Of a stretch of 64,000 nucleotides of DNA, positions 1-64,000 are shown in pieces. The position numbers were made by a program, and so were the translations under genes. The notes beneath the pieces were generated by a model that saw only the letters and a program-made list of their open reading frames with translations, was not told where the DNA came from and ran no database searches. The first letter of the stretch is position 1. Every line of letters starts with the position of its first letter. The stretch comes from Herpetosiphon aurantiacus DSM 785 (GTDB lineage: Bacteria; Chloroflexota; Chloroflexia; Chloroflexales; Herpetosiphonaceae): the NCBI GenBank assembly GCA_000018565.1, contig CP000875.1, positions 62,001 through 126,000 of the forward strand, given 5' to 3'.

Positions 1-137
1 TCAATGCCAAACAACTTGATCAGGATATCCTTGATCAAACCATGACCGTGCTTTTGAAGCATGAAAGCGACCTGCAACGCACCCAACGCGCCATCCAAAC
101 AGGCCGCAACCGCAACGACGAAGGACGAAGAAAGTAA
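1..137 (+). CDS. C-terminal end of an unidentified protein (truncated by window edge)
   Basis: An open frame enters from the left edge and stops with TAA at 135-137, giving 44 residues that end in a very basic, hydrophilic tail (RNRNDEGRRK). No domain can be recognised from this fragment. It reads in the same direction as the VWA gene that follows 129 bases later, but an inverted repeat lies between them, so co-transcription is uncertain. CoxE-like VWA genes often follow a MoxR-type ATPase, but nothing in this tail shows that the upstream gene is one. Confidence 0.5.
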   Translation, partial: NAKQLDQDILDQTMTVLLKHESDLQRTQRAIQTGRNRNDEGRRK

Positions 138-250
138 AATCAAAAGGCAAAAGTCAGAAATCAAAAGGCAAAAGACCTCAAGCGATTAGAATCTGTCATC
201 GATCCTAACTTCTCACTTTTTGACCTTTGACTTTTGCCTTCTGACTTTTC
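138..250. repeat. AT-rich inverted repeat (AAAAGGCAAAAG type)
   Basis: The left arm (139-182) contains ATCAAAAGGCAAAAGTCAGA and a second AATCAAAAGGCAAAAG. The right arm (214-250) carries the reverse complement (CTTTTGCCTTCTGACTTTT). Related single-arm copies occur at 16670-16703, 20205-20240 and 44994-45026, always just outside a coding region. The right arm abuts the ribosome-binding site of the VWA gene. Confidence 0.7.
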
Positions 251-266
251 AAAGGGGGTTTTTACG

Positions 267-1649
267 ATGCATGAACGAATTGTGGCCTTTGTCAAGGCGC
301 TGCGAGCAGCCGGAGTTCGTGTGTCGCTCGCCGAAAGCCTTGATAGTTTTAATGCCTTAGAACAGCTTGGCATCAGCGATCGCCAGCTTTTTCACGATGC
401 GCTGTTGGCAACCTTGGTCAAAGATGCTAGCCAGCAAGCGCAGTTCGAGGAGCTATTTCCGCTTTTTTTTGGCCATGGCGATGCCCCGATGATCAGCGGA
501 GCCAATGGCTTGAGCGGGCTAGATCCCGACGAATTACAACAATTGCGCCAAGAAATTGCCCAATTGCGCGAACGGATTCGCGAATTAATGCAACGGCTGA
601 TGGATGGCCAAAATCTCACGCCTGAAGAATTGGCGGCACTAGCACGAAGTTCGGGCATCAATCACATTCAATCGCTCAACCAACGCCGCTGGGTCGAACG
701 GCGCATGGAACAACAAATGGGCCTGAATGAATTTAAACAGGCGCTGGAAGCTTTGCTCAAACAATTGGAAGAAGGCGGGATGGATGCCGCCGCCTTGGCC
801 GAAATTATGCAGCAAATGCAGGGCAATGCCCAAGCTATGCGCGACCAAATTAGCCAATTCGTTGGGTCGGGCTTAGCCGAGCGCATGAGCGACGACTACA
901 ATCCGCAAACTGGTGATGATCTCCAGCATCGGCCATTTGGCTCGCTCTCCGATGCTGATGTGCAGCGTATGCGTCAAGAAGTACGCCGTTTGGCGGCTTT
1001 GTTGCGCTCACGAGCAGCGTTGCGCCAAAAACGCGATAAAGCGGGTCAGGTTGATATCAAACGCACCATGCGCAACAATATGCGCTACGACGGCGTGCCG
1101 ATGAAATTGGAATATCGTAAAAAGCAACAAAAACCTAAATTGGTAATTATTTGCGATATTTCGACCTCGATGCGACCTGTGGCTGAATTTATGCTGCGTA
1201 TGATTTACGAACTGCAAGATCAAGTTAGCAAAACCCATTCATTTGCTTTTATCGCTAATTTGCACGACATTACCGAGCAATTGAATGATAGCCGCGCCGA
1301 TATTAGCGTCAATGATGTGCTCGAAAGTATCCCGCCTGGCTACTACAACACCGACCTTGGTCATAGCCTCGATACGTTTTTGCATAGCCACCTTAGTACG
1401 GTCGATTGGCGTACTACGGTGATTATTGTGGGTGATGGCCGCAATAATTTCAACAATCCACGGCTGGAATCATTGCAAACAATTCGTCGCCATGCCAAGC
1501 GCTTAATCTGGTTTACTCCCGAAGATCGCTGGCAATGGGGCACTGGCGATAGCGATATGCAGCTCTACGCACCGCTTTGCGACCGTGTGCATCTCGTGAC
1601 CAACTTGGCTGAATTAACGGCAGCGGTTGATCGGCTATTGGCTAACTAG
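267..1649 (+). CDS. CoxE-like protein with C-terminal VWA domain
   Basis: This 460-residue cytoplasmic protein has a long helical, Gln/Glu-rich N-terminal half and a C-terminal von Willebrand A domain. The VWA domain opens with LVIICDISTSM, which supplies the D-x-S-x-S metal-ion-dependent adhesion motif. CoxE-type VWA proteins usually act with a MoxR-type AAA+ ATPase in metal-centre or complex maturation; that role is inferred from the family. ATG at 267 is chosen because AAAGGGGG lies 8 bases upstream; an in-frame TTG at 234 lies inside the repeat and has no such site. No MoxR gene is visible next to it, and the MoxR in this window (34404) belongs to a different cluster. A hairpin follows the stop codon. 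Confidence 0.8.
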   Translation: MHERIVAFVKALRAAGVRVSLAESLDSFNALEQLGISDRQLFHDALLATLVKDASQQAQFEELFPLFFGHGDAPMISGANGLSGLDPDELQQLRQEIAQLRERIRELMQRLMDGQNLTPEELAALARSSGINHIQSLNQRRWVERRMEQQMGLNEFKQALEALLKQLEEGGMDAAALAEIMQQMQGNAQAMRDQISQFVGSGLAERMSDDYNPQTGDDLQHRPFGSLSDADVQRMRQEVRRLAALLRSRAALRQKRDKAGQVDIKRTMRNNMRYDGVPMKLEYRKKQQKPKLVIICDISTSMRPVAEFMLRMIYELQDQVSKTHSFAFIANLHDITEQLNDSRADISVNDVLESIPPGYYNTDLGHSLDTFLHSHLSTVDWRTTVIIVGDGRNNFNNPRLESLQTIRRHAKRLIWFTPEDRWQWGTGDSDMQLYAPLCDRVHLVTNLAELTAAVDRLLAN

Positions 1650-1658
1650 CTATTTAGC

Positions 1659-1685
1659 GAGCCACCTATAGGCCGTAGGTGGCTC
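1659..1685 (+). terminator. Hairpin after the VWA gene
   Basis: GAGCCACCTA and TAGGTGGCTC form a perfect 10 bp stem with a 7-base loop, 9 bases after the TAG stop. No T-tract follows, so it may act as an RNA-stabilising hairpin or a weak terminator. Confidence 0.55.
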
Positions 1686-1850
1686 ATGCACCCTCTAGAT
1701 TAATCCCCTCTGTGGTTGCTTTAATCCACAATTAACCTGTGCTATAGTTCGTTGGGCAAGTGTGAGCTAGCTAACAGCCGCTTGTTTGCGAATTGGGCAT
1801 AATAGAACCACGATACATCAAACCCACGTCAACCCAGAAGGAGACAACCA

Positions 1851-2852
1851 ATGACAACCATGACAGTGCGTTTTTGGGGTGTGCGTGGCAGCCACCCAGT
1901 ATCCGGCCCAGAATATTTGAAGTACGGCGGCAACACGTTATGCGTCGAGGTCGAGGCCAATGGCCATACGATTATCCTCGATGCTGGAACTGGCATTATT
2001 AACCTTGGCAAAAGCCTGAATGCTCGCGCCAAAGCCAGTGGTAAGCCCATCGATGTGACAATTTTGTTCAGCCATATGCACCATGATCATACCCAGGGTT
2101 TTCCATTTTTCACCCCTGCCTATCGTGGTGACACCAATATGCACATCTTTGGGCCTGGTATTTTTGAACGTGATTTAGAAGAAACCTTAGCAAAAACGAT
2201 GTTGCCGCCGGTTTTTCCTGTGTCGATGGCCGAATTGCCTGCCCAAAAAATCGTTTCGAGCATCCGCGAAACTGATGTATTATTGCTTTCAGAGGCGGTG
2301 GGCGGCGCGATGCTGCGCAATCGTTTTCACGATAATCTGAGCGATATCGATGAGAATATGATTGTGATCAAGGCCTTGCGCTCATATGCACACCCCGATG
2401 GCGTGTTAGTTTACCGCATTGAATGGCAAGGAATGAGCGTTGTCTACGCCACTGACACAGAAGGCTATATTAATGGTGATCAACGGCTAGCTCAATTTGC
2501 TCAAGGTGCTGATGTGCTGATCCACGATGCTCAATATACCGAGGAGCATTATCTGGGCAAAGCACCAGGCTTTGGTTCAACCCAAGGCTGGGGTCACTCA
2601 ACCGCCACGATGGCGTGTGATGTGGCCAAATCGGCCAAAGTCGGCACATTAGTTTTGTTCCATCACGAGCCAACCTATGGCGATGATGTGATCGAGACAA
2701 TTGAAAACCATGCCAAATCGATGTTTGCTGGAGCAGTCGCTGCCCGCGAAGGCTTAGAATTGGTGCTGAACCAACCGCAACCTGAAGTAGCCAGCGTCGC
2801 GGATGCCAGCACTGCCGTAACCGAGCCATTGAGCAGCGACGTTGCAAGTTGA
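1851..2852 (+). CDS. Metallo-beta-lactamase-fold hydrolase
   Basis: This 333-residue cytoplasmic protein begins with the FWGVRGSHP and GGNT signature of a common MBL-fold hydrolase group. The metal-binding motif HMHHDH is at residues 75-80, and further likely ligands are H in YAHPDG, D in YATDTEG and HH near the C-terminus. The family hydrolyses phosphodiester or ester substrates; some relatives are cyclic-nucleotide phosphodiesterases, but the substrate cannot be read from sequence. The start is supported by GAAGGAGA about 8 bases upstream. A Crp/Fnr regulator gene follows after 29 bases, so the pair may be one transcript and a nucleotide-signalling link is possible but unproven. The roughly 35-residue Ala/Val/Ser-rich tail looks disordered. 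Confidence 0.82.
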   Translation: MTTMTVRFWGVRGSHPVSGPEYLKYGGNTLCVEVEANGHTIILDAGTGIINLGKSLNARAKASGKPIDVTILFSHMHHDHTQGFPFFTPAYRGDTNMHIFGPGIFERDLEETLAKTMLPPVFPVSMAELPAQKIVSSIRETDVLLLSEAVGGAMLRNRFHDNLSDIDENMIVIKALRSYAHPDGVLVYRIEWQGMSVVYATDTEGYINGDQRLAQFAQGADVLIHDAQYTEEHYLGKAPGFGSTQGWGHSTATMACDVAKSAKVGTLVLFHHEPTYGDDVIETIENHAKSMFAGAVAAREGLELVLNQPQPEVASVADASTAVTEPLSSDVAS

Positions 2853-2881
2853 TCAACGGTAGCAGGTGGAGGAACACGCCC

Positions 2882-3640
2882 ATGAATCCAACCATCACAA
2901 CGATTACTCCGAGTTTTGGCTGGCGCATGCTAGGAGATAGCCCAATGTTGAGCGATACAGAACTGGCGTTACTCCGCGATGTTGAGCTATTTGACGGCCT
3001 TGCTCCTGAGCAGGCCGCTCAAATTAGTCGGCGCTTGGTGCGGCGTACCTTCCCTGCTGGAACCAATTTGATGTCGGTGGAGCAACCAGGCGAGGTTGTG
3101 TATATTATTCTGAATGGCACGGTCAAAATTCATGTTGAGCAAGCTGATGGCACCGATGTGATCATCGCGATGCTCGGGGCTGGCGATACCGTCGGTGAAA
3201 TGAGCTTAATCGATAGCGCTGGCCGCTCGGCAACCGTGGTCACTCAAGAAGAGTCAACCTTGCTTTGGATGAATCGCACAGCTTTTTTGGAAGCATTGCA
3301 AAACGCTCCGGTGATTACCTTAAACCTTGTGCGCATGCTTTCGAGCCGTTTACGGCTTGCCAATGAGCAAATTCAGGCTTTAGCGACGCTCGATGTGCAT
3401 GGACGGGTGGCTCGCCAGCTCTTAGCCTTTGCCCAAAAATACGGCCACGCCGATGAAACGGGCACGGTGCAAATTCCGATTCGGCTGACCCAAAGCGATT
3501 TAGCAGGCTTGGTCGGAGCATCACGCGAACGAGTCAACCAAGTGATCGGCTATTTCAAACAACGCCGCTATCTGAGTGTTGATCAACATTATCACATCAG
3601 CTTGCACAACCTTGAAGCCTTGGCCAAACGGATTAGGTAG
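2882..3640 (+). CDS. Crp/Fnr-family transcriptional regulator
   Basis: This 252-residue protein has an N-terminal cyclic-nucleotide-binding beta-roll (LFDGL to ATVVTQEES), a long dimerisation helix (LVRMLSSRLRLANEQIQAL) and a C-terminal winged helix-turn-helix whose recognition region is LAGLVGASRERVNQV. It should bind DNA as a dimer. The phosphate-binding cassette (GEMSLIDSAGRSATV) is close to the cAMP-binding consensus GExxLx(n)RSA, with G in place of P near the R, so nucleotide binding is plausible. No Cys cluster like that of Fnr is present. ATG at 2882 is preferred because GGAGGAA lies 8 bases upstream; an in-frame TTG at 2849 would overlap the upstream stop. An intrinsic terminator follows at 3664-3700. 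Confidence 0.85.
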   Translation: MNPTITTITPSFGWRMLGDSPMLSDTELALLRDVELFDGLAPEQAAQISRRLVRRTFPAGTNLMSVEQPGEVVYIILNGTVKIHVEQADGTDVIIAMLGAGDTVGEMSLIDSAGRSATVVTQEESTLLWMNRTAFLEALQNAPVITLNLVRMLSSRLRLANEQIQALATLDVHGRVARQLLAFAQKYGHADETGTVQIPIRLTQSDLAGLVGASRERVNQVIGYFKQRRYLSVDQHYHISLHNLEALAKRIR

Positions 3641-3663
3641 ATCGTGCAGGCAAAATAATCTTG

Positions 3664-3700
3664 AAAAGGGTATTGGAATTCAACCAATGCTCTTTTTATT
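3664..3700 (+). terminator. Intrinsic terminator after the Crp/Fnr gene
   Basis: AAAAGGGTATTGG and CCAATGCTCTTTT form a 13 bp stem with two G-T wobble pairs and a 7-base loop (AATTCAA). The stem ends in a T-rich stretch. It isolates the MBL/Crp unit from the RNA ligase gene. Confidence 0.75.
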
Positions 3701-3731
3701 TAACTGCTAGTTCTAATGATTGGAGAGAATT

Positions 3732-4385
3732 ATGCTCTACTACCCCAAAATGCCTGATAGCCGCAATGCACCCTTGACCCGTTGCTGGGCCTTTGAAAAA
3801 TATGATGGCACAAATTTGCACTGGGATTGGGATCGTGAGGCTGGTTGGCATCGTTTTGGCACGCGCCGCGAGGCCTTTGAACTAACCAGCCATGGTATTG
3901 AGCAATTTAGCCAAGCCCATGCCCATATTCAGGCAGCCCCAAGCCTGTTTCAAGCGACATTAGCCCAGCCATTAACCGAAATCTTGCTGAGCCATGCCAA
4001 TTATCAATCCTACAAAGCCTACAACGAAATTCGCGTTTTCGCTGAATTTTTTGGCCCCAACTCATTTGCAGGCCTGCACAAAACCAGCGATCCCAAACAA
4101 TTATGTTTGTTTGATGTTTGGCTTGAGGGCTATGGTTTTATTGGGCCACAGCAATTTGTCGCCGATTTTGCCAGCCTCAATAGTGCGCGGGTAGTTTACG
4201 AGGGCAAGTTGACTGGTCAATTTTTTGAAGATGTGCGTAATGGTAAGTTTGGGGTGCAAGAGGGCGTGGTCTGTAAAGGTGGCACTGGCGGCAGCGATCT
4301 GTGGATGGTCAAAATCAAAACGCGCTACTATCAAGCGCGGCTCAAACAAGCCTTTGCCGAGCGCTGGGAAGATTACTGGGAGTAA
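3732..4385 (+). CDS. Stand-alone RNA ligase-family protein
   Basis: This 217-residue protein has nucleotidyltransferase motif I, EKYDGTN, with the adenylated Lys at residue 23. It also has a motif IV-like EGVVCKGG and a motif V-like WMVKIKT near the C-terminus, as in the RNA_ligase/Rnl2 superfamily. Such enzymes seal RNA 5'-phosphate/3'-OH ends through a ligase-AMP intermediate. The protein is little more than the catalytic core, and no C-terminal accessory domain, Pnkp, RtcB or repair partner is adjacent. GGAGAG at 3721-3726 supports ATG 3732 over an in-frame TTG at 3720. The gene stands alone between a terminator and a DUF3054 gene, so its substrate cannot be guessed from context. Confidence 0.75.
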   Translation: MLYYPKMPDSRNAPLTRCWAFEKYDGTNLHWDWDREAGWHRFGTRREAFELTSHGIEQFSQAHAHIQAAPSLFQATLAQPLTEILLSHANYQSYKAYNEIRVFAEFFGPNSFAGLHKTSDPKQLCLFDVWLEGYGFIGPQQFVADFASLNSARVVYEGKLTGQFFEDVRNGKFGVQEGVVCKGGTGGSDLWMVKIKTRYYQARLKQAFAERWEDYWE

Positions 4386-4438
4386 TCAGCTATGCTACAA
4401 TCCATGCTAGCAACTCGTTTTACAAAGGATTGTGGATT

Positions 4439-4858
4439 ATGACGACAAATCAAGAACTTGCAGCCACACCTAGCAACTCGGCCCGCGTGATTGGCCTGAT
4501 TGTTGGCGATGTGGCGATTTTTGCCCTGTTTGTAATTATTGGGCGACGCTCGCATGCCGAAGGCGTGAATGCCATGGATGTGGTGAATGTGGCTGCGCCG
4601 TTTGTGATTGGTTGGGGAATTGCCGCCCCATTGCTAAAGCTGTACACTCCAGCGATCAGTGATCATACCAAAACGGCGTTACAACGCACGGCCTTGGCTT
4701 GGTGTTTGGCCGCGCCAATTGGCTTAACCTTGCGTTCAGTGCTTTGGAAACACGATTTCAAGCCAGGCTTTGCAATTACCACCTTTATTTTCAACATGAT
4801 TTTGCTGCTGGCATGGCGTGGCTGGTCAGCCTATCGTACTGGCAAACAGAGCCGCTAA
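4439..4858 (+). CDS. DUF3054 family membrane protein
   Basis: This 139-residue protein has four predicted membrane segments (LIVGDVAIFALFVIIG, VNVAAPFVIGWGIAAPLL, TALAWCLAAPIGLTLRSVLW, FAITTFIFNMILLLAW). The R-x-H motif after the first segment and the KPGFAITTFIFN region resemble DUF3054. Function is unknown. AAAGGAT lies about 9 bases before ATG 4439, and a possible -10 box (TACAAT) sits at 4394-4399. A 9 bp GC-rich hairpin follows at 4864-4897, without a T-tract. Confidence 0.75.
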   Translation: MTTNQELAATPSNSARVIGLIVGDVAIFALFVIIGRRSHAEGVNAMDVVNVAAPFVIGWGIAAPLLKLYTPAISDHTKTALQRTALAWCLAAPIGLTLRSVLWKHDFKPGFAITTFIFNMILLLAWRGWSAYRTGKQSR

Positions 4859-4863
4859 ACCAA

Positions 4864-4897
4864 GTGCAGCGCGTGAACCTACATTTATGCGCTGCGC
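4864..4897 (+). terminator. GC-rich hairpin after the DUF3054 gene
   Basis: GTGCAGCGC and GCGCTGCGC pair over 9 bp (one T-G wobble) around a 16-base loop, starting 6 bases after the stop codon. No T-run follows, so termination is only possible. Confidence 0.4.
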
Positions 4898-4970
4898 TAA
4901 TGCCTATTGCTAACCTATTGCTGTCATCAACTTGCCACATTTGTAACTACCATTGCAACAAGCACTGGAG

Positions 4971-4976
4971 TATAAT
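4971..4976 (+). promoter_or_regulatory. Possible -10 element for the STAS gene
   Basis: A perfect TATAAT occurs 43 bases before the STAS start codon. No good -35 hexamer is present at 16-18 bases, so it may need an activator or may be a chance match. Confidence 0.35.
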
Positions 4977-5019
4977 AGCCCCAACTCAGCATCAACCTAG
5001 CTAGGTTTTGGGGGCAGTT

Positions 5020-6072
5020 ATGTCAGCAGATAAATCGATTGGGCAATCGTATCGCCAAATTCAACAAGAATTATTGAATAAAATTCTCCGTACTATTTTA
5101 ACGTCAACCAGTGTTCTATTTGTGGTGATGCTAATCGCGCTGGCGTTTCCCTCAATTCGTACAATTCCCTTTATTATCATGACATTGGTAGCATTTACTG
5201 GCGTTGTGGTTATTTCAATCAGTCAATATTGGATTCGCAAAGGCTACCCACGCCGTGGAGCCTTTTTCTTTATTATGAGTTCGATTCTCTTAGGCGCAAT
5301 GTTATCAATTGTGTTTAGCATCCCTTCATTTATTGCCCTCGTTTCAATTTTGCTGATTATTATTAGTGCAATATTAATTGGTTTTCGTTATACAATCTAT
5401 CCTTTGATGCTATCAATATGTTCATCGATATTATTGATGCTTGCTGATTATAATCAATGGTTTGCAGCACTTCAATTCGATAATACAACGCTTTTATCAT
5501 TAATTATTCAAATTATTGTCGTATTAAGTATGTTGATTGTCACTGCCTTGGTGATTAATATGGCGGTCAAGCGCTTGGAAGAAAGTGCCAATGAGGCATT
5601 TTTGCGGGCACGAGATGCTGAAGAAGCTCGCTTCGATCAAATTGCCCTCAATGACCAACTGCACCACGACAACCTTGAAAAGCAAAAATTACTTGATGTG
5701 ATTGCAGCCCTCGAAACGCCAGCAATTCCAATTTTAGCTGATACCGTAGTTATTCCCATTGTCGGCTATGTTTCTGATGATCGTTTGGAGAAAATTCAAA
5801 AACTTGTGCTTGAACATATTCATCGTGAGCGGCTGCAAACCGTATTGCTTGATATCACTGGCGTTACCAGTGTTGATCAGAGCTTTGCCCAAGGCTTAAA
5901 GCGTTTAGTCCAAGCAATTTATGTCTTGGGCGCAAAAGTCTTTCTGACTGGCATTCAACCAAAAACGGCCCATATATTCGTCGATTTAGATCTGCATACC
6001 GCCTTACCATCAACCTACGCCACAATTGCTGATGCAATCGAAGATTTAACCGCCCTACATCGCAAGGGGTAA
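5020..6072 (+). CDS. Membrane protein with C-terminal STAS domain (RsbR/RsbS-like)
   Basis: This 350-residue protein has five or six hydrophobic segments in its first 190 residues, then a charged coiled-coil linker (KRLEESANEAFLRARDAEEA) and a C-terminal STAS domain from about residue 225. The STAS core LLDITGVTSVDQSFAQGL keeps the Asp and Thr/Ser positions that in RsbR/RsbS proteins are the phosphorylation loop. Membrane-STAS proteins are thought to couple an envelope input to stressosome-like partner switching; that role is inferred. GGGGGC just upstream of ATG 5020 supports this start over a TTG at 5008. No RsbT-like kinase is adjacent. Confidence 0.78.
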   Translation: MSADKSIGQSYRQIQQELLNKILRTILTSTSVLFVVMLIALAFPSIRTIPFIIMTLVAFTGVVVISISQYWIRKGYPRRGAFFFIMSSILLGAMLSIVFSIPSFIALVSILLIIISAILIGFRYTIYPLMLSICSSILLMLADYNQWFAALQFDNTTLLSLIIQIIVVLSMLIVTALVINMAVKRLEESANEAFLRARDAEEARFDQIALNDQLHHDNLEKQKLLDVIAALETPAIPILADTVVIPIVGYVSDDRLEKIQKLVLEHIHRERLQTVLLDITGVTSVDQSFAQGLKRLVQAIYVLGAKVFLTGIQPKTAHIFVDLDLHTALPSTYATIADAIEDLTALHRKG

Positions 6073-6111
6073 TCATTCAATGATTCAAGCCGATGATCGA
6101 CCGATATTTGC

Positions 6112-7212
6112 ATGAACCAGCCAATCTATCTTGAATGGGCCAAACAACAGCCTGCCACTGCGATTTTGAGCAATAGCAGCGTTTACTTGCCCAGTGTGCG
6201 AAACGCAATTCAGCAACAGTTAGCTGATGCTGCGTGGTTTGCAGCCGCCCAACAAGCCAACCCTTGGGGATATCCCAGCCTTCAGCAAGCCTTGCAAGCA
6301 TGGCATCGTAGTAGCTATTCGCCGTTGATTGTGGCTGGCGCTTCGAGTGCCTTGGCGGTGGTATGCCAAGCCTTGTTGCAACCAGGCGATCATGCTCTGA
6401 TCGAAACCCCGCAATATGAGCCATTCAGCCGTTGTGTCGCCGCCCGAGGAGCCACTTGGAGCGCTTGGCCACGCCATCCGCAGAGCTTTGAATTGCAATT
6501 AGACCAATTGGCCAGCGGCATCACGCCTCGGACCAAGCTGTTGTTAATCAGCAACTTGCATAACCCCAGCAGCACACTGAGCAACCAATCCCAATTGCTT
6601 CGCTTGCAACAAACCCTTACTCAAGCCACAGATACGCTTGGAATTGCTCCGATCACGATGGTGGTTGATGAGATTTATTGGCATTTGGTAGCACAAGCTG
6701 AGTTTCGTTCGGTAGCCGAACTTGGGCCGCAGTGGATCGGGATCAACAGCCTGTCGAAGGTGTATGGGCTAAGCATGCTGCGTTGTGGCTGGATTATGGC
6801 CGCGCCCCAGCTGCTCGATCAACTACGCCCAGCTTATCTCGATTTGATTAACATTGGTTCGCCGTTGACTGAATATTTGGCGGCGAGCATTATTGAACAA
6901 TTGGCCAATTATCAAACTGCTGCCCAAGCCCATGTTGCCGTCAATCGCCAAATAGTGCAACGCTATATGCAGCCGTTGCTTGAGCGTGAATTGATCAACG
7001 GTGTAATTCCTGCGGCGGGCTGCACTTATTTTCCCAAAATCATGCTTGATCAAACCCAAATTGACCACGTAGCCCAACAAACTGGCTGTGTGCCTGGGCG
7101 GTTTTTCGGCTCGGCCTATCAGCAGCAGCTACGAATTGGCTTTGGCGGCCCGAGTAATTTAATTGAAGCAGCCTTGAAACCCTTTACCCAAACAATCCTA
7201 CCACTTCAATAA
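6112..7212 (+). CDS. PLP-dependent aminotransferase, class I/II
   Basis: This 366-residue cytoplasmic enzyme of fold-type I carries the Schiff-base Lys in NSLSKVYGLSMLRCGW, the conserved N-P in NLHNPSS, and the D-x-x-Y pair VDEIYWH. Such proteins transfer amino groups between amino acids and 2-oxo acids, and the N-terminal LEWAKQQP resembles the aspartate/MalY-like branch. The substrate is not evident. It starts 39 bases after the STAS gene in the same direction, and no clear Shine-Dalgarno sequence precedes ATG 6112, so translation may depend on the upstream gene. A good promoter for the next gene lies 31 bases past its stop. Confidence 0.75.
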   Translation: MNQPIYLEWAKQQPATAILSNSSVYLPSVRNAIQQQLADAAWFAAAQQANPWGYPSLQQALQAWHRSSYSPLIVAGASSALAVVCQALLQPGDHALIETPQYEPFSRCVAARGATWSAWPRHPQSFELQLDQLASGITPRTKLLLISNLHNPSSTLSNQSQLLRLQQTLTQATDTLGIAPITMVVDEIYWHLVAQAEFRSVAELGPQWIGINSLSKVYGLSMLRCGWIMAAPQLLDQLRPAYLDLINIGSPLTEYLAASIIEQLANYQTAAQAHVAVNRQIVQRYMQPLLERELINGVIPAAGCTYFPKIMLDQTQIDHVAQQTGCVPGRFFGSAYQQQLRIGFGGPSNLIEAALKPFTQTILPLQ

Positions 7213-7242
7213 TAGTCAATAAACTCCGGTTCAACCCGCTAT

Positions 7243-7271
7243 TTGTAGGATACTTCTGCAAATGCTATACT
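7243..7271 (+). promoter_or_regulatory. Sigma-70-type promoter with long leader
   Basis: TTGTAG and TATACT are separated by exactly 17 bases. The first well-supported start codon downstream is at 7559, implying a leader of about 280 bases (7278-7558), in which I see no known riboswitch. If translation instead began at TTG 7406, the leader would be about 130 bases. Confidence 0.5.
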
Positions 7272-7558
7272 ACTAAGACAGCTACGTTGGTTTGTACGAC
7301 CAACATCAAGCCAATTTAATTCGATCATAGCCCTCACTTGATAGCCGTTGGCTCGCGAATTGCTCCAAGGTTGCTCACCAAATCGAACATCCCAACCCAA
7401 CTATTTTGGTTCTAGCCAGTCGGCACAATGACCTCTCAACCTTAACTACCAACCCAACTAACGTGCTGATGCTGCCCTGTTTGGTACAGATTGCAGCATT
7501 AATCACGACTGTTGCGCTTATCCCACCATCGCTGGCCATGCCACGAGACAGGAATTTT

Positions 7559-8764
7559 ATGGATCTTCACCATGTTCGGATTGTACTGCTCGATCAGGAT
7601 GGGCAGGCGACGAGGCAGATTACGAGCCTGATCACCGCAATTCAGGCGGTGCGCTATCAGCTTGTGACCGTTACTGAAGTGGCTCAAGCGCTTGATATTT
7701 TAGCGACACAACGGATTGATGTCGTGATTGTCGCGCTTACAGCCCACGCTGATGAGCTAAATTGGCTTCAAACAATCCGTTTGAAGGCTCCCATTTGCCC
7801 TGTGATTGTATATGCTGAAGATACTGATGAGTCGATTGCCTTGCATGCGCTGCATAGCGGTGCTCATGATTATGTCTTAGCCAGTGACCTTAGCCCAAGT
7901 GTCTTTCAACGAACCATTCGTTATGCCCGAGCGATTGTTGCTCAAAGCGTGGCCGAACAACAAGTCCAAGCATTGACCTTGGCCTTAGCCACCGCCATGA
8001 GCGCAGCCCAGCAGCTTGAACAAAACCTTGATGTAGCGATTCATGAAATTCAAACCCCGCTGAGTATTTTGCTGGGCTATATTCAGTTATTTGAGCGCCG
8101 AGTGGCTAGTTGGGGTGGTATTCCGCTGCGGGAGCGCCAAATGCTCAATACAATGCGATTGCAGACAATTCATATTAGTCGTTTAGTTGGCATCTTGCTT
8201 GATTCAACTCAGATGGCGACCAATTATGGCAAACTTGAGCGGCGGCCACTGGAGCTTGGAGCTGTGTTGCGGGCAGTTGTAGCCTCAATTCAAGGCATGC
8301 GAGCGCCGCATTTGTTGGTATTGCGCCTACCTGAGGTGGCAGTATGGATTGATGGCGATTATGGGCGATTAATGCAGATCTTTCATAATTTGCTATTGAA
8401 TGCCCTGAAATATAGCGACCTGCATAGTGAAATTACCCTAACCTTGCGAGCCGATGGCCAGATCTCAGTCCAAGATTATGGCATTGGCATTCCCAACAAT
8501 GCGCAGCCCCAGATTTTCAATCCATTTTTTCGGGCAGCCAACGCTCAACTTCAGGGTGGCACGGGCTATGGCATTGGCTTGGCAGTTGTGCAAGATCTGG
8601 TTCAACAGCACGATGGCACGATTACGGTTACCAGCGAGCTGGGGAGCGGAACCACGATGACCTTACAATTTCCCTGCACGGTTCGCCCAAACCGCTTGGT
8701 CGAACTCCCAACCCTGATCAATGAGCTTGATGAAGTGCTAATTCGCCAACGCTCATTGAGTTGA
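7559..8764 (+). CDS. Histidine kinase with degenerate N-terminal receiver domain
   Basis: This 401-residue soluble kinase has a receiver-like domain (1-125), HisKA (about 150-225) and HATPase_c (about 270-375). The phospho-acceptor His is H162 in AIHEIQTPLS. The N box (FHNLLLNALKY), G1 (DYGIGIP) and G2 (GTGYGIGLAVV) are intact. The receiver lacks both the phosphorylatable Asp (A59 in VVIVALTAH) and the conserved Lys (A108 in YVLASDLS), so it is probably a pseudo-receiver. AGGA 6 bases upstream supports ATG 7559. An in-frame TTG at 7406 would add 51 residues including a hydrophobic stretch, which I consider less likely. No partner regulator is adjacent. Confidence 0.85.
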   Translation: MDLHHVRIVLLDQDGQATRQITSLITAIQAVRYQLVTVTEVAQALDILATQRIDVVIVALTAHADELNWLQTIRLKAPICPVIVYAEDTDESIALHALHSGAHDYVLASDLSPSVFQRTIRYARAIVAQSVAEQQVQALTLALATAMSAAQQLEQNLDVAIHEIQTPLSILLGYIQLFERRVASWGGIPLRERQMLNTMRLQTIHISRLVGILLDSTQMATNYGKLERRPLELGAVLRAVVASIQGMRAPHLLVLRLPEVAVWIDGDYGRLMQIFHNLLLNALKYSDLHSEITLTLRADGQISVQDYGIGIPNNAQPQIFNPFFRAANAQLQGGTGYGIGLAVVQDLVQQHDGTITVTSELGSGTTMTLQFPCTVRPNRLVELPTLINELDEVLIRQRSLS

Positions 8765-8765
8765 T

Positions 8766-8786
8766 TTGTGGTCATTTGCACCACAA
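8766..8786. terminator. Small hairpin between converging genes
   Basis: TTGTGGT and ACCACAA form a 7 bp stem with a 7-base loop directly after the histidine kinase stop and just before the end of the converging Cys-rich gene. It could serve both directions, but the T-tracts are weak. Confidence 0.4.
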
Positions 8787-8790
8787 GGGT

Positions 8791-9075
8791 TTAGGTTAAT
8801 TTAATCTGCAACTCGTGCTTCGATGGCCACAGGGCAGCCAATTCAGCTTCTCGTAAACGATGTTGAGTGATGGCCCGTAAGCGAATCGTACAACTGCGTG
8901 GCGTTTGGCAGGGAGCCTGCCTACAACCTGGGCAGACTTCGACTAAGCGAGCAGCCTCAGCGACATGCGCAGCGGCAACAACCTGAGCAATTCGTTCATC
9001 CAGCAAGCGTTCCTTGGCAGCCGCATTAGCAGCCAAGCGTTGGCTGCGAGTGTGGATATAGGTTTTCGGGTCCAT
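8791..9075 (-). CDS. Small Cys-rich protein, possible zinc binding
   Basis: This 94-residue protein has a basic, Ala-rich helical N-terminal half, then CPGCRQAPCQTPRSC, and a helical tail. The C-x2-C-x5-C-x5-C spacing could bind a zinc ion or metal cluster. No family is recognised. GAGGA about 7 bases before the ATG at 9075, start and stop codons that fit the space between converging genes, and consistent codon use suggest a real gene. It is monocistronic, and the function is unknown. Confidence 0.6.
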   Translation of the reverse strand: MDPKTYIHTRSQRLAANAAAKERLLDERIAQVVAAAHVAEAARLVEVCPGCRQAPCQTPRSCTIRLRAITQHRLREAELAALWPSKHELQIKLT

Positions 9076-9376
9076 TCATCATCCTCGTTTCATAGCGTTG
9101 TGGGGCATTCGCGAAGTCAATAATCAATTGGCTGAGGATCAATACTGTACGTTTTAGCAGCTATTAGGTAGTTGATTAAGCGCGAGAAGATTGCATAGAT
9201 GCAAGCGATAACGGCAACTAGTACCATCTTGAATCTAGGTAATCATCGCAACATTGATCGAAGAAGCTTAACATAGTATAGCATACAAGGGGCTGAGGCT
9301 TGGCTATCTGAGGTACAATAGCTGATAGAACCGCCCGCATCGTAGCTTGACATTTGGTTGTAATCGTGGAGGCGTT
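9076..9376. other. Divergent intergenic region, no gene seen
   Basis: This 301-base space separates the leftward Cys-rich gene from the rightward hydrolase gene, so it should contain two outward promoters. A weak -10-like TACAAT lies near 9314. No terminator, repeat-family copy or credible small reading frame is seen. Confidence 0.5.
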
Positions 9377-10540
9377 ATGCCCAAAGCCCATTTGTATGGT
9401 CGTGATCTTCAAGGCATCAGCCGCTTGGCGATCGAGGCGACAACCCAAGTGACCAACATCAGCGAAGGCTTGTTTGCCACGATTATGCGCCGCCCCAATC
9501 GCCGCATTGGTGGCATTCCAGGCTTGGTCTATCGCCAAATTCATGGCATTACGCGCTTGGTTGGCTGGAGCCTTGATCAATTGTTTGGGGCACTCGCTCC
9601 GGCCAACTCGCAGCGAGTCTCATCACGCCAACGCAACGATCTGATTGCCGCCTTGAATGGAGTTATGGGCGATTATTTGGTTGCCAGCAATAATCCATTG
9701 CAAACCAGCATGAGCTTGCGGGTAGCCGGAGCCGAACTTGAGCCAGCGGCCATTGCCGCACCTCAATCACGCATATTGCTCTACATTCATGGGGTTTGTA
9801 TGCACGAGCAACAACTCCAGCAGCAGGGCCATGATCATGGTTTAGCTGCCGCCGCAACGCTTGGTTATAGCCCAATTCATGTGCGCTACAACACTGGCTT
9901 GCATATCGCCGAGAATGGTCAGCAACTCAGCCAATTGCTCGAACAACTGCTCGCCGATTGGCCTGTACCCATCGAAGAATTGGTGATTCTCGGCTATAGT
10001 ATGGGCGGGCTTGTCGCACGCAGCGCTTGTTATTATGCCGAGCAGTTGGGCCATAGCTGGAGCCAACGGTTAACTAAATTGGTTTTTTTGGCCACGCCGC
10101 ACCATGGCTCAGCCTTTGAACGTTATGGTGCTTGGTTGCATTATTTGCTGGAGCGCAATCGCTATAGCGCCTTATTTGGCCAAATTGCCCGTTTGCGCAG
10201 CGCTGGCATCACCGATTTACGCTATGGCACGATTTTGCCGCACGCGCAGCCGACGTTTGATCGCTTTGAACAGCCTGCTTATCGCCCCGATTTAATGCCA
10301 CTACCCGCCCATGTGGCCTGTTATGCCTTAGCGGCAACCCGTTCAGAACCGCAAAGCCTCAGCAATCTGCGGGGCGATGGTTTGGTGGCAATTGCCAGCG
10401 CGTTGGGCCACGATTCAGAGCAGCCAAGCCATAATCTTCACATTCCTACGACCAACCAAGCGATTGTGTATGCAACGAATCATTTTGGCATGATCGCCAA
10501 TCAAGCGGCCTATCAACAGATTTTGGCGTGGTTGCAATAG
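9377..10540 (+). CDS. Alpha/beta hydrolase (lipase/PGAP1-like)
   Basis: This 387-residue protein carries the oxyanion region ILLYIHGVCMHEQ and the nucleophile elbow GYSMGG (Ser of G-x-S-x-G) followed by LVARSA, as in lipases that act on bulky esters. The motif TPHHGSAFERYG and a late His (ATNHFGM) complete the expected triad region. The first 130 residues form a helical extension without a signal peptide, so the enzyme is probably cytoplasmic or peripherally membrane-bound. TGGAGG 4 bases before ATG 9377 supports this start over an upstream in-frame codon at 9347. The substrate is unknown. Confidence 0.75.
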   Translation: MPKAHLYGRDLQGISRLAIEATTQVTNISEGLFATIMRRPNRRIGGIPGLVYRQIHGITRLVGWSLDQLFGALAPANSQRVSSRQRNDLIAALNGVMGDYLVASNNPLQTSMSLRVAGAELEPAAIAAPQSRILLYIHGVCMHEQQLQQQGHDHGLAAAATLGYSPIHVRYNTGLHIAENGQQLSQLLEQLLADWPVPIEELVILGYSMGGLVARSACYYAEQLGHSWSQRLTKLVFLATPHHGSAFERYGAWLHYLLERNRYSALFGQIARLRSAGITDLRYGTILPHAQPTFDRFEQPAYRPDLMPLPAHVACYALAATRSEPQSLSNLRGDGLVAIASALGHDSEQPSHNLHIPTTNQAIVYATNHFGMIANQAAYQQILAWLQ

Positions 10541-10640
10541 CTTGAATCTGGCATGAATGCTGCTAAGATTGCAACCGAGAACTGATAGACAAGACCCATT
10601 GCAGCACTACAATTGATCCATCAACGTTGATGAGGTGGCT

Positions 10641-11558
10641 ATGCTTGAGCGATATCGTGGTTGTTTGTTGGGGTTGGCGGTTGGCGATGCAGTTGGCACG
10701 ACGGTAGAATTTAGTCCGCCAGGCTCATTTAAGCCGTTGACTGATCTGGTTGGTGGTGGACCTTTCAATTTGCCACGCGGCGCGTGGACTGACGATACCT
10801 CGATGGCCTTGTGCCTTGCCGCTAGCTTGATCGAGCGCCAAGGCTTCGATGCAGCGGATCAGATGCAGCGCTATTGTCGCTGGCGCGATTATGGTTATAT
10901 GAGCAGCACTGGCTCGTGTTTTGATTGTGGGATTACAGTTGGCAATGCGCTCAGCACATTTCAACGCACGGGCAACCCCTACAGCGGCTCGACCGACCCT
11001 GCGACTGCTGGCAATGGCTCGTTGATGCGCTTGGCTCCCGTGGTTTTGGCCTACGCCAATCAGCCTGAGCAAGCGATGCAACTGGCGGTCGATAGTTCGC
11101 GCACAACCCATGGTGCAGTAGCAGCGGTTGATGCTTGTCGTTATTTCGCTGGCTTGCTGATTGGGGCATTGAATGGAGTCGATAAAGCGACCTTGCTAGC
11201 TCCGCGCTATAGCCCAATCGCCAATTATTGGCAGCAACAGCCGTTGCAAGCTGATATTGATGAGATTGCCGCTGGCTCGTTTTGGCAGCGCCAGCCACCT
11301 GAAATCCAGGGCACTGGCTATGTGGTGCGTTCGCTTGAAGCGGCGTTATGGGCGTTTGCCAAGAGCGATTCATTTCGTGAGGGCTGTTTGATGGCGGCCA
11401 ATCTGGGCCACGATGCCGATACTACTGCCGCAATTTATGGCCAAATCGCCGGAGCCTACTATGGCGAAGCTGGAATTCCTAGCGAATGGCGTGAACCGAT
11501 TGTCAGCCATGATTTGATCGTGGAATTTGCTGAGCGGTTGTACCGTTTACAAGGATGA
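10641..11558 (+). CDS. ADP-ribosylglycohydrolase family protein (DraG-like)
   Basis: This 305-residue protein contains the di-metal site motifs of the ARH/DraG family: GDAVG near residue 16, WTDDTSMAL (Thr-Asp-Asp ligands), NGSLMRLAP, and C-terminal GHDADTTAAIYGQIAGA. Such enzymes remove ADP-ribose from Arg, Ser or nucleic acid, or hydrolyse related glycosidic bonds. The partner transferase is not present here. GAGGTGG just upstream favours ATG 10641 over an in-frame GTG at 10635. A weak promoter (TTGAAT, 16 bases, TAAGAT) may lie at 10542-10569. A bidirectional terminator follows at 11619-11654. Confidence 0.85.
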   Translation: MLERYRGCLLGLAVGDAVGTTVEFSPPGSFKPLTDLVGGGPFNLPRGAWTDDTSMALCLAASLIERQGFDAADQMQRYCRWRDYGYMSSTGSCFDCGITVGNALSTFQRTGNPYSGSTDPATAGNGSLMRLAPVVLAYANQPEQAMQLAVDSSRTTHGAVAAVDACRYFAGLLIGALNGVDKATLLAPRYSPIANYWQQQPLQADIDEIAAGSFWQRQPPEIQGTGYVVRSLEAALWAFAKSDSFREGCLMAANLGHDADTTAAIYGQIAGAYYGEAGIPSEWREPIVSHDLIVEFAERLYRLQG

Positions 11559-11618
11559 AGGATGAGGGATGAGGGATGAACGTTCATCCTGTATTGCTCA
11601 AAGCTGAATGATTAAACG

Positions 11619-11654
11619 AAGTGGCGGCTCAATGTTTCGATTGAGCCGCCACTT
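11619..11654. terminator. Bidirectional terminator between converging genes
   Basis: AAGTGGCGGCTCAA and TTGAGCCGCCACTT form a perfect 14 bp stem around an 8-base loop. The hairpin sits between the ADP-ribosylglycohydrolase gene (plus) and the end of the hypothetical gene at 11658 (minus). Confidence 0.75.
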
Positions 11655-11657
11655 TAG

Positions 11658-12212
11658 TTAAGCAGTATGTTTGGTATCAGTCAAACATAAGAGCGTCCAG
11701 CGGCGCTGACCATGGTTAAAGGTAGCGAAGCTCCGATCCCATTGGCTCGAATTAAACCATGGTGCCCATGGGCCTTCAATTCGGCAAACCGTGGTGGTAG
11801 CCATTTCGCCGCCCAACATAGCCTCGACACAGACTTTGCTCATTGTGCGGGCATCGCCATCGCTAAATGGCGAGCTGGTGTAGGCTCCGCCGCTGACCAA
11901 AGCATGGGTCAAAGCGCCTTCATATTCGTAGCCGCTATAAAAGGTTAGCGGCAGGTCAAAGGGAATTTCGGTAGGTAACCCTAGCTCGGGCAATTCGCGA
12001 TTAAGCGTGGGATGGCTGAGAAACCGATAGATTAGGTGGCTGGGATTGAGATTCGTATTGGCAAACAAACTATCATACGCCGATGCATCATTTGGCCGAA
12101 TACTGCGAAAAATCACGCCACCATTGAGATACATACCACGCAAGGCTTGCAAAACAAGCGTAATCCGTGGATCGGTTACCGGCTCAACCACAAGATCAAT
12201 GGTATGCAACAT
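11658..12212 (-). CDS. Hypothetical protein
   Basis: This 184-residue soluble protein has no recognised domain. Its visible regions are an N-terminal strand-helix segment (LHTIDLVVEPVTDPR), a Tyr-rich centre (TFYSGYEYEGALTHAL) and a C-terminal stretch rich in Trp and Phe (PWAPWFNSSQWDRSF). CTGGGAG 8 bases before the ATG at 12212 supports that start over an in-frame codon 45 bases upstream. It follows the cyclase gene by 45 bases on the same strand, so the two are probably co-transcribed, with termination at 11619-11654. Confidence 0.6.
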   Translation of the reverse strand: MLHTIDLVVEPVTDPRITLVLQALRGMYLNGGVIFRSIRPNDASAYDSLFANTNLNPSHLIYRFLSHPTLNRELPELGLPTEIPFDLPLTFYSGYEYEGALTHALVSGGAYTSSPFSDGDARTMSKVCVEAMLGGEMATTTVCRIEGPWAPWFNSSQWDRSFATFNHGQRRWTLLCLTDTKHTA

Positions 12213-12257
12213 AGTAAAACTCCCAGGATTGCCACAAACTGGCTGTAGCAAGCGCAA

Positions 12258-12899
12258 TTAGCGTGGTTGAAGCACGGCCCGAGCTGGAGCACCATCGCTG
12301 CCCAGAATTTTCAATGGCAAGCAGAGCAAATTGTATGGGCCAGGCGCGACCTCGGTTAAATTGATGCCCTCTAAGATTGCCACCCGACCGCCGAGCAAAA
12401 TACAGTGAGTAGGGTTGCCTGGCTCGGCTTCAAATGGCTCGATTGAAAGATAATCGATCGCAATCAAGCGCAAATCGTGCTCAATCACCCAACGAGCCGC
12501 ACTACTGTCGAGTGCGCGAAAATCGCGATGGAAACGCAAGGGTTCTTCTTGCCAAAAGGCCGAATTGCTGGTTTTGAGCAAGAGACGCGTACAATCGCTA
12601 GGCACATTCGCGGCGGCCAGTTCAGCACCAGTAATTGGCCCAGTACCAATCAATTCCACTACATAACAATCACCAACAAACCGATCAAGCTCCAAGCTTT
12701 CAACTGCCAAATCGTTGTTGATAAAGTGCAGCGGTGCATCAACGTGCGTGCCAATATGCACCCCAGTGTTAAGGCGGGTTACATTACAAATATCGCCTTT
12801 GTTCATATCGGCGGCGCGTTTTTGTTCAATCGGCGGGTCGCCTTCCCAAACCGGCAGGGCTGGCGAAATCGGAACGCTAATATCGATCAAGTGGGCCAT
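12258..12899 (-). CDS. Cyclase family protein (kynurenine formamidase-like)
   Basis: This 213-residue protein has the metal-binding signature HIGTHVDAPLHF near residue 49 and begins DISVPISPALPVWEGDPP, as in the cyclase/KynB family. Members hydrolyse N-formylkynurenine or act as cyclases or amidohydrolases. The late motif IDYLSIEPFEAEP also fits. AAGGAG 7 bases before the ATG at 12899 supports the start. No tryptophan-catabolism gene is adjacent, so the substrate is left open. It heads a likely two-gene minus-strand unit with the hypothetical gene. Confidence 0.8.
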   Translation of the reverse strand: MAHLIDISVPISPALPVWEGDPPIEQKRAADMNKGDICNVTRLNTGVHIGTHVDAPLHFINNDLAVESLELDRFVGDCYVVELIGTGPITGAELAAANVPSDCTRLLLKTSNSAFWQEEPLRFHRDFRALDSSAARWVIEHDLRLIAIDYLSIEPFEAEPGNPTHCILLGGRVAILEGINLTEVAPGPYNLLCLPLKILGSDGAPARAVLQPR

Positions 12900-12980
12900 G
12901 GGTGGCTCCTTCAACGGCAAGGTATGCTGCACATACCTCTAGAATAGCTGCTTCCATTGTCTCACAAAAATGATTCTAAA

Positions 12981-13017
12981 ATAGCAGGCAGCCAGCAGGT
13001 TTAAACCCACTGGCTGC
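12981..13017 (-). terminator. Probable terminator of carB
   Basis: Read on the minus strand, GCAGCCAG pairs with CTGGCTGC around an inner palindrome GGTTTAAACC. A short T-run (CTATTTTAG) follows five bases later. It lies 15 bases past the carB stop. Confidence 0.55.
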
Positions 13018-13031
13018 AAATAGGTCTAGGC

Positions 13032-16000
13032 TTAATCTTGCAAAGCTCGCACGCCCAAGCCACCTTGGCGCAGCGCTTGAATCGCATCGGCAACCGCCGC
13101 AGCACTGGCCACGGTGGTGATCGAAATCACGCCTTGGCGCAAAGCAGTTTGGCGAATTGCCTGCTCATCAAATAACGAGGCACGGCCCAATGGCGTGTTG
13201 ACAATAATATCAACTTGGCCGTTGATAATATAGTCGGCGGCGTTGGGTCGGCCTTCATTAACTTTGTAGATCGTTTCGACGACCAAGCCATGCTCACGCA
13301 GATATTGGGCTGTGCCAGCAGTCGCAATCACTTTGAAGCCGAGTTCGCTATATTGCTTGGCAACTGGCACTAAGGCTGGTTTATCGTGGTCGTTGACACT
13401 GACAAAGATTGCGCCGCTGGTTGGCAAGCTGCGGCCACAGCCTGCTTGGGCTTTGGCAAAGGCCGCCCCAAAGCTATCGCCGCTACCCATGGCCTCGCCA
13501 GTTGAGCGCATTTCTGGGCCTAGGGCAATCGTCGCACCCGGGAAGCGCCGCCATGGCAACACAACTTCTTTGACGTGGAAGCCGCGTAACTCCGGCGCAC
13601 TGCTGATACCTTGTTGTTTGAGGCTCACGCCTGCCATTACTTTGGCGGCAAGGGCGGCCCAAGCGACCCCACTGGCTTTGGCAACATAGGGAATCGAACG
13701 CGAAGCCCGTGGATTGACTTCTAGCACGTAGATTTCGTCATCCTTGACCGCGAATTGAACGTTCATCAAGCCAATCACGCCCAAAGCGCGGGCTAATTTA
13801 TCAGTGGCGATTTTGAGTTGTTCAATCACCTGAGGCTTGATGCCGACGGTTGGCATAACACAAGCCGAATCGCCGGAGTGGATGCCTGCGCGTTCGATTT
13901 GCTCCATCATGCCAGCAATTACTACGGTTTCGCCATCAGCAACCGCATCAACATCAAGCTCAGTCGCATCTTCAAGGAAGCGGTCGAGCAGCACAGGGTG
14001 TTCGGGCGAGGCCTCAGTAATATGGCGCAAATAATCGTCAAGCCCTGCTTGATCGTGGATGATTGCCATACCTTGGCCGCCCAGCACATACGATGGCCGC
14101 ACCATCGTTGGATAGCCGATGCGCTCAGCGATTGCCCGCGCTTCATCCCACGAGGTTGCCGATCCATACGGCGTTGCCCGCAAGCCACATTCGGCCAATA
14201 CTGCGCCAAATTGGCCGCGATCTTCGGCACGGTCGATTGCGGCTGGCGAGGTTCCCCATAATGGCACGCCTGCGGCTTCTAAGCCTTTGGCCAATTTGAG
14301 TGGGGTTTGACCACCAAACTGCAACAACACGCCAGCTGGTTGCTCGACATCGACAATATTCAGCACATCTTCGAGAGTCAATGGCTCAAAATACAGTCGA
14401 TCAGCGGTATCATAATCGGTTGAAACCGTTTCAGGGTTACAGTTGACCATAATCGTTTCATAGCCAAGCTCGCGCAGGGCAAACACCGCGTGACAGCAGC
14501 AATAATCAAATTCAAGCCCTTGGCCGATGCGATTTGGCCCGCCACCCAAAATCATCACTTTGCGCCGATCGCTGGGATTGGCTTCGCTCTCGGTTTCATA
14601 TGATGAGTAGAGATAGGGCGTTTGGGCTGGAAATTCCGCCGCACAGGTATCAACATGATGATAGGTTGGTTTGATATTGTGCTCAAACCGTTGTTGGCGT
14701 ACCTCTGCTGGGGTTGCATTCAGCAAATAGGCCAATTGCGGGTCGCTATAGCCGTTGCGTTTGGCTTGCAGCAATAGATCGGCGGGAATCGTCGCCAAAT
14801 CATAGTTGCGCACATCTTTTTCGAGCGCAATCAAACTAGCCAACTGATCAAGGAACCAATAATCGATTTTGGTCAATTCATGAATTTGATCAACCGTCCA
14901 GCCAAGGTCGAAGGCGGTGCGCATGGCAAAAATGCGCTGTGGCGTTGGCGTGATCAACAGTTCGCGCAAGCGTTCTTGGGCCACAGGTTGGCTGCCATCA
15001 GCGCCCCAACCCATGCGGCCATTTTCCAACGAGCGCAAGGCTTTTTGCAAGGCTTCGGTGAAGGTGCGGCCCATGGCCATGGCCTCGCCGACTGATTTCA
15101 TCGCTGTGCCAAGCACTGGCTGCGAACCAGGGAATTTCTCGAAGTTCCAGCGTGGAATTTTGACCACCACATAATCGAGCGATGGCTCGAATGAGGCTGG
15201 GGTTGATTTGGTAATATCGTTGGGCAATTCGGGCAGGGTGTAGCCAACCGCCAACTTCGCGGCGATTTTAGCAATTGGAAAGCCGGTTGCTTTGGATGCT
15301 AGCGCCGATGAACGCGAAACCCGTGGATTCATCTCGATCACGATCACGCGGCCATCGTGGGGATTGATCGCGAATTGGACATTCGATCCGCCAGTTGCCA
15401 CACCAACAACTTCCATCACCGCCAAGCCCATATCGCGCAAACGTTGATATTCGCGGTCGGAGAGGGTCATCGCCGGAGCAACGGTGATCGAGTCGCCAGT
15501 GTGCACGCCCATGGGGTCGAAATTCTCAATTGAACAGACCACCACACCATTGCCAGCGCTATCACGCATCAACTCAAGCTCATATTCCTTCCAGCCCAGC
15601 AAACTTTCTTCGATCAATAGTTCGCCGATCGGGGAAAGTTTCAAGCCCTCTTCGACAATTCGCCGAAAATCCTCAGAGTTGTAGGCAATCCCGCCGCCAG
15701 CGCCGCCGAGAGTAAACGAAGGCCGAATAATCGAAGGAAAGCCCGTCGCTTTGACTAATTCGAGAGCTTCTTCGAGCGAGCGAGCGATGCCTGAACGCGC
15801 CGATTGCAAGCCAATGCGATCCATGGCCTGTTTGAACAACTCGCGATCCTCGGCAGTAGCGATGGCTTCGACATTTGCGCCGAGCAACTGGACATTATAT
15901 TGCTCCAATACGCCAGCGCGGTGCAAATCCATGGCCAGATTGAGCGCGGTTTGGCCGCCGACCGTGGGTAACAAGGCATCAGGCCGTTCGCGGGCAATAA

Positions 16001-16229
16001 TTTCGCTGACCGTTGGCACATCCAACGGCTCAATATAAGTACGATCAGCCAACGACGGGTCGGTCATAATCGTGGCTGGGTTGGAATTGACCAAAATAAT
16101 GCGGAAACCCTCTTCGCGAAGCGCTTTGATCGCCTGAGTGCCGCTATAATCAAATTCGCATGCTTGCCCGATCACGATTGGGCCTGCGCCAAGCACCAGA
16201 ATCGAGTGAATGTCGCTGCGTTTTGGCAT
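13032..16229 (-). CDS. carB: Carbamoyl-phosphate synthase large subunit
   Basis: This 1065-residue protein is the ATP-dependent synthetase subunit that makes carbamoyl phosphate for pyrimidines and arginine, using ammonia passed from the small subunit CarA. It shows the two homologous ATP-grasp halves ([21 protein letters not shown] near the N-terminus and [21 protein letters not shown] near residue 555) and a C-terminal methylglyoxal-synthase-like regulatory domain ([10 protein letters not shown]). Length matches the family. GGAG about 8 bases before the ATG at 16229 supports that start; an in-frame ATG 12 bases upstream and further codons have weaker sites. carA is not in the window, so the two subunits are not adjacent on the downstream side. 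Confidence 0.97.
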
Positions 16230-16742
16230 CGGTATCTCCATAGTGGGGGATGTACGCCCGCAAGGCACGCCATTGGCTTGCCGCGCCCCATCCTAGCCAA
16301 GTTCGTGTGTCGGGCTGCCATTATACGATGAAATCGCATGGGATAATTCAAATCAGCCAGAGCCAAGCTTTGGCGTATTGCTGCGTTTGCATGACGTTCC
16401 CTCACCCCAACCCCTCTCCCACTGCGGCGAGCGAGGGGCGTTCTAATCGCCAGGATGGACAGGTTCCCCCTCGCAGCGCAGGGCGAGAGCGGGGGTGAGG
16501 GCATGTTCATCGACGGTGAGTCCCATCCAAATCATTGTTAAAACCTACCCTTATAAGTTACCCCAACCTCTCTCCCTTGGCGGTGGGCTAGGTGCATTCT
16601 TTAGGATCGATTTTCTCTCGCTCGGTGGGAACGAAAATTGATGACTATTCTTCTATGCACTAGCTGCCATTTTTTGCCTTTTGCCTTCTGCCTTTTGATT
16701 TTCTATGGTAGCATACAGGTAGTTTAGTGGGGGATTGGAACT
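16230..16742. other. Divergent intergenic region with repeat copies
   Basis: The space between carB and the nuclease-like gene holds a full copy of the CCCTCACCCC palindrome (16399-16503). A tail module related to other copies follows (ATTGTTAAAACCTACCC at about 16536-16552), then an AAAAGGC-type copy in reverse (16670-16703). Outward promoters must also be here, but no convincing hexamer pair was found. Confidence 0.6.
16399..16503. repeat. CCCTCACCCC palindromic repeat, long form
   Basis: The copy begins CCCTCACCCCAACCCCTCTC and ends GGGGGTGAGGG, so its ends are inverted repeats around an internal CGAGGGG / CCCCCTCG pair. Related copies are at 25833, 37834, 45098, 51184 and 58235. Confidence 0.8.
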
Positions 16743-17495
16743 GTGCGTTTTGTGCGTGCTCGACTCACAACCTTTGACGACCCGCATTATCGGGCGTTTG
16801 TTGAACAAATGACCCTTGCTCGTGAAAATCAACGGGCGATTCGGCCACCGCGCCAGCGCGATTTATTCGGCGGTGAGGCTGAACAATTGCTACGCGAATG
16901 GCTGGCTGAACAAGGCCAAGTGCTTTCCGAGCGGCGCATTCTCGAATATGATGAGCGTAGTGGCCGCCAAACGATCCGCAAATATCGCGAAATCGATGCC
17001 TTGGTTGAGCTTGGGCGCAGTGTCCATGTGTTTGAGGTTAAGGCTAGCCGTTCTGCTCACACCATTCGTAAAGCCGCAACCCAACTCCACGATATTCGCG
17101 CCGCCCTGCAATTGATCATTCCACGAGTTTATACAACGCTCTTATTGGTCGATACTGGCATTCCTACTGCCGAGACGGTTAGTGCCTTGATGCGTAGCCC
17201 CGATGCACCCCACACTCCACCACCAACTATTGCAGATATCATTGGCGATCAGAGCCGTTTTCATTTAATTGAGCAGCCTGACGAAGCCCAACAATGGCCC
17301 GATCAAGTCAGCATTCGGCGTTTTAGCCTTGAACAATTAATTAATATGGCTGGCGATCGCCCGCTGCATCTTGATTGGGATCTTGATGAAGATGAAGAGC
17401 CGCCTGCGCCGCCAGTGATCAATCGTCAAACGGTGGCCGATGATCCCGATGATGAGACTGATAATCCATTTGCTGCGCTGCTTGGCGCAATATGA
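16743..17495 (+). CDS. PD-(D/E)XK nuclease-like protein
   Basis: This 250-residue protein contains GGEAEQLLREWL, REIDALVEL and HVFEVKAS, which place E45, D85, E98 and K100 in the order expected for a PD-(D/E)XK nuclease core. That makes DNA or RNA cleavage plausible, but the family is not identified. The C-terminal 50 residues are acidic and Pro-rich (DLDEDEEPPAPP), probably disordered. The start is GTG at 16743 with a GGA-containing upstream sequence that is not a strong site. The next gene begins 9 bases after its stop, so the two are probably one transcript. Confidence 0.6.
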   Translation: MRFVRARLTTFDDPHYRAFVEQMTLARENQRAIRPPRQRDLFGGEAEQLLREWLAEQGQVLSERRILEYDERSGRQTIRKYREIDALVELGRSVHVFEVKASRSAHTIRKAATQLHDIRAALQLIIPRVYTTLLLVDTGIPTAETVSALMRSPDAPHTPPPTIADIIGDQSRFHLIEQPDEAQQWPDQVSIRRFSLEQLINMAGDRPLHLDWDLDEDEEPPAPPVINRQTVADDPDDETDNPFAALLGAI

Positions 17496-17504
17496 GGTAC
17501 TAGC

Positions 17505-18182
17505 GTGTCCGCCCTCTACGATTCGGCGGTCGAAGCCGACCGCATTGCTGCAACCACCGCCTATCCACCAGCACCATGGGTCATGCAAGGCACATGGGTT
17601 TGGTGTGTTCACCCAGTCAAACGCAACGCTGTGGCCGATTTGCTGCCTGCGCCGCTAAAACCACTTTGGTTGCCAACAGGTCGTACTTTGGCTTTTTCCT
17701 TGGTTGGTCAATATGGCACTGGCTCGACCTTGCACTATGGCGAGGCCGCTTGTGGCTTAATTCTGAAGTTTGGGCCACGCCCAGCAATTTGGATTCACGG
17801 CTTAGTCGTCGATTTGGATCAATCGGTGGCGGGCGGGCGCAATATTTGGCATTTGCCCAAAGAATTGGCCCGCATTTCGTGGACCAACCCCAATCGCGAT
17901 CGCATCAGCGCTGATCAACATGGGCGTTTGTTGCTGAGCTTCGAGGGGATTCCCAAACGAATCAATGGCTTTAATGCTGGGATGAATTTCGATGTGCTGG
18001 TTGTGCATCAAGAAGAACTCTATCGGATTCCGGCTCGCTTTGCTGGCACGGTTGGCATAACCCGCAAAATTCGGCCATTCTTTCCGGCTAGCGGCGCATG
18101 GGCTAAATTTGGGGTTTCAGGTTATTCGATCTCAGGCTTGGGCCATGGCCGTGGCGATTTTGGCGAGTTGATCAAAGTTTAA
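17505..18182 (+). CDS. Acetoacetate decarboxylase-like protein
   Basis: This 225-residue protein resembles the acetoacetate decarboxylase (ADC) superfamily: PPAPWVMQGTWV at the N-terminus and GGRNIWHLPKELARISW in the middle. The latter holds the Lys-Glu region near the catalytic Lys of true ADC. Many family members act on other 2- or 3-oxo acids, and some have lost the catalytic Lys, so the reaction is not assigned. GTG 17505 begins 9 bases after the nuclease-like gene, without a strong binding site, which suggests translational coupling. A good terminator follows at 18198-18229. Confidence 0.6.
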   Translation: MSALYDSAVEADRIAATTAYPPAPWVMQGTWVWCVHPVKRNAVADLLPAPLKPLWLPTGRTLAFSLVGQYGTGSTLHYGEAACGLILKFGPRPAIWIHGLVVDLDQSVAGGRNIWHLPKELARISWTNPNRDRISADQHGRLLLSFEGIPKRINGFNAGMNFDVLVVHQEELYRIPARFAGTVGITRKIRPFFPASGAWAKFGVSGYSISGLGHGRGDFGELIKV

Positions 18183-18197
18183 TCTATTTTTGAGTTG

Positions 18198-18229
18198 AGC
18201 CGACTAGCAGAGCAGGCTGGTCGGCTTTT
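18198..18229 (+). terminator. Intrinsic terminator after the ADC-like gene
   Basis: AGCCGACTAGC and GCTGGTCGGCT form an 11 bp stem with one T-G wobble and a 7-base loop. TTTT follows. The uvrC promoter begins at the end of this T-run. Confidence 0.75.
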
Positions 18230-18257
18230 AACATGGTGCTAAAAGATGCGGTATAAT
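18228..18257 (+). promoter_or_regulatory. Probable uvrC promoter
   Basis: TTAACA (18228-18233) and a perfect TATAAT (18252-18257) are 18 bases apart. Transcription would begin only about 12 bases before the start codon at 18277. No GAAC-N4-GTTC SOS box is seen here, in contrast to polA. Confidence 0.6.
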
Positions 18258-18276
18258 TAGCACAGAGGTGCGAAAA

Positions 18277-20202
18277 ATGCCAGATTTATCTCATACGAAT
18301 ATTGCCAATCATGCGTTGTTTGAAGAACGCTTGCGCAACTTGCCACTCTCGCCAGGCGTGTATATCTACCGCGATCAGGCCAATACGATCATCTACGTGG
18401 GCAAATCCAAAAGCCTGCGGGATCGGGTGCGTTCGTATTTTGGTGCGCCGCGTGGCCTAACCAGCAAAACCCGACGGTTGGTGCAAAATATCGCCGATTT
18501 TGAGTTTATTACTACCGATACCGAGCTAGAAGCGCTACTTTTAGAAATGAATCTGATCAAAAAGCATCGCCCACGCTACAATGTGTTGCTCAAGGATGAC
18601 AAAAGTTATCCCTATATCAAAATTACCAAAGAAGCATGGCCAAGGGTTTTACGAGTGCGCAAAGTGATTGAAGATGGTGGCATTTATTTCGGGCCATTTG
18701 CCAAAGCTAGCAGCGTTTATGCCACAATTGAGTTATTAAATAAATTATTTGCTTTTCGTTTATGCAACGATGATATGTTTAAAAAGCACGAGCGCCGCAA
18801 TCGGGCTTGTATGTATTATGATATTAAACGCTGTCTTGGGCCATGTGCCAACAACTGTACCACCGAAGAATATAGCACTGCAATTAATCAAGTACGCTTA
18901 TTTTTAGGTGGCAAGCCTGAAGCAATTTTACGTGACCTAAAAGTGAAAATGAACCAAGCTGCCGAAGATTTACAATTTGAACGCGCGGCCTATGTTCGCG
19001 ATCAAATCAAGGCAGTCGAACGGGTGATGGAGCGCCAAAAAGTGCTGAATACCGCCGCCAGTGACCAAGATGTAATTGCTTTTGCCCGTGATGAAGGTAA
19101 AGCGGTGGTGCAGGTGTTCTACATTCGTGGTGGCAAGTTGATTGGCTCGGAGCCATTTACGCTGCAAGGCACGGAGGAAGAACATCCCGAAGCCTTGATG
19201 AGTTCGTTCTTGACCCAATTTTATGATGCCGCCGCCGATATTCCGCCCAATATTCTGCTGCCCGATTATCCCGAAGAAACCCAAATTATTGAGCAATGGC
19301 TGGAAAGCAAGGGCGGACATAAAGTGAGTTTGCAAGTGCCACGACGCGGCGATAAAAAAGATTTGGTCGATTTGGCGGCCCGCAATGCCAGCCAAACCCT
19401 CGATCAATTGCGCTTGCAATGGCTCAACGCCGAACAACGGGCAACAGCCGGGCTGAGTCAATTGCGCGAATTATTGAATTTAGCCGAATTGCCCCAACGC
19501 ATCGAATGCTACGACATCTCGAATACCCAAGGCACCAATTCGGTGGGCAGTATGGTGGTGTTTGAGCAGGGCGAGCCAGCCAAAAAGCACTATCGCCGTT
19601 TCAAAATCAAAACCGTTGAAGGTGCTAATGATGTGGCCTCGCTCAGCGAAGTGCTACAACGCCGGTTTGCCCGCGCCGATGATACTGGCCAAACGGACGA
19701 GCCAGAATCAACCGAGCAAACCAGCGCCGAGCCAACTAATAACGACGAAACTTGGGCGGTATTGCCCGATCTGATTTTGATCGACGGTGGGATCGGCCAA
19801 GTCAATGCTGCAGCCAAAACTTTGGCAGCGGCTGGTTTTGAGCATATTCCGGTGGTTGGCTTGGTCAAGGGCGATACCAAAGGCCACTTGCCCTATGGTT
19901 TGGTCAAACCTGGCCAGCGTGTGCCAATCGCCTTTGCCCAAAACGATCCAGGCTTGCATCTCGTTCAGCGCATCGACGAAGAAGCCCATCGCTTTGCGAT
20001 TAGCTATCACCGTAAATTGCGCACTAAAGGCATGCTGCGCTCGACCATGGAAGATATTCCAGGTATTGGCCCCAAACGCAAAAAAGCGTTGATCAACGCC
20101 TTTGGCTCGCTGGAGGGCATTCGCAACGCCAGCATCGAGGAGCTAGCCGCCGTGCCTGGCATGACCCGCAAAGCCGCCGAGGAGATCAAAGGGCTGTTGT
20201 AG
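18277..20202 (+). CDS. uvrC: UvrABC nucleotide excision repair subunit C
   Basis: This 641-residue protein makes the dual incisions in nucleotide excision repair with UvrA and UvrB. Domains in order are an N-terminal GIY-YIG nuclease (SPGVYIYRDQANTIIYVGKSKSL, about 18-95), a Cys-containing region (MYYDIKRCLGPC), a UVR helical motif near 205, the RNase H-like C-terminal nuclease (CYDISNTQGTNSVGSMVVF), and tandem helix-hairpin-helix motifs (IPGIGPKRKKAL and VPGMTRKAAEEI). An acidic Thr/Ser/Glu-rich insertion of about 25 residues (TDEPESTEQTSAEPTNN) lies inside the second nuclease domain. ATG 18277 with AGAGG upstream is preferred over a GTG nine bases earlier. Confidence 0.96.
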   Translation: MPDLSHTNIANHALFEERLRNLPLSPGVYIYRDQANTIIYVGKSKSLRDRVRSYFGAPRGLTSKTRRLVQNIADFEFITTDTELEALLLEMNLIKKHRPRYNVLLKDDKSYPYIKITKEAWPRVLRVRKVIEDGGIYFGPFAKASSVYATIELLNKLFAFRLCNDDMFKKHERRNRACMYYDIKRCLGPCANNCTTEEYSTAINQVRLFLGGKPEAILRDLKVKMNQAAEDLQFERAAYVRDQIKAVERVMERQKVLNTAASDQDVIAFARDEGKAVVQVFYIRGGKLIGSEPFTLQGTEEEHPEALMSSFLTQFYDAAADIPPNILLPDYPEETQIIEQWLESKGGHKVSLQVPRRGDKKDLVDLAARNASQTLDQLRLQWLNAEQRATAGLSQLRELLNLAELPQRIECYDISNTQGTNSVGSMVVFEQGEPAKKHYRRFKIKTVEGANDVASLSEVLQRRFARADDTGQTDEPESTEQTSAEPTNNDETWAVLPDLILIDGGIGQVNAAAKTLAAAGFEHIPVVGLVKGDTKGHLPYGLVKPGQRVPIAFAQNDPGLHLVQRIDEEAHRFAISYHRKLRTKGMLRSTMEDIPGIGPKRKKALINAFGSLEGIRNASIEELAAVPGMTRKAAEEIKGLL

Positions 20203-20591
20203 CAAGGCAAAAATCAAAAGGCAGAAGGCAAAAAAGAGGAACGAAAGTTTAACGCAGCGGCGCAGAGGGACGTGAGAGGTCAGAATTCAGGGATCAGGGG
20301 TCAGAAAATGTGATGGCAAAACAGAAAGCGGATTGGGTCTAGCAGAATAATCAAAATAATCTGTGCAATCTGTGGCTAAAAACCTTCTTCGCGGTCTTCG
20401 TGGTTTCAGCCCTTCGTGTATCTTCGTGCCCTTCGTGGATCAATAACCAACCTTCATCGTTGCAGCCCAGATGATTATGTTCTATGTTCTTTGCTCTATG
20501 CGCTTTCTCCCCAAACGTAACAATCTTGCAACAAACCTAGGGTTTGAACTTTGACAACTGCTAGGCGATGGTGTATCATCGTAAGCGTTGT
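20203..20591. other. Repeat-rich intergenic region before tRNA-Pro
   Basis: This stretch is a mosaic of short sequences found elsewhere in the window: an AAAAGGC copy (20205-20240), a CAGGGATCAGGGG segment (20288-20300), a CTTCGTG-rich segment (about 20388-20443) that recurs near 26062 and 49560, and TTCTATGTTC (about 20478) that recurs near 45420. No gene is seen before the tRNA promoter at 20551. Confidence 0.6.
20551..20579 (+). promoter_or_regulatory. Promoter of tRNA-Pro
   Basis: A perfect TTGACA (20551-20556) is followed after exactly 17 bases by TATCAT (20574-20579). The tRNA begins 13 bases downstream. Confidence 0.75.
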
Positions 20592-20669
<78 letters not shown>

Positions 20670-20670
20670 C

Positions 20671-20700
20671 AATCACCGTTTTGGCGGTGATTTTTTGTTT
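20671..20700 (+). terminator. Intrinsic terminator of tRNA-Pro
   Basis: AATCACCG and CGGTGATT form an 8 bp stem with loop TTTTGG, followed by TTTTGTTT. It begins just after the encoded CCA. Confidence 0.85.
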
Positions 20701-20708
20701 TTAGGCTT

Positions 20709-20737
20709 TTGACAAGCCTGCAACGCTAGTTGATAAT
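20709..20737 (+). promoter_or_regulatory. Promoter of the glycosidase/ligase pair
   Basis: A perfect TTGACA (20709-20714) is followed after exactly 17 bases by GATAAT (20732-20737). Transcription would begin near 20744, a few bases before the ATG at 20748, so the mRNA may be nearly leaderless. Confidence 0.65.
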
Positions 20738-20747
20738 GGCCTGCGCT

Positions 20748-22370
20748 ATGCAACGAAGCAGATTTTTTCAATTTCAATCACTCCTTTGGCTTTTGATCGC
20801 TGGGGTTTGCGCAGGCGGCCTCGCTGCTTGGTCGTGGCTTGAAAATGAGCAATGGCGCGGCGTTGCCACCAGTGTCGATCAACCAATTGCTTGGGCCAAT
20901 GTGCCACAGGGTGGGGTCAATTTGCCCAGCCTGCACCTCGAATCACCCGAAGTTATTTCGCGTACCCTCGATACCGCCAAAGCCGCTGGGTTTTATTGGC
21001 TGCGCGTCCAATTTCCGTGGGAAGATATTGAGATTCACGCCAAAAACGATTTTCGCGATTATCGCCACGATTACAACGGCGATGGCATGGTCGATCAAAC
21101 CGATGCGATTTCAGCGTGGACCAAATATGATGGGATTGTTGCCGCTGCTCAAGCCCGTAATTTGCAACTAATCGTGCGACTCGATCGCCCGCCAAGCTGG
21201 GCCCGCCAAAACTTGCCCATGGACAGTTTTCGGGTCGCCAAACGCCAACAAGACCCTGGCTCGACTGGCCCACCCGATAACTATGGCGATTATGGCGATT
21301 ATGTGACGGCTGTCGTCGAGCGCTATCGCGGCAAGGTGCGCTTCTTCCAAATTTGGAACGAGCCAAATTATGGCCACGAATGGAATTGGGCTGATCCTAA
21401 TCCTGACGAGTTTTTTAAATTGTTGCAGCTTGGCTATACCCGCGCCAAAGCTGCCAACCCTGATGCGATCATTCTTTTCCCAAGTTTGACTCCAGCTGAT
21501 GGCTTCGATTGGCAAGCCATGAACGATCTGCAATTCTTGGAGCAGCTGTATCAACTTGGGGCCGCCGATTATTTTGATATTTTTACGGCCCAAGGCTATG
21601 GTTTAGGCCAACCTGCGACCGAAAATCGCTATGTGCGGCCATTGTTCAATGCCGATGGCTCGTTGCGCCGCGATACGCTTTGGCAACGCCCACTCGATTC
21701 GCGCACCGATGTCACACGGGTGGTCTTTCTGCGCGAAGTGATGGAGCGCTACGGCGATGCTCATAAGGCCGTTTGGATTAGCGAATTTGGCTGGAATAGC
21801 TCGGCGGTTGCCACCCAATATGGTCCACCAGTCAGCGAAGAGCAAAAAGCCCAATATTTGGTGGAATATCTGCAACGGGCACGCCAGCAATGGCCTTGGC
21901 TTGGGGCAATGAATATCTGGTTTTTACGACCTGGAGTCAACTTCTCGCCCGAAGATCCGACGATTCATTTTGCCTTGCTTAAAAACGATTGGACTGAATT
22001 GCCCGCCTACACCGCTGTCAAAGCTTACCTGACCCAAGCGCCGCAATTGGGGATTGGTCGCTATCAACCAAACGATTTGCTCTGGCAGCAAGGCGAATAT
22101 AGCGCTAATTGGTGGGGCGAGCATTTAATCGTGCAAAGTGCTGGGCCAATTGAAGTAGTTGTTGATGGCCAAGTGCTTGCTGAGCCAGAATTTCGTGGTG
22201 AGCTAGGCCAGCATCAACTAGAAATTCGCGGTGATTGGCAAGCCCTAACGATTAGCCGTCAACGCGCATGGTGGTGGCTGTGGGCTAGCATTCCGTTTGG
22301 GCTTTGGCTGGGTTTGTTGCTAGCGCTGAAGCGTTTTTATCGCGTCCTAGTGCGAAAGAGAACTGTATGA
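20748..22370 (+). CDS. Membrane-anchored glycoside hydrolase-like protein
   Basis: This 540-residue protein has an N-terminal membrane anchor (about 10-28) and a C-terminal one (about 507-530). Its (beta/alpha)8 domain has the acid/base Glu in FFQIWNEPNYG (E205) and the likely nucleophile in WISEFGWNSS (E346), as in clan-A families such as GH39 or GH5. The family is not settled. An EF-hand or dockerin-like loop, DYNGDGMVDQTD (108-119), sits inside the barrel. The promoter's -10 box overlaps an in-frame ATG at 20736, which makes ATG 20748 the better start; no Shine-Dalgarno is visible. Its stop overlaps the next gene's start (ATGA). Confidence 0.75.
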   Translation: MQRSRFFQFQSLLWLLIAGVCAGGLAAWSWLENEQWRGVATSVDQPIAWANVPQGGVNLPSLHLESPEVISRTLDTAKAAGFYWLRVQFPWEDIEIHAKNDFRDYRHDYNGDGMVDQTDAISAWTKYDGIVAAAQARNLQLIVRLDRPPSWARQNLPMDSFRVAKRQQDPGSTGPPDNYGDYGDYVTAVVERYRGKVRFFQIWNEPNYGHEWNWADPNPDEFFKLLQLGYTRAKAANPDAIILFPSLTPADGFDWQAMNDLQFLEQLYQLGAADYFDIFTAQGYGLGQPATENRYVRPLFNADGSLRRDTLWQRPLDSRTDVTRVVFLREVMERYGDAHKAVWISEFGWNSSAVATQYGPPVSEEQKAQYLVEYLQRARQQWPWLGAMNIWFLRPGVNFSPEDPTIHFALLKNDWTELPAYTAVKAYLTQAPQLGIGRYQPNDLLWQQGEYSANWWGEHLIVQSAGPIEVVVDGQVLAEPEFRGELGQHQLEIRGDWQALTISRQRAWWWLWASIPFGLWLGLLLALKRFYRVLVRKRTV

Positions 22371-23875
22371 TGCTTGCACGTTGGCGTTGGCATCCCCTCA
22401 CAACGCTTGGGCTGAGTGGGCTGGCGGCCTTGGCAATTGTGGCGCTCTATCGGCCCAAACGCTTTGTGCCATTGATTGGCATTGATGAGGCGGCTGCGCA
22501 TAATTTGCTGTTTGCGCTAGCGTTGTTGGTGTTATTTGCCCTACTGGCTTGGCTGCGACCCGAAATTGGCTTGGCTGGAGTGGCCGCGACGATTCCGTTT
22601 AACTATCGCTCACGCGGCTTTTGGGATGGCAACTACCCATTTATTGATGGCAAATATTTCCCGTTGCACGAGTTGTTGCTGTTGGTCGTCTTGGGTGTTA
22701 CGGCGCTCGATGTTGGTTGGCGCTTGATCCAACGCCAAATCGCATGGCAAATGTGGTGGCGTGAACATTGGCGCATGCTGCTGTTGCCCTTGGCTTGGCT
22801 GCTTGTGGCTACATTTGCGGCAAACTTGGCCGTGCCCGAAGGTCAAGCTGAGGCATGGCGCGAATGGCGTTGGATGATTATCGAGCCATTGTTGCTGTAT
22901 GGCTTGATTTTGTATTGGCAACCACGCTACCCAGTGCGGCGCTGGTTACTTTGGGGTTTGCTAGCTGGCAGCGTAATTGTGGCGATCATTGGCATTTTGC
23001 AGTGGCGCGACCTCGATTGGACTCCGATTGATGGTACGGGCATGTGCTTTAGCGATTTGATTGTTGATTCTGGCGGCACAAAACGCACATCATCGGTCTA
23101 CTGCCACCCCAATAATTTGGCCTTGTGGATGGATCGCGCCAGTATGTTGGCGGTTGTCGCGGCAGCATGGGCCTGCTGGCAATGGTGGCGCAAACGCACC
23201 TGGCAAACGGCTATATGGTCGTTGCTCTATCTTGGGGCCAGCAGCTTGTTGCTATTAAGTTTGATGCTAACCTATTCCAAGGGGGCACGGTTTGCAGTGG
23301 CCTTGGTATTGATTGGCCTAAGCTGTTTGCCGCGCCGCTGGTGGCTACCGCTGATCACGAGCGCTGTGCTTGGTGGTTTGTTGCTTTATTCGTCGTTGAG
23401 TGGTCCTGAGCGCTTGAACGTGACGGGCGATTCCAGTTCGGCGCGTTTGAGTATTTGGCGCTCAGCCACGGCGATGATTATTGATCATCCAATTGTAGGC
23501 ATTGGGCTTGATCAATTTTATTTCTATTTCAATCCACAATTCAATCGTGGCTATATCGAGCCACGCCTTGCCGCCGACCCTGCCGAGCGTAACACCGCCC
23601 ATCCGCACAATTTGCTACTCGATTTGTGGTTGCGGGTTGGGATTGCGGGAGTGCTTATTTTTGCGGCGTTGGCGTGGCGCAGCCTGCGGCGCACTTGGCA
23701 AATTTGGCATAGCGAGCAGCCTGAGCGCTGGTTGGCGTTAGCGGCTTTGGCGGCCTTGATGGCTGGCTGGTTGCATGGCGGCGTTGATCAAGGCTATTTC
23801 TCCAGCGATTTAGCAATGGTGACATGGTTAACCCTAGGGATGATCGATAGCTTCACCCTAAAAGGTCAAAATTGA
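22367..23875 (+). CDS. O-antigen ligase-like polysaccharide membrane protein
   Basis: This 502-residue protein has about eleven or twelve hydrophobic segments and a large loop before the last few, the layout of the O-antigen ligase/polymerase (Wzy_C) family. The late motif HPHNLLLDLWLRVGIAGVLIF is typical of that family. Such enzymes polymerise or transfer lipid-linked glycans on the outer face of the membrane. The start ATG at 22367 overlaps the glycosidase stop (ATGA) and GAAAGAG lies upstream, so the two are translationally coupled. In an organism without classical lipopolysaccharide it may act on a cell-wall or exopolysaccharide polymer; that is an inference. Confidence 0.75.
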   Translation: MMLARWRWHPLTTLGLSGLAALAIVALYRPKRFVPLIGIDEAAAHNLLFALALLVLFALLAWLRPEIGLAGVAATIPFNYRSRGFWDGNYPFIDGKYFPLHELLLLVVLGVTALDVGWRLIQRQIAWQMWWREHWRMLLLPLAWLLVATFAANLAVPEGQAEAWREWRWMIIEPLLLYGLILYWQPRYPVRRWLLWGLLAGSVIVAIIGILQWRDLDWTPIDGTGMCFSDLIVDSGGTKRTSSVYCHPNNLALWMDRASMLAVVAAAWACWQWWRKRTWQTAIWSLLYLGASSLLLLSLMLTYSKGARFAVALVLIGLSCLPRRWWLPLITSAVLGGLLLYSSLSGPERLNVTGDSSSARLSIWRSATAMIIDHPIVGIGLDQFYFYFNPQFNRGYIEPRLAADPAERNTAHPHNLLLDLWLRVGIAGVLIFAALAWRSLRRTWQIWHSEQPERWLALAALAALMAGWLHGGVDQGYFSSDLAMVTWLTLGMIDSFTLKGQN

Positions 23876-23888
23876 CTGAAAATAGCAG

Positions 23889-23926
23889 AATAGTCCTATT
23901 GAAAAATGGGACTATTGCGCTATAGT
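23889..23926 (+). promoter_or_regulatory. Promoter with an overlapping inverted repeat
   Basis: TTGAAA (23899-23904) and TATAGT (23921-23926) are 16 bases apart. The -35 lies in the loop of an inverted repeat, AATAGTCC (23889-23896) and GGACTATT (23909-23916). The repeat could be an operator for this promoter or a weak terminator for the upstream ligase gene; no T-run follows. Confidence 0.5.
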
Positions 23927-24033
23927 CTCTAATTAATGGTTTTTAATATTTTGCTCTGACTTTGCTTGAACTTGCAACACAGCCTCTAATCAGCTTTACA
24001 AGTGGCAAGCACTCTGATTTAGGAGGCGTTCTC

Positions 24034-24420
24034 GTGACTACTAGCACTGATATTTATAGTGTCGTTCGTGAGACACTCCGCGCCAATTCGTTACACAATG
24101 CAGGCACATTGCCACCACCTCGCCTTCACACCATTGCCATGCAAATTGGCCAATTTTTGCTCGATGAGCAACCAACATCGGCCACCCTAATGGGCCGCAT
24201 GCTGTTTCAACAAGGCATTGGCTTGAAAAGCCTTTTAGCGGTTGTTGGAGCAGTTCAGGCCGATTATTTGCGCCATGGCGAACAACTACGGGCGATCGAG
24301 AGCTACGAATTGCTCAAAGTGGTGATCGAAAGCTTTGTTGAACACCAAATCGCCCATGTGCGCTCGGAGCATGATCGCTTTCGCCAAACTGTGGGATTGT
24401 TACAACGCTCTTTAGGTTAA
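24034..24420 (+). CDS. Small helical protein, possible RsbR-N-like domain
   Basis: This 128-residue protein appears all-helical, with three or four long amphipathic helices (MQIGQFLLDEQ, GRMLFQQGIGLKSLLAVV, ESYELLKVVIESFVEHQ). Its pattern faintly resembles the N-terminal sensor domain found before STAS domains in RsbR-like proteins, but I cannot confirm this. TAGGAGG 7 bases upstream supports the GTG start at 24034. The methyltransferase gene begins 12 bases after its stop, so the two are very likely co-transcribed from the promoter at 23899-23926. Confidence 0.6.
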   Translation: MTTSTDIYSVVRETLRANSLHNAGTLPPPRLHTIAMQIGQFLLDEQPTSATLMGRMLFQQGIGLKSLLAVVGAVQADYLRHGEQLRAIESYELLKVVIESFVEHQIAHVRSEHDRFRQTVGLLQRSLG

Positions 24421-24432
24421 GGAGTGCTCGCC

Positions 24433-25212
24433 GTGGAATTTGATCCATCGCAGCCCAATGCTGGGCGGATTTACGATTATTTGTTGGGTGGTAGCCACAA
24501 TTTTGCCGTTGATCGCATGGCGGCGGAACGCTTGGTGCAGATGATTCCAACGATTGAAAATGGCGCACGCCTGAATCGTTGGTTTTTGGATATTGCCGTC
24601 AACCGTTTAGCCGATTTGGGCTTTAATCGCTATCTAGATTTGGCCAGTGGCCTGCCGACTCAAGGCTATATTCACGAAATTCGCCCTGATGCCTTAGTGT
24701 TGTACAACGATTATGATCAGGCAACTGTGGCCTATGCCCGCGAAATTATCGGCAACAATCCCCGCGTTATTTATCATCAAGCCAATATTGCCGAGCTTGA
24801 GAGCATTTTGGCCCAAGCCGAGCAACATTTTGCTGGTGAACGCAAATTGGCCATTTGTATGATTGGGGTCTCCTATTTTCTCAATGATCAGGTATTGAGC
24901 CAAACCCTGCAACGGTTGTATGAATGGTGTGCGCCAGGCTCGCAAATCGCCATCTCGTGGATTGCGCTGCCTGAAAATCCCAACCCTAAATTGCAAGAAT
25001 TGCTAGCACGGTATAGCGCCATGGGCAGCCCAATTTATGCCCGTACCGTCGAGCAAATCAAGCAATTTATCGCGCCATGGACTTTGCTCGAACCTGGGTT
25101 TCAGCGACTCTCTGAATGGAACGAGATTGATGGCACATGGGTGATTGACGGTGATCGCCAGGAGGGCGATGAGCAAAGCGATATGTATGGCACCTTTATG
25201 ATTAAGGGCTAG
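24433..25212 (+). CDS. SAM-dependent methyltransferase, DUF574/Methyltransf_19 type
   Basis: This 259-residue protein begins PSQPNAGRIYDYLLGGSHNFAVDR, closely like the N-terminus of the DUF574 (Methyltransf_19) family known mostly from actinobacteria and Chloroflexota. YLDLASGLPTQG is the SAM-binding glycine loop, and YNDYD provides the acidic residue after the second strand. The substrate is unknown. TAAGGAG 9 bases upstream supports GTG 24433 over a GTG at 24424 that would have no spacing. It follows the small helical gene closely, and the pair may form a functional unit. Confidence 0.8.
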   Translation: MEFDPSQPNAGRIYDYLLGGSHNFAVDRMAAERLVQMIPTIENGARLNRWFLDIAVNRLADLGFNRYLDLASGLPTQGYIHEIRPDALVLYNDYDQATVAYAREIIGNNPRVIYHQANIAELESILAQAEQHFAGERKLAICMIGVSYFLNDQVLSQTLQRLYEWCAPGSQIAISWIALPENPNPKLQELLARYSAMGSPIYARTVEQIKQFIAPWTLLEPGFQRLSEWNEIDGTWVIDGDRQEGDEQSDMYGTFMIKG

Positions 25213-25380
25213 CGATCACCATCACGTTAGACCACTGCAAACTCATGGATCTCTCCGCTCTAAACTCGATAGACAAATCGTCAGAATCAGGTATGCTAGC
25301 TGGTATCAGTCGTTTTAATTGAGATCGGTTTGCTGTTAAGGGTTGGCATTTCCACCCGAGCAAACACTAGATCAGAGAAC

Positions 25381-25402
25381 GATGTAACAGCGTTGTTACA
25401 TC
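25381..25402. promoter_or_regulatory. Perfect palindrome in the DUF983 leader
   Basis: GATGTAACA-N4-TGTTACATC is a perfect 9-4-9 inverted repeat, ending 4 bases before the AAAGGA ribosome-binding site of the DUF983 gene. It could be an operator or an RNA hairpin controlling translation. A weak promoter (TAGACA, 16 bases, TATGCT) lies at 25270-25297. Confidence 0.55.
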
Positions 25403-25416
25403 ATTAAAGGAAGATC

Positions 25417-25788
25417 ATGGGTAATTTTCTTTTGGCCATGCTGCGTGGTTTTATCGGGCGTTGTCCTTTGTGTGGTAAGGGTAAGCTTTTTCGCAGTTAT
25501 TACGATATTCACCCAACCTGTAGTGCCTGTGGGGTTGGTTACGAAGCCACTGGCAATCAAAGTACGGGTGCAATGGGCATCAATATTGTTTTGACGATCT
25601 TTTTGGGCTTTATTGGGGGCATTTTCTTAGTGATTTATGCCAGCGATCAGTTGATGCAAGGCTTATTGGCATTATTATTAATCATGTCAATTTTCCATAT
25701 TATCTTCTATCGTTTTGCCCGTGGCCTTTGGCTTGGCTTAATGGTTGCCACCGGCGATCTTGAAACCGGTAAGGATGAACGAGGATAA
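25417..25788 (+). CDS. DUF983 family membrane protein
   Basis: This 123-residue protein has an N-terminal zinc-ribbon-like part (GRCPLCGKGKLFRSY and CSACGVGYE) and two membrane helices (INIVLTIFLGFIGGIFLVIYA and GLLALLLIMSIFHIIFY), the usual DUF983 layout. Function is unknown. AAAGGA just upstream supports ATG 25417. A palindrome at 25381-25402 lies in its leader. Confidence 0.85.
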   Translation: MGNFLLAMLRGFIGRCPLCGKGKLFRSYYDIHPTCSACGVGYEATGNQSTGAMGINIVLTIFLGFIGGIFLVIYASDQLMQGLLALLLIMSIFHIIFYRFARGLWLGLMVATGDLETGKDERG

Positions 25789-26117
25789 GCCTATAGCGTA
25801 TTGCTGTTCCTTCATTTCCAAATCCTTAAGATCCCTCACCCCAACCCCTCTCCCACTGCGGCGGGCGAGGGGCTTTTCGTTTGCTTTGCTGCGCGTTCAG
25901 CTTCTTTACCGTCGTTGAAGCCTCTCCCAATGCGGCGGGCGAGGGGCTTTTCGTTTCGTGGTTCCTCTGGTCTGCGGGAGTGGGGTCGAGGGGGTCAGGG
26001 CAACTGGCTGTTGTTCATTCGATAAATTATTAGGCCTATCGCCTAGATCCAATGCGCCTTGGCGCTCTTCGTGGCCTTCGCGGTTACAGCCCTTCGTAGA
26101 TCATTTGCTAGCACAGC
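25789..26117. other. Repeat-rich intergenic region
   Basis: The region holds one and a half CCCTCACCCC-type arms (25833-26009), with GCGGCGGGCGAGGGGCTTTT present twice, about 80 bases apart. A CTTCGTG/CTTCGCG segment follows at about 26065-26103. No gene is seen before the polA promoter. Confidence 0.6.
25833..26009. repeat. CCCTCACCCC palindromic repeat, rearranged copy
   Basis: It begins with the standard left end CCCTCACCCCAACCCCTCTC, then repeats the inner block CTCCCA(C/A)TGCGGCGGGCGAGGG at about 25924. It ends in GAGGGGGTCAGGG, so the second arm is a variant of the long form. Confidence 0.65.
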
Positions 26118-26146
26118 TTATCATCGACTATTTTGTGTGTTAAAAT
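26118..26146 (+). promoter_or_regulatory. Probable polA promoter
   Basis: TTATCA (26118-26123) and TAAAAT (26141-26146) are separated by exactly 17 bases. The SOS-box-like operator immediately follows the -10, where a bound repressor would block open-complex formation. Confidence 0.55.
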
Positions 26147-26158
26147 GAACAAATGTTC
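26147..26158. promoter_or_regulatory. LexA (SOS) box-like operator upstream of polA
   Basis: GAAC-AAAT-GTTC fits the GAAC-N4-GTTC core of the Gram-positive-type LexA operator (CGAACRNRYGTTYG). Including flanks it matches 13 of 14 positions; only the first C is a T. It directly follows the -10 element of the polA promoter and lies 78 bases before the start codon. Confidence 0.6.
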
Positions 26159-26236
26159 GATAATAAGCACCTAGTATTGCAGCGAAATACTGCTACAATG
26201 CAGGGTGGATGTTGTGTTTCAGGAGGTTTTGATCGT

Positions 26237-29098
26237 ATGCAGCAGCGACCCACGCTCGTCTTGGTTGATGGCCATGCACTGGCATTTCGCGCTTTTTTTG
26301 CGCTTCGCGACACAGGCATGTCGGTTCGCGCCACGGGCGAGCCAACCTATGCCGTGCAAGGCTTTTTATCAATTTTGCTCAACTTGTTACGTGAGCGCCA
26401 ACCAGAGTATGTGGCGGTTTCGTTTGATATTGGTCGAACCTTCCGCGATGATCTGTACCCCGATTATAAGGCTGGCCGCGCTGAAACACCCGCCGATTTC
26501 CACCCCCAACTTGAACGGATCAAGCAAATTATCAATGCTTTGAATATTCCGATCTACACTGCCGAGAACTATGAGGCCGATGATGTGATTGGGACGTTGT
26601 GTCGTCAAGCTGAGGCGCAGGGTGTCGATACCTTGATTATCACAGGCGATACCGACACCCTGCAATTGGTCAACGACTATACCAAGGTGCTGTTGGCCAA
26701 TCCTTATGGCAAGGGCAATGTTTCGCTCTACGATGAAGCTCAAGTGCGCGAACGCTACAAAGGCTTGGCTCCCAACCAACTGGCCGATTTGCGCGGCCTC
26801 AAGGGCGATACCTCCGACAACATTCCTGGGGTCAAGGGCATTGGTGAGGCTGGGGCAATCAGCATGCTCAATGAATGGGGCAGCGTCGAAAATATCTACG
26901 CCAACCTCGATAAAGTCGCCAATCGCTATCGTTCAAAGCTCGATGGCCAGCAAGAAGCCGCGCGATTTAGCACTCACTTAGCAACTATCGTTACTAACGC
27001 CCCGGTAACCTTGGATCTTGAAGCCACCAAAGTGCACGATTATGATCGTGATACGGTCTTGGCCTTGTTCAGCCAGCTTGAATTTCGCAAGTTGGTCGAT
27101 AAGCTGCCACTTTCCAGCCAAGTGAGCGCTGTCCAAGTTGTTGCCATTCCGCAAACGACCAATCCTAACCAATTAACCATGTTCGATGATGCCACGCCCC
27201 CAAGTGCTGAGCCGATCGCTCAATCTGGCGATTATCAAGCGGTGACTACCAGCGAACAATTGGCCGAATTGGTAAGAATTTTGACGGCAGCTGAACGTTT
27301 AATCTTCGATGTGGAAACCAATAGTTTGAATTTGTTCTCGCCTGTGCCCGCCAAGGTTGTCGGCATCGCCCTGACCCATACTGCTGGCTGCGGTTGGTAT
27401 ATTCCATTGGGCCATCGCAGCGGCCAGCAATTGCCGATAGCCGAAGTTGTCGCGGCACTGCAACCATTGTTTAGCGACCCACAAAAAGCTGTGGTAGCGC
27501 ATAATGGCAAGTTTGATATGAGCGCCTTGAGCTTGATTGGGCTTGATGTGCCCCATTTGAGTTTCGATACGGCCATCGCCGCCGCCTTGTTGGGCAAACG
27601 CCAGAGCCTCAAAGATTTGGCCTTTGCCGAATTACGCGATGCCGATGATCGCCCAATTGAGATGACCCGGATCGAAACACTGATCGGTACTGGCAAAAAG
27701 CAAATCACCATGGATCAGGTGGCGATTGAACAAGTAACGCCTTATGCAAGCGCCGATGTTGATATGACGGCGCGTTTATTGGCGCTATTCATGCCGCAAC
27801 TTGGGGCAATTCCGGCGGTACGCGAGGTGTTTGAGCAAATCGAAATGCCGCTTAGCCCTGTGTTGATGCGCATGGAAGCCTGTGGCATTGGGCTTGATCG
27901 GGCGCAATTGGTGCAACAAGGTCAAGTGTTAGGTCAAAGTTTACGCGAAATCGAGCAACATATTGCCGATTTTGTCGGCGAACCACTCAACATTAATTCG
28001 CGCTTCGATTTAAATGATCTGTTGTTTATTCGCTTGAAGTTGCCAACCGCCAATCTCAAGCGTTTGGCTGGTACAACTCGCAGTGGCGGCGCGGTTTACT
28101 CAGTTAACGCTGAAACCTTGGAAGATTTACAAACTCACGATCAAAGCGGGATTGTAGCCATGATTTTGCGCTATCGCCGTTTGTCGAAGCTCAAATCGAC
28201 CTATGTTGATGCCTTGATTGAGTTGATCAACCAGCAAACAGGCCGCGTGCATACCCAATATCGCCAAATTGGCGCGGAAACTGGGCGGCTTAGCTCCGAC
28301 TCACCCAACTTGCAAAATATTCCGGTGCGCAGCGAGGAAGGCCGCGAAATTCGACGGGCTTTTGTTGCGCGGCCAGGCCATGTACTGATGACCGCCGACT
28401 ATTCACAGATTGAACTACGAGTCTTGGCTCATATCACCGCCGATCCAGCCTTAGTCGAAGTGTTTAAAACTGGCCAAGATATTCACGCAGCCACCGCTGC
28501 CCGTTTGTTTGATATTCCCATGGATGAAGTCAGCAAAAATCAGCGGCGGATCGCCAAAATGACGGTCTTTGGTATTATTTACGGCATTAGCAGCTTTGGC
28601 TTGGCCGCTCGCACGGCGCTTTCACGCACCGAAGCCCAACAAATGATCAACGGCTTGTTTGCTCAATACCCAGGCCTGAAGAGCTATATCGAACGAACAT
28701 TGGAGCGAGTTAAGGCAGTTGGCTATGTTGAAACCTTGTTTGGCCGCCGCCGCTACTTCCGCGAATTGCAAGACGGTGGCGTAACTGGGCCTCGCCGTAG
28801 CGCCTTTGAGCGTGAAGCGACCAACGCTGGGATTCAAGGCACAGCCGCCGATTTGATCAAGTTGGCCATGATTCGGCTGGAACAAGCATTAATTGCTGGC
28901 GGCTATCAGGCCAAAATGCTGCTGCAAGTGCATGACGAATTGGTTTTGGAAGTGCCTGAGGATGAGCGTGATGCCGTAGCCCAATTAGTTTGTGATACGA
29001 TGACCCAAGTCTATCCCGATTTGGCCGTGCCATTGGAAGTAAACGTTGAAACTGGGCTGAATTGGGATCAGCTTCAGCGCTGGCATGCCCCAGCCTAG
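26237..29098 (+). CDS. polA: DNA polymerase I
   Basis: This 953-residue protein performs gap filling and primer removal in replication and repair. Domains are an N-terminal 5'-3' exonuclease (LVDGHALAFRAFFA to about 300), a 3'-5' exonuclease (about 360-560) and family A polymerase (to the end). The proofreading motifs look intact: DVETNS, AHNGKFD and YASADVD. Polymerase motif A is DYSQIELRVLAH, the O-helix is RRIAKMTVFGIIYG and motif C is VHDELVLE. AGGAGG 11 bases before ATG 26237 supports this start over an ATG at 26153 inside the SOS-box region. It is followed after 18 bases by a sensor kinase gene. Confidence 0.97.
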   Translation: MQQRPTLVLVDGHALAFRAFFALRDTGMSVRATGEPTYAVQGFLSILLNLLRERQPEYVAVSFDIGRTFRDDLYPDYKAGRAETPADFHPQLERIKQIINALNIPIYTAENYEADDVIGTLCRQAEAQGVDTLIITGDTDTLQLVNDYTKVLLANPYGKGNVSLYDEAQVRERYKGLAPNQLADLRGLKGDTSDNIPGVKGIGEAGAISMLNEWGSVENIYANLDKVANRYRSKLDGQQEAARFSTHLATIVTNAPVTLDLEATKVHDYDRDTVLALFSQLEFRKLVDKLPLSSQVSAVQVVAIPQTTNPNQLTMFDDATPPSAEPIAQSGDYQAVTTSEQLAELVRILTAAERLIFDVETNSLNLFSPVPAKVVGIALTHTAGCGWYIPLGHRSGQQLPIAEVVAALQPLFSDPQKAVVAHNGKFDMSALSLIGLDVPHLSFDTAIAAALLGKRQSLKDLAFAELRDADDRPIEMTRIETLIGTGKKQITMDQVAIEQVTPYASADVDMTARLLALFMPQLGAIPAVREVFEQIEMPLSPVLMRMEACGIGLDRAQLVQQGQVLGQSLREIEQHIADFVGEPLNINSRFDLNDLLFIRLKLPTANLKRLAGTTRSGGAVYSVNAETLEDLQTHDQSGIVAMILRYRRLSKLKSTYVDALIELINQQTGRVHTQYRQIGAETGRLSSDSPNLQNIPVRSEEGREIRRAFVARPGHVLMTADYSQIELRVLAHITADPALVEVFKTGQDIHAATAARLFDIPMDEVSKNQRRIAKMTVFGIIYGISSFGLAARTALSRTEAQQMINGLFAQYPGLKSYIERTLERVKAVGYVETLFGRRRYFRELQDGGVTGPRRSAFEREATNAGIQGTAADLIKLAMIRLEQALIAGGYQAKMLLQVHDELVLEVPEDERDAVAQLVCDTMTQVYPDLAVPLEVNVETGLNWDQLQRWHAPA

Positions 29099-29116
29099 TA
29101 ATTTTAGGAACTCTGC

Positions 29117-31225
29117 ATGACCGAAATGCACGAATTTAGTCAACAGCCGTTAGTCTTGATCGTCGATGATCAATCTTCAAATCGTTCAATTGTGCGGCGT
29201 TATGTTGAAGCGGCGGGTTATCTCGCCGCTGAGGCTGAGCATGGCGTGGCGGCGTTGGATTTTGTGCGTCAAACGCCGCCAGATGCGATCTTGCTCGATA
29301 TTTTTATGCCTGGCATTGATGGAATTGAAGTGCTGAAGACGATTCGTGCCCAGCGCGATCATCATTATATTCCGATTATTGTGGTGACTGCCGCAGCAGA
29401 ATTGGCGGTGCGCCAACAAGCTTATTTTGAGGGAGCCGATGATTTTCTGCTCAAGCCGGTCGATTCGGCGACGCTTCGCGCCCGTTTGCGGGCGGCAATT
29501 CGTTTGAAACATGTGCTTTCGCGGGTTGAGGCCGAGCGCGAACGTTTTGCCCTGATCGCCGATATTACCCGCGATATCACCCAGATTGAGTCGATTTCGG
29601 GCATGCTGGCACATGTGGTCGATGTGAGCACCAAAGCTTTACAGGCCGACCATGGCAATTTGTTTTTGTTGCATGATGTAGCCGATGTTGAAATTCTCAC
29701 AACCGACGATGGCGTTTCGCACAATCTTGATCGAGTAAAACGGGTGGTCAAAGAGGGTGCGGCAGGCTATGCCTTGCGCAGTCGCGAAACCGTGCGGATC
29801 ACCGATGTCCATGAAGATGTGCGTTGGTTGCAGCTTGATCAATCGGCGGCCAGCGTGCGTTCAGCCTTGATTGTGCCAATTGGCGATGCCAGTGGGCCGT
29901 TGGGTGTTTTAGCGGTGTATCATAGCGTGGTTGACCATTTCAGCGCCGATGATCAAGCCTTGCTCGAATTGATTGCCCACCAAATTATTGGGCCAATTCG
30001 CCAAGCCCAAATGCGCGAACAATTGGCGCGTCAAACCCGCCAGTTGCAATTGGTCAATAATCTAGCCCAATCGCTCAGCGCCAATTTGGATCTCGATTCG
30101 CTCTATCGCAGTATTGAGCAAGAGTTGCAACAAATTATGGGGCCAGTTGCAATTGCATGGTATTCATATCGCAATGCAATTATTGATTTGGCCTATACCT
30201 CACAGCAACATGCCTTCTGTATGCCCAACGATCAGCAAAGCCTGCATTTGCTGACCGAACTTGGCACGATTACGCGGGTCTATTCGTGTGTTTTAGGCAC
30301 TGATACCTTAGTGCCAATTACCCAGCAATTGCTCGATGCAGGTTATCAAGGCTGTGCCGCAGTGCCATTGTTGCATCAAGCTCGCCTATTGGGTGTGTTG
30401 ATTATTGCAATCAAGCATCGTCAAATTACCAATGAAGAAGTAGCCTTGCTTGAAATGGCCCGACCGCATTTTGCCGTAGCATTGGCCAATGCCCAAACTG
30501 TGGCCGACCAAGCAGCCCGCCAAACCGAGCAGGCCGAATTGGGCTATTTGCGCAATATGGCCCAACTAGCTGGCCAAATGGCTCATCACTTCAATAATTT
30601 ATTGGCGGTGATTTTGGGCAATACCCAATTGGCCGAGCTTGATGCGATTGACGAAGGCCAGCGTGAATTATTGGCCGAGGTGGTCAAACATGTGCGTGGC
30701 GGCAAAGAGATGGTTCAGCGGATTCATCTGCTCAAAGGCGCTAGCCGGATTAGTCCTGCGCCATTTCCGATTGATCTCAGTGATGCCTTGCCCAGCCTAA
30801 TCGATCAAGCCTTGCAAATTCATCGTTCGGTTGAGCACTTGCAGCTTGAAATTCAGCCGAATTTGCATATTTTATTGCAAGAGCGCGAATTGCTGACCCT
30901 CTGCACCGAACTGCTCAATAATGCCTTGGAATCTGGCTCAAGCCATGCGGGGATTGTGATCAAGGCTTATCAAACTGAGCATGCGACGGTTTTGGCGTTT
31001 CGTGATGCTGGACGTGGTATCCCAGTCGAAGCCTTGGGCGATATTTGGCAACCTTTCTGGACAACCCATGGTCCACAGCGTTTGGGCTTAGGCTTGCCAA
31101 TTTGCGCTGCCGTGATGTGGCGGGCATCTGGCTCGATCAGCTTAATTCCGAATGACCCTGAGCCAGGCATCACCGCGTTGTTGCAATTTCCCTTATTGCC
31201 CAACGAAGCAGCAAATTCGGCCTAG
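29117..31225 (+). CDS. Response-regulator receiver, GAF and histidine kinase hybrid
   Basis: This 702-residue soluble protein starts with an intact receiver domain (VDDQ, phospho-acceptor D61 in LLDIFMPG, K in FLLKPVDS). Two GAF-like domains follow (about 150-300 and 320-465), then a kinase core with the His in MAHHFNNLLAVILGN, the N box (ELLNNALESG), G1 (FRDAGRGIP) and G2 (LGLGLPICAAV). Receiver-first hybrids often relay signals from another kinase. It begins 18 bases after polA, so read-through transcription from polA is possible, but no functional link to repair is implied. Downstream a new promoter starts the next cluster. Confidence 0.87.
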   Translation: MTEMHEFSQQPLVLIVDDQSSNRSIVRRYVEAAGYLAAEAEHGVAALDFVRQTPPDAILLDIFMPGIDGIEVLKTIRAQRDHHYIPIIVVTAAAELAVRQQAYFEGADDFLLKPVDSATLRARLRAAIRLKHVLSRVEAERERFALIADITRDITQIESISGMLAHVVDVSTKALQADHGNLFLLHDVADVEILTTDDGVSHNLDRVKRVVKEGAAGYALRSRETVRITDVHEDVRWLQLDQSAASVRSALIVPIGDASGPLGVLAVYHSVVDHFSADDQALLELIAHQIIGPIRQAQMREQLARQTRQLQLVNNLAQSLSANLDLDSLYRSIEQELQQIMGPVAIAWYSYRNAIIDLAYTSQQHAFCMPNDQQSLHLLTELGTITRVYSCVLGTDTLVPITQQLLDAGYQGCAAVPLLHQARLLGVLIIAIKHRQITNEEVALLEMARPHFAVALANAQTVADQAARQTEQAELGYLRNMAQLAGQMAHHFNNLLAVILGNTQLAELDAIDEGQRELLAEVVKHVRGGKEMVQRIHLLKGASRISPAPFPIDLSDALPSLIDQALQIHRSVEHLQLEIQPNLHILLQERELLTLCTELLNNALESGSSHAGIVIKAYQTEHATVLAFRDAGRGIPVEALGDIWQPFWTTHGPQRLGLGLPICAAVMWRASGSISLIPNDPEPGITALLQFPLLPNEAANSA

Positions 31226-31266
31226 CTTAGCATAATTTTCCTCTATCAGAACCTTGAGGGCTGCGG

Positions 31267-31272
31267 TATAAT
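31267..31272 (+). promoter_or_regulatory. Possible -10 element for the DUF4129-MoxR-DUF58 cluster
   Basis: TATAAT occurs 56 bases before the first gene, in the same GCGGTATAAT context as the uvrC -10. No good -35 is seen. A 7 bp hairpin (AGCGGCG/CGCCGCT, 31277-31300) would lie at the 5' end of the transcript. Confidence 0.45.
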
Positions 31273-31327
31273 AGATAGCGGCGGTGGCATTCACGCCGCT
31301 TCAAAGGTGTTTAAGTAGAGGGTTTTT

Positions 31328-32242
31328 GTGCAGCAGTCTCCATCATCAACACCCACACCCATGACATTTTTTAACTTAATCCGTGAAGCAATCAACCTGC
31401 TTCGGCGCTATTCAGGCTTGTTTATGGGCTTGGCGGCGCTCCAAGTTGGGCCATTTTTGATTGGTAGTTTGTGGTTGCAAGCCAATGGCATTCAAGCACG
31501 GGCGACGGCCCAACTCAATGTGATTATGGCCGAAATGCAACGGCGGATTGATAATGGCCAAACTGGCGATGGCATGTGGGTATTGGATTATCCACGCGCC
31601 GATATTGCGCCCTACTTGTTGGCATTATTTGGCTTTGGCTTTATTTCGATTTTTATCATGCGCAATTTAGCCATGGCGGCAAGTGTGATTGCAGTTGGTG
31701 ATCACTATCGCCAAGCTACACCGCGCTGGGCAAGCGTGGTTTTGAGCAGTTTACGCCGTCTGCCCGCGCTGATTGCTTGGGGTTGTATTTGCGTTTTGGG
31801 CTTAGTTATCGCCCTATTTTTTGCGATTGTGCCAATTTTAGGCACAATTTTAGCCCTAGGCTTGCTTTGGTTTTTTGGGGTGCGTTTGAGCCTTGTGCCG
31901 CAAATTATTGTGGCCGAACAGGTGAACGTATTTCGGGCAATCCATCACTCGTGGATTTTGACCCGTGGCGCATTTGGTCGGATCACCAATATTTGGATTA
32001 CGCTGGTGGTCCTTTTAGCAGTGCTGGCAAGCTATATCACAACCATCATCAGCGCGATTGCCATGGCCTTGTTTGGCGAAACCAGCGCTTTGACGATTGC
32101 CATGACTGAGGGCTTTTCAACCGTTACCTCAATTATGATTCTGCCGATGGCCTATATTGGCTTTACCTTGCTCTATTACGATCAATTGCGACTGGCCTAT
32201 AGCGGCATTCCCACGAACCCAAGCATTACTGCTCAGCAGTAA
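31328..32242 (+). CDS. Multi-pass membrane protein of unknown function
   Basis: This 304-residue protein has about six hydrophobic segments (LFMGLAALQVGPFLIGSLWL, LLALFGFGFISIFIM, LGLVIALFFAIVPILGTILALGLLWF and others). The layout resembles the membrane domain family related to glycerophosphodiester phosphodiesterase membrane parts, but no catalytic domain is present. The start is GTG 31328, with GTAGAGG about 7 bases upstream. It heads a run of five genes in the same direction (DUF4129, DUF4350, MoxR, DUF58), the last of which overlaps its neighbour. A role in membrane integrity or wall-related machinery is a guess. Confidence 0.65.
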   Translation: MQQSPSSTPTPMTFFNLIREAINLLRRYSGLFMGLAALQVGPFLIGSLWLQANGIQARATAQLNVIMAEMQRRIDNGQTGDGMWVLDYPRADIAPYLLALFGFGFISIFIMRNLAMAASVIAVGDHYRQATPRWASVVLSSLRRLPALIAWGCICVLGLVIALFFAIVPILGTILALGLLWFFGVRLSLVPQIIVAEQVNVFRAIHHSWILTRGAFGRITNIWITLVVLLAVLASYITTIISAIAMALFGETSALTIAMTEGFSTVTSIMILPMAYIGFTLLYYDQLRLAYSGIPTNPSITAQQ

Positions 32243-32264
32243 CTAGCCTACTTGAGAGGTTGAG

Positions 32265-33170
32265 ATGGATCGAATTTGGCGAATTACTGCTTGTTTGCTG
32301 CTCTTTGGTTGGTTGTTGGCCCAGCCATTAACGGCTATGGCCCAAGCCAGCGAGGTCAGCGTCAGCGAATATACCCAACTGCTACGCGAAGCCTTTACGG
32401 CAGCTCAACGTAACGATGAAATAGGCCTGCGCGAGGTCAGCGACAAAATCATTGCGCTTAAACAGCTACGAACTGCTGATAATCAAACGCTGGCAGTTAA
32501 TCATCAATGGCTCAAAGATAGCCTTGCGAGTAATACTCCCAATTTGCTGCTGATTCGTGAACGCTTGGCGGCTATGCTCGAAGCCCTGACTGCTGGCCGT
32601 GAAACCGGCCCCCAAGATCTCGAAACCTTGAAGGTTATTCTCAACAATCCACCGTTTGATGCGTTAAATCCCGAACGGAATCAATCAAGGCCAGATTTTG
32701 ATTTTGGCTTTCTAAGCTGGTTGTTTAACGATGGTTTAACTGGCTGCTTTACGATTATTGCACTGGTCTTTGTTGTGGGCCTGCTCGGCTATATTGTCTC
32801 GACGGTGCGCCGCAATAGTGTGAGCGTGGCCCGCCGCAAAGCTCCCGCTGAGGAGCAAAAACTAACCAGTGTCCAAGCAATCGAACGTGCCGATAAAGTC
32901 GCCGCCGAAGAGGGCGATTTTCGCGATGCTGTGCGTTATTTGTACCTTTCAACCTTGTTATGGCTCGAAGAGCGTGGCCTCTTGCGCTATGATCGAACCT
33001 TGACCAACCGTGAGGTATTGGCGGCGGTTCCCAGTAACTCGCCCTTGCATCAACGCTTAGCTCCGGTTGTTCAAACCTTTGATCGGGTCTGGTATGGGAT
33101 TGCCGAAGTCGATCAAGGCACGTTTGATCAATACCGCCAACAAGTGACAACCCTGCGCGAGGTACGCTAA
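32265..33170 (+). CDS. DUF4129 domain membrane protein
   Basis: This 301-residue protein has a signal peptide (LLLFGWLLAQPLTAMAQA), an external helical region, a membrane helix (FTIIALVFVVGLLGYIVSTV) and a C-terminal DUF4129 domain (AVRYLYLSTLLWLEERGLL, RTLTNREVL). The domain often accompanies MoxR/DUF58 and transglutaminase-like genes. Here it follows the membrane gene by 22 bases and is followed by the DUF4350 gene after one base, consistent with an operon. TTGAGAGGTTGAG precedes the ATG. The function is unknown. Confidence 0.82.
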   Translation: MDRIWRITACLLLFGWLLAQPLTAMAQASEVSVSEYTQLLREAFTAAQRNDEIGLREVSDKIIALKQLRTADNQTLAVNHQWLKDSLASNTPNLLLIRERLAAMLEALTAGRETGPQDLETLKVILNNPPFDALNPERNQSRPDFDFGFLSWLFNDGLTGCFTIIALVFVVGLLGYIVSTVRRNSVSVARRKAPAEEQKLTSVQAIERADKVAAEEGDFRDAVRYLYLSTLLWLEERGLLRYDRTLTNREVLAAVPSNSPLHQRLAPVVQTFDRVWYGIAEVDQGTFDQYRQQVTTLREVR

Positions 33171-33171
33171 G

Positions 33172-34338
33172 ATGAATAGTAAAGTGAAATTTTTCGCGAT
33201 TTTCATTGGCATCGTCGCGTTGTCATTTTTCTTATTTCGCTCCTGCGATCCTCAAGCGCGTAACCTGCGGCCTGGCTCGATGTACAACCAAGGTGGCGAC
33301 GGAACTGCCGCTTTGCAGCTTTGGCTGAGCAAAATTGGCTATCAAACTGAGTCATTTGAATATCGCGATTTCGATGAGCTTGACCAAACAATCGATACTT
33401 TGCTTGTAATCAAGCCAAGCGATACTAATAATTGGCGCAAGGAAGAAATTGATGCGGTTTTAGCGTGGGTTGAAGATACCGGCGGCACGCTGATTGTCGC
33501 TGATGATCAACAAAATGGCCTTTTGACCCGCTTGGATCTGACGGTCACCCGCATCGAAGCCTTGGAAATGGTCAGCACCAGTGATACCAGTCATGCTTTG
33601 GTGAACCCGATAGTAAACGGTTTGCAAGGCTATCAAACAATTAGCTATTTTGAGCGAGTGAGACCCAATAGCCAAGTGATTGTTGGTAGCGAAGCACAGC
33701 CGACGACGCTTGGCATTAGTCGTGGCCGTGGGATGATCTATGCTTCAACCAATATTTGGCTCTTTACCAATGCTGGTTTGTTTTATGAAAGCAATGCCAA
33801 AATTATCCTTAATATGGTTAATCGGATGCCCGCAGGCAGTGTAATTGCCTTTGATGAGGTACATCATGGCCGTGCCTTACCACCCAAAGCCGCTCCTGTG
33901 CCAGCCCAACCCTATTCGCCTTTGGTTGCGGCGATGGTCTATAGCGCAATGGTTGTGGGCTTATGGGCCTTGCTTTCTGGTCGCCGTTTTGGTCAGATTG
34001 TGCCCAGCAGAATCGATTTGATGCGACGGAATAGCAGCGAATATGTCCAATCGATGGCCAATTTGTTTCAGCGCGGTCGTCAAGCCGAACATATGCAAGC
34101 CCACTATAAAACCTATCTCAAACGCCGAGTTGCTAAGCCCTATGGGATTAACCCCAAGCTTGATGACCAGAGCTTTTTAAGTGAAGTTCAGCGGTATTCC
34201 GATACAATCGATCGTAATCACTTAGCTCATTTGCTCAACCATTTAAGCCAGCCCAACCCCAGCGAGGCGACGATCTTGGCCCTGGTCAACGATATCGATC
34301 GCTTTATCAACCTATGGGAACAACAGGGTCGGGCCTAA
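33172..34338 (+). CDS. DUF4350 domain protein
   Basis: This 388-residue protein has an N-terminal membrane anchor ([16 protein letters not shown]), then a DUF4350/GldG-like domain ([35 protein letters not shown]), a second helix at about 255-275 ([20 protein letters not shown]) and a cytoplasmic tail. DUF4350 resembles the ligand-binding part of ABC-associated GldG-type proteins and is commonly found with MoxR and DUF58. It starts one base after the DUF4129 stop. The next gene has its own GGAGGA site 65 bases on. Confidence 0.8.
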
Positions 34339-34403
34339 ACCCGCGCTTTTTGCCTTTGCTACGGGCATCGTGCGGTGCTCGTGAGAATGATATTGGAGGA
34401 TCA

Positions 34404-35351
34404 ATGCTCGTCAAACAACTTGCCGATTATATGCGCCAAGAGGCCGCTAAAGTTATTGTTGGTCAAGAAGATACCTGGACACAATTGGTGGTTGCGCTGC
34501 TAAGTGGCGGCCACGTGTTGCTCGAAGGTGTGCCTGGTACAGCCAAAACCTTGATGGCCAAAACCTTGGCCCATTTGGTGCAGGCCGAGTTTAAGCGGGT
34601 GCAATTTACCCCCGACTTGATGCCCTCGGATGTGATGGGTACCAGCGTCTATGAGATGCAAACCAGCCAATTTCGGCTACGCAAAGGCCCAATCTTCACC
34701 CAAATTTTGCTGGGCGATGAAATTAACCGCGCTCCAGCCAAAACCCAAGCAGCCTTGCTCGAAGCCATGGAAGAACAACAGGTGACGATCGATGGCGATA
34801 CGATGCCCTTGCCACAGCCATTTTTTGTGATTGCCACCCAAAATCCCATGGAATACGAAGGCACCTATCCGCTGCCCGAAGCGCAACTCGACCGCTTTTT
34901 GTTCAAAGTTTTGGTTGGCTATAGCCCACCTGAAATTGAGTTTGAAGTATTACGGCGCTATAACCAAGGCTTCAGTGCTCGCAACCTGAGCACCGCCAAT
35001 TTGCAGCCAACCGTCACGCCCGAAACGATTATGCGTTGCCGCGAGGAAATTGGCCGCCTACGCGTCGAAGATGGCGTGATTAACTATATCAATGCGATTG
35101 CCCAAGAATCACGACGCTCGCCGGATTTGGTGTTAGGTGGCTCACCACGGGCCTCGATTGCCCTGTTACTGACCGCCAAAACCTTTGCGGCAATGCAAGG
35201 ACGCGAGTATGTCGTGCCCGATGATGTTAAATTCTTGGCGCGGCCAGTTTATCGCCATCGGATTATTTTGAAACCAGAGGCTGAGATTGAAGGTTTGACC
35301 CCAGATACCGCGATGACCCGGATTTTGGGGCGTATTGAGGTTCCTCGCTGA
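34404..35351 (+). CDS. MoxR family AAA+ ATPase
   Basis: This 315-residue AAA+ ATPase has Walker [11 protein letters not shown], Walker [13 protein letters not shown], and the sensor I segment [26 protein letters not shown], as in the MoxR branch. These ATPases work with VWA proteins to insert cofactors or remodel complexes. It lies 65 bases after the DUF4350 gene and overlaps the DUF58 gene by one base (TGATG). GGAGGA supports ATG 34404. DUF58 is likely its VWA-type partner. This cluster differs from the CoxE-like VWA gene at 267-1649, which has no neighbouring MoxR. Confidence 0.9.
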
Positions 35352-36661
35352 TGATTCCATCGCGCCGTTTATTAGCACTTTTGCTAGCAGGCTTGGTTCC
35401 GGTGATCATCGGAGCAGCAACCCCCAGTTTGCGCTGGACAATCTGGGTTTATGTATTGTTGCTGATTGGCTTTGTGGCGCTTGATTGGTTTATGACTCCC
35501 AAGCCTAAATTGTTGGAAGTAGCGCGGATCAACGAGCCAAAACTTTCAATTGGCGAACAAAACCTGATCACGCTGGCAGTGCATAATCAAAGCCCGCGCA
35601 CGCTCGAAATTCAAATTCGTGATGAGTTTCCGGTGGAGTTTCCCAGCGATACGCTGATTCTTAAAACCAAGGTCGAGCCAGATACGGTGCAAGAGGTTAA
35701 CTACCATGTACGGCCCTTGCGGCGTGGTGATTATCGCTTTGGCAATATCAATTTGCGCTATACCAGCACCTTTGGTACGTTCTTGCGCCAAACCAAAATC
35801 GCCTTCGACGAATTGGTCAAGGTTTATCCCAATGTGCTTGATGTGCGCAAATACGATATGTTGGCGCGGAAGGGCATGCTGTTTGAGTTGGGGTTGCGCA
35901 CCGCCCGCGTGTTTGGCTCAGGTACCGAGTTTGAGCGCTTGCGTGAATATACGCCCGATGATGAGTTTCGCTCGATTAACTGGAAGGCCAGCGCTCGCCG
36001 TAACAAGCTGATTGCTGCCGAATATGAGACCGAGCGTTCGCAGTATGTAGTGTCGGTGATCGACACTGGGCGTTTGATGCGCCCAACAATCAACGATATC
36101 GCCAAGCTGGATTATGCGATCAATGCCTCGTTAATGCTGGGGTATGTGGCGATGCTCAAAGGCGATCACATCGGCATGCTTTCGTTTGCCGACCATGTTG
36201 GGCGTTTTTTGCAGCCGCGCCGTGGTAAAGCCCAGTTTTATCAAATGTTGGAGATGTTGTATAACTTGCCATCGCAGCCCGTCGAGGCCGATTATGGCCG
36301 CGCGATCTCCTACTTGGGCTTGAAGAATAAGCGCCGTTCGTTAATTGTGATTTTTACCGACCTCAGCACCATGGATACCGCCAAGCCGCTGATTCAGCAT
36401 ATGGCACGCTTGGCCAAAACCCACCTCGCCTTGTGTGTGGTGATGAGCGACCCCAACTTAGTCGGCTATGCTGGCAAAGCGGCCTATAGTTCCACCGATG
36501 TGTATGAACGCGCCGTGGCCGAGATGGTGCTTGATGAACGGCGGGTAGTGCTCGACACGCTGAATCAAGCTGGCGTACATACGATCGACGTGCCAGCCAA
36601 CAAACTAACGGTTTCGGTGATTAATAAATATCTGGAGTTCAAAGGGCGAGGGCTTATTTAA
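35351..36661 (+). CDS. DUF58 domain protein (VWA-like)
   Basis: This 436-residue protein has two N-terminal membrane segments (LLALLLAGLVPVIIGAATP, VYVLLLIGFVALDWF), a beta-rich middle, and the DUF58 motif LREYTPDDEFRSINWKASARRN. A VWA-like fold follows (VVSVIDTGRLM and IVIFTDLSTM). It partners MoxR in many bacteria. It overlaps the moxR stop by one base, showing coupling. The D-x-G-R form in VSVIDTGR is a degenerate metal site. A 9 bp hairpin follows at 36669-36692. Confidence 0.88.
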   Translation: MIPSRRLLALLLAGLVPVIIGAATPSLRWTIWVYVLLLIGFVALDWFMTPKPKLLEVARINEPKLSIGEQNLITLAVHNQSPRTLEIQIRDEFPVEFPSDTLILKTKVEPDTVQEVNYHVRPLRRGDYRFGNINLRYTSTFGTFLRQTKIAFDELVKVYPNVLDVRKYDMLARKGMLFELGLRTARVFGSGTEFERLREYTPDDEFRSINWKASARRNKLIAAEYETERSQYVVSVIDTGRLMRPTINDIAKLDYAINASLMLGYVAMLKGDHIGMLSFADHVGRFLQPRRGKAQFYQMLEMLYNLPSQPVEADYGRAISYLGLKNKRRSLIVIFTDLSTMDTAKPLIQHMARLAKTHLALCVVMSDPNLVGYAGKAAYSSTDVYERAVAEMVLDERRVVLDTLNQAGVHTIDVPANKLTVSVINKYLEFKGRGLI

Positions 36662-36668
36662 CCGCCAA

Positions 36669-36692
36669 TCACGGGGCTACTCTGCCCCGTGA
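36669..36692. terminator. Hairpin shared by converging genes
   Basis: TCACGGGGC and GCCCCGTGA form a perfect 9 bp stem with a 6-base loop. It lies 8 bases past the DUF58 stop and 10 bases past the stop of the small minus-strand gene, so it could serve both. No strong T-run is present. Confidence 0.55.
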
Positions 36693-36701
36693 CGGCGTGG
36701 T

Positions 36702-36818
36702 TCATAATAGAATCAGCACCAGAATAAACATGCTGACTACGCCTCCGAGGGCAATCCCGAGAGCGATGCCTGCTGCGATACTCATGACACGGCGTAGTGG
36801 TGTTGGTGTGGCTTTCAC
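36702..36818 (-). CDS. 38-residue single-pass membrane peptide
   Basis: A 39-codon frame encodes a short basic N-terminus (MKATPTPLRRVM) and a single hydrophobic helix that continues to the C-terminus (GIALGIALGGVV, MFILVLILL). A perfect AGGAGG lies 7 bases before the GTG start, which is among the best ribosome-binding sites in the window. It is 83 bases downstream of the Tat-exported phosphoesterase on the same strand and may share its transcript. It resembles no protein I can name. The alternating small residues and Gly-x3-Gly spacing suggest helix packing in the membrane. Confidence 0.6.
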   Translation of the reverse strand: MKATPTPLRRVMSIAAGIALGIALGGVVSMFILVLILL

Positions 36819-36900
36819 CTGCAATCCTCCTAATGTGGTTATGCCCTATGGCCCTAGAATACCACAGTTTGGCCATGAATCGGCTGATACTCATCTGAGC

Positions 36901-37794
36901 TTAAGCACACGCTAAGCTGAGCATGACGATTTCAGGCCGACAGCCAAAGCGTACTTGTGGCCAGCTACAGCCCAAACCCCACGAGGTAAATTGCACCATC
37001 GATCCTACATCATAGCGATGGTCGGGGTAACGCATGCCCAAGTAGGGCAGTAGCAATGCGCCTTTGACTGGCACACGCACTTGGCCGCCATGGGCATGGC
37101 CCGAAAGCTGTAAATCAAAACGATTGTAGCTAGCAGTGAAATCGGCGGTATCAGGCTCATGCACCAAGATAATTGCTGCATCAGTCTTGGGCAATTCAGC
37201 AACCAAACGATCAAGCACTGGTTTCATGGTGCTGGGGTCGTTGGGGCCAATCGGGTTGGGCCAAAGATCGTCGTGGCCAGCCAAATGCAACTTGCTCGAA
37301 CCACGATTCAGGCTGATCGCACGATTGGTAAGATCGGTGATGCCAGTTGTTCGCAGTACTTGACGCACGGTCTCGCCATTGCCATCGCCCCAATAATCGT
37401 GGTTGCCCAAAACGCCCACCACCCCATCGGGTGCTTCGAGCATCGCCAAGCCAGCCGCTAAATCTTCGGTAAAACGACTCGGGTCATGGGTAATGAAATC
37501 GCCTGAGATCGCGATTAAATCTGGTTTTTGGGCGTTGACCATGCGCACGGTGGTCAGCCAATGTTCACGAGTCATCAAAACATCGTCAATATGAATATCG
37601 CTCAAATGGGCGATGCGATAACCATCGTAAGCGCTGGCCAAGCGCGGCAAAACGATCGTTTCTTCGTGGATGCTCAGCCATTCGGCCTCAACTTGAAACC
37701 CATATGCGGCGGCTCCTAGCGTCGTGGCGGTCGTCGCCAAGGCCGAATAGCCCATTATTTTCAGAAAACTACGGCGTGAAAGTGCTGCTGCCAT
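36901..37794 (-). CDS. Tat-exported metallophosphoesterase (YkuE-like)
   Basis: This 297-residue protein begins with a twin-arginine signal (SRRSFLKIMGYSALATTATTL). Calcineurin-type motifs follow: HLSDIHIDD, SGDFITHD, GNHDYWG, LVHEPD and LSGHAHGGQ. It is probably a membrane-anchored or exported phosphoesterase of the YkuE/PMMH group, acting on lipid or nucleotide phosphates; the substrate is not determined. TAGGAGG about 7 bases before the ATG at 37794 supports the start. A 38-residue membrane peptide gene follows it by 83 bases on the same strand. Confidence 0.87.
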   Translation of the reverse strand: MAAALSRRSFLKIMGYSALATTATTLGAAAYGFQVEAEWLSIHEETIVLPRLASAYDGYRIAHLSDIHIDDVLMTREHWLTTVRMVNAQKPDLIAISGDFITHDPSRFTEDLAAGLAMLEAPDGVVGVLGNHDYWGDGNGETVRQVLRTTGITDLTNRAISLNRGSSKLHLAGHDDLWPNPIGPNDPSTMKPVLDRLVAELPKTDAAIILVHEPDTADFTASYNRFDLQLSGHAHGGQVRVPVKGALLLPYLGMRYPDHRYDVGSMVQFTSWGLGCSWPQVRFGCRPEIVMLSLACA

Positions 37795-37833
37795 GTCAAC
37801 CTCCTACAATCTGGTTTATGCCTAAGTGTAATG

Positions 37834-37876
37834 CCCTCACCCCCGACCCCTCTCCCACTGCTGCGGGCGAGGGGGC
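37834..37876. repeat. CCCTCACCCC repeat, one-arm copy
   Basis: Only the left half is present: CCCTCACCCCCGACCCCTCT, then CCCACTGCTGCGGGCGAGGGG. No GGGGTGAGGG right end follows within 100 bases. Confidence 0.65.
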
Positions 37877-37894
37877 TAGCTTACAAGGGTCGGT

Positions 37895-38075
37895 TTTCGC
37901 TGCGAACCACGGATCTTGTGGTTCATCGGTGGATGGATGATGACCACTCATTGTGCTTGAGGGGGTGCAGGGGGATTAAAGCCCCCTGCGTCTCCCGCCT
38001 TGAGGCGGGACGGAAGGGTGGTGATCATCCATGATTGTTAAAAACCTACCCTTGTAAGGAGGGTGCAAGCGGGAT
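37895..38075. repeat. Two-hairpin repeat, copy 1
   Basis: This block shares a long segment with 43728-43910: GGATCTTG(T/A)GGTT, GAGGGGGTGCAGGGGGATTA, then CTCCCGCCTTGAGGCGGGAC. CAGGGG/CCCCTG and CCCGCC/GGCGGG form two successive hairpins. The tail ATTGTTAAAAACCTACCC also follows some CCCTCACCCC copies. Confidence 0.75.
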
Positions 38076-38186
38076 AATGGATCAAGATTTAGATCAATCC
38101 GACATTACACCTAAGACGAAGTTTATAGCGGTTTTGGCAGCAAATGTAGCTGATAGGCAGCTGATATGCAGCAGATAGAGCGCAAA

Positions 38187-39365
38187 TTAAAGCAATTTTA
38201 CCAACAGCACGACTGGCTGGCCTTGTAGTTTGGTCAGCACCAACGTTTGCTCGTAGCGACCCTTCAAGCGCAGTTGTTTGCTTAATTCTTCGGGGGTAAT
38301 CGGCGAGCCACGCTTTTTGACGGTTACGCGGCCAATCTCACGCGCTTGCAATATTTGGCGCAGAAGTTTCAAATTAAACGGTAGCCATTGCTCAATTTGC
38401 CAAGCTCGCAGAAATGGCGATTGTACCAAGCGATCACTGGTAAGGTAGGCAATGCTGGCATCAAATTGAGCTAAATCCAACTGATTGGCAATATCTGCCA
38501 CGGCGTGCGCTCGAATCACCGCTGGATCAGGCTCGTACAAATAGGCCAGTGGCTCGCTGAGTGCAGCGGCGGCTTGGGTGGAATCGGCAATTAAGCTGTG
38601 TTCAGCACCAGCACTAGTGAGCACCACTGCCTTGCGTTGCCCGCCAACCTGACCAGCTTGCCACCACAAACAGGCCTCGCGCAAATCGCCATCAAGCGAA
38701 ATAAACTCAAGATCATAGCCAGCAGGCACGGCATCATCGGGAATACCTGGGGCAACTTTAGCTCCATGGATTGGCACTTGCCCACGCCAACGCTCCAAGG
38801 TAGAAAGCGGCGGCTGATAGTGCTCAACATCCCAAATGCGCTTGCCATTGCTGCGCCGCGCCGGATCGATAAATAAACCAGCGTAGCCCGCAAATTCTAG
38901 CGTGGTAAAATCGGCCTCTTGGATGCTGATTTGCTGGCTTAGCCCAAGCGCCTGAGCATTGGCCTCAAGCATTGCCAACCGCAATGGATCACGATCGATC
39001 GCCAAAACCGAGCAACTTTGCGCTAAGGCCAAGGCATCGCCGCCAACCGAGCAACCCAAATCGACCAGCCGCGAGCCAGTCGCAAAATGGCGTTGGCGAT
39101 AGCTAGCAACCAGCCAAGGCGTAGCTTGCTCCAAGGCCTCACGGGTAAAATATAGTTGGCTGGCTTGGGGAAATTTAGCTTGGGCGGCGCGGCGCAATAA
39201 GTTGGTTTCCAAAGCCGCCGTTACCGCCTCGGCTGGGTAGTGTTTGCGCAATTTGGTGGTGTAGCGCAAAAAGTTAGCTTCATTCAAATCGCGATCATTG
39301 CTGAGTTCAGCCAAGAGTTGTTGGCCAGCGTCGCTCAACAACCAACGAAACCCTTCCATCTCCAT
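38187..39365 (-). CDS. Class I SAM-dependent methyltransferase with THUMP-like domain
   Basis: This 392-residue protein has a helical N-terminal part, the SAM-binding loop VDLGCSVGGDALALA, a further conserved motif FIDPARRSNGKRIW, and a C-terminal THUMP-like domain (IGRVTVKKRGSPITPEELSKQL). Such proteins are annotated as putative RNA methyltransferases; target and chemistry are unknown. Its ATG at 39365 overlaps the stop of the preceding YpdA-like gene by one base, indicating translational coupling. Confidence 0.82.
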   Translation of the reverse strand: MEMEGFRWLLSDAGQQLLAELSNDRDLNEANFLRYTTKLRKHYPAEAVTAALETNLLRRAAQAKFPQASQLYFTREALEQATPWLVASYRQRHFATGSRLVDLGCSVGGDALALAQSCSVLAIDRDPLRLAMLEANAQALGLSQQISIQEADFTTLEFAGYAGLFIDPARRSNGKRIWDVEHYQPPLSTLERWRGQVPIHGAKVAPGIPDDAVPAGYDLEFISLDGDLREACLWWQAGQVGGQRKAVVLTSAGAEHSLIADSTQAAAALSEPLAYLYEPDPAVIRAHAVADIANQLDLAQFDASIAYLTSDRLVQSPFLRAWQIEQWLPFNLKLLRQILQAREIGRVTVKKRGSPITPEELSKQLRLKGRYEQTLVLTKLQGQPVVLLVKLL

Positions 39366-40357
39366 CAGCGCGGCCCTGCCCAACGTTGGCGCAACTCGGC
39401 GATAATGGCTGGGCCATGCTCACGGCCATTTTCAATAAAGATTTTGCTCGGGTGTGCTCCCGCCGCCAACACGCCAGCGATAAATAAATTCGGCACATTG
39501 GTTTCAAAGGTGGTCGAGTTATGGCTTGGCACAGCATCTTGATCAACCGTAACTCCAACTGCTTCGAGCATGCTGGTGTTTGGTCGATAGCCAATCAAGG
39601 CAAAAACCCAATCATTGGCTTGTTCGTGCTGCGAGCCAGCGGCGCTGGTAATGTGGATGCTGGTTGGCGTAATGGCACTAAGATTAGCTTCCCAAAAGGT
39701 CTGAATTTTGCCTGCTTCGATCCAAGCCTTCAAATCAGCAGCAATCCATGGCTTGATTCGTTGATCTAAACCAGCAAACTGATGAATGATCGTGACATTT
39801 GCGCCGTGATAATATAAATCGAGCGCAGCTTCGGCAGCTGAATTGCCGCCGCCAATTACCGCAACATTTTGGCGATAAAAGGGGTGGCCTTCACGATAAT
39901 AATGCTTAACTTTGCCTAGCTCAGCCCCGGCAATCGCCAACCGATTGGGCGTATCATACGAGCCGCTGGCGACAATCACCGCTCGCGCAGCATACCTAGC
40001 ACTGGTTTGATCGTGGCGGGTTGTGTGTAGCTGAAACGTGCCATCGCTCAAGCGTTCTAAGGCTTGAACTGGCTCGTACATCTGAACATTTAATTGAAAA
40101 TGCTCAACCACGCCGCGATAGTAGGCCAACGCTTCGGTACGAGTTGGATGCGGATGAATACTGCTCCATGGCACATTGCCAATCGTTAAATTGGGCGCAG
40201 TGCTAAAAAACACCGTTTGTAGCGGATAATCAATAATCGTGTTGGTGATTGCGCCACGCTCAAGCACCAAATAGTTGAAGCCTGCTTGTTGCGCCGCAAT
40301 CGCCGCGCTCAGGCCACTTGGCCCAGCCCCAATAATAATCACATCGTAGGATTGCAT
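39365..40357 (-). CDS. YpdA-like FAD/NAD(P)-dependent oxidoreductase
   Basis: This 330-residue flavoprotein has a FAD-binding GAGPSGLSAA motif near the N-terminus and a second dinucleotide-binding loop IGGGNSAAEAALDLY, preceded by YREGHPFY. It lacks a CxxC disulfide redox pair, as in the YpdA family that reduces bacillithiol or related low-molecular-weight disulfides. Whether this organism uses bacillithiol cannot be told here. CTGAGGAGCAGTT precedes the ATG at 40357. It overlaps the methyltransferase gene start by one base. A terminator of the upstream membrane gene ends just before it. Confidence 0.8.
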   Translation of the reverse strand: MQSYDVIIIGAGPSGLSAAIAAQQAGFNYLVLERGAITNTIIDYPLQTVFFSTAPNLTIGNVPWSSIHPHPTRTEALAYYRGVVEHFQLNVQMYEPVQALERLSDGTFQLHTTRHDQTSARYAARAVIVASGSYDTPNRLAIAGAELGKVKHYYREGHPFYRQNVAVIGGGNSAAEAALDLYYHGANVTIIHQFAGLDQRIKPWIAADLKAWIEAGKIQTFWEANLSAITPTSIHITSAAGSQHEQANDWVFALIGYRPNTSMLEAVGVTVDQDAVPSHNSTTFETNVPNLFIAGVLAAGAHPSKIFIENGREHGPAIIAELRQRWAGPR

Positions 40358-40369
40358 AACTGCTCCTCA

Positions 40370-40415
40370 GAACAAAAAACCGCAGAGAGCGCTAGGATTG
40401 AGCGCCCTCTGCGGT
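40370..40415 (-). terminator. Intrinsic terminator after the duplicated membrane protein gene
   Basis: On the minus strand the stem pairs ACCGCAGAG with CTCTGCGGT plus an inner GCGCT/AGCGC, giving 14 pairs with one mismatch. GTTTTTTGTT follows. It separates the membrane gene from the YpdA-like gene. Confidence 0.85.
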
Positions 40416-40429
40416 GCCAACAGGATCAA

Positions 40430-42334
40430 TTAACTCATCGAAGCCCACATCATCAACGCCAGCACCTGAATAATCGCCGGAATTGCGCCGATACCTAATA
40501 ATTTACCACCACTCCAGCCATAGAGCCCTTCCCACAAACCAGCGGTCAAGAGGAATGACCAAATTGCTGCGCCAATCCAGAGCAGCACTGGCAGCAGAGG
40601 CACGTTCAATACCAGCAGCAACAATGCCCCCAACATCACCACAATTCGTGGCAATTGGGCGGTAGGGTAGAGGTAAAACGGACGGGCCAGATGGGCATCA
40701 CCATCCAGATTGCGTTCGCTGAACTGGGCCACCGCCGCCGCAATTGGGTATTCCAACAAACAGATGAAAACAAATACCAACACATTGATAATTGAGCTGA
40801 CGGTTGGATAGTGCACGCCGTTAATATGGCGCTCAACCAGCAGCATTAATGTCGGAATTGCCGTCAGCCAGACCATTGGCCGCCCGAGAATCATCATCGT
40901 ATCAAATTTAATTTTGGTGCTATCTTCGCGGCGCAAAATATTCGAAACCATGCGATCGATCGCATCGCTGGGCTTGAACATCAAGCGCAACAACCAAGCT
41001 GGGGCATCTTCGGTCAAAATGCCTTCATCTTGCTCACTAGGTCGTTGGCGACGTGAAACTTCGAGCACAATTTGCTGCACCAATGGATCATAGACGCTCA
41101 ATGCTGACGTTAACAGCACCCCTCGTGCATTCGAGCCATCGAACAGCAACGATGAAATGTGGTGCATCATCTTCAAACTCTGATTCGTCGTTTGAATCAG
41201 CATCACATGGTTATTTTCCGAGAGGCTGGCGGTTTTGACTGCGATAATTTCTTCCCAGCGCACGAGCAGCCAACGGTTGAAATAGCGCACCATCAAGCCC
41301 TCTTGGCGCGATTCAATATCGGGCAGAATGTTGCGAATAACCACCAGAATGGGAATTAACACCACGAGTAGGAGTACAGCGGCGACGGGTAGCCACCAAG
41401 CACTTTGATCAAGCGGTAAAGGGGCACTTTTGAAAATGCCGCCCACGCCAAAACTCAGGCCAATCCATTGGCGCAGCATTTCAAGCACGCGCAGCAGCCC
41501 CAGCACCGCCATCACTGCCGTGCCGATTACCAGCAAGCTACTGATGCGTTTGGGATAGGTCGCCATAATGCTAGCGACCCGACCAGGTTGGGCCGTTAAG
41601 CCAGCTTGGGTTGCATACTCAACATAATCTTTATCGCTTTTAGAGCGGCGGCTGAAGAAACCCGCTGGGCTGAGCAACAATTGAAACAACGGCGAGGAAG
41701 CCTTTTCATCAAGCTTAACTGCTGGCTGTTTAGTTTGGCGAGCCACCTGTTCCAGCTCACTGGTGAGCATGCGCACCAACGGTAGAAAATCGGAAATGCC
41801 CGAGGTAATGAGGATACCTCGGCGTAGGCTAAACCGATACAGCACACTATAAAAGCGATGCCAACCGGTCAAGGCCTTATTGTTGGTTTGCAGCAACACC
41901 ACAAAGCGTTCGCCAGAAAGGTCTTCGGTAACCCGCAGCCCGCTGACTTGCTCCCAACCGACTGGCAACCAACCATTGCCCCATTCAATTAAAATACCAC
42001 GGCTGCTCGTGCGAATGGTGGGGAAGAAATTACGAACAAAAACAACCACGAGCAAGGTTAAGCCCAACCAGCCAAAATAAGGCGCAAGATCCGCCAAGTC
42101 GCGCAGGCGTGGGCGGGTCGTTCCGGTTTGGTTAAACCAGTTGACCAAGGGTTCATAAAACGTGTCGCGGGCAGCAAAGGCTGCATTGATGTTGCGGCTA
42201 TCCCAGAGATACTGCAAAACGGCACGTCCCCAACGCACCACAGCAACTACAATGAGGACAGTACAAAGCACCTCAAAAATCCATTTGAACCGACGAGGGT
42301 AACGATGCACCTGTTCGGGTGTGGCGAAGGCCAT
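40430..42334 (-). CDS. Large membrane protein with duplicated PH-like modules
   Basis: This 634-residue protein contains two copies of a module made of hydrophobic helices followed by a PH-like, beta-rich domain: RGILIEWGNGWLPVGWEQVSG...LLQTNNKAL and EGLMVRYFNRWLLVRWEEIIAV...LIQTTNQSLKMMHH. Each ends in a segment matching G-(I/V)-L-(I/L)-T-S-x(2)-S. A third, all-helical membrane part (PMVWLTAIPTLMLLV to the end) follows. The repeats are about 250 residues apart, so the gene arose by internal duplication. Function is unknown. GGAGGA 7 bases before the ATG at 42334 supports the start. It is transcribed divergently from the deacetylase gene. Confidence 0.75.
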   Translation of the reverse strand: MAFATPEQVHRYPRRFKWIFEVLCTVLIVVAVVRWGRAVLQYLWDSRNINAAFAARDTFYEPLVNWFNQTGTTRPRLRDLADLAPYFGWLGLTLLVVVFVRNFFPTIRTSSRGILIEWGNGWLPVGWEQVSGLRVTEDLSGERFVVLLQTNNKALTGWHRFYSVLYRFSLRRGILITSGISDFLPLVRMLTSELEQVARQTKQPAVKLDEKASSPLFQLLLSPAGFFSRRSKSDKDYVEYATQAGLTAQPGRVASIMATYPKRISSLLVIGTAVMAVLGLLRVLEMLRQWIGLSFGVGGIFKSAPLPLDQSAWWLPVAAVLLLVVLIPILVVIRNILPDIESRQEGLMVRYFNRWLLVRWEEIIAVKTASLSENNHVMLIQTTNQSLKMMHHISSLLFDGSNARGVLLTSALSVYDPLVQQIVLEVSRRQRPSEQDEGILTEDAPAWLLRLMFKPSDAIDRMVSNILRREDSTKIKFDTMMILGRPMVWLTAIPTLMLLVERHINGVHYPTVSSIINVLVFVFICLLEYPIAAAVAQFSERNLDGDAHLARPFYLYPTAQLPRIVVMLGALLLLVLNVPLLPVLLWIGAAIWSFLLTAGLWEGLYGWSGGKLLGIGAIPAIIQVLALMMWASMS

Positions 42335-42515
42335 GGGCAGTCCTCCAGTTAACAAACCGCATAGGGGCGGAACTGTCTCAGGAATTTGTCAGCTTCTCAC
42401 GCTTCTCTAGCGCTACGGTGGGTCGGCAAGATCGAGTATGATGATTATATAGAATCGCGCACGATAATAGCACAAGATCGTGCTGATGATCGCAAAGATA
42501 AGGAGTACCGTAGGC
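42335..42515. promoter_or_regulatory. Divergent promoter region
   Basis: The space between the leftward membrane gene and the rightward deacetylase gene must hold two promoters. A -10-like GATAAT (about 42464) precedes the deacetylase gene. No repeat-family copy is present. Confidence 0.35.
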
Positions 42516-43655
42516 ATGATTCGACGTTGGATTCGTGGACTGTGGGGTTTGACGCTGTGTGGGGTGTTGTTGAGTTGTGGTCAGGGCACTGCCACGCAAG
42601 CACCACAAACCCAAGCTCCCACTGCAACCACAACTGTTGCTGCTAGCCCAACCACTGCCGCCTCGCCAACGACGGCTGCTTCACCAACCTTGGCTGCAAC
42701 AGCAACTTCCGAAGCTTCACCAACCCCCGCTGGTCTCAGCGATGCCGATCTCGCGAAGTATGCACCCAATGAGATTGGCTGGGTTTTGGTCTTAGAATAT
42801 CACTTAATTGAATCTCCCGATGCAGACTATAGCCGTTCGCCCGAAAATTTGCGCAAGGATTTAGAGTGGTTGTATGCCAATAATTTTTACCCAATGACCT
42901 TGCGCGATTTGGTTGATAACAACATTAGCGTGCCGCTGGGCAAATCGCCAGTTGTTTTGACCTTTGACGATTCATCGGATGGTCAGTTCCGCTATCTTGA
43001 AGATGGTACGCTTGACCCAACTTCGGCCATGGGCATTTTGCAAGCGTTTGCCGCCGAGCACCCCGATTTTCCGGCGATTGCGGTGTTCTTCCCGTTGATC
43101 GATGTTGATGTAAAAGAGCGGGTTTTGTTTGGTCAGCCTGAGTTTGCCACCCAAAAACTTCAAGAAATTGTGGCCTTGGGCGGCGAGGTTGGCACTCATA
43201 CCTACACCCATCAACGCCTCGACGAGGCTGATGCCGAGCAAATTCAATGGCAATTAGCCTTCTCGATCAAAGAACTTGAGGAGCGTATTGGCGATGGTTA
43301 TCAAGTCACGAGCCTGAGCTATCCCTTGGGTATGTTTCCCGAAGATGAGAGTTTGGTCCGCGAAGGCGAATCTGAAGGTGAGAGCTATACATTAAGCGCA
43401 GCGGTTGATGTCACTGGTGGCGCTAGCCCTTCGCCCTATTCGCAAAACTTCGATCCCTACCATATTCGCCGAACGCAAGCGGTTGATTCGCAATTGGAAT
43501 ATTGGTATCAGTTGTTTGAAGAACGACCTGATCTCAAATTTATCTCCGATGGCGACCCCGATACAATTACCGTGCCCAGCGAGGAAACGCTTGGCGAGGA
43601 GCAACAAGGCCGTTTGCGCCCCGACTTGGAAGTGCGCCGCTACGAACGGAAGTAG
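42516..43655 (+). CDS. Lipoprotein polysaccharide deacetylase
   Basis: This 379-residue protein has a lipoprotein signal ending LCGVLLSCGQ, then a Thr/Ala/Pro-rich linker with repeated ASPTTA units, and a NodB-type domain. The catalytic motifs are VVLTFDDSSDG and EVGTHTYTHQRL (His-x3-His). It should be tethered outside the membrane and remove N-acetyl groups from a surface glycan; the substrate is unknown. Start ATG 42516 is chosen as it gives a normal lipoprotein signal with AAGGAG 11 bases upstream; an ATG at 42480 would add 12 residues. Confidence 0.87.
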   Translation: MIRRWIRGLWGLTLCGVLLSCGQGTATQAPQTQAPTATTTVAASPTTAASPTTAASPTLAATATSEASPTPAGLSDADLAKYAPNEIGWVLVLEYHLIESPDADYSRSPENLRKDLEWLYANNFYPMTLRDLVDNNISVPLGKSPVVLTFDDSSDGQFRYLEDGTLDPTSAMGILQAFAAEHPDFPAIAVFFPLIDVDVKERVLFGQPEFATQKLQEIVALGGEVGTHTYTHQRLDEADAEQIQWQLAFSIKELEERIGDGYQVTSLSYPLGMFPEDESLVREGESEGESYTLSAAVDVTGGASPSPYSQNFDPYHIRRTQAVDSQLEYWYQLFEERPDLKFISDGDPDTITVPSEETLGEEQQGRLRPDLEVRRYERK

Positions 43656-43985
43656 GCGAGGGGCCGGTGATCAGGGTTCAGGGGCTAGGGTTCAAAATCC
43701 TTTCACCCCTACTAAGGGTATATTTCCCCTTTGAACCACTGATCTTGAGGTTTATCGGTGAATGTATAACACTCGATAATTGTCCTTGAGGGGGTGCAGG
43801 GGGATTAAAGCCCTCTGCGTCTCCCGCCTTGAGGCGGGACGGAAGGGTGGTGAGTACCATCCTTGAATTCTGCTAATAATTTGTTTAAAAACCACCTCCT
43901 GTACGTCTCGTCCACAACGTGGAAGCGGGCTGAGCAAACAGTATCCGTGGTAGACTTAAACGCAATGCTATCACGAAGGTGACCT
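43656..43985. other. Intergenic region with two-hairpin repeat copy
   Basis: Apart from the repeat copy at 43728-43910 it contains a CAGGGTTCAGGGG segment (about 43672) similar to others in the window. No gene is seen. Confidence 0.6.
43728..43910. repeat. Two-hairpin repeat, copy 2
   Basis: It matches 37895-38075, including GAGGGGGTGCAGGGGGATTA and CTCCCGCCTTGAGGCGGGAC with the same two hairpin stems. A GTTTAAAAACCACC tail follows. In the first hairpin CAGGGG/CCCCTG is weakened to CAGGGG/CCTCTG. Confidence 0.75.
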
Positions 43986-44990
43986 ATGACTGAAGAACAA
44001 AATGAACGCGATATTGAGGAAGCCTTGGCCGAAATTGGCGACCATAATCGCCCAATTGTCTTGAGTGAACTCAAAGTTTTTAACGACCTTGACCAAGATG
44101 AAACTGAGATTTTTGAAATTGAATGGCTGCGCATCGAGCCAAGTCATCGGCGTAATTTGGCTCAAGCGATGCAAGAGGTTGGTGAGGCCAGCCTTGAGCT
44201 TGATTTTCGCGCCGTATTTAGCATTTTGCTGACCGACCAAGATCCTGCAATTCGCATTGCAGCAGTCAAAGGTATGGCCGAAGATACCCGCCGCTCAAGT
44301 TTGCGCCGTTTAAGCGAATTGCTTACAACCGATCCCGATGATGGGGTGCGAGCTAATGCGGCGATCACGCTTGGTGCTTGGGCTTTACGCGCAGGCGAAG
44401 GCAATCTCGATCAGCGTACCAGTAATGAATTATTGCAAACGCTCTGGGCCGTTTTTGATGATCGCCAAACCTCGACCTTGGTACGCCAACGCTTGTTGGA
44501 AACCTTGGGCTACTTGGCCGATAGCGATCCACGAGTCAATCAGGAAATTGGGGCAGCTCACCAACGACTTGATGATGGTTGGCAGGCCGCCGCGCTTTGT
44601 GCCATGGGTCGCACTGGCTTAGATCAATGGTTGCCAACAATTACAGCTAGTTTGCGTTCCCATGAGCCATTGTTACGTTTTGAGGCAGTGCGGGCCGCTG
44701 GTGAGCTTGGCGATTTAGCCGAATCGATTGTCAACCACGTGGCGCGGGCTACTGCTGATGGTGATGTTGAAGTTGCTACAACTGCGATTTGGGCATTGGG
44801 CCAAATTGGTGGCGCTGCTGCGCGACGCTTTCTCGAACAATTAGTCAACGATTCAGAGGGTGTTCGGCGTGAAGCCGCTGCCGAAGCACTCAAAGAATTG
44901 CAATTCTTCGACGATCCCATACAATCCTTGCCCCTCGACGACGATGAGGACGAGGACGAATATTGGTATGGCGATGACGAGGACGAGTAA
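43986..44990 (+). CDS. HEAT-repeat protein
   Basis: This 334-residue cytoplasmic protein is built of HEAT-like helical repeats (DPAIRIAAVKGMAE, DDGVRANAAITLGAWAL, HEPLLRFEAVRAAGELGD, DVEVATTAIWALGQIGG, EGVRREAAAEALKEL). It ends in a very acidic tail (DDDEDEDEYWYGDDEDE). Such proteins are scaffolds or bind nucleic acid and protein partners; some are phycobilisome-lyase-like or DNA-repair-like, but nothing here decides. GAAGGTGACCT precedes ATG 43986. It stands between two repeat-rich regions, alone. Confidence 0.75.
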   Translation: MTEEQNERDIEEALAEIGDHNRPIVLSELKVFNDLDQDETEIFEIEWLRIEPSHRRNLAQAMQEVGEASLELDFRAVFSILLTDQDPAIRIAAVKGMAEDTRRSSLRRLSELLTTDPDDGVRANAAITLGAWALRAGEGNLDQRTSNELLQTLWAVFDDRQTSTLVRQRLLETLGYLADSDPRVNQEIGAAHQRLDDGWQAAALCAMGRTGLDQWLPTITASLRSHEPLLRFEAVRAAGELGDLAESIVNHVARATADGDVEVATTAIWALGQIGGAAARRFLEQLVNDSEGVRREAAAEALKELQFFDDPIQSLPLDDDEDEDEYWYGDDEDE

Positions 44991-45442
44991 GCATAAAGTC
45001 AGAAGGCAAAAATCAAAAGGCAAAATTGGAGGTTCGGTAGTTAGGAATTGGGGATGAGATTTTTAGCGCAGAGGATGTGAAGAACATATGTAACGTGCCC
45101 TCACCCCCAGCCCCTCTCCCACTGCGGCGGGAGAGAGGGCTAGGGGGTGAAGGCATGCTGGCCGTTGTTAACCTCATAATCCATTACACATAGAGCATAG
45201 AACATACAATTATGCTTTGTACTCTTTGTCTCCTTTGTGGTTTTAATGTGGAGGCTGGTTGTTAAGGGCTAGGGATCGGCTATAGGTATAGAAGAATAAT
45301 TAGTGAAATTCGTGCAATTCGTGGCTTAAAACAAAGCTCTTTGCCTCTGTACCGATTCCTAGCCCCCGACCCCCATCTAGTAATAAGGAGCCGAACATAC
45401 TCATAAGGCAGCGATGCTCTATGTTCTATGTTCTATGTTCTT
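44991..45442. other. Repeat-rich intergenic region
   Basis: It holds an AAAAGGC-type copy (44994-45026), a short-form CCCTCACCCC palindrome (45098-45157), CATAGAGCATAGAACATA (about 45187), a TTCGTG segment (45308-45330) and a CTATGTTC tandem (about 45420-45440). No gene is seen. Confidence 0.65.
45098..45157. repeat. CCCTCACCCC palindromic repeat, short form
   Basis: The two arms are directly opposed: CCCTCACCCCCAGCCCCTCT-CCCACTGCGGCGGGAG-AGAGGGCTAGGGGGTGAAGG. This gives a hairpin of about 60 bases without the central block of the long form. Confidence 0.75.
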
Positions 45443-46180
45443 ATGTATCAACACATTTGTTTATCACCGCATTTCGATGATGCGGCGCTCTCGCTGGGCG
45501 GAGCATTGGCTGGTTGGCATGCTGCTGGCGAACGTTGTTTGATCGTCACCATTTGTAGCGCTCCGCCCAGTGGCGAACTCAATCAATTTGCAGCGTATCT
45601 GCACGAACGTTGGGGTGCTGCCAGTGACCCAATTGCGATTCGTCGCGCTGAAGATCAAGCCGCCGCCAATCGCCTCGGAGCCGATTTGCTGTTTCTTGAG
45701 CAACACGATGCAATTTATCGCCATGCTGGCTATGATTCAGCCGCCGCTATTTTTGGCACACCGATCGCCGACGATTTGCTCTGGGCTAGTCTCACCACCC
45801 AACTTCAGGCTCTCGTCCAGCAATATCCCGACGCGATTTGGTATGCACCCTTGGCGGTTGGCAATCATGTCGATCATCAAATTACCCATGGCGTGGCAGC
45901 CAAGGTGCTTTCAAATGTGCGCTGGTATGAAGATTTGCCCTATTCGGCCCGCAATAATGCTCGTGACCAACGCTTAGCCCAAGTCCAACCAACTCTCGAT
46001 CAAGTGATTGCGATCGATCAAACCTTGGCGATCAAATTGGCCTCAGTTGCCGATTATGCCAGCCAAATCTTTGAATTATTTGGCACAGTTGCGGCGATGG
46101 AGCAAGAGCTGAGCACGTATGCAGCGAGTGTTGCCGAACAAGGTTTTGCTGAACGCTTATGGCGGGGAGGCCTGGTGTGA
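45443..46180 (+). CDS. PIG-L family deacetylase
   Basis: This 245-residue protein has the zinc-binding PHFDDAALSLGG near the N-terminus, a variant of PHxDD, and a later His (GNHVDHQITH) as in the PIG-L/LmbE family. Members deacetylate N-acetylglucosaminyl lipids or thiols. ATG 45443 is chosen by comparison with the family; the upstream sequence is a CTATGTTC tandem repeat without a ribosome-binding site, so the start is uncertain. The FemA/B-like gene starts at its stop (GTGA overlap), so the two are coupled. With murE next, a cell-wall role is suggested. Confidence 0.82.
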   Translation: MYQHICLSPHFDDAALSLGGALAGWHAAGERCLIVTICSAPPSGELNQFAAYLHERWGAASDPIAIRRAEDQAAANRLGADLLFLEQHDAIYRHAGYDSAAAIFGTPIADDLLWASLTTQLQALVQQYPDAIWYAPLAVGNHVDHQITHGVAAKVLSNVRWYEDLPYSARNNARDQRLAQVQPTLDQVIAIDQTLAIKLASVADYASQIFELFGTVAAMEQELSTYAASVAEQGFAERLWRGGLV

Positions 46181-47241
46181 GTTTTGCGCTACGCGAGCTT
46201 GATGCCGCTCAATGGTCGGCAGAACTAGCAGCCAATCCCGCTGTGCATCTTTTGCAACGCGCTGAATGGGGCCAACTCAAAGCCCAATTTGGCTGGCAAC
46301 CGCAACGCATCGCAATCTACAATCAGCATGGCTTTTGCGCCGGAGCACAAGTGTTGTGGCGTTCGCAATATGGTTTGCGGGTGGCCTATGTGCCGCGTGG
46401 CCCAGTTTGGTCGGCTGATCAGGCCGCTAATCGGTTGTTGTTGCAAAGCTTAGAGCGTTTGGCTCGCAAACGTTGGGCAGCCTTTTTGCGCTTGGAGCCA
46501 AATTTGCTCGATGCTGGAGCCGCTGATCAACTGCATTCTGAGTTGTTGCTGGCGGGCTACGAGCAATCGCGGAGTATGCAGCCAAGCGCCTCAATTCACC
46601 TCGATCTCCAGCCAGAGTTGGCGAGCTTGCAAGCCCAATGTAGCAAAGGCCATCGCGCCGATGTGCGCCGCGCTGAGCGACAGGGCGTAAGCATTCGAGT
46701 TGGCACAACCGAAGCCGATCTCGATCAGTTTTATGCGATTATGCAAGCGACCAGCCAACGCGCTAATTTTGGCATTCACAGCCGCGAGTATTATGCGCAG
46801 GCTTGGCGCTTGTTTGGCGGTGATCAGGCTGATGGCGCGGCACGTTTGCTAATTGCTGAGCGCGAAGGTCGGGTGATTGGCAGCTTTTTGGTGTTTGCCC
46901 AAGGCACTGAAGCGCAATATATGTATAGCGGCACCAATGAAGAAGGCTTGAAATTTGCCGCCAGCCATGCTTTGCAATGGGCGGCGATTACTTGGGCGAA
47001 GCAACGTGGCTGCACGCTCTACGATTTTTGGGGTATTCCCGAGGCCTTTTTAGCGCTTGAAGCCACGACTGACCCAGCGGAACGTGAACGCTTGGATCAA
47101 GCGGCCCAAGCGACGGGCATGGCGGGAGTCTATCGCTTTAAAAAAGGCTGGGGCGGTCAACCAGTCCGCTATCTGCCAGCCTATGATCGCGTTTTCTTGC
47201 GTCCGGCGTATTGGCTTTGGCAGCGTCGCCGCTCTGAATAG
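46177..47241 (+). CDS. FemA/FemB family aminoacyltransferase-like protein
   Basis: This 354-residue protein has tandem GNAT-like parts: LHLLQRAEWGQLK-type opening (here VHLLQRAEWGQLKAQFGW), RADVRRAERQG at the join, and C-terminal LYDFWGIPEAF with FKKGWGG. FemA/B-type enzymes add amino acids to the peptidoglycan stem peptide from aminoacyl-tRNA. GGGGAGG 6 bases before GTG 46177 supports the start, which overlaps the PIG-L stop. murE begins 9 bases after its stop, supporting a role in peptidoglycan bridge formation. Other GNAT-acyltransferase roles are possible. Confidence 0.8.
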   Translation: MSFALRELDAAQWSAELAANPAVHLLQRAEWGQLKAQFGWQPQRIAIYNQHGFCAGAQVLWRSQYGLRVAYVPRGPVWSADQAANRLLLQSLERLARKRWAAFLRLEPNLLDAGAADQLHSELLLAGYEQSRSMQPSASIHLDLQPELASLQAQCSKGHRADVRRAERQGVSIRVGTTEADLDQFYAIMQATSQRANFGIHSREYYAQAWRLFGGDQADGAARLLIAEREGRVIGSFLVFAQGTEAQYMYSGTNEEGLKFAASHALQWAAITWAKQRGCTLYDFWGIPEAFLALEATTDPAERERLDQAAQATGMAGVYRFKKGWGGQPVRYLPAYDRVFLRPAYWLWQRRRSE

Positions 47242-47250
47242 GAACAATCA

Positions 47251-48795
47251 ATGAAATCGTTCGCTGAACTTTTGCTGCATGTTACCCATCAAGCTTCTGG
47301 CGATCACCACGTTGCAATTAGCAATGTAGCTTACGATTCGCGCAAAGTTACACCTGGAGCGCTGTTTGTGGCGATCAAAGGGGTACATGTTGATGGTCAT
47401 CGTTATATTGCAACGGCCTTGGAGCAAGGCGCGGTGGCAGTGGTCTATGATGATCCTCATCAAGCGCCGCCTGCCACTATTCCCTCGGCTTTGGTTGCCG
47501 ATGCCAAGGTTGCGCTTTCGCCGATTGCCGCCGCCTTTTACGATTACCCCGCCCAGCAATTAGAAGTGGTAGGCATTACCGGCTCAAAGGGCAAAACCAC
47601 CACCACCTTTTTAACCGCAGCCGCCCTAGAAGCTAGCGGCGAGTTGGTGGGCTTTATGAGCACTGTCGATTTTAAAATTGGCCAGCGCCAATGGGCCAAC
47701 AAAACCCGCCAATCGACCCCCGAAGCCTTGGAAATTCAGGCCATGTTGCGCGAGATGGTCGAGGCTGGTTGTCGCTATGCTGTGGTCGAAAGCACGTCGC
47801 ATGGCCTCTCGCCCCGTTGGAATCGGCTGGGCGATTGTGCCTATGATGTGGCCTTGATTACCAACGTTACCCACGAACACCTTGATTATCATGGCACCGT
47901 TGAGCAATATCGTGCTGATAAAGCTCAATTATTTCAGTTGCTCGCCACTAGCCCCAGCCAAAAATCGATTCTTGGCCAACCAACGCCAGTCGAAAAAGTC
48001 GCAATCGTTAATGCCGATGATCCCCATGCGGCCCAATTTCGGGCAGCGGCTGGCGAGCAAGTGCGGCATTTGAGCTATGCAATTCATGCTGAGGCTGATC
48101 TTCGGGCTACCGAAATTGTCTCAACTAGCAAGGGCTTGCGGTTTACCGCAATTACGCCGCAAGGTAACTTTGCGCTCAATTTGCAATTGGTTGGCACATT
48201 TTATGTTTACAACGTGTTAGCAGCGCTCAGTGTCTGTTTGGCGCGAGGCGTTGATCTGGCGGCGGCGATTCAGCGGCTTGAGGCAATTCCAGGCATCAAC
48301 GGTCGCATGGAGCAAGTTGAGCTTGGCCAGCCATTTAGTGTGCTAGTCGATTATGCCCATAACCCCGATTCGTTTGAGCAAGTGATGAGTATGCTGCGGC
48401 CATTGACCCAAGGCCGTTTGATTGCGGTATTTGGTTCAGCAGGCGAGCGCGATCTTGCCAAGCGCCCGATTCAAGGCCAAATTGCGGCCAAATGGTGCGA
48501 TCTGCTCTATCTGACCGATGAAGATCCCCGAGCCGAGGATTCGCTACAGATTTTGCAGGAAATTGCTGCTGGCGCAAAGGCTGAGGGCAAAATTATCGAT
48601 CAAAATTGCTGGCTGATTCCCGATCGGCGAACGGCCATCGAGCAAGCGCTGGCAACCGCCCAAGCTGGCGATGTGGTGCTGTTGCTAGGCAAAGGCCACG
48701 AAGGCAACATCATTTATGCCAGCGGCGATATCGAATGGAACGAGCATGCCGAGGCTGAACGCGCATTGCAAGGCTTGGGCTACATCAAACGATAA
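47251..48795 (+). CDS. murE: UDP-N-acetylmuramyl-tripeptide synthetase
   Basis: This 514-residue Mur ligase adds the third residue to the peptidoglycan stem peptide in the cytoplasm, using ATP. It has the ATP-binding GITGSKGKTTTT at about 110, the conserved HEHLDYHGTVEQY region with carbamylated Lys (YRADKAQLF), and the C-terminal domain with GKGHEGN. The position that selects the diamino acid reads TDEDPRAED where diaminopimelate enzymes have TDDNPR, so the Asn of DNPR is Asp here. The substrate may be another diamino acid, possibly ornithine, as reported for Chloroflexus and Herpetosiphon walls. TAGGAAC lies before ATG 47251. It converges with and overlaps the next gene by 16 bases. Confidence 0.92.
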   Translation: MKSFAELLLHVTHQASGDHHVAISNVAYDSRKVTPGALFVAIKGVHVDGHRYIATALEQGAVAVVYDDPHQAPPATIPSALVADAKVALSPIAAAFYDYPAQQLEVVGITGSKGKTTTTFLTAAALEASGELVGFMSTVDFKIGQRQWANKTRQSTPEALEIQAMLREMVEAGCRYAVVESTSHGLSPRWNRLGDCAYDVALITNVTHEHLDYHGTVEQYRADKAQLFQLLATSPSQKSILGQPTPVEKVAIVNADDPHAAQFRAAAGEQVRHLSYAIHAEADLRATEIVSTSKGLRFTAITPQGNFALNLQLVGTFYVYNVLAALSVCLARGVDLAAAIQRLEAIPGINGRMEQVELGQPFSVLVDYAHNPDSFEQVMSMLRPLTQGRLIAVFGSAGERDLAKRPIQGQIAAKWCDLLYLTDEDPRAEDSLQILQEIAAGAKAEGKIIDQNCWLIPDRRTAIEQALATAQAGDVVLLLGKGHEGNIIYASGDIEWNEHAEAERALQGLGYIKR

Positions 48796-49388
48796 ATTCG
48801 TTTGAGCCGATCGAGTTCGGTGTGGGTCACTTCTGTCAGGAACGGCTTAAGATCCTGAACTGGTAAAAGGGCGTGATAGCCACGGCGTAAAAAGCGATGC
48901 AACTCGCCCATACCCATTAATTTGGCAAAGGTTTTGGTATTGTTGAGGGCAGCGCCAAGCAGGCTAATTTTTGATAAACGATGCACTCGCCGTAGTGATT
49001 CGTTAATGAGCTCGATTTGGCGCACCCTTGGCTCAAAACTGTTGACCCGATAATAGGCCTCTTCGTATTGAGCCTCGGTAAACGGAATCGTGAAGTTATT
49101 ATGTTCAAGCCAATCAGCGACTTGTTGATCAAGCCTGACCGTCAAGTTCAGCAAATCGAGGGTTACCTCAATATCTTCGATGCTCAGGCCAGGAGCCAAG
49201 TGAATAAATTGGTGCAAACGACGGGCTTGGGTATCGCGAGCATGAAAATCATAAGGCCCATACATATCTTCAAGGAAAAATTGGGCTAAACCATGATATT
49301 GCGGCTCGGCGAGGAGATATTTGTAATCGCGTTCCAAGCGTTTGACCTGAAAAGTTTGGAGATAGGCATAATACTTGGTTGATGGCAT
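48780..49388 (-). CDS. Conserved-looking hypothetical protein
   Basis: This 202-residue soluble, largely helical protein contains the segment FFLEDMYGPYDFHARDTQARR, which recurs as FFxxDxYGPxDFxxRD in hypothetical proteins of other bacteria. Function is unknown. The chosen ATG at 49388 lacks a strong site; an in-frame frame extends 40 codons further but through repeat-like DNA. Its last 16 bases overlap the end of murE on the other strand, so the two genes converge tail-to-tail. Confidence 0.6.
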   Translation of the reverse strand: MPSTKYYAYLQTFQVKRLERDYKYLLAEPQYHGLAQFFLEDMYGPYDFHARDTQARRLHQFIHLAPGLSIEDIEVTLDLLNLTVRLDQQVADWLEHNNFTIPFTEAQYEEAYYRVNSFEPRVRQIELINESLRRVHRLSKISLLGAALNNTKTFAKLMGMGELHRFLRRGYHALLPVQDLKPFLTEVTHTELDRLKRIYRLM

Positions 49389-49561
49389 ATAGCGAAGCAC
49401 CGTTGCTTGAATTCTGTCATAGCAACCATTGTAGCACGCTGTGTCATTGGATCGAAATATACTTTTTTGCTGGACAAAGGGTACGCCGAACGAAACCACA
49501 AAGAGCACTAAGATCGCGAAGGTTATATTTTAGTCACCAATATATTTGACTATCTAATCCT

Positions 49562-49625
49562 ACACCCTTCGTGCCCTTCGTGGATCAAAACCTAATCACC
49601 TAGCCACTGAATCCTGACCCCTATT
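49562..49625. repeat. CTTCGTG-rich segment
   Basis: CCCTTCGTGCCCTTCGTGGA closely matches a segment at about 20422-20444, and similar TTCGTG/TTCGCG strings are at about 26065-26103. It is followed by a TGAATCCTGACCCCTATTTT stretch of the same style as other intergenic mosaics. Confidence 0.55.
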
Positions 49626-49633
49626 TTTGCCTT

Positions 49634-50326
49634 TTATTGGCTTCGTCGCCAGCCGATCAATGCGCCAACTCCGGCTAACACACCAATCCCAACTAATACC
49701 CAAGCTATGTTGCTCGGTTGCTTGGCTGGCGGCTCGGTTGTTTGCGGTGGGTTGGCGATTGGTACAACATCAAATGTTGCGGTTGGCATGGGTTTGGGTG
49801 CGTTTGGTTCAGCGGTTTGGCCTGCTGGTAAAATGGTAGCGGTGGCCATTCCAGCCATACTGTAATTGGTTAGTGTACCAACCAAATCAGCCAATGCTTG
49901 AGTTTGTTCTTGGCTGTGCTCGTGATAACGCACCTGATCTTGCTCCACCTTGAGTGCTCCATAATCGCCAAAACTAATGGTTTGCCAAACAGCTGAACCA
50001 TCGAATTGATTTGGACCTAAAAACAAAACCCATTTGCTGCCTTCAGCAAAATGATTGCCTGATCCTAGCTCTGACCTACAGGACGGATCTATACCAATTG
50101 TATAGTTGAGTACGCTTAATGGTTCATTGGCGACCGAGCCTTTGATCGCTGTATCGATGGTGAAAAAAGCCTGATCGCCGTCGATATTGCTGACCGTAGC
50201 AACGACCACCAGATCAGCTTGTTGGGTCAAGCTATCAAGGGTTGGCTCGATCATCGAGCAAGCAGCGGCAGGAGTTGCAGGCAGCAGCACGATTAATATG
50301 ATCAAACATCCCCAAATCCAACGCAT
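49634..50326 (-). CDS. Secreted, membrane-anchored protein (tandem paralogue 2)
   Basis: This 230-residue protein has a signal peptide (GCLIILIVLLPATPAAA) followed at once by C-S-M-I-E-P. The body has the pattern ADLVVVATVSNIDGD, and a strand-rich domain that faintly resembles TIMP/netrin-type modules. A Pro-rich linker and a C-terminal helix (WVLVGIGVLAGVGALIG) end in WRRSQ. The arrangement suggests outside location with a C-terminal anchor. It is about half identical by eye to the upstream paralogue, 12 bases away. AAGGAGT 7 bases before the ATG at 50326 supports the start. Function unknown. Confidence 0.7.
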   Translation of the reverse strand: MRWIWGCLIILIVLLPATPAAACSMIEPTLDSLTQQADLVVVATVSNIDGDQAFFTIDTAIKGSVANEPLSVLNYTIGIDPSCRSELGSGNHFAEGSKWVLFLGPNQFDGSAVWQTISFGDYGALKVEQDQVRYHEHSQEQTQALADLVGTLTNYSMAGMATATILPAGQTAEPNAPKPMPTATFDVVPIANPPQTTEPPAKQPSNIAWVLVGIGVLAGVGALIGWRRSQ

Positions 50327-50338
50327 ACAGATTACTCC

Positions 50339-51070
50339 TTAGGCACGACGACTGCGTTGCCAGCCAATCAATGCGCCGATGGCGGCAACCACACCTACGC
50401 CAACCAAAACCCACGGCAGCCAGCTTGGAGCAGCAGCAGTTGGTGCAATAGTTGGTGCAACATCAACTTGGGCAACTGGGTTGGCATTCGGATCGGTATC
50501 GATCAACTCAGGGGCTGGGGCCGGCAAAATTTGTGGCTCAACTGCTGGTGCTGCTGCCCCGCCGCCAGGTAGTGGATCGACCAATTCGTTGGGGGCGAGG
50601 CTGGCATAATTGCTCAAGGTTTCGACCATATCAGGTAATGAAATTTGCTGCGGCGTGCCTTGTTCGGTATAGCTGACTTGATCTTGCTCAACTTTGAGCG
50701 CCCCATAATCGCCGAAACTAGCCGTTTGCCAAGTGATATCAGGGTCGAGTGTGGTTGGCACAAGGAACAATACCCAGCGGCTGCCTTCAGCAAAGCGCTC
50801 GCCATCGCCCAAGGTTGGTTGGCAATCGGCTCCATTGTTAATTTGATGATTGAGCACATCGAGATCATTTTGCGGCAAATTCCCTTTGATCGGAGCCTCG
50901 ACGCTAAATGTTGCTTGGCTGCCTTCAATCTTGGTAACGGTGGCGATAACCACCAGTTCAGATTGTTGGGTTACGCTATCGAGAGTCGGTTCGATCATTT
51001 TACAGGCGGCGGCTGGCGAGATTTGCCAGAGAGCTAGACAGGTCGCGAAAAAACCAAACATCCAACGCAT
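50339..51070 (-). CDS. Secreted, membrane-anchored protein (tandem paralogue 1)
   Basis: This 243-residue protein has the same plan: signal peptide ending SPAAA, then C-K-M-I-E-P, the segment SELVVIATVTKIEGS, the conserved FGDYGALKVEQDQV, a Pro/Ala-rich linker, and a C-terminal helix (WVLVGVGVVAAIGALIG) with the basic end WQRSRRA. It is a tandem duplicate of the next gene (12 bases apart) and both are probably one transcript. GGAG 7 bases before the ATG at 51070 supports that start over an in-frame ATG four codons earlier. Confidence 0.7.
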   Translation of the reverse strand: MRWMFGFFATCLALWQISPAAACKMIEPTLDSVTQQSELVVIATVTKIEGSQATFSVEAPIKGNLPQNDLDVLNHQINNGADCQPTLGDGERFAEGSRWVLFLVPTTLDPDITWQTASFGDYGALKVEQDQVSYTEQGTPQQISLPDMVETLSNYASLAPNELVDPLPGGGAAAPAVEPQILPAPAPELIDTDPNANPVAQVDVAPTIAPTAAAPSWLPWVLVGVGVVAAIGALIGWQRSRRA

Positions 51071-51385
51071 GACACACTCCATTCAAATAAAACTAGCTTA
51101 ATTTGTTGCATAGTAAAGGTTTGCTTAAAGCCATAACGTTGGCTGGGCCTAAGAAGTTCCTTAGTGCTCGTGCGATTGACATGCCCTCACCCCGCCCCCT
51201 CTCCCACGGCAGCGGGCGAGGGGCGATCCCGTGATCATGATCAAGGGTTTCCCCCTCGCCTCGCGTGCGGGAGAGGGGGCTAGGGGGTGAGGGAAGATCA
51301 ACTTGGATGGGTGGTCGCAAGCGTTGCGGCATGTGGTATCATTGATGCTAGATAAATCGCGCAGTGCTACTTTTGGAGGCAACCC
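51071..51385. other. Divergent intergenic region with long-form repeat
   Basis: The space between the paralogue pair and the dnaD-like gene holds a long-form CCCTCACCCC palindrome (51184-51293). Outward promoters must be here, but I cannot point to a good pair. Confidence 0.55.
51184..51293. repeat. CCCTCACCCC palindromic repeat, long form
   Basis: Starts CCCTCACCCCGCCCCCTCTC and ends CTAGGGGGTGAGGG. Between the arms lies a central block with its own palindrome, TGATCATGATCA (51233-51244). Confidence 0.8.
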
Positions 51386-52111
51386 GTGGCGGCGTTTCAT
51401 GGCTTCTCAACTGAGAATCTCGTGCCGCTACCGGCAGAATTCTTTAGCGATGTTCTCCCTTCAATCAGCAACTTGGCTGAACTCAAAGTAACCCTGCATG
51501 TCTTTTGGTTGGTTAGCCAGCAACGTGGCCGCGCCAAACGCGTTTCGTGGGATGCACTGAGCAGCGATAGTGCCCTGGCGCAATCGTTGCGGGCCGTCTC
51601 GCAGTTGCGCCCAACTAGCGATGTTTTAGAAGAAGCCTTGGGTTTGGCGGTTGAGCGGGGCACATTACTGCACTTAATCAGCCCCGAACCTGGCCGCGTG
51701 GTTAGTTGGTATTTGGTCAATACCCAAGCCAATCGGCATTGGGTCGAGCGCCAAGCAGGCCAGCGTGTGCTTGCACCCGAGGCTAGCCCGACGGCGCAGC
51801 CAACCATTTTTGGGCTTTACGAACAAAATATTGGCCTGCTCACGCCACTGCTGATTGAGCAATTGCACGAGGCTAGTGCCAAATATCCCGCTGTATGGCT
51901 CGAAGAAGCCATTGCCAAAGCGGTTGAAGCCAATGTGCGCAATTGGCGCTACATTCGGCGCATTCTAGAACGGTGGGAAACCGATGGAAAAGAATCTACG
52001 TCGCATCGATCCGAGCAGCTTTTCGATCTCAGCAAATATACCACGGGCAAATATGCCGCCCTCTTCGGAAGAAGCGGCGATTCCGATGGAGGAGACTTGT
52101 CCGATTTGTAA
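51386..52111 (+). CDS. DnaD-like helicase-loader/primosomal protein
   Basis: This 241-residue protein has an N-terminal winged-helix-like part (about 1-110) and a DnaD-type domain: IFGLYEQNIGLLTPLLIEQL, VEANVRNWRYIRRILERW, with Y-x2-x3-W as in the DnaD YxxxIxxxW motif. The C-terminal KYTTGKYAALFGR resembles the GKY tail of DnaD proteins. In Firmicutes, DnaD helps recruit the helicase to origins. TTGGAGG 7 bases before GTG 51386 supports the start. Its 3' end overlaps the dnaC-like gene in another frame by up to 128 bases, so the two are translationally linked. Confidence 0.78.
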   Translation: MAAFHGFSTENLVPLPAEFFSDVLPSISNLAELKVTLHVFWLVSQQRGRAKRVSWDALSSDSALAQSLRAVSQLRPTSDVLEEALGLAVERGTLLHLISPEPGRVVSWYLVNTQANRHWVERQAGQRVLAPEASPTAQPTIFGLYEQNIGLLTPLLIEQLHEASAKYPAVWLEEAIAKAVEANVRNWRYIRRILERWETDGKESTSHRSEQLFDLSKYTTGKYAALFGRSGDSDGGDLSDL

Positions 52112-52784
52112 GGGCGCTGGCTATTTCTGCATGGATGTGCCGATTAACGACCCGAACTTTGGCCATTTGATTACCTGCCAATGTAAACTTGCCGAAAAAG
52201 AAGGCCGCCAACGTGATAAACTATGGCAACAAAGTAATTTGCAGGCCTTTGAAACCAAAAACTTTGATACCTTTAACTCGCATATCGTTGGGGTTAACGA
52301 ATCCTTTGCCCGAGCCAAGGCGTTTGCTCAAGCACCTAAAGGTTGGTTGCTTTTAGTTGGAGGGTATGGCTGTGGCAAAACCCATCTTGCAGCTGCCATC
52401 GCCAACGAAGCAGTGCGCCGCGAGTATCAGACGATCTTTATGGTCGTGCCCGATTTGCTCGATTACTTGCGCTCGACCTTTGGCCCAAACTCCGAAGTAG
52501 CCTACGATGAGCGTTTCGACAAGATTCGCAGTATTCAACTCTTGGTACTTGATGATTTGGGTGCAGAAAGTTCAACTGCTTGGGCACGCGAAAAATTGTT
52601 CCAAATTATCAATCACCGTTATAATAATCACTTACCAACGGTTTTTACAACTAATGTCGATTTAGATAAGCTTGATCCACGGATTGCCTCTCGTTTATTA
52701 GATGTGGAACTCTGTAGACAAACCGTAATCCAAGCGAAAGACTATCGACAAACAACACGTAACAATAACATTCGATACAAGTAA
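51984..52784 (+). CDS. DnaC/DnaI-like ATPase (helicase loader)
   Basis: This 266-residue AAA+ protein has an N-terminal zinc-binding segment (CPICKGAGYF and CQCKLAEKEGR), a Walker A motif GGYGCGKTHLA, Walker B LLVLDDLGAES, and an Arg-finger region (RIASRLLDVEL). DnaC/DnaI proteins load the replicative helicase; IstB-like transposon ATPases look similar but no transposase is nearby. The start at 51984, with GGTGGGA about 5 bases upstream, would overlap the dnaD-like gene by 128 bases. A later ATG at 52086 (before the zinc segment) would overlap by 26, and lacks a good site. The dnaD-dnaC pairing supports a chromosomal primosome role. Confidence 0.82.
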   Translation: MEKNLRRIDPSSFSISANIPRANMPPSSEEAAIPMEETCPICKGAGYFCMDVPINDPNFGHLITCQCKLAEKEGRQRDKLWQQSNLQAFETKNFDTFNSHIVGVNESFARAKAFAQAPKGWLLLVGGYGCGKTHLAAAIANEAVRREYQTIFMVVPDLLDYLRSTFGPNSEVAYDERFDKIRSIQLLVLDDLGAESSTAWAREKLFQIINHRYNNHLPTVFTTNVDLDKLDPRIASRLLDVELCRQTVIQAKDYRQTTRNNNIRYK

Positions 52785-52887
52785 GATCGCCAACGGGCCG
52801 AGTGACATTTCGTCAGTCCAAGTATCTGGCTGTTGATCTGCTACTCATCCAACGAAGTTCTTCATCCTTGTGTCTGTGGGGGTTCGG

Positions 52888-55800
52888 ATGGCAGGGAACC
52901 AAGCAATTTTTGACCGTGCGTTAGAACAATATCAGCTTGCCTCACGTGCTGGCGATTGGAACAAAGCTTTAACCGAAGCTGCTCGGGCCATGACCGAATT
53001 TCCGACTCACGAGCAGGCTCGGATTGCTGTCGCCACCGCGTTGTTTCATACCAATAAGCTTCCACAAGCGCTGCAATTGTGGCAGGAGTTGCTCAAGCGC
53101 AATCCTGATAATCCGATTTTTACCGAATATATTGCCAAGATTTATCGCGCCCAAGGCGATACCGACCAAGCGATCGAGTTGTTTATGCAATTGGCTGAAC
53201 GCTTGATCGCCCAAAAATTGCCTTTGAAGGCAGTGCGAGCTTATCGCGATATTTTGGATATTCACCCCAGCCACGAAGAAGCCCGCGTGCGCTTGGCGAT
53301 GGTACTGGCTGAATCGGGCGATAAGCCTGGCGCAATCCGTGAATATTTGCATTTGGGTCAGCAATTTTATGATGCTGAACAATACGATGCTGCTGATGAA
53401 GCCGCCGTCGAAGCCCTCAATGTTGACCCTGCTAGCCTCTCGGCCCAAGAATTCAAGAAGAAAGTTGATTTGGCACGGCAGGCCTTAATCACTGCTGCCA
53501 CAGGCGATCAATTGCCCGATCAAGGTCGTTTGCAAACCAAAGAACAAATCGAACGCGCGGTCAATGAGGCGATTGAGTATCAAAATAATGGGTTGCTGGA
53601 GCAAGCCGCCCAAATGTATGAACGGGTGGTTGAAGTGCTGCCCGAACGCGCCGACATGCAGTATAGCTTGGGCTTGATTTACGATGAGCTTGAGCGGCAT
53701 AAAGATGCCTTGCGGGTGCTCGAAATTGCCAGCCATAACGATGAATACGCCCTCTCTGCCCACTTTGCAATTGGTACGATCTACCAAAAGCTGGGCCAAA
53801 TGGAACGTGCTGCCCAAGAGTTTGAGCAAGCGATTCGCTATGTCGATTTGCAATCGATCGGCAAAGAAGAAGCCAACGATTTGATCGATATGTACGAAGC
53901 GACCTCGGCGATTTATCTTGAACTAGGCGATGTGGCGCGGGCAGCCTCGTTGTATTCAACCTTGGCAGGCTTTTTGCAGGGCAAACGTTGGGGCGCGGAA
54001 CAAGCGGCGCAATACAATGCCAAGGCTAAAGAGCTGACCGACCGCAGCATGATGTCGAAATTGCGCATGCTTGGCACGGGTATTTTGAATGCGCCGCCAC
54101 CTGAAGAGGCTGTGCCTGAACCACAGACCGAAACTTGGGGCAAGATGCCCTCGATCACCGATTTCCTCAGTCCCAAAAGTCGCGTCGAAGCCAGCCCAGT
54201 CGATGATATGGCCAGCCTTGAGGCCTTGCTTAGCGCTAATACCGGCCCAGCACCCCAAACGATGCTTACCGATATTGATCCGCTTGATGTGCTGGCCGCC
54301 AATTTGCCACCTGCTGGCGAAGTACATTTTGCGCCGCTCACGCCAATTGATACCGAAGGCCGTAGCGAGCGGATTCAGCGTTTGGTTGAGGCCAGCGAAT
54401 CGTTTGCCGAGCAAAATTTCTTGTATGCGGCGCTTGATGCCTGTCATGAAATTATTCGCTACGATCTGGAGTTTTATGCTATTCACCTGCGGATGGCTGA
54501 AATTCTCGAACGTTTGGGGCGTATGGATCAAGCGCTCGCCAAACTCAATTTGTTGATCGAAACCTACAAAGCGCGGGGCGAAACCCACAAGGCGATTGGG
54601 GTCTATCACAAACTGATCGATCTTTCGGCTGATAGCACGATCATTCGGGCTGAATTGGCTGAGGTGCTACGCAAACAAGGCCGTAGCGATGAGGCCGCTG
54701 AGCAGTTGGCCTATGTTGCCAACCAACAATTCCGCCAAGGCCAAACCGTCAAAGCCTTGGAGCAATTTCGCAAGTTGTTGGAATGGGCACCTGATAGCGT
54801 CAATTTACGTGCTCAATATGGCCAAGTGTTGCTCAAACTCGAACGTTGGGAAGCAGCCTTGGAAGAATTCCGCCGAGTTATCGTGCAAAAACCCGATGAT
54901 TTGGTGGTGATGGCCCAAGCCAATATTGCCCTGGCCATGATGGGCGAATTCCCCGATGCGATTTGGGATTCAGTCGCAGCCTTGATTCAAAAGCTGGCTA
55001 GCAATCCGCAACAGCTTAACGATGTGCAAGCCGAATATCGCGCCGTCACCCTGATTACTGATCGGGCGATTATTCAGTTTCTCTTGGGCTTGATTCAGCA
55101 ATCAACCAAGCAACATCCGGCGGCGATGCACTCATTCAATCAAGCGCTCGAATTGCTCGAAATTGATGCTGATCCCTTGGTTCCGCCAGTGCTGGTCTAT
55201 CAAGCGATTGCCGATAGCTACATTGCCGAGGGTAATGCTGCTGGCTCAATCGAACAGTTGCGCAAAATCGAGGCGATTTTGGTGACTGGCACTGTGCCAG
55301 CCATGAGCACCAAGCATGCCTTTGCCCAACCCTTCAACGAGGGTGAGTTGCAACGGCGTTTGGCCGAAGCCTATGCCGCTAATGAGAATTTCGAAGGCGC
55401 AATTCAGGCCTTGCAACGGGTCAAGCAATTGTTGCCCTACGACCGCCAAGCTTACACCAAATTGGCTGATATCTACTTCCGCCAAGGCCGCCTAAACGAA
55501 GCCTTGACCCAACTTGATGAGTTGGCAACTTACTACGAAAGCCAAAGCCAGCTTGACCGTGCCTTGGAGATTTTGGCCACGGGCTTGCAATTAGCACCCA
55601 AGAATATCCCAATCAAATCGCGCCATGCCCAGCTGATGATGCGGCGCGGCTATCTTGATGAGGGCTTGGTAGGCTTGGATGAATTGGCTGAGTTGCAGCG
55701 CAAACAAGGCTTGGTCAAGGATGCAGTGGCGAGCATTCAGCAAGTCGCTGATGTGTATTGGACGTTGGGCAAGGTTGATAAAGCTGCCGAGATGTACAAC

Positions 55801-56160
55801 CGAATTGTGCAGATCGCGCCCAACGACACCGAAGCTCGTCAACACTTGGTCAGCTTTAACATTCTTTCGTTGCGCACCAAGGATGCAATTATCCAGTTGC
55901 GTGAAATTGCACGGCTCTCAATTCAGCAACGCAACTACGAAGAAGCGATTGCTTCCTATCACCAAGTGATTGCGCTCGATCAAAAAGATGCCGATGCCTA
56001 CGAGCAATTGGCCGATGTGCTGATGCGAGCACAAGAGTATGGTCAGGCCGTGCGTACCTATAAACAATTGGCGAAATTGTTGCCCGATGATGATCGGGTC
56101 GAAGCTTTGCAAAGCGCCGCCCAACGCATGCTTGATCAGCAACAGGTGGCCAAAGGCTAG
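52888..56160 (+). CDS. Large TPR-repeat protein
   Basis: This 1090-residue cytoplasmic protein consists almost wholly of tetratricopeptide repeats (for example QALQLWQELLKRNPDNPIF, EQAAQMYERVVEVLPE, EALTQLDELATYYE), with a proline-rich spacer at about 405-490. It should serve as a protein-binding scaffold; many Chloroflexota carry such large TPR proteins without known function. GGGGG 6 bases before ATG 52888 supports the start over a GTG at 52870. It follows the dnaC-like gene by 103 bases. A good terminator follows at 56190-56221. Confidence 0.85.
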   Translation: MAGNQAIFDRALEQYQLASRAGDWNKALTEAARAMTEFPTHEQARIAVATALFHTNKLPQALQLWQELLKRNPDNPIFTEYIAKIYRAQGDTDQAIELFMQLAERLIAQKLPLKAVRAYRDILDIHPSHEEARVRLAMVLAESGDKPGAIREYLHLGQQFYDAEQYDAADEAAVEALNVDPASLSAQEFKKKVDLARQALITAATGDQLPDQGRLQTKEQIERAVNEAIEYQNNGLLEQAAQMYERVVEVLPERADMQYSLGLIYDELERHKDALRVLEIASHNDEYALSAHFAIGTIYQKLGQMERAAQEFEQAIRYVDLQSIGKEEANDLIDMYEATSAIYLELGDVARAASLYSTLAGFLQGKRWGAEQAAQYNAKAKELTDRSMMSKLRMLGTGILNAPPPEEAVPEPQTETWGKMPSITDFLSPKSRVEASPVDDMASLEALLSANTGPAPQTMLTDIDPLDVLAANLPPAGEVHFAPLTPIDTEGRSERIQRLVEASESFAEQNFLYAALDACHEIIRYDLEFYAIHLRMAEILERLGRMDQALAKLNLLIETYKARGETHKAIGVYHKLIDLSADSTIIRAELAEVLRKQGRSDEAAEQLAYVANQQFRQGQTVKALEQFRKLLEWAPDSVNLRAQYGQVLLKLERWEAALEEFRRVIVQKPDDLVVMAQANIALAMMGEFPDAIWDSVAALIQKLASNPQQLNDVQAEYRAVTLITDRAIIQFLLGLIQQSTKQHPAAMHSFNQALELLEIDADPLVPPVLVYQAIADSYIAEGNAAGSIEQLRKIEAILVTGTVPAMSTKHAFAQPFNEGELQRRLAEAYAANENFEGAIQALQRVKQLLPYDRQAYTKLADIYFRQGRLNEALTQLDELATYYESQSQLDRALEILATGLQLAPKNIPIKSRHAQLMMRRGYLDEGLVGLDELAELQRKQGLVKDAVASIQQVADVYWTLGKVDKAAEMYNRIVQIAPNDTEARQHLVSFNILSLRTKDAIIQLREIARLSIQQRNYEEAIASYHQVIALDQKDADAYEQLADVLMRAQEYGQAVRTYKQLAKLLPDDDRVEALQSAAQRMLDQQQVAKG

Positions 56161-56189
56161 CATTCTCCTAAACTTCGCAAAATTCAAAG

Positions 56190-56221
56190 CAGCGCTGAAG
56201 CCTTGTGCTCGGCGCTGTTTT
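56190..56221 (+). terminator. Intrinsic terminator after the TPR gene
   Basis: CAGCGCTGA and TCGGCGCTG form a 9 bp stem with one T-G wobble and a 10-base loop, followed by TTTT. It lies 30 bases past the stop. Confidence 0.7.
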
Positions 56222-56258
56222 GGTTAATGGTTTGAGACAATCAAGGAGCAGGTTGGCT

Positions 56259-57095
56259 ATGCAAGCGCCGCTTAATCGTGAAACCGTGCATTTTTGGCAA
56301 GATCGGGTGCTGAATAACTTGGAGTTGTTGCATGCCCACTATATTACCCAGCGTTTTGCTCCGCATAGCCATGAAGAATTTGCGATTGGGGTGATTGAGG
56401 CTGGTGGCCAGGCCTTTACCTATCAGCGGCGCTCGGAGTGGCTTATGCCTGCTGGCAGTATTGCGGTGATTAATCCGCAGGTGGTGCATACTGGCCATGC
56501 GGCTACGCCCCAAGGCTGGGTCTATCGTATGTTTTATCCACCAGCGCAAATCTTGCAGCAAGCTGCTAGTCAATTAGCTGGGCGCAATCAAGCAACCCCA
56601 TTTTTTCCTCAGCCAGTGATTCATGATCCATTTTTGATGCAGCGCCTGCTTCAACTTCATCAATTGTTGGAAGACCCCAGCACCACTGCGCTCGAACGCG
56701 AATCGCGCTTGCTCTGGACGATGGCACAACTCATTATTCGCCATGCTCAAAGCAAACCAGCGCTTAGCGCCCAGCAACTGCACCCCAAAGCGGTAACGAC
56801 GATTCGTGAATATTTGGCGGTGCACTATGCTGATTCAATTTCGCTTGAGCAACTGGCCCAATTGGTCAATTTAAGTCCGTTTCATACACTGCGGATGTTT
56901 CGTCAAGCAACTGGTTTGCCACCCCATGGCTACCTCATTCAATTGCGAATCAATCAAGCGAAACAGCTGTTACATACGCAGTTGCCCTTGGCCGAGGTAG
57001 CCGTGCAAACCGGATTTAGCGACCAAAGTCATTTGAACCGTCATTTCAAGCGGGTTTTAGGCGTTACACCACTGCAATATCGTCGCCAAGGCTAA
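56259..57095 (+). CDS. AraC family transcriptional regulator
   Basis: This 278-residue protein has an N-terminal cupin-like ligand domain (FAPHSHEEFAIGVIEAGGQAF) and a C-terminal AraC double helix-turn-helix: ISLEQLAQLVNLSPFHTLRMFRQATGLPPHGYL and LAEVAVQTGFSDQSHLNRHFKRVLGVTP. AAGGAG 10 bases before ATG 56259 supports the start. The azlC/azlD exporter genes follow in the same direction after 82 bases, so it probably regulates them, by analogy with other AraC-azlCD pairs. A palindrome between them (57108-57129) is a candidate operator. Confidence 0.9.
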   Translation: MQAPLNRETVHFWQDRVLNNLELLHAHYITQRFAPHSHEEFAIGVIEAGGQAFTYQRRSEWLMPAGSIAVINPQVVHTGHAATPQGWVYRMFYPPAQILQQAASQLAGRNQATPFFPQPVIHDPFLMQRLLQLHQLLEDPSTTALERESRLLWTMAQLIIRHAQSKPALSAQQLHPKAVTTIREYLAVHYADSISLEQLAQLVNLSPFHTLRMFRQATGLPPHGYLIQLRINQAKQLLHTQLPLAEVAVQTGFSDQSHLNRHFKRVLGVTPLQYRRQG

Positions 57096-57107
57096 ATTAG
57101 CAAGATC

Positions 57108-57129
57108 ATCCAAGCAATTAATCTTGGAT
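57108..57129. promoter_or_regulatory. Inverted repeat between the AraC gene and azlC
   Basis: ATCCAAG and CTTGGAT are perfect inverted copies around CAATTAAT. It lies 12 bases past the regulator stop and 48 bases before azlC, and may be an AraC-protein site or a weak terminator. Confidence 0.4.
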
Positions 57130-57177
57130 CAAGCTATGCTCAATTAAATCGTAGTTTACAAGCTTTGGAGCAGCGCC

Positions 57178-57864
57178 ATGCACTCAATTTCTGCTACCTT
57201 TCGCGCTGGAATTCGCGCGTTTTTGCCGATTGCCGTGGGGATTATCCCATTTGCCTTGATTTCGGGCATTGCCGCGATGAGTGTTGGTTTATCGATTCCC
57301 CAAGCTATTGCCATGTCGATGATTGTGTTTGCTGGCTCGGCTCAGTTGGTGGCGATGCAGCTCTTGGCTGAGCATACCCCGATGCTCTTGATCATCCTGA
57401 CGACCGTGATTATTAACTTGCGCTTTGTGATGTATAGCGCCTCATTGGCTGACCACTTTGCTCAATTGAAGCAGCGCTGGAAGTGGCTTAGTGCCTATTT
57501 GCTGACCGATCAGGCTTATGCTTTGGCGATTAGCCTATATCAGCGCAAGCCCCATATGCACTACAAACCATGGTTTTACCTTGGCGCGGCAATCAGTATG
57601 TGGATTACTTGGCAAATTGGGGCGGTAGTTGGGATGCTCGTTGGCCAGCAATTTCCGGCTAGTTGGCAACTCGATTTTACAATTCCACTGACCTTTATTG
57701 CCTTGGCCATGCCTGCGATCAAAAATCGACGCTTGGCGGCGGTGGCCCTTTGCGCCGCGATTATGGCGGGAGCCACGGTCATGCTGCCCTATAAATTGGG
57801 CTTGGTGTTGAGTGTATTGGCGGGGGTTGGGCTTGGTTTGTATCTTGAGGGGCGGCAGGCATGA
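57178..57864 (+). CDS. azlC: AzlC-like branched-chain amino acid exporter subunit
   Basis: This 228-residue membrane protein has about seven hydrophobic segments and the AzlC features GIIPFALISGIAAMSVGLS, MIVFAGSAQLVAMQLL and VIINLRFVMYSASLADHF. With AzlD it forms a branched-chain amino acid (or analogue) efflux pair in the membrane. GGAGCAG precedes ATG 57178. It overlaps azlD by four bases (ATGA). It follows an AraC regulator. Confidence 0.9.
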   Translation: MHSISATFRAGIRAFLPIAVGIIPFALISGIAAMSVGLSIPQAIAMSMIVFAGSAQLVAMQLLAEHTPMLLIILTTVIINLRFVMYSASLADHFAQLKQRWKWLSAYLLTDQAYALAISLYQRKPHMHYKPWFYLGAAISMWITWQIGAVVGMLVGQQFPASWQLDFTIPLTFIALAMPAIKNRRLAAVALCAAIMAGATVMLPYKLGLVLSVLAGVGLGLYLEGRQA

Positions 57865-58172
57865 TGATTTTACTGCTGATTATTGGCATGGGCTGCGTGA
57901 CATTTTTGCTGCGGCTCTCGTTTATTAGCGTTGCGGGTAAAACCAGCATGCCTCAATGGTTGCAACGCTGTTTGCAATTTGTGCCGATTGCCGTGCTGAT
58001 GGCAATTATTGTGCCTGATTTAATCTATCAACAGCATCGTTATCAATTGCTCAACAATAATGAGCGCTTGATTGCGGGCTTGGTAGCGGCCTTGGTTGCT
58101 TGGAAAACCAATAATGTGCTGCTGACGATTGGAACTGGCATGGGTTTGTTGTGGCTGTTGCAAAGCTTGTAG
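57861..58172 (+). CDS. azlD: AzlD-like branched-chain amino acid exporter subunit
   Basis: This 103-residue membrane protein has about four hydrophobic segments (ILLLIIGMGCVTFLLRLSF, LQFVPIAVLMAIIVPDLI, LIAGLVAALVAWKT, IGTGMGLLWLLQSL) and matches the AzlD size and pattern. Its ATG overlaps the azlC stop. It is the small partner of AzlC. A long-form repeat copy follows at 58235-58346. Confidence 0.88.
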   Translation: MMILLLIIGMGCVTFLLRLSFISVAGKTSMPQWLQRCLQFVPIAVLMAIIVPDLIYQQHRYQLLNNNERLIAGLVAALVAWKTNNVLLTIGTGMGLLWLLQSL

Positions 58173-58234
58173 CATTTCCCTCGCTCCCTTCTCTCACGAT
58201 GGTGGCAGCTAGCTTCCAAGGCTGGGTTTTAAGA

Positions 58235-58346
58235 TCCCTCATCCCCAACCCTTCTCCCACTGCGGCGGGAGAAGGGAGGCCCAACCGTCATAATGTGGTG
58301 GTTCCCCCTCGCTCGCTTGGCGGGAGAGGGGGTCAGGGGGTGAGGG
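58235..58346. repeat. CCCTCACCCC palindromic repeat, long form
   Basis: Starts CCCTCATCCCCAACCCTTCT and ends GGGGTCAGGGGGTGAGGG, with internal TTCCCCCTCG. A tail containing CCACTGTTAAAAACCCAC (about 58376-58393) follows, as with the copy at 16399. Confidence 0.8.
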
Positions 58347-58425
58347 CATGAACATCTACGGCGAATTCCACCCAACCACTGTTAAAAACCCACTCTTGGA
58401 AGGATGGCTAGGAGGTGAGGGACTC

Positions 58426-59454
58426 TCAGCGATCGGTTGGTGGTGGTAGTTGGTCGCTTGTGCCCTGCATATTGCTGACTTGCACCCAGCCAACAATATT
58501 CGAGCTACCACGCACAAAACCCTCGTACCAGCCATCACGCTGGCGAAATGGCATAAAACGTTGATCTTCTTCCAGCGTATGTAACACCCGCGACTCAGCA
58601 TCGGGTGCTGAATGCACGGTCACGTCGGCAGTTTTGGGGCGCTGAATCGCATATTCAATTACCCGCAGCGCTTCTAAATCATTGGGATCGCGCACTTCGA
58701 GGTAGCGCAGCAAGCCATTGGCGATGCTCTGAGCAATTACATCTGATTGATTGAGCATAAACGCCCGATCCGTGGGATTAGTCAAAAAGCCCATTTCAAC
58801 GATCACGGCTGGGGTGGTTGGGGCGATGGCATTGCGATGTCGCCGCCAACTAAAGGCATAGTAGCCGCGCATATTGGCGGTAATCGCCGAATCTTGAGGC
58901 ATATCAGTGCCAGCGGCATATTCGCTAACTAAACTATCGAGCAATAATAAACTGGCTTCAGAGGCTCGCCATGGGGTGGCCATTTTGAAGCCGCGACTGC
59001 TGGTGCTGGTCGAACCATCGGCATGAATCGAGATAAAAGCATCGGCTTTGTAGGCGACTGGCACGGTCGCAGGCAACAGATCGACCGTAATCCCCTCGGC
59101 TTCAAGCAAGGCTTTTACTTGCTCAGCAACTGGCAAGTTCACATCCGATTCGGTAATCCCATTGACAAATGCCCCAGTTGAAGTGCGAAATTTAGCCAAA
59201 TCATCAGGTAAATCTTCGGTTTGCCAATGGCCAACTTGAATTCCGACCCGTGGTGGTTGGGGCACGGGTGTTTCAGTTGGCGGGGCTGGGGTCGCACTTG
59301 GTGCTGGAGTCGCTGTCGGCACAACCCTGGTCGGGGCACTGGTGGCGATCGCGATTTGCTGCACCGCAGCAGGTTTGGGAGCTTCAACAAGCATAGCAGC
59401 ATCGCTACAGCCTACAACGAACAAAGTGCCAACAATCAAAGACCAGCGTTTCAT
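58426..59454 (-). CDS. Lipoprotein N-acetylmuramoyl-L-alanine amidase
   Basis: This 342-residue protein has a lipoprotein signal (LIVGTLFVVGC) and a Pro/Ala/Thr-rich linker. An Amidase_3 domain follows: IQVGHW (zinc His), ITESDVNLPVAEQV (zinc Glu), FISIHADGS (zinc His) and IVEMGFLTNPTD (catalytic Glu). The C-terminal part (ADVTVHSAPDAESRVL to IVGWVQVSNM) looks like a bacterial SH3 domain that binds wall. It should cut the amide bond between muramic acid and the stem peptide outside the membrane. AAGGAA 10 bases before the ATG at 59454 is a fair site. Confidence 0.88.
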   Translation of the reverse strand: MKRWSLIVGTLFVVGCSDAAMLVEAPKPAAVQQIAIATSAPTRVVPTATPAPSATPAPPTETPVPQPPRVGIQVGHWQTEDLPDDLAKFRTSTGAFVNGITESDVNLPVAEQVKALLEAEGITVDLLPATVPVAYKADAFISIHADGSTSTSSRGFKMATPWRASEASLLLLDSLVSEYAAGTDMPQDSAITANMRGYYAFSWRRHRNAIAPTTPAVIVEMGFLTNPTDRAFMLNQSDVIAQSIANGLLRYLEVRDPNDLEALRVIEYAIQRPKTADVTVHSAPDAESRVLHTLEEDQRFMPFRQRDGWYEGFVRGSSNIVGWVQVSNMQGTSDQLPPPTDR

Positions 59455-59636
59455 CGGGTGGTTCCTTGTATGGGTAGGGGTTGGTTGTTGGGGGTCGGGG
59501 ATTAGTTATCTGTATATTGCATGAGCCATGTTTTTAACCATCATCTGCCTTAACGTCTATAAAACCTTCCGAACCCCGAACCCTGACTCCCGATCCCCAA
59601 TAATTAAAAGATTAACATGGCTTTGCACTTAATTGC

Positions 59637-59667
59637 TTGACACAAAGATTAAGGTTGAGCATATATT
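59637..59667 (+). promoter_or_regulatory. Promoter of the response-regulator gene
   Basis: A perfect TTGACA (59637-59642) is followed by CATATATT; the best -10 options are CATATA (17-base spacing) or ATATAT (18 bases). Transcription would begin about 20-25 bases before ATG 59695. Confidence 0.6.
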
Positions 59668-59694
59668 TGATGATAATTGGCTAAGGATTCTCCC

Positions 59695-60441
59695 ATGCAG
59701 ACAATCCAAACATTGGTGGTTGAAGATCATCCGGCATTGCGGGCGGCGATGGTTGCTGGGTTGCAGGCTACCAAAGAGATAACCGTGATTGGCGAGGCTG
59801 GTAGCGGCGAGGATGCAATTGAATGGTGTGCTCAACATACGCCGCAAGCTATTTTGATGGATGTGGCCTTGGCCAGTGAACTTAATGGCATTCAAGCAGC
59901 AGTGATTATTCGCCGTGAGCATCCGCGGATTCCAGTGGTGTTTTATTCGATCCAAGATGATGATGCCTATTATCGCGATTTCCAGCGTTCGGGCATTCTA
60001 AGTCACTATGCGTATGTGCGCAAAAGCAATTATTTACTACCAGCGATGGTTGCCCCACTGCTGCGCGATGCCTTTCAAGGTCGGGCTTTTATCGACCCCG
60101 ATATTGCTAGTCGGGTGCAAGAAGTTCGCCACCGTGATGAGCAATCGGCGCTTGATTTGCTTGAGCCTGCCGAGCGCGAAGTGATGACCTTGGTGGCCCA
60201 TGGCTTTACCAACGATCAAATTGCCCAGCGCTTGGGTTTTCGTGATGCCCGTGCAGTCAGCCGCATCAATGGCCAAATTTACACGGCCTGGGGTTTGAAT
60301 GAAAATACAACCGATGAAAAAGTAGCGCGTACTCGGGCAACGATTATTTTTCACGAGCGCCAACTGATTGTCTGGGATGAAGAAGGACGCGGGCGGGCCT
60401 ATATGCCCGATGGTCAGTGGCAAGCACGCTGGAACGATTAA
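59695..60441 (+). CDS. NarL/LuxR-type response regulator
   Basis: This 248-residue protein has a receiver domain with acidic pair E10/D11, phospho-acceptor D56 in AILMDVALASE and K in YVRKSNY. A LuxR-type helix-turn-helix follows (LEPAEREVMTLVAHGFTNDQIAQRLGF). The C-terminal segment after the HTH (about 50 residues, VWDEEGRGRAYMPDGQWQARWND) is an unusual extension. No partner kinase is adjacent. AAGGATTC about 8 bases before ATG 59695 supports the start. A well-placed promoter sits at 59637-59667. The pullulanase gene follows after 68 bases; a regulatory link is possible but not shown. Confidence 0.85.
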   Translation: MQTIQTLVVEDHPALRAAMVAGLQATKEITVIGEAGSGEDAIEWCAQHTPQAILMDVALASELNGIQAAVIIRREHPRIPVVFYSIQDDDAYYRDFQRSGILSHYAYVRKSNYLLPAMVAPLLRDAFQGRAFIDPDIASRVQEVRHRDEQSALDLLEPAEREVMTLVAHGFTNDQIAQRLGFRDARAVSRINGQIYTAWGLNENTTDEKVARTRATIIFHERQLIVWDEEGRGRAYMPDGQWQARWND

Positions 60442-60509
60442 GCAAATTGCCAATTTGTTGCATATAATGTGCTATACATACGAGTTTACCCATGTGATGG
60501 GAGATTAAG

Positions 60510-63185
60510 ATGCTTGATCAATCTGTTGTTGAAGAGCAGCCCAGCGTCGGGCAGCTTGACCGGCTGCGGGCGTATTGGGTGCGTCGCGATACGATTGTTT
60601 GGAATATTCATGCGCTCCCCAATGCTCGCTATGAGTTGCATTATTCGCTTGATGGTTCGTTGGAGCTAACGCCGCAGGGAATTCAGCATGGCACGGTTTT
60701 GCCGCTCGAACGTGATCCCTTGGGCTTAGATTCGACGTTGGCAGCGGCTTTTCCGCATTTGCAGGGCTTGCCAGTCTTGCGCCTCGCCCCTGAACACCAC
60801 GACTTGGTTGCCACAATCTTGCGTGGCCAAGTGGCGGTGCAGGCCTATCACGCTGATGATCAGAGTTTGATCGATGCGACGGCGTTGCAAATTCCTGGGG
60901 TGCTTGATGATTTGTATCATTACACTGGCGAGCTTGGGGTGAGTTTCGATGAGCAGAAACGCCCGATTTTGCGCTTGTGGGCACCAACCGCTCGCTCAGT
61001 TAGTCTGTTGCTCTACGCTGATTCGGCTAAGGGAACTCGCGCGATTCGCAGTGGGATGATGTTTGACCCTCAGACTGGAGTTTGGAGCATCGTTGGCAAG
61101 CCCAGTTGGAAGAACCAGTTTTATCGATTTTTGGTCGATGTGTTTGTGCCGAGCACTGGCCAATTTGAGCAAAATAGCGTCACTGATCCCTATTCGCTGA
61201 GTTTATCGACCAATAGCCAACATTCGCAAATTGTTGATCTGCAAAGCCAACGCCTTAAACCCAAAGGTTGGAGCAAACTCGCCAAGCCCAGCCTAACCCA
61301 GCCCACCGATATTGTGCTCTACGAACTGCATGTGCGTGATTTTTCGATCACCGATTCGAGTGTGTCAGCTGAGTTACGTGGCACCTATAAAGCCTTTAGC
61401 CAAGTTGAATCGAATGGCATGCAACATTTGCAGCGACTGGCTAAGGCCGGGGTGAGCCATGTGCACTTGCTGCCAGTCTTTGATATTGCCACCATTGAAG
61501 AACATCGGCCTGATCGCACGCGGATTGATTTTGACTATTTAGCCAGTTTGCCTGCTGATTCGACTGAGCAGCAAGCCTATCTTTTTCCAATTCGCGATCG
61601 TGATGGCTTCAATTGGGGCTATGACCCTCGCCATTACACCACGCCCGAAGGCTCGTATAGCACCGATCCTGATGGTTCAACGCGAATCTACGAGTTTCGC
61701 GAGATGGTTCAAGCGCTGAATCAGATTGGGCTGCGGGTGGTGATGGATGTGGTTTACAATCATACCCATTCGAGTGGTCAAGCCAGTTGCGCCGTGCTCG
61801 ACCGAATTGTGCCAGGCTACTATCATCGCTTGGATGCTGATGGCAATGTTTGCAACAGCACCTGCTGCGCCAACACCGCTAGCGAACAGCATATGATGGA
61901 AAAATTAATGCTCGATTCGCTGCGCACATGGGCCGTCGATTATAAAGTTGATGGCTTTCGCTTCGATTTGATGGGCCATCATCTGAAGCGTAATATGTTG
62001 GCGATTCGCGCCATGCTCGATAGTTTGACGTTGGCTGAGCATGGCGTTGATGGTAAAGCGATCTATGTGTATGGCGAGGGCTGGAATTTTGGCGAAGTTG
62101 CCGACGGTGCACGCGGCGAAAATGCCTCGCAATATGCCATGGCTGGTACGGGCATTGGCACCTTCAGCGATCGTCTGCGCGATGCGGCGCGGGGTGGCGG
62201 CCCCTTTGTTGGTTTTCAAGTGCAGGGCTTTGCCACAGGCTTGCTTGATCGGCCTAATGTGTACGAACAGCGGGCGTTTGTTGAGCGCCATTATCAAGTT
62301 GCGGTGCTCAGCGATGTGGTGCGGCTGAGTTTGGCGGGCAATTTGGCTGAGTATCCAATCCTCAGTTGCGAAGGCCAACAAACTTTGGGCGGCCACTTGT
62401 ATATCAATGGCAAACCAGCAGCCTATGGTTTACGTCCTGATGATCATATTGCCTATGTTTCAGCCCACGATAATGAAACCTTATTTGATGGAGTGCAAGT
62501 CAAAGCCCCGCTCGAATCGCCAATCGCCGAGCGGGTGCGTATGCACAATTTGGCCTTGAGTTTAGTGGCCTTAGCCCAAGGAATTCCATTTTTTCATGCT
62601 GGCGATGAGTTGCTGCGCTCGAAATCGCTGGATCGCAACAGCTACAACTCCAGCGATTGGTTTAATCGCATCGATTGGACGGGCCAGCAGAATACTTGGG
62701 GTTCGGGCTTGCCGCCCTCGGCGGATAACCATGAACATTGGGCCACGGTCGGGCCGTTGTTAGCCAACCCTGCACTCAAGCCAACCCCTGAGGATATGGC
62801 ATTTAGCTATGCGCATTTTCAAACGATGCTACAAATTCGGCGTAGCTCAGGCTTGTTTCGGTTGAACAGTGCTGAATTGATCAAGCAAAAAGTCTGGTTT
62901 CCCAATACTGGGCCTGATCAAGTGGTTGGTTTGGTGCTGATGGTGCTTGATGATGGTGTAGGCGAGCAGTGCGATCAGCAATTTAGCCGCATTGTGGTGG
63001 CTTTCAATGGCTCGCACCATGATTTAAGTTATAGCGATGCCAGTTTTGGTCATTACAATTTGCAACTGCACCCCTTACTGGCAAATGGCTATGATCCAGT
63101 GCTGGCGCAGGCGAGCTTTGATCGCAACCTTGGCAGCATCAGCGTGCCGGGGTTTAGCTGTGTGGTGTGGGTCGAATATCGCTAA
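60510..63185 (+). CDS. Pullulanase-type alpha-1,6-glucosidase
   Basis: This 891-residue GH13 protein has N-terminal beta-domains (about 1-260, including a CBM48-like part, LRLWAPTARSVSLLLY) and a catalytic barrel. The barrel motifs are DVVYNHTHSSG (region I), VDGFRFDLMGHH (nucleophile Asp), VYGEGWNFGE (acid/base Glu) and VSAHDNETLFD. This is the pullulanase layout that cuts alpha-1,6 branches of glycogen or pullulan. There is no signal peptide, so it is probably cytoplasmic and debranches glycogen. GGGAGATTAAG lies before ATG 60510. A bidirectional terminator follows. Confidence 0.92.
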   Translation: MLDQSVVEEQPSVGQLDRLRAYWVRRDTIVWNIHALPNARYELHYSLDGSLELTPQGIQHGTVLPLERDPLGLDSTLAAAFPHLQGLPVLRLAPEHHDLVATILRGQVAVQAYHADDQSLIDATALQIPGVLDDLYHYTGELGVSFDEQKRPILRLWAPTARSVSLLLYADSAKGTRAIRSGMMFDPQTGVWSIVGKPSWKNQFYRFLVDVFVPSTGQFEQNSVTDPYSLSLSTNSQHSQIVDLQSQRLKPKGWSKLAKPSLTQPTDIVLYELHVRDFSITDSSVSAELRGTYKAFSQVESNGMQHLQRLAKAGVSHVHLLPVFDIATIEEHRPDRTRIDFDYLASLPADSTEQQAYLFPIRDRDGFNWGYDPRHYTTPEGSYSTDPDGSTRIYEFREMVQALNQIGLRVVMDVVYNHTHSSGQASCAVLDRIVPGYYHRLDADGNVCNSTCCANTASEQHMMEKLMLDSLRTWAVDYKVDGFRFDLMGHHLKRNMLAIRAMLDSLTLAEHGVDGKAIYVYGEGWNFGEVADGARGENASQYAMAGTGIGTFSDRLRDAARGGGPFVGFQVQGFATGLLDRPNVYEQRAFVERHYQVAVLSDVVRLSLAGNLAEYPILSCEGQQTLGGHLYINGKPAAYGLRPDDHIAYVSAHDNETLFDGVQVKAPLESPIAERVRMHNLALSLVALAQGIPFFHAGDELLRSKSLDRNSYNSSDWFNRIDWTGQQNTWGSGLPPSADNHEHWATVGPLLANPALKPTPEDMAFSYAHFQTMLQIRRSSGLFRLNSAELIKQKVWFPNTGPDQVVGLVLMVLDDGVGEQCDQQFSRIVVAFNGSHHDLSYSDASFGHYNLQLHPLLANGYDPVLAQASFDRNLGSISVPGFSCVVWVEYR

Positions 63186-63192
63186 TTAAACC

Positions 63193-63232
63193 AAAGGCGG
63201 CGCAACACGTTCAAGCGTTGCGCCGCCTTTTC
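63193..63232. terminator. Bidirectional terminator between pullulanase gene and gatB
   Basis: AAAGGCGGCGCAAC and GTTGCGCCGCCTTT form a perfect 14 bp stem with a 10-base loop, followed by T on the plus strand. It serves the converging pullulanase gene and gatB. Confidence 0.85.
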
Positions 63233-63244
63233 GATTTAATCCGA

Positions 63245-64000
63245 TTAATTGGTGGCATCAAGCTCGGTTTTGAGCGCTTCTTCGACGACTTGTGGATTGG
63301 CTTGACCTTTGGTTGCCCGCATCACCTGACCAACCAAGAACTTGATCGCTGGCAATTTGCCACTCTTGTAGTCGGCGACCACTTTGGGATTAGCGGCGAT
63401 CGCATCGCGGGCAGCTTGGGTCAAAACGCTGCTATCGCTAATTTGGCGCAAGCCTTTGGCGTTGATAATCGCAGTTGGCGTTTCGCCAGTCCGATACATT
63501 TCTTCAAAGACTTGCTTGGCGACAGTGCTGCCGATTTCGCCTTTGGCAACCACGTCGATCAAACTGGTGAGGTTGGCAGGCGTAACCCGTTTGGCGACCT
63601 CGGCGAGGGTTTCTGCGCCATCTTTGATCAAACGGAATAACTCGCCGGTAATCCAGTTGGCAACGGGCTTTGCATTGGCTGCGCCAGCGGTGGCCACGAT
63701 GGTTTCAAAATAGTCGGCGGTTTCACGTTCGCCGCTCAACAAGGCGGCATCCTGCTTGGATAAGCCAAATTCGCTAAGATATCGAGCAAATTTGGCATCG
63801 GGCAATTCAGGCAACTCGGCGCGGCGCTCAGCAACCCACTCGCGGCTCAACTCCAGCGGCGGCAAATCTGGCTCAGGGAAGTAGCGATAATCGTGGGCAT
63901 GTTCCTTGGAGCGTTGGCTCAAGGTGATCCCTGCGGCATCGTCCCAACCACGAGTTTCTTGAATAATCGTGCCACCTTCGCGCAAAACTTTTTCTTGGCG
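63245..64000 (-). CDS. gatB: Aspartyl/glutamyl-tRNA amidotransferase subunit B (C-terminal part)
   Basis: The open frame runs off the right edge; 251 C-terminal residues are visible. The segment GTIIQETRGWD...SKEHAHDYRYFPEPDLPPL is the conserved GatB signature, and the rest is the helical GatB/YqeY tail domain ending in the conserved GQVMRATKGQANPQVV. GatB binds misacylated tRNA and, with GatA and GatC, converts Glu-tRNA(Gln) or Asp-tRNA(Asn) to the amide form. It converges with the pullulanase gene over the terminator at 63193-63232. Confidence 0.95.
   Translation of the reverse strand, partial: RQEKVLREGGTIIQETRGWDDAAGITLSQRSKEHAHDYRYFPEPDLPPLELSREWVAERRAELPELPDAKFARYLSEFGLSKQDAALLSGERETADYFETIVATAGAANAKPVANWITGELFRLIKDGAETLAEVAKRVTPANLTSLIDVVAKGEIGSTVAKQVFEEMYRTGETPTAIINAKGLRQISDSSVLTQAARDAIAANPKVVADYKSGKLPAIKFLVGQVMRATKGQANPQVVEEALKTELDATN

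What the first reader, a model, noticed from the sequence alone, without database searches (positions are those of the whole stretch)
36702..36818. Unannotated 38-residue membrane peptide with a perfect ribosome-binding site
The gene is too short for usual gene finding. It has AGGAGG 7 bases before a GTG and encodes a basic start plus one hydrophobic helix with Gly-x3-Gly-like packing. It is downstream of a Tat-exported phosphoesterase on the same strand and is followed by a shared hairpin. Small membrane peptides often modulate a neighbouring membrane protein.
Basis: partly seen in the sequence, partly recalled or inferred. Interest (0 to 1): 0.55.

Follow-up and report, generated by a model that had tools for sequence, protein, structure and literature searches.

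The report
A conserved, unnamed 38-residue membrane peptide
This is a real but tiny gene that makes a single membrane-spanning helix of 38 residues; it is kept in Herpetosiphon and one related genus, has its own control signals, matches no known family, and its job is still unknown.

Summary
On the minus strand, 36818-36702 encodes 38 residues from a GTG, with AGGAGG 7 nt upstream.

The frame, GTG and AGGAGG are invariant in 6 of 6 genomes of the genus. A same-family MAG (G008) has a 38-residue, GTG-started homologue (45% identity; non-circular profile E 2.2e-6).

In G008 the peptide lies beside DUF58, on the other relative strand, and the phosphoesterase is on another contig. The gene has its own conserved upstream control block, so it looks like an independent transcription unit.

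It is absent from the other genomes searched in the class and a phylum sample, and has no Pfam, NCBIfam, PHROG or PDB match. The best reading is an N-in, C-out single helix that packs through a small-residue face against itself or a larger membrane protein; the partner is unknown.

Unexpectedly, silent sites diverge less than in neighbouring genes. Codon bias and a conserved RNA fold do not explain this, so a dual-function RNA stays open.

The parts
36702..36818 (-). 38-codon small gene (GTG start 36818-36816, TGA stop 36704-36702): single-helix membrane peptide
36826..36831 (-). Shine-Dalgarno AGGAGG, 7 nt before the GTG; invariant in 6 of 6 genus genomes, AGGAG in G008
36854..36867 (-). CTGTGGTATTCTAG, core of the upstream block shared with G008; contains an extended -10-like TGGTATTCT (36864-36856). 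Read as the peptide's own promoter; the role is inferred
36878..36879 (-). Junction at which the window lacks an 11-bp element (TTTTGAGCAAG) that the other 5 genus genomes carry (first base varies in G004), and that G008 also has at the same spacing
36669..36692 (.). 9-bp hairpin between the convergent peptide gene and DUF58; probable shared mRNA 3' end, no T-run
35351..36661 (+). DUF58 protein, last gene of a GPDPase_memb-like/DUF4129/DUF4350/MoxR/DUF58 run; the neighbour kept in G008
36901..37794 (-). Twin-arginine Metallophos phosphoesterase, best (sub-threshold) NCBIfam match YaeI; upstream neighbour in the genus only

Best explanation
The locus is a genuine, independently transcribed small gene specific to Herpetosiphon and at least one other genus of its family. 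Its 38-residue product is inserted N-in/C-out as one transmembrane helix: a basic cytoplasmic start (K2, R9, R10) and a helix from about residue 8 to 37. The helix carries small residues every fourth position (13, 17, 21, 25, 29), which most likely let it pack closely against itself or against the helix of a larger membrane protein, acting as an accessory subunit or modulator. Shown: conserved frame, start, RBS, upstream block and purifying selection on the protein. Predicted: helix and topology. Inferred: translation, membrane insertion, partner binding. The partner is unknown; the DUF58 neighbour is a better lead than the phosphoesterase, but a weak one.
For: 6 of 6 genus genomes carry it once at the same place with invariant GTG and AGGAGG. 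G008 homologue: exactly 38 residues, GTG start, 17 of 38 identical, E 5.1e-6 with the single peptide and 2.2e-6 with a profile that excludes G008. Differences from G008 fall 18/7/29 on codon positions 1/2/3 of 54; five other frames of the same block have stops or lower identity. dN/dS 0.12-0.37 for within-genus pairs that have nonsynonymous changes. Upstream block aligns with G008 at score 58; 0 of 2000 shuffles reach it, max 29. AlphaFold2: one helix 8-37, mean pLDDT 88.6. Small residues at i, i+4 over five positions in both genera: 0.0135 of column shuffles (chosen after looking).
Against: No transcript, ribosome-profiling or peptide data. Only one genome outside the genus has it, a 76%-complete MAG. 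Two other same-family genomes lack it after DUF58 (G007 100% complete, G006 75%). The ladder test is post hoc, and neither conservation (p 0.76) nor small residues (p 0.90) showed a helical-moment bias. No partner is identified.
Confidence: 0.55

Rival explanations
1. Dual-function RNA: a roughly 190-nt transcript that both encodes the peptide and base-pairs with target mRNAs, in the manner of SgrS/SgrT or VcdRP.
For: Silent sites diverge less than in five neighbouring genes: 0.032, 0.242 and 0.176 per site against G003, G002 and G005, a level reached by 0, 24 and 0 of 1655 overlapping 37-codon windows, the 24 all in MoxR. The leader shows only 1-4 differences in 54 columns. Codon usage is not that of highly expressed genes, so codon bias is a poor explanation.
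Against: No conserved fold: 0 of 48 predicted pairs with a two-sided change; whole-transcript z is only -1.9. No Rfam match. Against G008 third positions are saturated, so any nucleotide constraint is genus-level. rpsL, rpsG and fusA have equally low silent divergence. No target was sought.
Confidence: 0.12
2. Self-sufficient membrane-acting peptide (stress-induced small membrane protein like YohP, or a type I toxin-like helix) that works by oligomerising or altering membrane potential, with no dedicated partner.
For: Size, single helix and G-x3-G-x3-G spacing fit; own upstream control block. YohP (27 aa) lowers membrane potential and raises cardiolipin (PMC12719787, abstract read).
Against: Single copy at a fixed locus under purifying selection. 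The start region is not strongly folded (z +0.57) and the promoter scan found no promoter-like site on either strand, against a type I toxin design. No expression data.
Confidence: 0.18
3. Modulator of the adjacent phosphoesterase.
For: Same strand, 82-93 nt apart in 6 of 6 genus genomes, so read-through co-transcription is possible.
Against: Pairing is not kept in G008 or G007. A conserved upstream block lies between the two genes.
Confidence: 0.08
4. Spurious ORF in a conserved non-coding stretch.
For: Whole block is conserved in the genus, silent sites included.
Against: Codon-position pattern and 38-residue, GTG-started homologue in G008; RBS kept.
Confidence: 0.04

Closest known systems
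AcrZ-type small membrane proteins (E. coli AcrZ binding AcrB; PMC7267776, seen in search listing)
   Same: Single short helix; working model of binding a larger membrane protein
   Different: No sequence match in PDB, Pfam or NCBIfam; partner unknown
YohP (E. coli, 27 aa; PMC12719787, abstract read)
   Same: Short single-helix membrane peptide in a non-operon setting (YohP setting recalled)
   Different: Longer, two-genus distribution, no link to stress known
Dual-function RNAs SgrS/SgrT and VcdRP/VcdP (PMC4021124, PMC8672173; search listing only)
   Same: Short transcript with own control region, small ORF and 3' hairpin; slow nucleotide change
   Different: No regulatory pairing shown; no conserved RNA fold
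Type I toxins (review PMC8309996; search listing only)
   Same: Short hydrophobic helix
   Different: No sign of sequestered start or antisense promoter; single fixed locus

Membership tests
Prokaryotic small membrane proteins (kind, not a homology family; criteria of PMC10903887) | ORF of 60-180 nt with one membrane helix of 15-30 residues | tested here: met
   117-nt ORF; hydropathy and AF2 helix. Helix predicted, insertion not shown; AF2 helix is 30 residues
Prokaryotic small membrane proteins (kind, not a homology family; criteria of PMC10903887) | Conserved outside its own species | tested here: met
   6 of 6 genus genomes plus G008. That paper's default of 30 BLAST hits would not be reached
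AcrZ-type partner-binding small protein | Physical binding to a specific membrane protein | not testable with these tools
   none
Any named Pfam/NCBIfam/PHROG family | Profile match at the curated cut-off or significant E-value | tested here: not met
   0 significant matches for either the window peptide or the G008 homologue
Dual-function RNA | Conserved regulatory RNA structure or pairing region | tested here: inconclusive
   No covariation, but silent sites slow; targets not sought
Type I toxin | Antisense RNA or sequestered start region | tested here: inconclusive
   Simple promoter scan and folding show neither, but the scan is crude and also missed the inferred promoter

The most novel reading that the evidence does not exclude
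The locus is a family-specific dual-function RNA: a short independent transcript whose nucleotide sequence, not only its peptide, is under selection within Herpetosiphon, so that it acts both as a membrane peptide and as a base-pairing regulator in a phylum where I know of no such example (recall only).
Probability: 0.12. Interest if true: 0.55.

Novelty: new member of a known kind. Interest (0 to 1): 0.33.

Why it matters
It shows that a short frame picked by eye is a genuine gene, and gives Herpetosiphonaceae a new small membrane protein family with defined start, RBS and control region. If the slow silent sites reflect a second, RNA-level role, it would be a tractable dual-function locus in a poorly studied phylum. 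Without a partner or phenotype the biological stake remains modest: small membrane proteins without known function are common.

Tried and rejected
Rejected: (1) Phosphoesterase partnership as the conserved context, by synteny. (2) A homologue in G334 (E 3.8e-4): it lies in another frame inside a 661-aa ORF, so chance. (3) The other class-level profile hits (E 0.001 and above): mostly parts of longer open frames; listed rows were judged by frame length and E-value, not fetched one by one. (4) High expression as the cause of slow silent sites: silent divergence resembles rpsL, rpsG and fusA, but codon usage does not (mean log ratio -0.295; 0 of 90 ribosomal/fusA windows as low, 712 of 950 background windows higher). 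In one search four of the seven ORFs pooled for G003 (three of six for G002 and G005) are opposite-strand or other-frame readings of the same region, so I use only its per-gene values for rpsL, fusA and rpsG, not its pooled window counts. (5) A conserved RNA fold: a long helix in the window's own fold is broken in G002 and G004 by substitutions seen, and 0 of 48 alifold pairs covary. (6) Longer or opposite-strand reading frames over the same bases: indels upstream break the 78-aa minus-strand frame in relatives; stops or low identity elsewhere, though one opposite-strand frame is open in both genomes at 13 of 37 identical. (7) Phage origin: no relative in viral contigs. (8) Repetition of the upstream block elsewhere: the full gapped pattern is found once in G001 and 0 times in G000; core with 2 mismatches no more often than the reversed control (12 v 9). 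(9) Literature: searches on Herpetosiphon small proteins, small membrane proteins with glycine zippers, MoxR/DUF58 in Chloroflexi and Herpetosiphon transcriptomes gave nothing on this locus (listings only).

Limits: the slow-silent-site test used 3 of the 5 other genus genomes (G003, G002, G005), those for which the wider region had been fetched, and overlapping windows. Public annotation of this exact locus could not be read, so 'unannotated' is untested.

Full report
What is there. The interval is coding on the minus strand only: GTG 36818-36816 to TGA 36704-36702, 38 codons, with AGGAGG at 36831-36826. It sits between a convergent DUF58 gene (35351-36661, plus) and a phosphoesterase on its own strand (36901-37794; Pfam Metallophos 1.8e-12; closest NCBIfam model YaeI, 122 bits against a cut-off of 188). 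A 9-bp hairpin (36669-36692) separates it from DUF58 (z about -5); it lacks a T-run and the terminator scan did not list it.

Is it more than chance? AGGAGG followed by a start codon at 4-9 nt occurs three times in the window on both strands: a 128-aa ORF, this one, and the phosphoesterase. In 20 Markov sequences of 64 kb, AGGAGG-led ORFs of 30-60 aa averaged 1.05, but none had a membrane-grade helix. The stronger evidence is comparative.

Conservation. The peptide was found in 6 of 6 genus genomes (G000-G005) at the same place, and in G008 of the same family at E 5.1e-6; the remaining 34 of the 41 genomes examined gave nothing at E below 0.14. GTG and AGGAGG are invariant in the genus. The G008 frame has exactly 38 codons, a GTG start and AGGAG 7 nt upstream. 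A profile without G008 still finds it at 2.2e-6; the 2.3e-19 is circular because G008 is in that profile. Among 158 genomes of the class and 400 drawn from the phylum (G008 is not among the hits there) no further convincing relative appeared. The genome-contig scan returned 4 loci, three Herpetosiphon species and the MAG 'Herpetosiphonaceae bacterium isolate MGR_bin20'. G006 and G007, same family, have DUF58 but no peptide gene after it.

Selection. Within the genus 14 of 117 sites vary, 1 of them at codon position 2; against G008, 54 sites differ, split 18/7/29 over codon positions 1/2/3. Nei-Gojobori dN/dS is 0.12-0.37 for within-genus pairs with nonsynonymous changes; against G008 dS is saturated.

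Context. In all 6 genus genomes the order is phosphoesterase, 82-93 nt, peptide gene, hairpin, convergent DUF58. In G008 the peptide gene is downstream of DUF58 on the same strand, with separate hairpins after each gene, while the phosphoesterase relative is on another contig with an unrelated ORF after it (that gene lies at a contig end, and the MAG is 76% complete). So the DUF58 side is kept, with a flip, and the phosphoesterase side is not. With one out-group genome this is a lead, not a rule.

Control region. A block upstream of the RBS aligns between G001 and G008 from ATTTTGAGCAA through TGGTATnCTAG to AGGAG; score 58 against a shuffle maximum of 29 (0 of 2000). It contains an extended -10-like TGGTATTCT, but no standard sigma-70 pair was found by the scan, so calling it a promoter is inference. 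The window's own genome lacks an 11-bp element (TTTTGAGCAAG) at 36878/36879 that the five other genus genomes have and G008 shares; with it missing the G000-G008 score falls to 38. The block's full pattern occurs once in G001 and not in G000, so there is no sign of a regulon.

Protein. AlphaFold2 gives one helix, residues 8-37, mean pLDDT 88.6, from 7 sequences. The charge distribution predicts N-in (positive-inside rule, recall). Small residues stand at 13, 17, 21, 25 and 29 in both genera; 1.35% of column shuffles do as well, but the test was chosen after seeing the pattern, and helical-moment tests of conservation and of small residues were not significant. No fold search was run: a lone helix would match anything.

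An unexpected result. Silent sites of the gene differ at 0.032, 0.242 and 0.176 per site between G000 and G003, G002 and G005, whereas five neighbouring genes give 0.22-0.66. Only 0, 24 and 0 of 1655 overlapping 37-codon windows are that low (3 of 5 possible genus genomes used). rpsL, rpsG and fusA have similar silent divergence: 0.047/0.134/0.076 for G003, 0.114/0.175/0.183 for G002, 0.114/0.192/0.172 for G005. But the peptide gene does not use their codons: mean log ratio -0.295, against 0.137 for 90 leave-one-out windows of those genes (0 as low) and -0.208 for 950 background windows. High expression is therefore a poor explanation, within the limits of 37 codons and three reference genes. 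A conserved RNA fold is not seen either (0 of 48 pairs covary; whole-transcript z -1.9). The variable flanks on both sides argue against a simple mutation cold spot; exchange between species was not tested. I leave the cause open; a dual-function RNA is the boldest reading the data allow.

How it most likely works. An N-in/C-out helix that packs through its small-residue face against itself or a membrane protein partner. Membrane insertion, partner and phenotype are inferred. Papers used for comparison: PMC10903887 (abstract and passages) states that small ORFs under 60 residues are often overlooked and that many encode single-helix membrane proteins; PMC12719787 (abstract). The others named were seen in search listings only.

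Verdict.

Noticed in passing
window 36878-36879 (minus strand): The window's genome lacks an 11-bp upstream element that 5 of 5 other genus genomes keep and the G008 MAG shares; expression of the gene may differ in this strain.
   Followed up: partly
window 36702-36818: Silent sites diverge far less than in neighbouring genes although codon usage is not of the highly expressed type.
   Followed up: partly
window 37830-38060: Spacer between the phosphoesterase and the THUMP-like methyltransferase gene is full of C-rich and inverted-repeat stretches that look like a dispersed repeat element.
   Followed up: no
window 26153-36661; L041: The run polA, response regulator, GPDPase_memb-like protein, DUF4129, DUF4350, MoxR, DUF58 is kept in the G008 MAG, with a kinase-like ORF (6364-7824 of L041) inserted; family of the insert not tested.
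   Followed up: no
L074 (G006:C10:57438-58762): The DUF58 gene of G006 reads in several frames with stops, either broken or a poor assembly.
   Followed up: no
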